IMG/VR virus record: IMGVR_UViG_3300025914_000042
Location: 1 to 26,600 of that record
Source of the DNA: a virus
DNA length: 26,600 bases
Direction: 5' to 3' (one strand)
In this document: positions 1 to 26,600 of the stretch, one piece after another
Position numbering within the stretch: position 1 is the stretch's first letter
How the letters are laid out: every line of letters starts with the position of its first letter
The notes under the pieces: generated by a model
What the model was told of the DNA's origin: nothing
What the model saw: the letters and a program-made list of their open reading frames with translations, nothing else
Databases searched by the model: none
Translations under genes and position numbers: made by a program

Positions 1-694
1 ATTTGTTGGCCGTATCGTTCGGAATAACAACCGGCCAAAAGGTATTGTCCCATCTTAAAAATATTCGACTGTTGCCCGTCCCTGGAGCATTGACGATACC
101 GGGCGTTGTGGCAGTGAACGGGCTTGGAGCTGCAGGTAGGTCACTTTTTAGGGCAAAAGTATCCGGGGCCGAGCCAATAGGAAAATAATACACCCTCCCG
201 CGCACGACGATACTATCCATATGGAATTCGGTCACCGCACCTAATCCATCTTCCAGGAACACTACGCCATGATCATTATCGGCACTTCGTCCCAGCACCG
301 CCTTTTCAATCGATGAATCGCCTGGATCAGTAACACGCAAAGTAGCTTGTGAGCCGTTGCCATTTTGGGTGACCTGGTTGAGGGAGCCTATGCCCCCTGA
401 GCCGCCGGAGCCGATAAGATTCCATTTGTGCCCCCCTCCCAAAACAGTATCCCTTTTGTATATTTCTCCCGTAGGCTTCACATAGCACATCATACCAAGG
501 CTATCCAGCCTACCAACTAAGGCGGCCGAAGTATCTGATACCGTAGGCAGATAGAAGCTCTTATAGGCGTGCAAATGCGCGTCATTGGCGACAACAGCGG
601 GAGAGCTCCGATATACGTTTGCCGGAGTCTGCCCAAAGGTTTGGACATAGGTCAATAACAGGATAACCGACAGTACTTTATAATACGTATGCAT
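1..694 (-). CDS. Tail fibre/receptor-binding-like protein with signal peptide (3' end outside window)
   Basis: The minus-strand frame opens at ATG 694 and stays open for about 231 codons to the left edge, so only the N-terminal part is present. Residues 1-22 form a typical Sec signal peptide: a short start with Lys6, a hydrophobic core VLSVILLLTYV, then a likely cleavage region TFGQ-TP. After it come a Gly/Ser-rich stretch (GSGGSGGIGSLNQVTQ, around residue 100) and beta-rich, Asn/Thr/Pro-rich sequence typical of phage fibre shafts. It overlaps the upstream gene by 17 bases and sits at the distal end of the tail operon, where fibres and receptor-binding proteins are usual. I do not recognise a specific family; fibre is inferred from position and composition. 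A signal peptide on a virion protein is odd, and a secreted or surface-anchored prophage product is possible. Confidence 0.72.
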   Translation of the reverse strand, partial: MHTYYKVLSVILLLTYVQTFGQTPANVYRSSPAVVANDAHLHAYKSFYLPTVSDTSAALVGRLDSLGMMCYVKPTGEIYKRDTVLGGGHKWNLIGSGGSGGIGSLNQVTQNGNGSQATLRVTDPGDSSIEKAVLGRSADNDHGVVFLEDGLGAVTEFHMDSIVVRGRVYYFPIGSAPDTFALKSDLPAAPSPFTATTPGIVNAPGTGNSRIFLRWDNTFWPVVIPNDTANK

Positions 695-1052
695 ACAATA
701 GATAGTTATTGGTGGTGGCGTCGAAGCCGGAAATATTTACTTTAAATCCCCCTCCAGGTAGGTCAGACCATTCGCCGGCTTCCTTATCAAGGTATTTGGG
801 GATATCGTTCCAAAAAATAGCCAAGTTCTTACCTGCTAGGGTAGTCAGCGGGCAATCGGTAGCATTGGAAAAGTTCGCACTACGGAGCTCAACGACCACC
901 GAGCCGTTACCGCTACCACCGCCCGCCGCATCTGCTAAGTCAACTATTTGGAGCAGAATGGCGTTTAAGCGCAAGTCGTGAAAGGCGGAAACGGCATAGT
1001 TTCGCACCCATTTGTTGATTTGAACTTTAATATTTTCAGCGTTCGCGCTCAT
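678..1052 (-). CDS. Small tail-associated protein with duplicated C-terminal domain
   Basis: About 124 residues. The start is ATG 1052, which forms a TGATG stop/start overlap with the gene upstream; a TTG one codon earlier is less likely. The last ~72 residues (SANFSNAT ... LAGKNLAIFWNDIPKYLD ... GGGF ... FDATTNNYLLY) match the C-terminal domain of the tail terminator-like protein at 7931-8617 (SADFTDAT ... LAGKLFEVFLNDVPTFLD ... SGGF ... FDATLKNYNIY), with about 27 identical positions by eye and similar spacing. The N-terminal ~45 residues have no counterpart. A virion role is inferred from this shared domain and from the position between the tube-like protein and the fibre. Its exact function is unknown. 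Confidence 0.8.
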   Translation of the reverse strand: MSANAENIKVQINKWVRNYAVSAFHDLRLNAILLQIVDLADAAGGGSGNGSVVVELRSANFSNATDCPLTTLAGKNLAIFWNDIPKYLDKEAGEWSDLPGGGFKVNISGFDATTNNYLLYAYVL

Positions 1053-2329
1053 CAATGGTGAATTATTGTTGCGTCAATGTGAAATTCATTTCCGTTTGCA
1101 GTTACTGTGAAATCAAAAGTGTGTGATAATGTAAACACTACGGCCGTTTGATCAAATCTTACTCCGACGGTATCATCTATTCTGAGCCGCACATCCCTCG
1201 GCGGATTTCCAATGCGAGTTGGAGAATACAATACCGTTCTGATAGATGCACCTACAGGCGCCATAAAGAATCCGCTGCTTGGTGTGTTATCATTTACGAT
1301 TAATACGCCATTTTGATAAATAAAGAGGGTGTCGTAATTGCCCAATGGAGTTATCGACCAATTAATCTTTGACATGGCCGGCTGACTGACAATGATAAAT
1401 GCCTGCGTTATGCCTGTACCCTCAATACCGTTTGAGCATACCGGGACCATTTCTACAGTGTGATTTCCTGGATCAGTGGACGCTATCGAGATAATCGCAG
1501 TAATAAGCGCATTTACCCACGCTCCGCCGTCAATTCTATACTTCATTTGTGTTGCCGGTCCGCTGTGTGTATTGGTAATTGTAAACGCTGTTGTATCTAC
1601 GGTGATGGAGTCTATGGACGATGCGCAGGTATCCGCATGCGTCACTTGGAACCTCTCCACCCTACCTGTTCCTTCGTAGCCATTCTGACATACTGGGATG
1701 ATCTCAACGGTGTGATTGGCATTAGGGAGGCCGGGGACGTCAATAGTAGGTCCAGCGGTGGCATATACATAGTCTCCGGTATCGTCAATTCTATATTTTA
1801 CCTGATAAGCGGGGCCAGTAAAGGTGTAGCTAATGTGGACAATGCCATCTGAAGCCGTCTGACCCGTAACCGTAATACCTGTGACGAGAGAATCGCATGG
1901 AATTAGACCATCAAACAAATCTAGCTTACCATTTCCTTGCATTTGAAAGTCATCTTTCACAAGCTGGCTCGGGGCATAACTGAGCGTCGATGTTTCGATC
2001 ATGACGTATCCCTGAACAGTCCGGATATCACCGTTGCCCTCGTCAAAGCTAATCCTGGCAAGCACATGGGCGAAATTGAATTGGTTGTCCAGCATATCCC
2101 ATCCCGTCCACATGTCTTCATCGAAGGTCAAAAGGCCCGAAAGCGTGATCGTCCAGGAAAGATCTTGGTAGGTATATTTTTGCCAATGGCCATCCCCTTT
2201 GGTCCGTATTTTTAGCTTCGTCGAAGAGAGTTCTATAGAAACATCGGTTCCGCAGGCAAAGGGAACCCAGTCATCTTTGAAAAACGACAGAACTGCATCT
2301 TTTCCTTGTATGGTATTAGCTACTGAAAT
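1052..2329 (-). CDS. Tail tube-like N-terminus fused to repeated immunoglobulin-like domains
   Basis: The frame is open from just after a TAA at 2344-2342 down to the stop at 1052, but contains no ATG, GTG or TTG before TTG 2131. That TTG would discard about 65 residues of convincing protein (NTIQGKDAVLSFF, GTDVSIELSS, TYQDLSWTITLSG). I mark ATT 2329 as a provisional start; CTG 2290 or a -1 shift from the upstream gene, whose stop is at 2320, are alternatives. Residues ~1-165 have the pattern of phage tail tube proteins. Two ~85-residue repeats follow, each with KYRID...G and HTVE(I/M)(I/V)PVC.NG.EGTG, then a beta-rich C-terminal part. The repeats look like fibronectin/Ig-type surface domains. 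Placement after the tail-tip protein suggests a distal tail or adhesion component. The start and exact role are uncertain. Confidence 0.7.
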   Translation of the reverse strand: MSVANTIQGKDAVLSFFKDDWVPFACGTDVSIELSSTKLKIRTKGDGHWQKYTYQDLSWTITLSGLLTFDEDMWTGWDMLDNQFNFAHVLARISFDEGNGDIRTVQGYVMIETSTLSYAPSQLVKDDFQMQGNGKLDLFDGLIPCDSLVTGITVTGQTASDGIVHISYTFTGPAYQVKYRIDDTGDYVYATAGPTIDVPGLPNANHTVEIIPVCQNGYEGTGRVERFQVTHADTCASSIDSITVDTTAFTITNTHSGPATQMKYRIDGGAWVNALITAIISIASTDPGNHTVEMVPVCSNGIEGTGITQAFIIVSQPAMSKINWSITPLGNYDTLFIYQNGVLIVNDNTPSSGFFMAPVGASIRTVLYSPTRIGNPPRDVRLRIDDTVGVRFDQTAVVFTLSHTFDFTVTANGNEFHIDATIIHH

Positions 2330-4527
2330 ATGTATGAAAATTTATAAGTGTCAGGTAATAAGAATCCATCAGCATTTTGGTCTTGCAGCGTCTCAACGAA
2401 TACTCCACGCCATTGGCCAGTATGATAATCCTTCTCGAAGGAAGTTAGCATGAACCGCTTAGTAGGGAAATCACCGTCGACAAACATAAAACTGTTGAGC
2501 AAGCCATTAGGAATGATCACAGTATCGTCGTCTGTGGGTCTATATACAAGCCCGCGAAAGGTGCCTTCAATTTTTTGTACGATACGGAATAGATGATTGT
2601 ACATGATCCGCTCCATCAGTTGGGTGAATCGGAAGCCTTCTCCTTTGCCCGCTCGTGTCCAAGTCGTCGTCGTTAGCGAAAGCCCATCTGCTTTTAAGAG
2701 CGCCCCTTTGAAATATCTTTTCGGACTGTCGGATATTTGTACATCTTCTGAAAGCGTCTGCTTGATGTTGTTATTGGAGCCGGAAAAATTGTAGTCGCCC
2801 TTTAACTGGCGATAAGAACCTTGGAGGTATGGCAAAACGGTGACAGTAATATCTTTAAACCAAACCTCCTGCGCTCCGCTGGCAACGGGGTCAATGATCA
2901 ATAGAAGCTCCAATGTGCCAGAAACTGGCAATTTAGCGGCTGGGTTGATGAAGGAAATATTTTCATTAGCACTCACCGTTTGCCAACTGGCAGTTGAATC
3001 CGTAATCAATCCCGTTCCGATATTGGGGGTGCCACCGGTAATCTGTTGGAAATCAGCGTTAGTCGCATCCCATTCCGGACCATTGCCTGGTATAGACCCG
3101 TCGCCGGCGGTATTAAGCGACCAGAAAGAACCATCATCGCCATACAGTAATAGTTTAGCAGCAGAAAAAGACCCGCCAAAATGAATGTCAACGCGCGTCC
3201 TCCAACTAAATGAAATTTGGACGATATCTGCAACATCAGCTCTGAACTGTGAAGATCTCATATAGGATAGTTTCCCATCCGATGCCGGTTCTAAAACTAA
3301 GAATCGCTCTGTTTCATATCCGAGAGAATCCTCTACCGCCCTAATGAAAGATCGAGAATTGGGCGGATTTGAAGGATATGGATTATGGGCGCCTCCATTA
3401 TTGGTTCCATTAAAATGCTCCCAGCAATAGGCATCATATCCGAAAGTTTGAAGATTGACTGTAGGCTGAATATTAGGGTCAATCACGGCGCTGTTGATAG
3501 TTTCGTCATAGGTCGCATTCCTATCCCCTTCCGTTAAATCCTGGTTGCATACTTTATTCTGGGATTGATCATAATTATAGGTGAGTTTAATCCACTTGGT
3601 CGCTAATTTTAGGTAGATCACCTGATCATCATTACAAGGGTGGACTATCTCTTCCTTGCCTATGGCTGCAGAATAATCTTTGTTCATGCCTGAATCAACA
3701 ACCGTAAAGGGAATAATACCATCGACTGGATCGCCAAAGGAATATTCCTTATACGAGAAGCCATCCTGATTGAGGTATTCGTATAGGCTTACCAGGTTCC
3801 AGCGGCCATCCTCCTGGAAAAGGCGACAGCGGAAGCACCGAACGATCTTTTCCAGCGCGGTATAGCAATCGTCGGCTGAAGATGCGTTGATATCAATAGT
3901 AGGGTCATCAGAAGCCACATTGAAGGCGTCCCCTTGTGAAAATGTAATGGCATTCAAATATATCTGTTCCAGGGCCCCAACATTCTGAGCCATCGATTCT
4001 TCGAAGAAATTAAAGTAAACCCGCAGATTCATTGTCTGGCCTGTTTTGGCCAGGATTTGAGCTATCCAGGACAGGACAGATTGAGAGCCGACAAATCTCA
4101 ACCCCTCCGTATCCACCAAGTCTACCCCTTTCAACAAACCAAGCCCATCCAGAGCGCGTACGGAGAGAGCGTAGGGCTTATCCATGAAGGGTTGACTATT
4201 GTCCTCAACGACGATAAAGCCCTGGTATACGTGCTTAGAATAATCCTCATCTCGGTAAATGGTTACCCGGATATCGTTATCATGCTGCGCTATTAGGTCT
4301 GCAATGGAGAGGTTGGTTTCCTCCTGCACAAAAGTATTGATCAGCGCCTCCGTCCCTAAGATGGGCTCCATTTTATTTTCGTCCCCGGCGGTGGACCTTA
4401 CCATCAATACATCGTCAGTGCCGGTCAACTGGGTTATGTCGCCTTCATAGTCCAGGAAATCGAAATAGATCTCGTAGAGCTCATTGAGATCATTGGTAAA
4501 GCCTAATATGTATTTGGTCCCATACAT
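2320..4527 (-). CDS. Large tail-tip/baseplate protein
   Basis: 735 residues, starting at ATG 4527 in a TAATG overlap with the tape measure stop. Its place directly after the tape measure is where siphoviruses encode distal tail and tail-associated (Dit/Tal, hub) proteins. The N-terminal ~150 residues (MYGTKYILGFTNDLNELYEIYF, then DDVLMVRSTAGDENKMEPILGTE, then SIADLIAQHDNDIRVTIYRD) show the beta-rich pattern I associate with Bacteroidota phage tail-tip proteins. The middle contains a carbohydrate-binding-like beta segment (around 420-560: QISFSWRTRVDIHFGG...). No catalytic motif is evident. The stop is TAG at 2322-2320, and the next frame begins within its last codons. The tail-tip role is inferred from position more than from motifs. 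Confidence 0.78.
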   Translation of the reverse strand: MYGTKYILGFTNDLNELYEIYFDFLDYEGDITQLTGTDDVLMVRSTAGDENKMEPILGTEALINTFVQEETNLSIADLIAQHDNDIRVTIYRDEDYSKHVYQGFIVVEDNSQPFMDKPYALSVRALDGLGLLKGVDLVDTEGLRFVGSQSVLSWIAQILAKTGQTMNLRVYFNFFEESMAQNVGALEQIYLNAITFSQGDAFNVASDDPTIDINASSADDCYTALEKIVRCFRCRLFQEDGRWNLVSLYEYLNQDGFSYKEYSFGDPVDGIIPFTVVDSGMNKDYSAAIGKEEIVHPCNDDQVIYLKLATKWIKLTYNYDQSQNKVCNQDLTEGDRNATYDETINSAVIDPNIQPTVNLQTFGYDAYCWEHFNGTNNGGAHNPYPSNPPNSRSFIRAVEDSLGYETERFLVLEPASDGKLSYMRSSQFRADVADIVQISFSWRTRVDIHFGGSFSAAKLLLYGDDGSFWSLNTAGDGSIPGNGPEWDATNADFQQITGGTPNIGTGLITDSTASWQTVSANENISFINPAAKLPVSGTLELLLIIDPVASGAQEVWFKDITVTVLPYLQGSYRQLKGDYNFSGSNNNIKQTLSEDVQISDSPKRYFKGALLKADGLSLTTTTWTRAGKGEGFRFTQLMERIMYNHLFRIVQKIEGTFRGLVYRPTDDDTVIIPNGLLNSFMFVDGDFPTKRFMLTSFEKDYHTGQWRGVFVETLQDQNADGFLLPDTYKFSYIFQ

Positions 4528-6740
4528 TATACCAGTCCTTGGTTTTTGTTACTCCTTGCCAAAACAAGCCTCAGATTATTGCCAGACACAACACCGCGAA
4601 CATTTATATCTTGCGCACCACGTCCTTGTGTGCCCTGAATGAACCTGTTCAATTGATTGAGGGGAAATATCACTTCTGGCCCAGCTTCGCCAACCAGGCC
4701 CAGTGTAGGGCCGGTGACGATGCCGCCCGTAGCAAACGCATGGTAAGACTGACCTACGCCTTTGACCAGCGCTCCAATGGCTTCCGCGGCTACGCCCAAC
4801 CCAATAGCGATGGCGCCCGGTAGCGCTATGCCGGAGGACAGAACTGTATCCAGAAATTCTTTTGCGACTCCGTATTCAATCAGGTATTTGCCGATATCCT
4901 GGATCAATGTTCCCAAGGCAGTAAAAATCGCCTTACCTGCCGCAGTTATGGGATTTTTACCAGCGGCTAAGGCTGACCCAATAGCGTCACCAATATTTGC
5001 TATACCCGAGTCGGCAAGCTTCTTTTCTAAGGCCTTCGGGTTTAATACTTCTCCCAACTGTTTATCAAGTTGATCGGAAATAGCTCCCTTTTCAAGGCTT
5101 ACCCTAATAGGTAAGACGAAAGCAGAAATGTCACCCAATTTTTTTCCTGCCTCTTGAACAGCCTTTCTTAAACTTATACCTAACTTATCACCATCGAAAG
5201 CTTCTAATTCTCCTTGGATTTCCAGAGGCAGTTTTAGATCAATCTTTTTCCCGAACTCCCTTGTTACCTGAGATTCCAGTTTATCAAAAGCCTTTGTAAC
5301 ATCTGTCGGCTTAGCCAGCGTGAAATCTACGCGCGATTTTAGGTCCGGATTTTGTATGCGCTTAATCTGCTGTTCATAAAGGTCGCCGAGTTCTTTGGCC
5401 AGGTGCTTTGCCCTGTCTGTGCCGATCTTATTGCCTTCCGCAATAGCTTCGGCGATCTTCTGGCGCAATAATCCTACCCCATTGAAGTCGTCGGGCAATA
5501 GAGCCTCTCCCAGTTGCTTAAATAGAGGTTCTTTTACCGGTTTGGATAATTCATCCTGCGCCCTTTTGATGGCATTCAGCAAGCCTTCAATACTCTTGGC
5601 AGAAGTGTCGGCCTTTTCTTTGACATCTTTGAGCGGTTTGTATTTGATCTGTTCGCCAATGGCTTTTTCAAGCTCGCCTCGCGATGCTGCTATGGCTGTA
5701 CTGAGATCCAGGACCGCATTGCGCTGCTTCTGGTAAGCTTCTTCTGTGCGAGAGACTGCTCTTGCTAGTTGTGTCTCTTCGGCTATATTTGTTCCGCCGA
5801 CAGTTCCTATGCCGCCGCCGGAGGGAGTTATTTTTGTGTTCGCCTGGTTGGCCAGCGCCCTATCGCGGGCATCCTTCAGATTGCGTAGGACTTTTTCCTG
5901 CTTGACATATTCGGCTGATATCTTCGCGATTTCATCCACTTGGCCCTTTACGATGGCTTCCGAAACTAGCGCATTGCTATATTCCTCTACCCTGGCGGAT
6001 AGGGTTCTTAACGATGCTGCTTCCAGGGTCAAGTCTCCGAAATACGCTTTATTTGTTTCCCTGAGTTCATCCAGGGCGTTCTTTCTTTCTTTGTAGGTTT
6101 TGTTGGTATCCTGGATGGCCGCTGCCAGCGCACGGACGCGATCTATATTGCCCTCTTCTCCGCCTCTGGCAGAAAGGGATATATTGCCGGCGTCCTTCAA
6201 TTTAAGGAGGACATCCGCCAGATGCTTCGCGTCTTCGGCCGCTCTCTTCGATGCAAGGGATGTTTTGAACAGATCATCATTGAATAGCCCGATGCCTTCG
6301 CCAGCGCTGAGCAGGGCCGTTCCTATAAGGCCAAATATGCCGGCAACACCTATGCCCGGGAGAATGAATGCAAGCTTGCGGACGCCGCCGTAAATGCCGT
6401 TGACCGTGCTCAAAACGCTTTTACCAGAGGATTCTGCAGCAGGGCCGATATCTTTTATTTTATTCCCCAGATCATCAAAACCGGCTACGCCAACATTTCT
6501 GAGGCGTGCTGATTCCGCAGAGAGATCTTTTATAGCGCGGTTGACGGTTTTGAGGCTGGCCGTGTCGCCCACTTCTTTCTGGGCGTTCCGTAGTTCCGTA
6601 AGCGCTTGGTTAATAGCAGTGATATTGCCAACCCCTTCAACCGCCAATTCACCTGTGGCGTCTGTGAGGTTCGCGATGTTAAGAAGGGCATTCCGAACAT
6701 CGGCACTGATCTTAATTTTTAACCCGACTTCGTCGCTCAT
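4527..6740 (-). CDS. Tail tape measure protein
   Basis: 737 residues. It sets tail length and is threaded inside the tail tube during assembly. The N-terminal half is helical and rich in Ala, Lys, Glu and Leu with coiled-coil character. A hydrophobic segment (~125-150, LAFILPGIGVAGIFGLIGTALLSAG) and a second hydrophobic stretch (~640-670, IALPGAIAIGLGVAAEAIGALVKG) are typical membrane-active parts. Near the C-terminus is the widespread tape measure signature GGIVTGPTLGLVGEAGPEVI followed by FPL. It starts at ATG 6740 in an ATGA overlap with the end of the G-T chaperone frame, the normal order in siphoviruses. The length implies a tail of roughly 0.1 micrometre if the usual ~1.5 A per residue holds. 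Confidence 0.95.
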   Translation of the reverse strand: MSDEVGLKIKISADVRNALLNIANLTDATGELAVEGVGNITAINQALTELRNAQKEVGDTASLKTVNRAIKDLSAESARLRNVGVAGFDDLGNKIKDIGPAAESSGKSVLSTVNGIYGGVRKLAFILPGIGVAGIFGLIGTALLSAGEGIGLFNDDLFKTSLASKRAAEDAKHLADVLLKLKDAGNISLSARGGEEGNIDRVRALAAAIQDTNKTYKERKNALDELRETNKAYFGDLTLEAASLRTLSARVEEYSNALVSEAIVKGQVDEIAKISAEYVKQEKVLRNLKDARDRALANQANTKITPSGGGIGTVGGTNIAEETQLARAVSRTEEAYQKQRNAVLDLSTAIAASRGELEKAIGEQIKYKPLKDVKEKADTSAKSIEGLLNAIKRAQDELSKPVKEPLFKQLGEALLPDDFNGVGLLRQKIAEAIAEGNKIGTDRAKHLAKELGDLYEQQIKRIQNPDLKSRVDFTLAKPTDVTKAFDKLESQVTREFGKKIDLKLPLEIQGELEAFDGDKLGISLRKAVQEAGKKLGDISAFVLPIRVSLEKGAISDQLDKQLGEVLNPKALEKKLADSGIANIGDAIGSALAAGKNPITAAGKAIFTALGTLIQDIGKYLIEYGVAKEFLDTVLSSGIALPGAIAIGLGVAAEAIGALVKGVGQSYHAFATGGIVTGPTLGLVGEAGPEVIFPLNQLNRFIQGTQGRGAQDINVRGVVSGNNLRLVLARSNKNQGLV

Positions 6741-7404
6741 TTTGCTTTGCCCTTTTTAAACTTGTTCAGAATTCCTTTCAGCCGCTTGTATTCTTCCTGT
6801 TCGTCCGGGAGATTATCGATGTCTGTAGGTAACTCCCAGAACTTTTGAATCGTTGGAAATGGTTTCTTAGGATCACGGTTGACGGCTACAATGTGGTAAC
6901 AGATGGCCCGTGTATGCTCAAAGGACAATGATCTGCGCTTATTGTAGCCCCTGGTCATCATCACGTATTCCCGCCACGTGAGCCTGGTGTATTGCTCAGG
7001 CGTAAGGCCCAGTTCACCCAGCGCAAAACCTTCTATGTCGTCCCAGTCAATGGCTCTGTCGTCTCCGGGGTCGTCACTTTTTTTTTGTCCACCAACTCCT
7101 TTACGTGCTTACTCGATACGAATACCGATATCGCCCCGGCGATATCCTTTATCGTTTCCTCGTCTTCAGCATCCTCCACATAGTTGTAGAAATCTTCAAA
7201 AGGCATTATTGCGGGCGTATCCTTCATGGCGCAATAGTTCACATATCCTGCGTAAAGGATATGGGAGATGCCCAGGTCATTCCAGGTCTCCCCGTTGAAC
7301 AGATCGTTCTTGGCCATCTTCTGGGAAATCTGCCGCAAAGCCGGCATACCGAACTTCAGGGCGACCGGCTGGTCGTCGATGGTTATTTGTGCGATGCCGT
7401 TCAT
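6737..7404 (-). CDS. Tail assembly chaperone G-T fusion (made by -1 frameshift)
   Basis: The zero-frame G protein begins at ATG 7404. At nine consecutive adenines (minus-strand bases 7086-7078, codons 107-109, Lys-Lys-Lys) a -1 slip moves translation from GTG to AGT and gives SDDPGDDRAIDWDDIEGF and onward to the stop at 6737, a product of about 222 residues. The segment WDDIEGFALGELGLTPEQYTRLTWREY matches the conserved second half of siphovirus tail assembly chaperones. The later MMMTRGYNKRR lies inside this frame, so it is not a real start. Position between tail tube and tape measure is that of lambda gpG/gpGT, where the fusion helps load tube subunits onto the tape measure. Frameshifting is inferred from the slippery run and frame geometry. 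Confidence 0.86.
7033..7404 (-). CDS. Tail assembly chaperone G (unshifted product)
   Basis: 123 residues from ATG 7404, one base after the tail tube stop (TAG 7408-7406). An acidic helical protein (MNGIAQITIDDQPVALKFGMPALRQISQKM) whose N-terminal beta hairpin plus helices fit tail assembly chaperones. The last 14 residues after the Lys-Lys-Lys run (VTTPETTEPLTGTT) are low-complexity, as expected for a tail beyond a frameshift site. It ends at TAG 7033. It should be made in excess over the G-T fusion and coat the tape measure before tube assembly. Confidence 0.88.
   Translation of the reverse strand: MNGIAQITIDDQPVALKFGMPALRQISQKMAKNDLFNGETWNDLGISHILYAGYVNYCAMKDTPAIMPFEDFYNYVEDAEDEETIKDIAGAISVFVSSKHVKELVDKKKVTTPETTEPLTGTT
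7078..7086 (-). promoter_or_regulatory. A9 slippery sequence for programmed -1 frameshift
   Basis: Nine A residues on the coding strand, in frame as three AAA codons followed by GTG. Any AAA-decoding tRNA pair can re-pair after a one-base backward slip, giving AAA-AGT. The -1 frame after it is open for 112 codons and encodes conserved chaperone sequence, which supports programmed slippage. I see no obvious strong downstream hairpin. Confidence 0.85.
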
Positions 7405-7405
7405 A

Positions 7406-7831
7406 CTACGGGGTTATGTCCAGCGTTCCCTGGCCAGTGAGTGTAAAGGTGAATTTGAGCACGTCATTCACGGCGCCCTGCAATTCCGTAGCGGTTACAT
7501 AACATTCACCCGATAGGTAGATATCGTTACCTACGGATCCTGTGCCCGGTTCCTGAACGCGGAATTCCAGCACGGTCCCATTTACCTGCCACGCCAGCAT
7601 GTCCTTGTAGGTCACCTGATCAACGGTAGGCAACTGCTCACAGACAGCAGAGCCAGAGGGAGTGAATTCCCTAACGCCCAGACCCACGGCCCGGCCGCAG
7701 AAAGTGTCGGTAGTGGTGGTAGTGGTGTTAACCGGCACATTGTAGTTCTCCAGGCAGACCAGGGTTTTCCACGGTGTGGTTCCCTTTGCCCGGAGCTCAA
7801 TTGGCGCGGAAGAGGACTGAATAGTTTGCAT
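7406..7831 (-). CDS. Major tail tube protein
   Basis: 141 residues, beta-rich and Thr/Gly-rich, directly before the tail assembly chaperone pair, the standard place of the major tail subunit. Features include MQTIQSSSAPIELRAKG at the N-terminus, a central loop of repeated threonines (NVPVNTTTTTTDTF) and a C-terminal strand pattern GECYVTATELQ ... FTFTLTGQGTLDITP typical of TP901-1-like tube proteins, where the last strands form the ring contact. It starts at ATG 7831 after a ~100-bp gap carrying repeat elements and possibly a promoter, one of the few places in this operon with room for one, in keeping with high expression. Confidence 0.82.
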   Translation of the reverse strand: MQTIQSSSAPIELRAKGTTPWKTLVCLENYNVPVNTTTTTTDTFCGRAVGLGVREFTPSGSAVCEQLPTVDQVTYKDMLAWQVNGTVLEFRVQEPGTGSVGNDIYLSGECYVTATELQGAVNDVLKFTFTLTGQGTLDITP

Positions 7832-7873
7832 TTCGCTGATTTTGAAGGTGAATTATCAGCGCAATGACGTCGT

Positions 7874-7885
7874 GCCTACATATTA
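7874..7885 (-). repeat. Copy of the TAATATGTAGGC element
   Basis: The coding strand reads TAATATGTAGGC in the gap 43 bp before the tail tube ATG. The same 12-mer or a one- to two-base variant occurs at 12653, 10382 and 20317. Because it sits upstream of separate genes, a phage promoter element or regulator site is possible. No function is established. Confidence 0.5.
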
Positions 7886-7901
7886 AAATCGAGTGAGGGA
7901 A

Positions 7902-7919
7902 ACTTACATATACGAGTGA
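7902..7919 (-). repeat. TCACTCGTA-TATGTAAGT repeat, inverted partner of 15591
   Basis: The coding strand reads TCACTCGTATATGTAAGT. The plus strand at 15591-15609 carries the same sequence with one extra A (TCACTCGTAATATGTAAGT), so the two lie in opposite orientation about 7.7 kb apart. A second shorter TCACTCG occurs 20 bp further on in this same gap. The rest of the 99-bp gap (7832-7930) is AT-rich and holds no gene. Confidence 0.55.
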
Positions 7920-7930
7920 AGGAGAATTAA

Positions 7931-8617
7931 CTATTTCAAAAGTACGTAAATATTATAATTTTTCAAGGTCGCATCAAAATTTGGCAGCAGAATCACAAAT
8001 CCCCCCGAAGGTGTATATTCCCAATCTGTGCCGTGGTCCAAAAAAGTAGGCACGTCATTCAAAAAAACCTCGAAAAGCTTTCCCGCCAGATCTGGGTTGT
8101 CGTAATGCGTGGCATCCGTAAAATCTGCACTTTTTATCTGGATAATGCCTTTTAATCCTTGCATGGGAGTAGTGTCTAAGGTTTGACGAACATGTTGCCT
8201 AAAGGTGATGCGCCGCCGCGTCATAGTGCTGGCCTGCCCGAGGGTCATCCCAAGGTCCCGGTCATCAATGATCCTGACGCAGTTGATCTGGACGCCCGTC
8301 TGACGCGCAAGTCCGTCGATTCCTGGCGACGGAAGGACAAGGCCCAGTATCTGCCCGGCGATGTTGTCTACCACCTGCTTATTGGCCCTGGCGGCTTTGT
8401 AGACGATATCTACCGAAATATCCTCATCACTATCAAAGCTCTGCATGGTTCCCGTATCGCTCCCTGACTGAATGGAAAGGAGGACATAAGGGTTCGCGCC
8501 GGCGTCCTGCAGCTTCTTTATGTCATCGCTCACCGGCACGCCCGTGCTATTATATAGCAGTGAGCCATTCAATAGCTCATAATATGCCTTCCTTACCGGG
8601 TGTTTGACGTCGATCAT
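7931..8617 (-). CDS. Tail terminator-like protein with extra C-terminal domain
   Basis: 228 residues. Residues 1-150 (HPVRKAYYELLNGSL, then PYVLLSIQSGSD, a polar strand and FRQHVRQTL at its end) have the order and position of the DUF3168/gp17-type tail terminator, which caps the tube and joins it to the head. The last ~72 residues are an added domain (KSADFTDAT, LAGKLFEVFLNDVPTFLD, GGF, FDATLKNYNIYVLLK) that also forms most of the small protein at 678-1052. The start ATG 8617 overlaps the upstream stop (ATGA). The tail terminator role is inferred from position and the N-terminal pattern; the role of the extra domain is unknown. Confidence 0.78.
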   Translation of the reverse strand: MIDVKHPVRKAYYELLNGSLLYNSTGVPVSDDIKKLQDAGANPYVLLSIQSGSDTGTMQSFDSDEDISVDIVYKAARANKQVVDNIAGQILGLVLPSPGIDGLARQTGVQINCVRIIDDRDLGMTLGQASTMTRRRITFRQHVRQTLDTTPMQGLKGIIQIKSADFTDATHYDNPDLAGKLFEVFLNDVPTFLDHGTDWEYTPSGGFVILLPNFDATLKNYNIYVLLK

Positions 8618-8835
8618 TCTACCTCAATTAATTGATTGTCTATCGGTTTCATGTGAGTATAAGCGCCGGTGACCGGATTAAAATACATGGCGCCTATTTC
8701 CCACTGTGTCACCTGTTCGCCTTGCATCGTTTTCACGGTTGCGGTTGGGATTTTCTCAATGAGTAAGCGCAGGCCGGAAAGTTGACACTGGTATATACAT
8801 CCTACAATGAGCTCCGATACTTTGAAAGTTCTCAT
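8614..8835 (-). CDS. Small protein of unknown function in neck region
   Basis: 73 residues, with ATGA overlaps at both ends (8832-8835 upstream, 8614-8617 downstream), so it is tightly built into the neck gene run. The pattern (VGCIYQCQLSGLRLLIEK ... GAMYFNPVTGAYTHMKPIDNQLIEVE) suggests a compact beta-rich fold. I recognise no family, no membrane segment and no cysteine cluster. Placement between the gp10-like and terminator-like proteins hints at a role in head-tail joining, but it could be an accessory protein. Confidence 0.75.
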   Translation of the reverse strand: MRTFKVSELIVGCIYQCQLSGLRLLIEKIPTATVKTMQGEQVTQWEIGAMYFNPVTGAYTHMKPIDNQLIEVE

Positions 8836-9365
8836 ACCTTATTATCCAATAATTTTTGAACCCGGTTAATAATGATCGGCTTTATGCGTTCATAAGCCGG
8901 AAAAAAGAAAGGTTGCGGTGTAACCCCATGGATCATGATGGAGACGTAGATAGGATACCAAAGCTCCTGATCTATTCCTTTTCTCTTGCACCAAGCGTAA
9001 ATTGCTTCCTTTGCCGGCAAGCCCCCGCCTTCCGTATACAGCCCGCTGGCAAAATTGCCTTTGAACTGGGCGGCATATTCTTCCAGCCCCGGCGGTATCT
9101 GTACCTTTTCCATTGTGCCGAACTCTACATAAGGGCTGTATTCGGCATTGCTCGTTACTTCATAAAGCGTGGCATCTACTTTTCTCGAGCTTATTTGCTG
9201 GCGGAGCGTTCCCTGATCGCCCGGCGCACGTTGTTTGGCCTCTGCAGCTATCGATTGCGCCCCGTCCGCTAATTCTCTTTCGACATCCCGCACAAGTCTG
9301 TCCTGCAGCCGGTAGATCTTGCGCTGCAGCTCTGTCAGTCCAACTATAGCGGGATTGTCAGACAT
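8832..9365 (-). CDS. HK97 gp10-like tail completion protein
   Basis: 177 residues. The pattern ADGAQSIAAEAKQRAPGDQGTLRQQISSRKV, then YEVTSNAEYSPYVEFGT, is the family signature of HK97 gp10-like proteins: an N-terminal helix, APxDxGxL, and a Y.PYVEFGT strand. These proteins finish the neck or tail after head assembly. Compared with the typical ~110-150 residues it has a longer insert (around 100-150, including YTEGGGLPAKEAIYAWCKRKGID) before the final VTPQPFFFPAYE motif. It overlaps the head closure gene upstream by 8 bases and its downstream neighbour by 4. Confidence 0.88.
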   Translation of the reverse strand: MSDNPAIVGLTELQRKIYRLQDRLVRDVERELADGAQSIAAEAKQRAPGDQGTLRQQISSRKVDATLYEVTSNAEYSPYVEFGTMEKVQIPPGLEEYAAQFKGNFASGLYTEGGGLPAKEAIYAWCKRKGIDQELWYPIYVSIMIHGVTPQPFFFPAYERIKPIIINRVQKLLDNKV

Positions 9366-9696
9366 CTATTTTATTGAGGTTGAAAATGTAAATATGTCTT
9401 ATCTGGTTCTCCAATTCGAAGTCCATGATCTGGTAAGGGTGTCCATCTATCATCAATCGCGTGTCCTGATCAATGACCAGATCGCTTTGGTACCGGCAAA
9501 TCCACACGTAGCTTTTATTGAACTGCAAACTACCTTCCTCAATGCCTTTGCCGCCCTTCGTCTTTTCCAGTCTCCCCCGGGTGGTGACTATATTGACCCA
9601 GTTGTCATCCTGACCGCCGGAATCATTATCCGCCGGCTGGTTCTTTTGAAAGATACCCACATGCCGGAACTCTCCTATGGTATACGTTAATGCCAT
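9358..9696 (-). CDS. Head-tail joining (head closure) protein
   Basis: 112 residues of the SPP1 gp16/HK97 head closure type: MALTYTIGEFRHVGIFQ, an acidic loop with DSGGQDDNWV, a strand with TTRGRLEKTKGGKGIEEG, and a final part with DTRLMIDGHPYQIMDFE. It forms the ring below the connector that closes the packaged head. It overlaps the connector gene upstream by 10 bases and the gp10-like gene downstream by 8. The gene order connector, closure, gp10-like, terminator, tube is that of classical siphoviruses. Confidence 0.88.
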   Translation of the reverse strand: MALTYTIGEFRHVGIFQKNQPADNDSGGQDDNWVNIVTTRGRLEKTKGGKGIEEGSLQFNKSYVWICRYQSDLVIDQDTRLMIDGHPYQIMDFELENQIRHIYIFNLNKIDV

Positions 9697-10304
9697 GCGA
9701 TCCTCCTGTACTTATCGGCGATGATCTGCGACGCAGCGCAGACGCCAGGTACATCAGCGTTGTAACGTTTGCTCTCATCACCTCTCTTCTCATATCTGAA
9801 AAGAATCTCGTTGAGAAGTGCCAGCTTTAAGTCCAGGGGAATGGCATTTTGATAGCCGGTATGATAGATGATAATGTAGGTGCCGGTAGAATTGAGGGTT
9901 ATATGCTTATAAAGGCTGCCGGTGAGCATATAGTCCTCGTTCTCGGTCAGATTGGTCACCGAGGTACCGCAGACCCGCGTAATGCTCGTGAACTCCTTGA
10001 ATGGCCCATATGGTAGTTCTATAACATTCTCCTGATCCTCGGAGCTCCTGTATGAATTGGAAAAACGGGTGCTGATATTGTTCTCTATCCGGAGCGTGGC
10101 GGTCACCGTCTTTTCTACCAAAGAAATGTGGCAATAATTTTCCAGAACAGCCCGGCAGGCGGGGATCAGGAAATTTGCCAGGTAGTCGTCATCCTCGTTA
10201 TGGGTGATGTAGCAATGGGATTTTGCCTCGGCCAGCGTAACCGGCTCTGTAGGCGGGGTGTAAGATTCTTCCTGGCTTATATCGTCGAAGAAGTTTTGAA
10301 GCAT
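9687..10304 (-). CDS. Head-tail connector (gp6-like adaptor)
   Basis: 205 residues. The N-terminal half (PVTLAEAKSHCYI, then EDDDYLANFLIPACRAVLENYCHISL) is the signature of the phage gp6-like connector family, in which helices bind below the portal. The C-terminal part (PLDLKLALLNEILFRYEKRGDES ... AASQIIADKYRRIAWH) is the conserved closing helix pair. Residues ~75-150 are a beta insert (VIELPYGPFKEFTSITRVCG ... TGTYIIIYHTGY). It starts at ATG 10304, six bases after the GT4 stop. The glycosyltransferase cassette separates it from the capsid gene, which it would normally follow closely. Confidence 0.9.
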   Translation of the reverse strand: MLQNFFDDISQEESYTPPTEPVTLAEAKSHCYITHNEDDDYLANFLIPACRAVLENYCHISLVEKTVTATLRIENNISTRFSNSYRSSEDQENVIELPYGPFKEFTSITRVCGTSVTNLTENEDYMLTGSLYKHITLNSTGTYIIIYHTGYQNAIPLDLKLALLNEILFRYEKRGDESKRYNADVPGVCAASQIIADKYRRIAWH

Positions 10305-10310
10305 CGTCCC

Positions 10311-11324
10311 TTATTTTGCGTTTTGGATGAAGTTTTCCAACTCCTGGTACTCCTGTAAGGGGTCCAGTTCGCGTGAACGATGCCTACATATTTCGCTTTG
10401 CCGAAGGTACGTTTTTTTGTTATCCAGCCGTTTAATTTCTTTGTCCCAGCCTTCGATATTGTCTCGCTCCACGAATATGCCGGCCGATCCTGCATTCTCC
10501 TTCAGGCCAAAGGTGGGCGTACTGATCACTGGGATGCCGTTGCACATCGCTTCTGTGCAGGTCATGCCCCATGATTCATATGCTGACGGCATCAGCAGAA
10601 TTCGCGTCTGCTGGTAAATGGGCAGGATATTGGGGGTGTTATCCATCAAAATCACATTGGGCAGCTTCTGGATGATCTGCTCGTCATAGCTTCCCTTGAC
10701 GCCCAGAAACATCCTATCCGGCATCCGCCGGGCGATCTCATAGAAGATGTTCCCGCCCTTGTTGTCGTTCAGGTTGATCAGGGTAATAAACCGGTTCCTG
10801 CTGGGATCGGGACAGACGTCATATTTCCGCCAGTCAACCGGCGGGTGGAGGACCATGGATGGCTTGTTGTAGTTCAATAGCTCTTTGGCTGAGCGGCTGT
10901 TATAGATAACATTTACGGGCAGACGGTCGTCATTCAGAAAGTTATAGTGCTGGGATGTATTATGGGCGATGAAAATCACCGGCTTTTTCATAGTTCTACA
11001 AATCAGAGCCGTCCACTTGGTGTATTCTAGGTGGGTGATTGCCTTCTGTGCCCAATGGAAGTGCGTGTCCAGCTGCTTTTCCGCAGGGAACACCTCTACC
11101 CCTTCATAATCGTACGGCTTGGTGATGCCATATTTCTTGCCCTGGTGAAGCAGGACGCGGCATTGGTGGCCCCTGCTCACGAGGTATTTGGCCATGTTGT
11201 GAATGAAATATTCTCCCCCTCTTTGGTTGCACCCGTTGCGGCCGACCTACTTAAAGATCGGCCGCAACGGGCAATTGTGTTTAGGTGGATAAAGATGCAC
11301 TGAAAATAGCAACCTAAGCCCCAT
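10311..11324 (-). CDS. GT4-family glycosyltransferase, frame broken by a hairpin with in-frame TAG
   Basis: A GT-B retaining glycosyltransferase: residues counted from the internal Met at 11195 include DNKGG (144-148), a Rossmann-like C-terminal half and ESWGMTCTE (207-215), the E-x7-E motif of GT4. The intact N-terminus is upstream. ATG 11324, overlapping the HNH stop by 11 bases, gives MGLRLLFSVHLYPPKHNC, the first strand and loop expected of GT4. Then comes a GC-rich hairpin with TAG at 11249-11247, after which the same frame resumes as NQRGGEYFIHN and MAKYL. Starting at 11195 (294 residues) would omit the first strand and glycine loop. The product is either restored by translational bypassing (TGC to TGC gives about 323 residues) or the gene is inactivated. 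Probable substrates are virion or host surface glycans. Confidence 0.85.
10382..10393 (-). repeat. AAATATGTAGGC element inside the GT4 3' end
   Basis: The coding strand reads AAATATGTAGGC, one base different from the copies at 7874 and 12653, within the GT4 reading frame 78 bp before the connector ATG. It could be chance, or a promoter element for the neck genes. Confidence 0.3.
11229..11273 (-). other. Hairpin coding gap with in-frame stop inside the GT4 gene (candidate bypass element)
   Basis: The coding strand has TGC (11273-11271), then a perfect 14-bp stem: arms 11271-11258 (CCCGTTGCGGCCGA) and 11245-11232 (TCGGCCGCAACGGG), with a 12-base loop TCTTTAAGTAGG. A second TGC (11231-11229) follows. 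TTG/CAA can extend the stem past a 2-base bulge. The TAG in the loop is in frame with both coding parts. 39 bases separate the two TGC codons; if the insert instead runs to the GGG codon it is 51 bases, a multiple of three. No T-run follows, so it is not a normal terminator. Confidence 0.75.
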
Positions 11325-11853
11325 AAGTATAGTTTTTGTTGTGACGAATATTTTTGCAAAAAACCTCAAATCTGATATTCATGCTCGAATGATTATACGC
11401 TTCTCTGGCGCTATCATAATATACACCAGACAGGAGATGTAAAACAGTCTTTGACAAGTGATTGTCTTTACCTTTGGGCGATCCTTTCCGGAGACCTGTC
11501 GCGTTTGCGTGAATCTGGTTTAATGAATTGTTGCACCATTCTAAATTACTGGCAGCATTGTTAGCCTTATTGCCATCAATATGATTTACCTGATCATACC
11601 CATTAGGATTTGGTATGAACTGATTCGCTACCAATCTATGCACACGGTAAGAAGAAAAATCATCTTTCGATCTCCATAATCGAATTTTCATGTACCCCTT
11701 TTCATCAGGCGAAGGTCTAAGCATCTTGCCCGCTTTTGTACATGGGCCCCATCTATTCTGCGTTTTTTTGGCAAAACTTCTTATTCGTCCATCCGTGCTG
11801 ATCTCAAACAATTGTTCATAACCTTTTAGCGGCTGCCATTTTTCTTGTATCAT
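11314..11853 (-). CDS. Free-standing NUMOD4/HNH homing endonuclease
   Basis: 179 residues. A NUMOD4 module at ~4-27 (EKWQPLKGYEQLFEISTDGRIRSF) is followed by an HNH_3 nuclease core at ~70-110 (HRLVANQFIPNP ... VNHIDGNKANNAASNLEWC), with His91-Ile-Asp93 and Asn103 in the expected catalytic/metal pattern. A C-terminal part (~130-179, SGVYYDSAREAYNHSSMN) resembles a NUMOD1-type DNA-binding segment. Its ATG overlaps the GT11 stop (ATGA) and its stop overlaps the GT4 start by 11 bases, so it sits exactly at an operon junction. Such genes spread by cutting uninserted relatives. The broken GT4 frame directly downstream makes it a candidate partner of that hairpin. Confidence 0.92.
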   Translation of the reverse strand: MIQEKWQPLKGYEQLFEISTDGRIRSFAKKTQNRWGPCTKAGKMLRPSPDEKGYMKIRLWRSKDDFSSYRVHRLVANQFIPNPNGYDQVNHIDGNKANNAASNLEWCNNSLNQIHANATGLRKGSPKGKDNHLSKTVLHLLSGVYYDSAREAYNHSSMNIRFEVFCKNIRHNKNYTYGA

Positions 11854-12623
11854 ATCACTATCGAATTTTCAGGATATAAGTCTTTCGTTTCCATCGGTAT
11901 ACTCCAGGCTGGTCCAAACCAATTGGATGGACAGACAATCTTCTTTTCAGGATGCTCTCCCAGGATAGCCGCCATAAGGGAGTAGGATGAATTGCCTGTG
12001 ATGAAGTGCTTGCACGCCTTCATAAGCTTAAAATCATTGATGTAATCCTGCTCTTTGCTCTGGAATATATATCCGTTTGGTCGCAAGTCTTTGGTAATTT
12101 CGAATGCACAATCCGGATCATCAGAGAAGACGACAAATTTTTGGCCTACGGGGAAAAGGCTCATTGCCAGTTTATAATATTCGGCAGTTAGTCTGGGATG
12201 GTATTTATTGTCATAGTCGCCTAATCGCACATGCACGGCACAAACGTCTTGAGGAGAAAATTCATCCTTCATCGTGAAGTAATGCCTCACCTCATCAATA
12301 CAATGCTTGAAGTATTTTTCGCTTTGGAAGTGTCCGGCAAGATCCCAATTGCCAGCAGGTAGGTAAATGTCATGATATCCCCATGTGTATTCCCGCTTGA
12401 TGAGCTGGGGGTAGTCCACTGCCAGTCGAGGCAGCGGGTTGACGAAGTATTTGTCCAGCTCAATATCTTCAGTTGAGCCAAAACGCTCTTTATGATCCCA
12501 GTTTATGAATGGGGGAAAGCCGTAAGGTTGACAGCTTTTCCGGGCAATACCTATCACGGCAGCTATCTGAAACAGCGCATTGGCGAACCTGCCATACCGC
12601 CCAATAGAGGAATTTGTCAGCAT
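11850..12623 (-). CDS. GT11-family (alpha-1,2-fucosyltransferase-like) glycosyltransferase
   Basis: 257 residues. Two GT11 hallmarks are clear: an N-terminal GRYGRFANALFQIAAVIGIAR (8-28, compare GGLGNQMFQYA), and HVRLGDY at 131-137, which is the HxRxGDY donor-site motif. A C-terminal FITGNSSYSLMAAIL follows, the usual NSSFSWWAA region. Members move fucose or a related sugar from the GDP-sugar onto glycans. The likely acceptor is a virion or lipopolysaccharide glycan, which the sequence does not decide. It begins 39 bp after the FkbM-like gene, with a TAATATGTAGGC element in the gap, and is followed by the HNH gene. A slightly short N-terminal loop (GRYGRFAN) is the only deviation I see. Confidence 0.88.
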   Translation of the reverse strand: MLTNSSIGRYGRFANALFQIAAVIGIARKSCQPYGFPPFINWDHKERFGSTEDIELDKYFVNPLPRLAVDYPQLIKREYTWGYHDIYLPAGNWDLAGHFQSEKYFKHCIDEVRHYFTMKDEFSPQDVCAVHVRLGDYDNKYHPRLTAEYYKLAMSLFPVGQKFVVFSDDPDCAFEITKDLRPNGYIFQSKEQDYINDFKLMKACKHFITGNSSYSLMAAILGEHPEKKIVCPSNWFGPAWSIPMETKDLYPENSIVI

Positions 12624-12652
12624 GCGGAATGAACCGCCGCAGCTTTATCGAC

Positions 12653-12664
12653 GCCTACATATTA
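12653..12664 (-). repeat. Copy of the TAATATGTAGGC element
   Basis: The coding strand reads TAATATGTAGGC, starting inside the FkbM-like stop codon (TAA) and lying 30 bp before the GT11 ATG. It is identical to the copy at 7874. A possible promoter or regulator site; no known consensus is matched. Confidence 0.45.
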
Positions 12665-13267
12665 CAACCAGGACCGGTCAAAATATTGGTCCGCGTTCGC
12701 TACACCATCTCCATCGATCTCGGGGAAAAGGTTGCGATATTTATTCAGGATGAAAATACAGTTGCCTTTGTGGGCCAGCAGGAAATATCCTTTCGATAGT
12801 CCGAGCATGACCATGGCGCTATAGGATGCCCCTCTGTTACCTGGAATAACTACTTCAGGCGGGGCAATGGAACTATTGACCTCTATCACTACCACGTCAG
12901 CAAAGCCCCTGTAGGCGTTCCAGATGTTGAAATCGTCGTTATCCACATCTATCGACAACAGGTTGAGCGTCGCCGGGATCAGCTCATTGACGTTCTGGGC
13001 GGTCACTGGCCCGAAATACAACTCAATCTTCTTGCCAAGGGTGTTATCTATGAGCGCCTTTGCTCTGGCGGGATCGGCTTCTATGAGCTTGCCGGACCAG
13101 CCATTTTCCAGAAGTAGACGGGTATTGCTGCAAAATATGCCGTCTGCTGCGCCGAACTCGCAGAACTTTCCGTTCTTGATTTTAAGCCTTTGGAAAATTT
13201 CATCCAAAAGGCCGTCTTCGCCGTTCTGCGAATATACATCTGCACGGTATTTGTCGAATAGTCTCAT
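12662..13267 (-). CDS. FkbM-like SAM-dependent methyltransferase
   Basis: 201 residues. DVYSQNGEDGLLDEIFQRL (10-28) and KFCEFGAADGIFCSNT (34-49) are the start and the SAM-binding glycine-rich loop of FkbM-like methyltransferases found in polysaccharide clusters. LLSIDVDNDDFNIWNAY (around 105-120) supplies the acidic post-motif, and VVVIEVNSSI another core strand. Members usually O-methylate sugar residues, which can cap or mask a glycan. It overlaps the zinc-ribbon gene by ATGA (13264-13267). It is the only non-glycosyltransferase enzyme of the glycan cassette, so modification of the added sugar is a fair inference. Its acceptor is unknown. Confidence 0.85.
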   Translation of the reverse strand: MRLFDKYRADVYSQNGEDGLLDEIFQRLKIKNGKFCEFGAADGIFCSNTRLLLENGWSGKLIEADPARAKALIDNTLGKKIELYFGPVTAQNVNELIPATLNLLSIDVDNDDFNIWNAYRGFADVVVIEVNSSIAPPEVVIPGNRGASYSAMVMLGLSKGYFLLAHKGNCIFILNKYRNLFPEIDGDGVANADQYFDRSWL

Positions 13268-13596
13268 AACTCTTTCAATTTATTGTAACATGGCTGGCAT
13301 AGATCGGTTTTCTTTTCAACCGGCTGCCCGCCTATTTTGACCTCCAAAACTAAGCGTTCGCCCATAATGAAGGCACCGCAGTTGCTGCATGCCTTTCGGG
13401 GCTCTTCTTTATTTTCCAGATTGGCGAACATCTCGATTCCTTTTATTTTGCGGCGCCGGAAGGGGGCCAAAAACCATACTTTTCCCATAAGCCTCCATAT
13501 TAAAGGCGGAGGGTTGGTTCCCCACGCCTCATTAAAAATAAGAGGCCTGGAAGGAATTACCTCGTCATCGTCTATGCCCGGTAATTTTATCCCCAT
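13264..13596 (-). CDS. Small zinc-ribbon protein in the glycan cassette
   Basis: 110 residues from ATG 13596, overlapping the upstream transferase by 10 bases. The C-terminal ~55 residues contain two Cys pairs (KACSNCGAF and DLCQPCYNKL) about 30 residues apart around LVLEVKIGG, a zinc-ribbon/knuckle fold common in small phage proteins. The N-terminal part is proline- and tryptophan-rich (NEAWGTNPPPLIWRLMGKVW) with a short hydrophobic stretch. An internal Met56 (MFANLENKEEPRKACSNCG) would give just the ribbon. It overlaps the methyltransferase start by ATGA. A DNA- or protein-binding role is possible; nothing ties it to sugars except location. Confidence 0.72.
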   Translation of the reverse strand: MGIKLPGIDDDEVIPSRPLIFNEAWGTNPPPLIWRLMGKVWFLAPFRRRKIKGIEMFANLENKEEPRKACSNCGAFIMGERLVLEVKIGGQPVEKKTDLCQPCYNKLKEL

Positions 13597-14333
13597 TCCT
13601 CATTTCTTTTTCGGTGATGGTTTAAAAGTACGGGATATTTGTCGCCTTCATAGCCGGATCTCAGGTGACCAGCTGTAGTCGTTGGAAACCAATGTAATCT
13701 GTAGCCGTACTTGATCTGAAGGCAGCACAGGATTGATTGATCCCAGCGGTGTTCCTGGAAGGTAGGCACATTCGGCAGCTTGCTGGGCTCGTTGTCGATC
13801 ATTCCTGGGACAAGGCTCCATGCATACCACTCCTGAATGAATTTGCGGGTTTCCGGCGTGACGCGGACAAAGAAGGTGGATGCCTGGACTTGGGTAAATT
13901 CGTCGAGCTCACTGTTATAGTTTCCATTGGCACCCAACGAGTAGAACCAGTTCGACAAAATATCCTGAATAACGTCCATCTTACACCAATCAACGTGTTT
14001 CCACCCATTCGAAAAGAAAAGTATATCCTGGTCCATCCCGTCAATAGCCTGCCGCATATCCCCTACCCATTCGTTGCCGGCGTCGCAGTAGATGAGAATG
14101 TCGCCATCCTTCAGCCGGCACATTTCCCGGTGGACAATGTAAGGTTTCCAGGCATAAAATCCCGCCCCCTTCTGATGCTGCAGTACGTCGGCCATGGTTT
14201 CGCGGAATTCAGCAGATAGATCATTGGGTGTCCAGATGCTATATTCATCCGCGCCATGCTGCATGGCTGACTGAACACACTTGTTGGCGCTTATGGTCAT
14301 CCTGCTATCTGTGAATGTGACAAGTTTGATCAT
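13587..14333 (-). CDS. GT-A-type glycosyltransferase-like protein
   Basis: 248 residues. QKGAGFYAWKPYIV (54-67), DGDILIYCDAG (76-86, a DxD-like metal and nucleotide-sugar site) and late EHRWDQSILCCLQ are the features of a family of putative sugar transferases found in capsule and LPS loci (pattern GxGxWxWKP, DGD.l.Y.DAG, H..DQSI). The N-terminus MIKLVTFTDSRM begins at once with the first Rossmann strand, which supports the chosen start, and its ATGA overlap with the upstream small gene also fits. Donor and acceptor are unknown. Together with the GT25-like, GT11 and GT4 genes it would allow a short oligosaccharide to be built. Confidence 0.8.
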   Translation of the reverse strand: MIKLVTFTDSRMTISANKCVQSAMQHGADEYSIWTPNDLSAEFRETMADVLQHQKGAGFYAWKPYIVHREMCRLKDGDILIYCDAGNEWVGDMRQAIDGMDQDILFFSNGWKHVDWCKMDVIQDILSNWFYSLGANGNYNSELDEFTQVQASTFFVRVTPETRKFIQEWYAWSLVPGMIDNEPSKLPNVPTFQEHRWDQSILCCLQIKYGYRLHWFPTTTAGHLRSGYEGDKYPVLLNHHRKRNEEWG

Positions 14334-14518
14334 ATTCTATGGATGCTTTTGATAATGGCGACGGCTCTTATTGTCACCTTATTTACATCCGATTCATCAG
14401 CATGAATATCAATATGCTCTATCAGCGGCAATTCTTCCATATTGGGGCTGAAGGCTTTAAAACCACCGCTATCATCTACAACGATAATAATAGCCGGCTG
14501 TGCGACATTTATACTCAT
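14330..14518 (-). CDS. Small protein of unknown function in the glycan cassette
   Basis: 62 residues, with ATGA overlaps to both neighbours (14515-14518 and 14330-14333), which argues strongly that it is translated. Composition: a hydrophobic strand AIIIVVDDSG near the N-terminus, then acidic sequence and KVTIRAVAIIKSIHRI at the end. No membrane helix of normal length, no cysteines, no family recognised. Confidence 0.7.
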   Translation of the reverse strand: MSINVAQPAIIIVVDDSGGFKAFSPNMEELPLIEHIDIHADESDVNKVTIRAVAIIKSIHRI

Positions 14519-15165
14519 ACGGTCATAATTTTATCACCATGAACAAAAGCCCCTGTATAATCTGTCTCCTGGCCCCATAGATCGCTTTTACCTGGCCGTT
14601 GATAGGCGACCATTGGATTAACCAGAAAAGCATTAGACAGCTCCAGGATGTTATTAGACAACCAGCAGTCGTACATCTCAAAGGAGTGGATTGGATATGC
14701 GTCAACAATCCTTTGAGCTACCTTGCGTGTATAGGCTATACAATGCGTCGTCCAGGCCCGCCGGATCCTCCAAAGGTGTTTTGTCCAGCTGCATGGTTCT
14801 GGCGGGTTCACATCAATCCCGTGGACCATGGCCGTGATGTTTGCTCCCAGGTATAGAATGTCCCAATCTTTCGGAAGCGCCCCTAAAGCCGCCGGCAGGT
14901 GTCCCAGATCGCGGAATAAAGCATCATCCTCCAGTGCCAGCAGCGTCTCCTTCCCTGTAGCCAGAAAGCTCTTTAACATGGCATACTGGCTCAGGCAAAA
15001 GGATTTGAAGGGTTGATCAGCTGGTAAGGAGGCGAACCGCTCAACTCCTTCCATCTTCACCCGGGATAATTCCCCCTGCGCCTGTACCCAACGATCCGGC
15101 CTACTGTCCTGATTCAGGCAGTATTTCACCTCGAAGAAGTCCCAAACGTTTTTGCTGTTGCTCAT
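14515..15165 (-). CDS. GT25-like (LPS biosynthesis type) glycosyltransferase
   Basis: 216 residues. VKYCLNQDSRPDRWVQAQGEL (13-33) matches the GT25 opening (I.LD...RR......), followed by the acceptor helix SQYAMLKSFLATGKE and the donor-site LALEDDALF with EDDA at 79-82. A further conserved pattern, TTHCIAYTRKVAQRIVDAYP, and a late DCWL follow. GT25 enzymes add galactose or related sugars to LPS or proteins. ATG 15165 overlaps the upstream gene by 65 bases, which is long, but the family alignment begins near residue 1. It is first in the cassette behind a small unknown gene, so it may make the first transfer. That order of action is inference. Confidence 0.85.
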   Translation of the reverse strand: MSNSKNVWDFFEVKYCLNQDSRPDRWVQAQGELSRVKMEGVERFASLPADQPFKSFCLSQYAMLKSFLATGKETLLALEDDALFRDLGHLPAALGALPKDWDILYLGANITAMVHGIDVNPPEPCSWTKHLWRIRRAWTTHCIAYTRKVAQRIVDAYPIHSFEMYDCWLSNNILELSNAFLVNPMVAYQRPGKSDLWGQETDYTGAFVHGDKIMTV

Positions 15166-15460
15166 ACTGTAATAATTTGGCTATCCCCAATAGTTCGTCT
15201 GTTGATACAAGGTCCTTATGCGCTAAGTATTGTGTTTTCACATGATCTATGAATCCTTTCAAATTGTCCAATATGACTATCGGCCCAGGCTCTCCGTCAC
15301 TCCATATCCAGTATACTTTGTATTGATGCGGGATAAAGACGACGGTTGACCGCTGACATTTCAATCCGAAGGGTTGCCGGTCCTTAATGGCCCGCTCGAT
15401 AGCTTCGATCGTCTTTTCATCGCTGCCGACAACCGACGAAAGATGGACGCGGATGTTCAT
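15101..15460 (-). CDS. Protein of unknown function downstream of capsid gene
   Basis: 119 residues if begun at ATG 15460 (MNIRVHLSSVVGSDEK). A TTG at 15517 would add 19 residues lying on top of a strong terminator hairpin, so I prefer 15460. It has an alpha/beta pattern: an acidic/basic helix KTIEAIERAIKDRQPFGLK, two strands (STVVFIPHQYKVYWIWSDG, GPIVILDN) and a C-terminal Gln-rich helix (KLLQYEQQQKRLGLL). No family recognised. It follows three or four terminator-like hairpins, so it may be expressed much less than the capsid gene, or translated from read-through. Confidence 0.68.
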   Translation of the reverse strand: MNIRVHLSSVVGSDEKTIEAIERAIKDRQPFGLKCQRSTVVFIPHQYKVYWIWSDGEPGPIVILDNLKGFIDHVKTQYLAHKDLVSTDELLGIAKLLQYEQQQKRLGLLRGEILPESGQ

Positions 15461-15465
15461 AAATG

Positions 15466-15507
15466 AAAAAGACCGGTCATCAATTCGTGGTTGACTTCCG
15501 GCCTTTT
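15466..15507 (-). terminator. Intrinsic terminator just before the 15460 gene
   Basis: On the coding strand AAAAGGCCGG (15507-15498) pairs with CCGGTCTTTT (15476-15467), one G-U pair, and an inner GTCA/TGAC continues the stem. Five T residues end at 15466. The opposite strand also ends in four T, so it may work in both directions. Confidence 0.7.
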
Positions 15508-15521
15508 GGCTTATCAATAAA

Positions 15522-15550
15522 CCGTTTGCGTCCCACGAAAGCGTAAACGG
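15522..15550 (-). terminator. Terminator-like hairpin
   Basis: CCGTTT and GC (15550-15541, with a 2-base bulge) pair with GCAAACGG (15529-15522). It is followed on the coding strand by TTTATTG, a weak T-rich tail. Confidence 0.4.
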
Positions 15551-15561
15551 CTGTCATTCTC

Positions 15562-15596
15562 AAAAATGGAGTAAAGGGGTAGAAACCCCCTCACTC
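15562..15596 (-). terminator. Intrinsic terminator downstream of the capsid gene
   Basis: The coding-strand RNA GAGTGAGGGG pairs with CCCCTTTACTC in an 11-bp stem (15596-15586 with 15579-15569) that uses two G-U pairs; these become A-C mismatches on the other strand, so it suits minus-strand transcription. A run of five T (15566-15562) follows two bases after the stem. Confidence 0.75.
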
Positions 15597-15609
15597 GTAA
15601 TATGTAAGT
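15591..15609 (+). repeat. TCACTCGTAATATGTAAGT repeat, inverted partner of 7902
   Basis: Differs from the copy at 7902-7919 only by one extra A and lies in the opposite orientation. It overlaps the 5' arm of the terminator at 15562-15596. Confidence 0.55.
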
Positions 15610-15635
15610 GTCGTCACTGCGACTAAAAGTTGTTG

Positions 15636-15654
15636 CCCGCTATGCGCCAGCGGG
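15636..15654 (-). terminator. Hairpin right after the capsid stop codon
   Basis: CCCGCT (15654-15649 on the coding strand) pairs with AGCGGG (15641-15636) around a 7-base loop, starting about 7 bases after the capsid stop. TTTT follows 7 bases later. It could protect the capsid mRNA end as well as terminate. Confidence 0.45.
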
Positions 15655-15660
15655 GAGCGT

Positions 15661-16851
15661 TTACGCGTAGATGAAAGCGTCGGGACGAAGAATACCCAGG
15701 CCCACACGAGCCTCAACGCGGGCCGTAATAAGGTTCTGGCGCACGTTCGTTCCATCCTGTTCGAAGAACTCGACAGCCAGGCCTTCAGTCTGAATAATGG
15801 CAGCCTTTGTGAAGTCGCCGATCAGCGTTTTACCTGTCGCGATGTTGTTCTGTGCGATCAGCGGGATGCCGCAGAAATACACAGTACCATCGGCAGAGAT
15901 GGTGATGCCGCCAGGAACGTCATAATCGTTCGGCTTGGTCTTCAGGATGGTCGCCCAGTTCTTGGCCGTGGTTACAATGGCATTCGCGTAATAGTCGGTA
16001 GACATCAGCTGCGCGATCCAGTCAATGTATTTCTCCGCCAATACTGTTGACGTAGTTGTGCCATCACCGAGGGCGCCTGCGGTCAGCAGGTCAAAGAATT
16101 TCTGGCTCTCCTGGCGTTTGTAGTCCTCAACCAACTCATTGGCCACGAAGTTTTGCAAGAAAGGAAGATCCTGCATCATCTGCTTTGCGATCAAAGCGAA
16201 ACCGGCGAGGTATTCTGCATTAACTGTTACTTCCTGCAGATCATAGTCAACCTGCTGCTTGGTTGTGCCATGGGATGTCTGAAAGTCGATAGAACCCTCA
16301 CCTGCCGGTATAGGCTGGCGGTAGAACTTCCATACGCCGGTGGTGCTATTGATTACCGGGAGCAGGTCCCGGACATTGATCTTTCTGCGTCCCCTTACTG
16401 CCGGGATGAGATTGTACGTTGCCACCACGTTGCCGGTCAGGTTAGCGGCCGCAGTCATGGTACCAACCGCCTTCATTTCAACACGGGCAGGGGCGCCTTT
16501 CCGGGCGGTGCTTATCTCTTTAAAATGCTCTTCAAATGCTTCGGCAATAAGCTCTGCAGTTTTCTTTTCAGCAACGCTTTCACCGCCGGAGAACCGGCCA
16601 GCCTTTGCCTTAAAGGCCTTGACCTCTTTCTGGATTTCTTCAAGTGTCGCACCCTTCTTTGCCAGGTCCTCGTTGATGGTCTTTACCTCGTCTTCGATTT
16701 TCTGGTTGGCTTCTTTGGCCAGCTTTTCGGCCTCGGAAAACTTTGTATCGATTAGGGCTTTTTGCTCTATTATGGCTTTTTCGAAGGAGCCTTTTTGATC
16801 ATCGATCTTTTTTCCGACCGATTTGATTTCGTCAATTAATATGTCGCTCAT
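15661..16851 (-). CDS. Major capsid protein, HK97 fold
   Basis: 396 residues. Residues 1-~105 are highly charged coiled coil (KLAKEANQKIEDEVKTINED, LEEIQKEVKAFKAKAGRF), the delta or scaffolding domain that the prohead protease removes in HK97-like phages. The shell domain follows with NLIPAVRGRRKINVRDLLPV, TTGVWKFYRQP, VTVNAEYLAGFALIAKQMMQDLPFLQNFVANELVEDY (the long spine helix) and the closing VRQNLITARVEARVGLGILRPDAFIYA. These match phage capsid family landmarks. It overlaps the protease gene by ATGA (16848-16851), so the two are co-translated. A cluster of hairpins follows directly. Confidence 0.95.
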   Translation of the reverse strand: MSDILIDEIKSVGKKIDDQKGSFEKAIIEQKALIDTKFSEAEKLAKEANQKIEDEVKTINEDLAKKGATLEEIQKEVKAFKAKAGRFSGGESVAEKKTAELIAEAFEEHFKEISTARKGAPARVEMKAVGTMTAAANLTGNVVATYNLIPAVRGRRKINVRDLLPVINSTTGVWKFYRQPIPAGEGSIDFQTSHGTTKQQVDYDLQEVTVNAEYLAGFALIAKQMMQDLPFLQNFVANELVEDYKRQESQKFFDLLTAGALGDGTTTSTVLAEKYIDWIAQLMSTDYYANAIVTTAKNWATILKTKPNDYDVPGGITISADGTVYFCGIPLIAQNNIATGKTLIGDFTKAAIIQTEGLAVEFFEQDGTNVRQNLITARVEARVGLGILRPDAFIYA

Positions 16852-17795
16852 GATAATGATGCTTTGAGGTTAAGTAATTTGAGTGCGGCGAATACTTCGC
16901 CTTCATTCGCCTTACCCTTCTCGCTGGCAGCCGGCTCATTGATCTCATGAGTGATTGCGGTATCGTACAGGGAAACGATATGTTTAGCCGACAATAATTC
17001 AGCTTCAATGCTTTTGATACAGTCGTCTGATGCCCGTGTATTCCGAACAAAGCGCTCCATGTTCAGAATATGGGATTTCAGGTCGGTCATGGATTCATCC
17101 AGCGCCTTACGCCCCCACCGAAGATTACTCTTGGCATCTCCTATCCAGGAGGATTGCTGCTGAATAAAGTAATTCACCCATGTGTACAAGTCGGCATCAG
17201 GATCAAGGGAATCCGCCAGATCAAGCGCCTGGCGCACCAACTTCGAACCGCTGGAGATAATCATCTGCAGAAACGCCTGCTCCTGATCATTGAGGGTCTT
17301 AAGCTCCAATAGACCAGAGAAGGCCTTTACCACAGAGACAATGCCGGCCTTTGGGTTGGCGGGCATCTTAGTCAGCACAGATGTTTCGATGTGTTTAACT
17401 TCCAGCAGTTCACGCACCTTTTGACCCTTGATCTCAATGTGCTTCGATTTGACCGTTATGTAACCGAAAGATGCTTTTTTGATAATGCCCTCATCCATCA
17501 TGATCAGCGTATCATTACCCAGGGTATGAGTGCCCATCTTCGTCTCGGTGTAGGCATACTCTGCATCCTCTTTCACGCCAACTACTTTACCGGGAGCTTG
17601 CGTATCATCATGATTCACATACAGGCTAATTTCATCAATCCCCTCATCCCAACTCTTTTTAAACATGCCTTTACGGGATATGTCCTTTGTTCGGTCGATG
17701 TTATTGTAGGCTGCGTGAGCAATGACAGCGGTCCTACTTGACTTGTCTATGTCATTGACTTTGAGTGGAATTGATTTGTATTCGATTTGGGACAA
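16848..17795 (-). CDS. HK97-type prohead protease with C-terminal extension
   Basis: 315 residues. The S78 protease domain occupies ~1-155: NIDRTKDISRKGMFKKSW, catalytic His62 in LYVNHDD, Ser109 in KKASFGYITV, then LLEVKHIETSVLTKMPANPKAGI, the family's closing motif. The remaining ~150 residues (coiled, with YTWVNYFIQQQSSWIGDAKS) form an unusual C-terminal extension that may be a scaffold or targeting segment cleaved during maturation. The start is TTG 17795: an in-frame TAA lies 12 bases upstream and the next Met is residue 44 inside the domain. It is preceded by a 76-bp AT-rich gap and overlaps the capsid gene by ATGA. Confidence 0.92.
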   Translation of the reverse strand: MSQIEYKSIPLKVNDIDKSSRTAVIAHAAYNNIDRTKDISRKGMFKKSWDEGIDEISLYVNHDDTQAPGKVVGVKEDAEYAYTETKMGTHTLGNDTLIMMDEGIIKKASFGYITVKSKHIEIKGQKVRELLEVKHIETSVLTKMPANPKAGIVSVVKAFSGLLELKTLNDQEQAFLQMIISSGSKLVRQALDLADSLDPDADLYTWVNYFIQQQSSWIGDAKSNLRWGRKALDESMTDLKSHILNMERFVRNTRASDDCIKSIEAELLSAKHIVSLYDTAITHEINEPAASEKGKANEGEVFAALKLLNLKASLS

Positions 17796-17871
17796 TTCGA
17801 TGAATTATTCGTTCATCGAAATTAGATAGATAGATTTTATCTATGAGATACAAAATTATGATTGTTTTCAA
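17796..17871. other. AT-rich intergenic gap before the prohead protease
   Basis: 76 bp with three GATA repeats, a small palindrome TAGATAAAATCTA and, on the coding strand, TAATTTTG, which fits the Bacteroidota TAnnTTTG -7 element. No good -33 TTG lies at the right distance, so a promoter is only possible. Confidence 0.35.
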
Positions 17872-18678
17872 CTATGCCGCCTGATTGATGCCCATACGGG
17901 AAATGAGGTTGAGCGGCTGCGGCTGCTTTGGAATGAGGTTGCCATTTGCATCGCGCTTGGCAAAGTAACCCAACGTACACCGGCAATTACAAACCTCTTT
18001 GGCTGGCCCATTCGGGTCACCCGGGAACATGAGGCCGTTACTGAAAGGTTGATCTATATTTACTCGCTGACCATCTACGCCGGCATGGCTATGGCTTTTG
18101 CGGGTTCGGCTATCATCGATGGCAATCCACTGCTTTTCCATTTCCACGTCTTCCTCATCCGCAGCGGCCATTTGCGTGAAGTTGGTGGCCCTTGCTGATT
18201 CAGTGCGGACAATGAGCCGTGCCCGCCATTTCGGAAGCTCTGTATCTTCCAATTGCTTGATCGTCTTGTCCACGCCCCAGCCTTCGGTTAATGCCTGCTG
18301 CAGAACTTTTTCTACATAATCGATGGTCGTTTGGCTGATAGGCAGCACCACTTTTTCGAGCAAATATTTGTGGAAGTAAGCTATAACAGCGTTTATAAAC
18401 TCCTCATTGAACCCAAAGGCTTTTTTGTTGGGCTTGTACTTTTGGATAGCCAGCTTTGCGGCCGTGCGATACAGGTCTTCTATGATTGGCCCTATCTCAG
18501 TGTTAATGATGGAGCCGTGGATATTCCCCTGGGCGCCCTGAACGCCCTTTTCCCGTACAGCCTGAACCGCTGCGGCGACCTGCGACCGAATGGCGGCATA
18601 TACCTGCGGAACAAAGGCTTTGGCCAGCCGGCGCATGATGATCTCCTGGTTACGTATGTATTGCTCCCTGGTCTGCAT
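17872..18678 (-). CDS. Phage Mu F-like/SPP1 gp7-like minor head protein
   Basis: 268 residues from ATG 18678 (MQTREQYIRNQEIIMRRLAK); ATG 18720 would add 14 residues that read less naturally. N-terminal helices are followed by the Mu F core: ARLIVRTESARATNFTQMAA, then QWIAIDDSRTRKSHSHAGVDGQRV, then GLMFPGDPNGPAKEVCNCRC near the end. The order RTE.A, D.R.R.SH...DG, PGDP..P.E..NCRC is diagnostic. Such proteins bind the portal inside the procapsid and may be ejected with DNA. It directly follows the portal region, as usual. A few virion toxins are fused to this domain in other phages; no such fusion is seen here. Confidence 0.92.
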   Translation of the reverse strand: MQTREQYIRNQEIIMRRLAKAFVPQVYAAIRSQVAAAVQAVREKGVQGAQGNIHGSIINTEIGPIIEDLYRTAAKLAIQKYKPNKKAFGFNEEFINAVIAYFHKYLLEKVVLPISQTTIDYVEKVLQQALTEGWGVDKTIKQLEDTELPKWRARLIVRTESARATNFTQMAAADEEDVEMEKQWIAIDDSRTRKSHSHAGVDGQRVNIDQPFSNGLMFPGDPNGPAKEVCNCRCTLGYFAKRDANGNLIPKQPQPLNLISRMGINQAA

Positions 18679-18871
18679 ATTTCGCGAGTATTTCTTCGAA
18701 GGACATTCCGTTGGACTCATCTTGAGCTATCCTATTAGTCAGAGCAGCCCTGGCCAGGGTTTTTGCCCTCACGGTCATTGGGCAATCCCTTTTAATTCCC
18801 TTTTCCGGATCCGCCTTTTTGTGGATCGGATAACGACTGTCCAGGATTTGCTTGATTTGTTCCGGTGTCAT
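18650..18871 (-). CDS. Small overlapping ORF between portal and minor head protein
   Basis: 73 residues from ATG 18871 (MTPEQIKQILDSRYPIHKKAD). It overlaps the portal C-terminal tail by 80 bases and the minor head gene by 29. A later ATG 18778 (MTVRAKTLARAALTNRI) would give 41 residues with no portal overlap. The sequence is charged and helical and looks like protein (FEEILAKYADQG), and it bridges a gap of ~114 bp that would otherwise be empty. No family recognised. Confidence 0.5.
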   Translation of the reverse strand: MTPEQIKQILDSRYPIHKKADPEKGIKRDCPMTVRAKTLARAALTNRIAQDESNGMSFEEILAKYADQGAIHT

Positions 18872-20288
18872 TTGCAAATGAGTCTAAGGTGTCCGCCATC
18901 GAGGCGTCTTCCATGGTGATGAGATTGTTGGGTATCCAATGTTTATCCATCTCTGGGTCGCTGCTTTCTTCCTGGCCCATTTCCTTGCGTTTCTCGTTTG
19001 GCGTCAACCACCAGGCAGCGGCAAGCTGCGTGACTAATTGGCCCATTTCTGTTTGAAGTTCGGGCAACTGGGTAATGTCAATGTCGTGAGTATAGGTCTT
19101 ATCCAGGCCAAAGGCCGGCAGTAGCTTCAGGTTCATTTCATCCCGGAGGCTGGCGGCAGATGGGGCGATTAGGTTGTTGATAAAAGATTTCCCAGCTTGC
19201 TCAACATTGGCATAGGTGGTATCAGTTAGAAATATTTGCGGCGGAACACCGAATAGGTTACAAAGGCGCACGAAGCCGGCAGAACGAACTTGTACGGCTT
19301 CCATTTCCTGGCCTGTCTGACCCATTTGAACAAACCCCCATTCTCCTTCCAATGCAGTAATGGCCCCTTTTAGCGACCGATTGTTGATCTTCCGGTTGAT
19401 CATCTGGTCTATTTTGCTCTTTTGGTCAGGGGACATATTCCCCAACTGCTTATTGAACAATGCCCCTTTTGCTCCGTCATTCTGCTGCATGGCAACGCTG
19501 GCGTCAGTAGCGCTATCATCCTCTTCCAGCCACTTATTTCCAGGTTGTAGCGGGGATAATCCGCGCATATGAACACGCGTAACCCCATCAAAATTCGGAT
19601 TGGGGCTTTTCCAGTGGACCATATCGTCCTTACGGATAAAGTGCTCTCTTCCGCTGACAATAAAATTAAATCCAAGATTGCCCCATACATCTTGCGGGTC
19701 GGGAATGATCCTCACATATTGAGTAGGCAAGACATACATTTCCAACGGCGGGATGGCGTTGGCAACATCGTCATCCAATCCGGTAATGTCGCCTCGGTTC
19801 AGCCAGATAAATGTCTCCCCGGTCACCATCTTGAATACCTTTGCAAGTTCATAGAAAGCATCCTGTCCCTGCTTTTCATTTGGTCGGGCAAGCAATTCAC
19901 TGAGCCCATTTTCCACAATCTGCTCATCGTACGCCTTTTTCTGCAGGTCCACCAGTTGCTTCAGTTTGTACCCCCTTTGGCGGTAAAGCGCCTTCAATTG
20001 CCTATCTGCCTGCTTATCTTTGATTTTATATACATACCGTGGAATAGAACCAAACTTGCTTGCTGCCCGGGAGACGATAGTATAGACCGATCCATTGCCG
20101 GAAAAGGCATCTTTGACCCAGCGCTCGGCATTAGGATCAGGATAGATCGCAGGTCCGCCGATGAAAGTGCCGAATAATCCAGGATTATTATTGGCTGTCG
20201 ACGAGCCCCTGCCAAACATGGAGGTAATGAGGTTCCCGAACGCATTCGAGATATTTTGTAGCCTGGTGGGTGCTTTTGCTGTCGCCAT
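18792..20288 (-). CDS. Portal protein (HK97-like)
   Basis: 498 residues, the twelve-subunit ring through which DNA enters and leaves the head. Landmarks: AFSGNGSVYTIVSRAASKFGSIPRYVYK (wing start), FYELAKVFKMVTGETFIWLNRGDI, LPTQYVRIIPDPQDVWGNLGFNF, then DDMVHWKSPNPNFDG ... RGLSPLQPG, the stem helix region QVRSAGFVRLCNLFGVPPQIF and the crown WLTPNEKRKEMGQEESSDPEMD, all typical of HK97-like portals. The tail after residue ~460 is Gly/Asn/Ser-rich. It starts at ATG 20288 after a 59-bp gap with a candidate promoter (TATCTTTG) and a TAAATATGTAAGC element. Confidence 0.94.
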   Translation of the reverse strand: MATAKAPTRLQNISNAFGNLITSMFGRGSSTANNNPGLFGTFIGGPAIYPDPNAERWVKDAFSGNGSVYTIVSRAASKFGSIPRYVYKIKDKQADRQLKALYRQRGYKLKQLVDLQKKAYDEQIVENGLSELLARPNEKQGQDAFYELAKVFKMVTGETFIWLNRGDITGLDDDVANAIPPLEMYVLPTQYVRIIPDPQDVWGNLGFNFIVSGREHFIRKDDMVHWKSPNPNFDGVTRVHMRGLSPLQPGNKWLEEDDSATDASVAMQQNDGAKGALFNKQLGNMSPDQKSKIDQMINRKINNRSLKGAITALEGEWGFVQMGQTGQEMEAVQVRSAGFVRLCNLFGVPPQIFLTDTTYANVEQAGKSFINNLIAPSAASLRDEMNLKLLPAFGLDKTYTHDIDITQLPELQTEMGQLVTQLAAAWWLTPNEKRKEMGQEESSDPEMDKHWIPNNLITMEDASMADTLDSFANDTGTNQANPGQSLSDPQKGGSGKGN

Positions 20289-20316
20289 TTTGAAGTGGGT
20301 TATGGCGCAGCGACTG

Positions 20317-20338
20317 GCTTACATATTTACCAAAGATA
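20317..20338 (-). promoter_or_regulatory. Candidate promoter with TATCTTTG and AATATGTAAGC before portal
   Basis: TATCTTTG (20338-20331 on the coding strand) fits the Bacteroidota TAnnTTTG -7 element; an AAATATGTAAGC element (20328-20317) follows 2 bases later, 29 bp before the portal ATG. No convincing -33 TTG is present. Confidence 0.4.
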
Positions 20339-20347
20339 GAAAAATAA

Positions 20348-21838
20348 TTACATGGCCCCCCATGAGAATTTTGGAGCCAGTTCGAAGTATTCGCGCATCA
20401 TCCACATATCCATCATATCCGGCGACTGGCCGCCCAAGATAACCTTCATTTGTTCTTTAGGGATAATACAGAGCTTACCATCCATGTCCATCTTGTCTCG
20501 CTTGATGGCCTTGCGCTCATGAAAGAACCGCTGGCGGACCGTCATCTTGTTGTCGTACATCATATCACCAACACGCTCGGACACCAAATACCCGCCTTTT
20601 TTCACACGGTCGCCAGACTTGTAGTAACACTGTGTTTTGAGGTTCTTGTAGTTCTCGCCGTTCAATGCTGGGATGCCGTTCTTAAAACCGATTGCGCCTG
20701 GAATATACCCCTCAATAAATCCCCCTACTCCATCGTAGTCAAAAGCGATATGGTTATTGGGGACCCTGTGCTTAATAGCCATGTTCTTGATACCCTCTAC
20801 CACTTCAGGTCCATCGCTCTTTGGCATGATCAGTAGGTCTACCAGCTCAAATCCATTCCATGCGCCCGTTATAAACTTATCTGAGCCCTTCAAGGCTATG
20901 TCCGCTGTGATGTAGCGCGGCTCCTGTTCGACCTCGTAAAGGTTCTCAAAGACGCCTCTTAGCTCGGCGTAGGGATAAATATCGTTGTCGGATATTACTG
21001 TCTTCCAGTTGCCATCAAAAAGCGCCGCCTTCGTGGCATCGTCCTGGGCCAGTAGGTTGGCCAGATATTGGGGGTTGGTTCCGAGTAGTTCTTTGTTGTC
21101 GTAGATCGTGCCCGTGATGAATGTAACAGATTTCACGAATATCTCTGGTTTCAGCCCAGAAGCAGCCACTATCTTTTCAAGGAAATACCAGGCCTTTTCA
21201 ATGACCTCTTGCGGAGTATCGCCCCAAATGTACTTATCACCATCCATGGTCATATATCTTATAACGCCATCTCGTTCCGCAATCGGGAAGCCGGTGTCTT
21301 GATCTATCCACCATGCAATGAACTCTGCCAGCCAACTTTCAGGATCTGGGTTACAGGAAGCTCGTATGTAAGGATTGATGCCGCAGGTCGAACGGTTCCT
21401 TGACAGCAGGTAAAAAAACATCTTCTTGCTGAAGTGGGTCAACTCATCAAAGGCGATATATGGGATTTGAGAACCTTGCCAATCCAATACGTTCTTTTCA
21501 TATTCGAGATGCGAAAATTTGAGCTTAGCCCCTTTTGGAAATTCCCATTCTAAAAAGCTCTCCTTGGGTTTGCCACCCGCAAAAGGGTAAAGCCCCATGC
21601 TAGTATCCCAGAGTCCGCCTTCGCTTCTAATCTGCGGACTCGTTCGACGAAACACAACACCACCCCATTTCTTATTCCTGATATGACGCAAAAATTCCAG
21701 CAAGAGAATAAACGTCTTGCCGAGGCCGGCAGCGCCCCCCAAAATTGCTATGTCGGCGGATGTGGCAGCCGCCTTAAGTTGGAATCCCGGCTGTGGCTGG
21801 AAAATCCTCCTATCCTTTGGTTTCGATATCGCGGCCAT
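20348..21838 (-). CDS. Terminase large subunit
   Basis: 496 residues; the ATP-driven DNA-packaging motor with a nuclease that cuts concatemers. The Walker A motif is GGAAGLGKT at 34-42, Walker B is YIAFDE at 127-132, and the coupling motif region follows in YLLSRNRSTCGINPYIRASCNPDP. In the C-terminal half, ADIALKGSDKFITGAWNG, HIAFDYDGVGGFIEGY and the late acidic segment LELAPKFSW-like end give the RNase H-fold nuclease. It overlaps the small subunit by 29 bases. ATG 21838 is chosen because MAAISKPKDRRIFQPQPGFQ leads directly into the ATPase. It precedes the portal, as normal. Confidence 0.94.
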   Translation of the reverse strand: MAAISKPKDRRIFQPQPGFQLKAAATSADIAILGGAAGLGKTFILLLEFLRHIRNKKWGGVVFRRTSPQIRSEGGLWDTSMGLYPFAGGKPKESFLEWEFPKGAKLKFSHLEYEKNVLDWQGSQIPYIAFDELTHFSKKMFFYLLSRNRSTCGINPYIRASCNPDPESWLAEFIAWWIDQDTGFPIAERDGVIRYMTMDGDKYIWGDTPQEVIEKAWYFLEKIVAASGLKPEIFVKSVTFITGTIYDNKELLGTNPQYLANLLAQDDATKAALFDGNWKTVISDNDIYPYAELRGVFENLYEVEQEPRYITADIALKGSDKFITGAWNGFELVDLLIMPKSDGPEVVEGIKNMAIKHRVPNNHIAFDYDGVGGFIEGYIPGAIGFKNGIPALNGENYKNLKTQCYYKSGDRVKKGGYLVSERVGDMMYDNKMTVRQRFFHERKAIKRDKMDMDGKLCIIPKEQMKVILGGQSPDMMDMWMMREYFELAPKFSWGAM

Positions 21839-22289
21839 TATCCGGCAATTTGAAGATGGCTACCGGGGATATGTCGTTGCCCTCTCCATCAGTAAATCCA
21901 GTTTCTACCTTGTCCTTCCAGCCCATATTCTTCAGTGCGAAGATGGCGCCGGTGACGTCGCGGCTGGAGAGCGCGCGCTCGTATCTGTTCTCAACGAGAA
22001 GCCTTGCGCGTTTTATTAGGTAAGAAAATTCTTTTTTCTTTTCGTAATCGTAAAATGACTGTCGGCTTTCAAATCCAAGATAAAAGCATAAGCCTGTGAT
22101 AGTTATAGGCTCCGGCGGGCGCTCCCATTTTTCAATGTCTCCATCCTCGCCAACATCCGCTCCTTTCTCTCCTTGGATATAATCGAGGTATTCGGCTATT
22201 TTTAAAGCCATATCTTCCGCCTTTTTATATTTTATCGGTCTGCCTGAGGCTGCGCCGAGAGCGAATGTATTTCCAAAAGGGGCTCCCAT
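21810..22289 (-). CDS. Terminase small subunit
   Basis: 159 residues from ATG 22289 (MGAPFGNTFALGAASGRPIKY). A GTG at 22340 would add 17 hydrophobic residues over the palindrome/promoter region, which I reject. Central PITITGLCFYLGFESRQSFYDYEKKKEFSYLIKRARL is the helix-turn-helix DNA-binding part of small terminases of this type; NRYERALSSRDVTGAIFALKNMGWKDK is the conserved oligomerisation part. It binds the packaging start site and feeds DNA to the large subunit. It is the first gene of the packaging block, with a 14-bp perfect palindrome and TAnnTTTG box directly before its ATG. Confidence 0.9.
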   Translation of the reverse strand: MGAPFGNTFALGAASGRPIKYKKAEDMALKIAEYLDYIQGEKGADVGEDGDIEKWERPPEPITITGLCFYLGFESRQSFYDYEKKKEFSYLIKRARLLVENRYERALSSRDVTGAIFALKNMGWKDKVETGFTDGEGNDISPVAIFKLPDNGRDIETKG

Positions 22290-22295
22290 ATAGAT

Positions 22296-22310
22296 CAAAG
22301 TTATAACTTT
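22296..22310 (-). promoter_or_regulatory. Palindromic promoter/operator-like site before the terminase genes
   Basis: AAAGTTATAACTTT (22297-22310) is a perfect 14-bp palindrome. It contains TAACTTTG (22303-22296), a full match to the Bacteroidota TAnnTTTG -7 element, ending 6 bases before ATG 22289. A transcript from it would be nearly leaderless. A regulator bound to the palindrome would cover the promoter. Confidence 0.5.
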
Positions 22311-22364
22311 TAAAATCAGATAGATAGTCCACGGTTCCACATGAAATGGATTGTTTTCAATCCT

Positions 22365-22589
22365 TCATATCATTCCTCCCTTGATGAGAAGGGTTATGGC
22401 TTCGGATATATTTTTACAGCCGAGCTTACCGAATATATGGGCTCGGTAATTTTGCACGGTGGCTTTTGAAATGCCCATTCTGTCGGCGGTAGCCTTTAGG
22501 CTTAGCCCTTCGCTTGCGGCTTTTGCCACTTCCATTTCTCTTGGGCTTATTCTCTTGTATATCTCCTGGTCAAACTGGATATTGTTCAT
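22365..22589 (-). CDS. LuxR-type HTH protein, single domain (74 aa)
   Basis: Almost the whole protein is a GerE/LuxR-type HTH: ISPREMEVAKAASEGLSLKATADRMGISKATVQNYRAHIFGKLGCKNISEAITLLIKGGMI. S/T-PRE at the start, GLS.K..A..MG.S..TV..Y...I..KLG in the middle and the closing hydrophobic helix are all in place. There is no receiver or autoinducer domain. The gene lies directly upstream of the terminase small subunit and about 370 bp downstream of a second LuxR-type protein. A role switching on or tuning late genes is inferred from location. Confidence 0.88.
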   Translation of the reverse strand: MNNIQFDQEIYKRISPREMEVAKAASEGLSLKATADRMGISKATVQNYRAHIFGKLGCKNISEAITLLIKGGMI

Positions 22590-22609
22590 TTATTTTGCAT
22601 TTTAATAGG

Positions 22610-22951
22610 TTATGTTGATTTTTGTGCGGGCCGAAATTCCCATCCGATAGTATACAGGTTGTTCATAAGTCCATCGCCATTCCATCCGTGTTTGAAGACA
22701 ATCGTACCTATAACCTCTCCTTTGTAACGCAGGATTTCTGTATTGCCGCCAGGAGTGACTCCTATTTGAAAATCGGGCGCATCTTTAATTTCAAAGGGGC
22801 TACCAAGGGCCAATTCGCATGCTTGTAAATAAACCTTCTCTTTTAACTCTCCTGCTTGTCGCACTAAGTCTTCCTGCATTTGTCTAAAATCCTCAAAGGC
22901 GGGGATATTCAGAAATTCAGCACGTCGCGATACTATTCTTTCATTTTTCAT
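22610..22951 (-). CDS. Unknown protein between the two LuxR-type regulators
   Basis: 113 residues from ATG 22951 (MKNERIVSRRAEFLNIPAF), five bases after the upstream stop; ATG/GTG options further up would overlap it. An N-terminal helical half (FEDFRQMQEDLVRQAGELKEKVYLQACELAL) is followed by a beta-rich half (GGNTEILRYKGEVIGTIVFKHGWNG ... YTIGWEFRP). No motif or family recognised. Its position between two HTH proteins suggests a shared regulatory unit, which is only inference. Confidence 0.72.
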   Translation of the reverse strand: MKNERIVSRRAEFLNIPAFEDFRQMQEDLVRQAGELKEKVYLQACELALGSPFEIKDAPDFQIGVTPGGNTEILRYKGEVIGTIVFKHGWNGDGLMNNLYTIGWEFRPAQKST

Positions 22952-22956
22952 AATTC

Positions 22957-23244
22957 TTATTTTATTAGCCCCTTCCTCCACGCCACGCTGACCGCCTGGG
23001 CCATGGTCTTTGCCCGGAGTTTACCCAAAATCCGGTATCGAATGCTTTCCACTGTCCGGATGGATCGGTGGACCTTTTGCGCTATCTCCTGGTTGGAATA
23101 TCCTTCGGCGCAAAGCTGCAGGACGATGGCCTCCAAAGGCGATAGCGGGCCGCATTTATCCGGGTCCAGGTCTATGCCCTGGGTCTTGATCATCTCCTGG
23201 GCGTAGCGCAGCTGGGTTATGATGGCTTCTATGGGGTCGGTCAT
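22957..23244 (-). CDS. LuxR-type HTH protein with short N-terminal helix (95 aa)
   Basis: Residues ~34-95 are a GerE-type HTH: LSPLEAIVLQLCAEGYSNQEIAQKVHRSIRTVESIRYRILGKLRAKTMAQAVSVAWRKGLI, with the usual GYSN.EIA..., TVE..R..I..KL pattern. The first ~33 residues (MTDPIEAIITQLRYAQEMIKTQGIDLDPD) are a helical extension that could allow dimerisation. The start ATG 23244 overlaps the stop of the small ORF upstream (ATGA). It resembles the 22365 protein in fold but is clearly diverged in sequence, so they are unlikely to be a recent duplication. Confidence 0.88.
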   Translation of the reverse strand: MTDPIEAIITQLRYAQEMIKTQGIDLDPDKCGPLSPLEAIVLQLCAEGYSNQEIAQKVHRSIRTVESIRYRILGKLRAKTMAQAVSVAWRKGLIK

Positions 23245-23417
23245 GGGTGGTTTGATTTAGCTGCCCTATCCTGTATATAGATCAGGCAATTGGCACAAAC
23301 TTTAAAGCGTGCATAAGCTCCCTTAAAGTCATTTTTCAATAAAAAGTATAGACCCTTAAAGCCGTTCACAAAAAACCTCCAATAAAGGTGGCGGATTGAT
23401 GGATATATCCTTTTCAT
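23241..23417 (-). CDS. Small basic protein (58 aa)
   Basis: ATG 23417 to TGA 23241, giving MKRIYPSIRHLYWRFFVNGF at the start and a CANC pair near the C-terminus (RFKVCANCLIYIQDRAAK). The stop overlaps the start of the LuxR-type gene (ATGA), which supports its translation. It is basic and aromatic-rich, with no family recognised. It fills the ~190-bp space that would otherwise be empty. Confidence 0.62.
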   Translation of the reverse strand: MKRIYPSIRHLYWRFFVNGFKGLYFLLKNDFKGAYARFKVCANCLIYIQDRAAKSNHP

Positions 23418-23432
23418 TGTATGTGTTGGTTT

Positions 23433-23678
23433 TTATTGGTTTGATTTTAAGCGCTTTGTCTGTTTAAGTTCCCAGCCACCGCAAGTCACGGGCCCAAGAT
23501 AATAGCGGCCTATAAACCACGATCTTGGGTGTACTGCCCATTCGTATACCCGCTTGTATTTTTCCAGCCAGATCAATCCCTGATCTGTTCGGACCGGCCA
23601 CCAGGCGAAGCGGATGTCCACCCGGTAGTCTCCCGGTTCAGGTTCTCTTTTCTTTGGCTTTGGCTTTTTAAGGATCAT
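23433..23678 (-). CDS. Small basic protein of unknown function
   Basis: 81 residues from ATG 23678 (MILKKPKPKKREPEPGDYRV), four bases after the upstream TAA; a TTG at 23696 is a weaker option. After the Lys/Pro/Glu-rich start it is rich in Trp, Tyr and Arg (FAWWPVRTDQGLIWLEKYKRVYEWAVHPRSWFIGRYYLG), suggesting a compact nucleic-acid- or protein-binding fold. No family recognised. Confidence 0.7.
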   Translation of the reverse strand: MILKKPKPKKREPEPGDYRVDIRFAWWPVRTDQGLIWLEKYKRVYEWAVHPRSWFIGRYYLGPVTCGGWELKQTKRLKSNQ

Positions 23679-23682
23679 GGGT

Positions 23683-23931
23683 TTATTGGTTTTCAAGTTG
23701 TTTCGATGCTTTCGGAGAAGGCGCCTTTGCGCTCTTTATTCCTTTGACCGCCCGCTGGGCATCCCATTGAATGTTCTCATATGCCATCTCCAATTCTTCC
23801 TGATAGCTTGGACCCATTCCGCGTCCTCGATCATGATTGCGCTGCATCTGATCCGGTGTCATATAATGCTTGCTGATCCGGATGAGCATAGTCCGCATGC
23901 GATTGAACTGCTCTCTTTGCTTTGGTGTCAT
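23683..23931 (-). CDS. Small conserved phage protein, helical
   Basis: 82 residues. MTPKQREQFNRMRTMLIRIS, YMTPDQMQRNHDR and LEMAYENIQWDAQRAVKGIK fit a short helical protein that I recall as common in phages and prophages of Bacteroidota and related groups; that recollection cannot be checked here. Its function is unknown. It starts three bases after the nuclease stop. Confidence 0.75.
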   Translation of the reverse strand: MTPKQREQFNRMRTMLIRISKHYMTPDQMQRNHDRGRGMGPSYQEELEMAYENIQWDAQRAVKGIKSAKAPSPKASKQLENQ

Positions 23932-23934
23932 GTT

Positions 23935-24477
23935 TTACTGGTTTTCAGTGAATAAATCCTTTTGATTGACATCTGGGTTTGACGGTAGTTTCAATTCCTG
24001 CACCGTCCCGTCGTAGACCTCTTCAATCCGGCCCCTCAACGCCAGGCGGCGAAGAGCAGAGTACATAAGCCCATGCTCAGCCTTCCAGTTCTTTTCATTG
24101 CGGTTCTCGCGCTCTTGCCAGTGTCGCCAAGGATGTACAACTGCCCGGGCAATACCTTGCTCGTTGATCTCGATCAGCCCCCATCCATCCGGCAATTCGC
24201 TTTCCTTAATAAGGCCCTTGGGGCAGCAAAAGAACCGGTAACTACCCATTCCCAGCTCGGGCGTCGTCCTGAAAGTCTTTTTCCGGTCAGCAAGGAAGTC
24301 AGACCTCGTAGCCTTGCATTCGATTAGGGTGGAGTGACCGCCGCTGGAAAAGCCTATCACGTCCGGGAATTCGCCGTTACATGCGTATGACCTGAATTCC
24401 CGGAAGGCGACGCCGCATCCATTCTTCAGGATCCACTTGTAGGCTATCTGAACAAGTATCGCGTGGCTGAGCTCCAT
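23935..24477 (-). CDS. PD-(D/E)XK-type nuclease (MmcB-like)
   Basis: 180 residues. The nuclease core is ~25-65: FREFRSYACNGEFPDVIGF with Asp39, then STLIECKATRSDFLADRKK with Glu53-x-Lys55, the PD...ExK triad, followed by an SDF.AD.K motif seen in MmcB-like repair proteins. GSYRFFCCPKGLIKESELPDGWGLIEIN matches the family's next part. The C-terminal half is helical (HGLMYSALRRLALRGRIEEV). The likely activity is DNA cleavage or repair during phage replication or recombination. It overlaps the upstream small gene by 34 bases. Confidence 0.85.
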   Translation of the reverse strand: MELSHAILVQIAYKWILKNGCGVAFREFRSYACNGEFPDVIGFSSGGHSTLIECKATRSDFLADRKKTFRTTPELGMGSYRFFCCPKGLIKESELPDGWGLIEINEQGIARAVVHPWRHWQERENRNEKNWKAEHGLMYSALRRLALRGRIEEVYDGTVQELKLPSNPDVNQKDLFTENQ

Positions 24478-24680
24478 GTCTTTTGTTTATGCCCTTGGGG
24501 GCGGTTAATTTGCTTCGTCACTTTTTCTTTTGGGCCGAAATTGAAATAGGCCCGATTTCCGATGCAGACAATGAAGTCATCTGATTCAAGTGCGGGCTTA
24601 ATCGCGGCGGCAAATGCGGTTGCATAGTCTACCGCTGGGATATTGAACCGTTCAGAAGGATCGGTATTCATTGGTGCCAT
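24444..24680 (-). CDS. Small protein of unknown function
   Basis: 78 residues, starting at ATG 24680 in a TAATG overlap with the small membrane protein gene; ATG 24671 (MNTDPSERF) is also possible. DYATAFAAAIKPALESDDFIVCIGNRAYFNF suggests a helix-strand fold. The last ~20 residues are basic (KEKVTKQINRPQGHKQKTW). It overlaps the nuclease start by 34 bases. No family recognised. Confidence 0.65.
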   Translation of the reverse strand: MAPMNTDPSERFNIPAVDYATAFAAAIKPALESDDFIVCIGNRAYFNFGPKEKVTKQINRPQGHKQKTWSSATRYLFR

Positions 24681-24844
24681 TATTCTATTGATTTAGTTGT
24701 AATCTTCAGCGTATCCTCCATTACCTGTTCCGGTGTTCTTTCCAGGGGTTTAACCCGTCTCCAGGCATTGCAGCAGGCATAGATCAACCAGGCTGCTATG
24801 AGCAGGAAAAGGATGAAACGGGCGATTGCTACTTTCTTATTCAT
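24680..24844 (-). CDS. Small single-pass membrane protein (54 aa)
   Basis: ATG 24844 to TAA 24680; the stop shares bases with the next start (TAATG). MNKKVAIARFILFLLIAAWL and the following IYACCNAWRR form one transmembrane helix (~6-25) with positive residues on both sides, then a polar tail (RVKPLERTPEQVMEDTLKITTKSIE). The small size and single helix could fit a holin, spanin or membrane accessory role, but nothing points to one. Confidence 0.7.
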   Translation of the reverse strand: MNKKVAIARFILFLLIAAWLIYACCNAWRRVKPLERTPEQVMEDTLKITTKSIE

Positions 24845-24881
24845 TTTGAGAGGTTTAAAATTTATGGGTACGGATTAAAAA

Positions 24882-25091
24882 CTAATCGCTTTCGCTAAAA
24901 CCGATGACTTCTTTCGGCAAACCCCTATTAGACGACTGTGCGATTTTGATTTGGGTGTTCGTAGTCCGAATGATCTCCCTTGCCTGGGAAGCGATGGCGT
25001 CCGCATCGGTATACTGAACTTTACCGGACTTTAAGCCGATGAGCGTTTCCCAGAGGGCTTTTTTGAGGTTGACTGCTGTAAGTTTTTCCAT
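24882..25091 (-). CDS. Small conserved phage protein, helical
   Basis: 69 residues. The pattern LTAVNLKKALWETLIGLKSGKVQYTDADAIASQAREIIRTTNTQIKIA is of a type I recall in many phages and prophages: a helical protein with ..LW.TL..LKSGK....A..IA.Q.REI. Function unknown. It overlaps the 3' end of the zinc-finger gene by 61 bases. Confidence 0.75.
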   Translation of the reverse strand: MEKLTAVNLKKALWETLIGLKSGKVQYTDADAIASQAREIIRTTNTQIKIAQSSNRGLPKEVIGFSESD

Positions 25092-25576
25092 AACTTTTTC
25101 CTTTTTTTTATTTTATTGTGACAATCTTTATCTATTCGGGCACGTTGCCTATCAATCATGCCTTCGAGCTTTTTTAGAATTAGGGCGGCCTCGGCAAAAT
25201 CACCGTACTTTATAGCAGCCCTGTAACTTTCGTCGTATTTTTTCTTCCACTTCTTATATTCGGGGTGCCTGCAATATTGCACATGATATTTCATTCGGCG
25301 GCGGCGCCATTTTCGATATTTCTCCGGATTTTTCTCGTAGTCCCACACGAACCAAAACGCGCTTTGAAAAGCCCTCCAATCCTCGTTTTTCTTTCGATAC
25401 TCCTTATCATAAGCGGCTTTCTCTGTTTTCTTTTGCTCATCCGTTTTGTTATTCCTCCAAAACAACCCAAAGCATTGCCGACTACAGAACATGCGGGCTT
25501 TCAGCTTCCTCGCTCTATTCGCGTGGCCCGTTGATTTCTCGGTCCACTTTCCGCAGTGTGCACAACGAATTTTCAT
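25031..25576 (-). CDS. Zinc-finger phage protein, basic
   Basis: 181 residues from ATG 25576 (MKIRCAHCGKWTEKSTG); a GTG at 25600 is less likely. CAHC (5-8) and MFCSRQC (Cys31, Cys35) form a zinc-binding site. The rest is strongly basic and aromatic: YDKEYRKKNEDW, then RMKYHVQYCRHPEYKKWKKK, YDESYRAAIKYGDFAEAALILKKLEGMI. The zinc site, the YCR.PEYK.WK..YD..YRA pattern and the closing helix are shared, as I recall, with phage proteins of unknown function in several bacterial groups. A DNA-binding or nuclease-linked role is possible. Confidence 0.75.
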   Translation of the reverse strand: MKIRCAHCGKWTEKSTGHANRARKLKARMFCSRQCFGLFWRNNKTDEQKKTEKAAYDKEYRKKNEDWRAFQSAFWFVWDYEKNPEKYRKWRRRRMKYHVQYCRHPEYKKWKKKYDESYRAAIKYGDFAEAALILKKLEGMIDRQRARIDKDCHNKIKKRKKLWKNLQQSTSKKPSGKRSSA

Positions 25577-25649
25577 ATCGACCCTTTTAAAGTGGCCCAC
25601 GTAGAGACGCAGGCCGTGAAAATCCGAATTAGTAGCTTGTTATAAAATA

Positions 25650-25716
25650 CCCCCGTCCCGGCTGGGAGCTATGCCGTCCTCCGCACTGCCTTTCGGCTCC
25701 CCAGGAGGCTGGGGAT
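25650..25716 (-). ncRNA. GC-rich stretch of tandem small hairpins, possible structured RNA
   Basis: The coding strand carries CCCCAG-CCTC-CTGGGG (25714-25699), GCC-GAAA-GGC (GNRA loop) and TCCC-AGCC-GGGA in succession; GGGAGC/GCTCCC can pair at longer range. No ORF fits and no T-run follows. The surrounding ~140-bp gap is otherwise empty. RNA identity is unproven. Confidence 0.3.
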
Positions 25717-25720
25717 AAGT

Positions 25721-26155
25721 TTATAAACCAAAGACTAACATGGCGGCATCCCGGCTGTGCTTGCTTGTCAAAGGAACCCATCCGGTTATTTTCTTAAAAG
25801 CCATCGGCGTCAATTTGGTTCTATTGTCTTTCGGGGCCACCATTTCGAAGTCCACACCCAGCCAGGTAAGGAAATCTTCCCATATAACTGCATCCCGTTT
25901 GACGCTTCCCGCACCTTCCCGGCGGCCCCGTTCGCTTTTCTCTGTGCCCTGATAGGGTATCCATTTTCTTTTTCTCGCGTCTTCCACCCGAACGAAAACC
26001 TGGACAGGAAAGGACTGAACAAGGTCTTTCACATATTCCATAGCCATGTGAATCTTTATAGTGCCCATATAGGTGAGGGCTTTTTCCTCTTTGTCCCATC
26101 GGGCGTATCCGGTCGATACTCCGCAATCGATCCCTATGTAGAATCGGTGGATCAT
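25721..26155 (-). CDS. RuvC-like Holliday junction resolvase
   Basis: 144 residues with the RNase H-like fold of RuvC: Asp10 in FYIGIDCGVSTGYA, Glu58 in VFVRVEDARKRKW, and Asp136 in HSRDAAMLV (133-141), the usual order of catalytic acids, with His133 nearby. Phage versions resolve branched DNA before packaging. It overlaps the upstream gene by ATGA (26152-26155). It is slightly shorter than bacterial RuvC (~170), typical for phage forms. Confidence 0.85.
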   Translation of the reverse strand: MIHRFYIGIDCGVSTGYARWDKEEKALTYMGTIKIHMAMEYVKDLVQSFPVQVFVRVEDARKRKWIPYQGTEKSERGRREGAGSVKRDAVIWEDFLTWLGVDFEMVAPKDNRTKLTPMAFKKITGWVPLTSKHSRDAAMLVFGL

Positions 26156-26600
26156 GCGTCGCCCTCCTTTCCTTCCAGCTTTTCAAACCGCTCTTTCCAT
26201 GCGTCCCGATCCTTTTGGGCTTCGGATAGCTGGGTGCGGAGGGAGGTGATTTGTCCACGCAATGTTTCCTCCATGTCACAAGCCCCTTTCGAATAATGGG
26301 TCCATTCGTCAAATGTTTGCTTGTAACGCCCACGTTCTTCGAATTTCTGTTGCATCCACTTGTTAAACCATTGCGCGCCTTCCTCTACGGGGAGGGATGG
26401 GGTCTGTGCGGGCGGAGGGGCAGGATATTTCAACTTTTTGAATATCAGGATAAACTGATCGCCCGTCGCCTGATTTACTACTCCTGATTCTATGCCGTCT
26501 TTTAGTCCCAGCATAACGAACACTTTCAGGAAGTTTTCAGCGGTTATTTTCACGATCCCATCCACGAACTCATGCTTTTGATCATCAGGGATGTCCGATA
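26152..26600 (-). CDS. Protein of unknown function, 5' end outside window
   Basis: The frame is open to the right edge (SDIPDDQKHEFVDGIVKIT...); the GTG at 26565 is in frame but the sequence upstream reads as protein, so the true start is probably beyond base 26600. Visible part: ~149 residues. The N-terminal part is helical with FLKVFVMLGLKDG; a Pro/Ala-rich linker (YPAPPPAQTPSLP) follows, and the C-terminal ~45 residues are coiled coil (MEETLRGQITSLRTQLSEAQ). No family recognised. It overlaps the RuvC-like gene by ATGA. Confidence 0.65.
   Translation of the reverse strand, partial: SDIPDDQKHEFVDGIVKITAENFLKVFVMLGLKDGIESGVVNQATGDQFILIFKKLKYPAPPPAQTPSLPVEEGAQWFNKWMQQKFEERGRYKQTFDEWTHYSKGACDMEETLRGQITSLRTQLSEAQKDRDAWKERFEKLEGKEGDA

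Follow-up and report, generated by a model that had tools for sequence, protein, structure and literature searches.

Ribosomal bypassing of a 51-nt hairpin insert is the best explanation, with a probability of roughly 70%, for a phage glycosyltransferase (GT4) gene that is split near its 5' end by a hairpin with an in-frame stop codon. The hairpin and an adjacent NUMOD4-HNH homing endonuclease gene probably together form a mobile cassette that homed into the start of phage GT4 genes. The original prediction of a bypass element in a phage glycosyltransferase has gained comparative support from 16 other records, from five insert lengths covering three phases, from covariation, from the associated endonuclease and from purifying selection.

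The split GT4 gene and its surroundings

The window, which is the whole stretch of DNA analysed, is a 26.6-kb IMG/VR virus record (IMGVR_UViG_3300025914_000042, positions 1 to 26,600). The portal, protease, major head and head-tail connector genes all lie on its minus strand. Between the major head and connector genes are located, in order, a GT11 gene (11850-12623), the NUMOD4-HNH gene and the GT4 gene (11324 to 10311), and this gene array is also present in relatives. An insert-free relative occurs in a MAG of Taibaiella (Bacteroidota), so the host of the window phage may belong to the Bacteroidota.

The GT4 gene opens at ATG 11324 with 18 codons, the last of which, TGC (11273-11271), is the take-off codon. 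It is followed by 39 nt (CCG...GGG), a second TGC and AACCAAAGA, after which GT4 resumes and runs to a TAA at 10311. The gene matches the Pfam Glyco_trans_1_4 profile. An insert-free homologue modelled with AlphaFold2 (pLDDT 92) has a GT-B fold, for which Foldseek retrieved MshA, BshA and PimA. In this model the insertion point separates residues 15 and 16, where helix 1 begins after strand beta-1. Close GT4 relatives were not found among annotated phages, and the window and L001 records contain no second GT4 copy. The endonuclease gene carries the Pfam domains NUMOD4 (2.1e-10, 41.1 bits) and HNH_3 (1.5e-7, 31.4 bits), both above the Pfam cut-offs, and is assigned to HNH in PHROGs.

Table 1. 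Coordinates of the GT4 gene, its insert and the adjoining endonuclease gene in the window
Feature	Position	Strand	Remarks
NUMOD4-HNH homing endonuclease gene	11314..11853	-	between GT11 and GT4; overlaps the GT4 start
GT4 segment 1 ('exon 1')	11271..11324	-	MGLRLLFSVHLYPPKHNC; N-terminus matches insert-free homologues
Insert	11220..11270	-	51 nt; missing in insert-free homologues (L002, L003, L004 and about 70 others)
Hairpin	11231..11272	-	18 bp including G.U pairs; arms 11272-11255 / 11248-11231; hexaloop UUAAGU
In-frame TAG	11247..11249	-	loop edge; codon 8 of the insert
Second TGC, candidate landing codon	11229..11231	-	not kept in L262, L269, L260, L256
3' tail	11220..11230	-	GCAACCAAAGA; class I pattern N4-5 + CMA + AGA before GGN
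GT4 segment 2 ('exon 2')	10311..11219	-	GGEYFIHNMAKYL... to TAA; Pfam Glyco_trans_1_4

Insert-free homologues (47-72% identity), the related phage genes that the original prediction had proposed to look for, read HNC-GGE or a close variant, with TGC directly followed by GGN. The predicted arrangement, a GT4 gene split by a hairpin with an in-frame TAG between two TGC codons, is seen in the window, but its dimensions have changed: the stem has 18 bp when G.U pairs are counted and not 14, and alignment with the homologues sets the insert at 51 nt (11270-11220) instead of 39 bases. A TGC-to-TGC hop in the window would therefore leave three extra residues (NQR). The hairpin has a folding energy of -38.1 kcal/mol, compared with a mean of -15 for shuffled sequences (z -8.8), and ranks best among the near-perfect hairpins of the window. 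No gathering-level Rfam match was found in the window, the best E value in the region being 0.13.

A family of inserts at the same codon

IMG/VR was scanned with a degenerate pattern (V, I or L, then HLYPPxHNC, then a codon not starting with G), which returned 15 records, namely L001 and 14 others (L256-L269). The hairpin insert was located at the exact site in all 14. A further insert-bearing record, L302, was recovered in a scan for HNH relatives. The resulting 17 records (window, L001, L256-L269 and L302), a lower bound from the viral records scanned, contain 10 distinct stem sequences. The window insert is thus not a chance structure, since a hairpin insert occupies the same site in 16 other records, and its presence in all 17 disposes of the sequencing error that had been named as a possible refutation.

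Relative to insert-free homologues, the inserts form a short non-coding gap in a conserved coding sequence. The gap measures 51 nt in the window, L001 and L262, 50 nt in L256, L260 and L269, 49 nt in L302, 48 nt in L259, L264 and L267, and 47 nt in L257, L258, L261, L263, L265, L266 and L268, so that all three reading phases are represented. Only 16-18 codons precede the gap, with 15-17 residues ahead of the take-off codon. Every element contains an in-frame stop, at insert codon 8 or at codon 2 (the latter in L001, L256 and L260), which does not adjoin the take-off codon.

Readthrough or reassignment of TAG, yielding a GT4 with 17 extra residues, fits the window, where the insert is in frame and TAG is its sole stop. 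However, the occurrence of all phases excludes readthrough for the family, together with any other decoding step of fixed phase: relatives with inserts of 47, 49 or 50 nt are not in frame, and class II (see below) uses TGA stops. Moreover, TAG terminates eight of the 36 listed ORFs of the window, L001 has two TAGs, and a suppressor tRNA was rejected because no tRNA gene was found in the window or in the scanned pieces of L001. Already excluded for most of the family, readthrough is very improbable.

Two classes of elements are distinguished by their tails. In class II (CTCTTGGGGGTGTRTC..., 47-49 nt), the tail consists of N4-6 and TGC before GGN. This TGC precedes resumed reading in any phase and is kept where 1-nt indels shift the phase, as would be expected of a matched landing codon. 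In class I (the window type, 50-51 nt), the tail consists of N4-5, CMA and AGA before GGN. A TGC lies three codons ahead of GGN in the window and L001 and is absent there from L262 (TTG), L269 (GTC), L260 and L256; L260 has a TAA in the frame of segment 2 three codons before GGA. The matched landing codon of the original prediction thus stands for the window, L001 and class II, fits half of the family, and is not a general rule within class I. The failure of the landing match in these four records and the NQR added in the window weigh against bypass, as do the distance of the stop from the take-off codon, the lead of 15-17 residues, which is too short for a nascent-peptide signal of the T4 kind, and a stem far longer than that of T4.

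Several further observations were made around the insert site. In the 47-nt class II elements of L257, L258, L263, L265 and L268, a UGAUG stop-start at the loop opens an ORF (MHPQEVLCGAEWM...) that is in frame with segment 2, and this ORF is out of frame in the 48- and 49-nt elements. The AUG of the class II loop was rejected as a general start, being out of frame or missing elsewhere. The L302 element (2440-2580) has a GTG start, HLC for HNC and a longer stem, and is perhaps decaying. The insert-free GT4 gene of L237 (2501-2560; JACDGL010000024.1, Taibaiella MAG) reads CCT CCG TAA CCG ACC CAC AAC, where a TAA in frame is flanked by two identical CCG codons close to the insert site. A 6-nt stop-hop at this point would give YPPTHNC, which has the length of the homologues; the TAA is known from a single copy and may be a mutation or an assembly error. 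For the window element, the exact pattern was absent from 395 genomes sampled from the phylum of L237. A 14-mer stem arm proved too unspecific as a search probe, and model matches near 25 bits in two bacterial genomes were no better than an antisense chance match.

Conservation and covariation of the stem

The 10 distinct stems comprise 180 base-pair cells, of which 179 are paired (99.4%), and 13 of the 18 base pairs show compensatory change. The covariation score is 0.778, whereas slid partners reach at most 0.142. The stems contain 30 G.U cells and no A.C cells; because a G.U cell would read A.C in the complementary strand, selection appears to act on RNA of mRNA sense. In every element, the G of the take-off UGC or UGU is the first base of the stem, which thus includes the take-off codon; the T4 stem was folded alongside.

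L001, whose GT4 is 94% identical to that of the window, carries the same insert with four substitutions. These comprise a change from U-A to A-U on both sides of the stem, a change from A-U to G-U and a single change in the loop. Read in frame, not one of the four is synonymous, and the second TAG of L001 is due to one of them.

The main alternative to bypass is RNA-level excision, in which enzymes of the host or the phage would remove the approximately 50 nt from the mRNA as a mini-intron and rejoin HNC-GGE regardless of phase. The structure on the RNA strand, the frame-free lengths of 47-51 nt and the precise TGC^...^GGN borders fit such excision equally well. Nevertheless, it is unlikely, as the element is far below the size of a self-splicing ribozyme and has no Rfam intron match, and its 3' border lies at a variable distance of 7-11 nt past the stem. 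To our knowledge, there is no bacterial machinery for such mini-introns.

Two other functions were considered for the element. An intrinsic terminator was rejected because no conserved U-tract follows the stem. The tail may also serve as a Shine-Dalgarno landing aid; GAGG is present in class I, but its spacing gives no consistent landing codon.

Selection on the interrupted gene

Between the window and L001, three of three changes before the insert and the single change between the insert and Met 11195 are synonymous, and this uniformity of the four flanking changes has p = 0.002. The remainder of the gene has a pS of 0.386 and a pN of 0.031, with a pN/pS of 0.08 in segment 2. In other pairs, the divergence of the upstream HNH region matches that of GT4 segment 2 (85% and 86% in L259/L267, 71% and 72% in window/L269, and 71% and 72% in L259/L264), and pN/pS of segment 2 in these pairs is 0.13, 0.23 and 0.24, respectively. 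As the window insert has 51 nt and that of L269 has 50 nt, a change of phase appears to have been tolerated in a working gene. In segment 1, 22 of 33 changes pooled over five separate pairs are synonymous (p = 3e-8), although part of this divergence may predate insertion. No stop or indel was found in segment 1 in the 17 records. These substitution patterns indicate that both halves are under protein-level purifying selection after insertion.

It could be argued that GT4 no longer functions, or is not needed, in any gene that has received the cassette, and that the hairpin is simply parasitic DNA; some insertions are very recent (L263), and L302 has a GTG start and HLC in place of HNC. Such decay is improbable given the low pN/pS (0.08-0.24) in pairs where cassette and gene diverged together, the intact segment 1, the strong covariation of the hairpin and the lack of a second GT4 copy in the window or L001 records.

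Under reinitiation, the stop would release a short peptide and GT4 would be translated anew from an internal Met (in the window, 11195). This would make use of an open 294-aa ORF and, in the 47-nt class II elements, of the UGAUG-opened ORF. Such a restart would lose beta-1 (residues 2-6 of the insert-free homologue model), as the original prediction had argued for the first strand of the fold, together with the invariant G-E loop. Homologues do not start at the position of Met 11195, which the prediction had listed as a possible refutation. The changes from L001 in segment 1 and the GGEYFIHN link, being synonymous only, also speak against reinitiation, as does the class II AUG, which class I lacks and which is not in frame in elements of 48 and 49 nt. 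Reinitiation is therefore quite unlikely.

Association with a homing endonuclease

In 11 of the 17 records, about 43-57 nt separate the end of an upstream NUMOD4-HNH gene from the insert. L001 retains an in-frame remnant of the endonuclease (about 2649-2883), in which a core deletion has cut HNH to a 77-aa ORF and the hairpin has been kept with compensatory change; L257, L261, L266, L265 and L268 have the hairpin only. Among insert-free GT4 genes, 65 offered 500 nt or more of upstream sequence, and none of these has a NUMOD4-HNH gene directly upstream; no comparable hairpin was found next to some 80 other HNH genes. In L170, L192 and L263, a related NUMOD4-HNH gene is located one gene further upstream of GT4, with no hairpin beside it.

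Insert-bearing genes are scattered over the GT4 tree, which requires 9-11 label changes (about 10 gains or losses). Beyond 120 nt of segment 2, L263 and the insert-free L185 share 98-100% identity, but this falls to 77-88% in segment 1 and the 24 nt that open segment 2. The L257 and L268 hairpins agree at 94%, compared with about 71% for the greater part of their GT4 segment 2. The scatter and the local conversion pattern are the marks expected of homing with local gene conversion.

Proposed mechanism

In the proposed cassette, the endonuclease gene is placed at the GT4 start and the hairpin about 50 nt further in, within the presumed cut site, where it may shield the carrier from cutting. Translation would proceed to the UGC or UGU at the base of the stem; there, ordinary elongation would be opposed by the hairpin and the stop codon of the gap. 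The peptidyl-tRNA-Cys would then release, while the stem keeps the flanks 4-6 nt apart, and decoding would restart at the GGN of segment 2 in any phase. The restart would follow a matched UGC in class II. In class I, CMA-AGA would precede the restart, guided by imprecise pairing or by geometry; the window would perhaps use its own second UGC instead.

Comparison with known bypassing systems

A direct precedent for bypassing is T4 gene 60, whose bypassed gap comprises 50 nt, with the GGA take-off codon inside a stem and mobA located upstream (PMC5009743, PMC3014915). Gene 60 and mobA are called a mobile DNA cassette in the title of Bonocora et al. (2011, PNAS 108:16351), as cited in PMC10236363. 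The GT4 family resembles this system in having a gap of about 50 nt near the 5' end, a stem-loop that includes the take-off codon, a stop in the gap and an upstream HNH gene. It differs in its gene (GT4 and not a topoisomerase), in its phages and in its spread over many lineages instead of one, and no sequence kinship was detected. The constant 18-bp stem of the GT4 family spans the gap and is much longer than the T4 take-off stem-loop. Bypass in T4 needs a nascent-peptide signal 25-30 residues before the P site (PMC5009743), whereas the take-off codon of the GT4 family is codon 16-18, compared with codon 46 in T4, which leaves no room for such a signal. The stop of the GT4 family is not next to the take-off codon, and matched landing occurs only in class II, the window and L001; landing with minimal pairing in T4 is named in the title of Herr et al. 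(2004), listed in the references of PMC3014915. Since two defining T4 features fail, the GT4 family is not filed as a member of the T4 element, although it probably works alike.

Many short inserts, the byp elements of Magnusiomyces capitatus mitochondria, are apparently bypassed, and matched codons are not always present (Nosek et al. 2015, as cited in PMC5009743). These elements are mitochondrial and occur at 81 sites in many genes, whereas the GT4 family occupies one gene position in phages and is accompanied by a homing endonuclease. In the tape-measure gene of the Corndog (Cluster O) mycobacteriophage, an HNH gene is inserted at the gene start, and its authors weighed bypassing, with an ACG start as the other option (PMC4351075).

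Bypassing was considered unique to T4 gene 60 among T4-related phages in a 2010 review (PMC3014915), and few natural cases were counted in a 2016 review (PMC5009743). If bypassing in the GT4 family is true, the naturally varied stems, tails, lengths and landing codons, together with the insert-free sister genes, would allow the rules of take-off and landing to be studied by comparison. It would also mean that the pairing of a homing endonuclease with a ribosome-skipped insert arose more than once.
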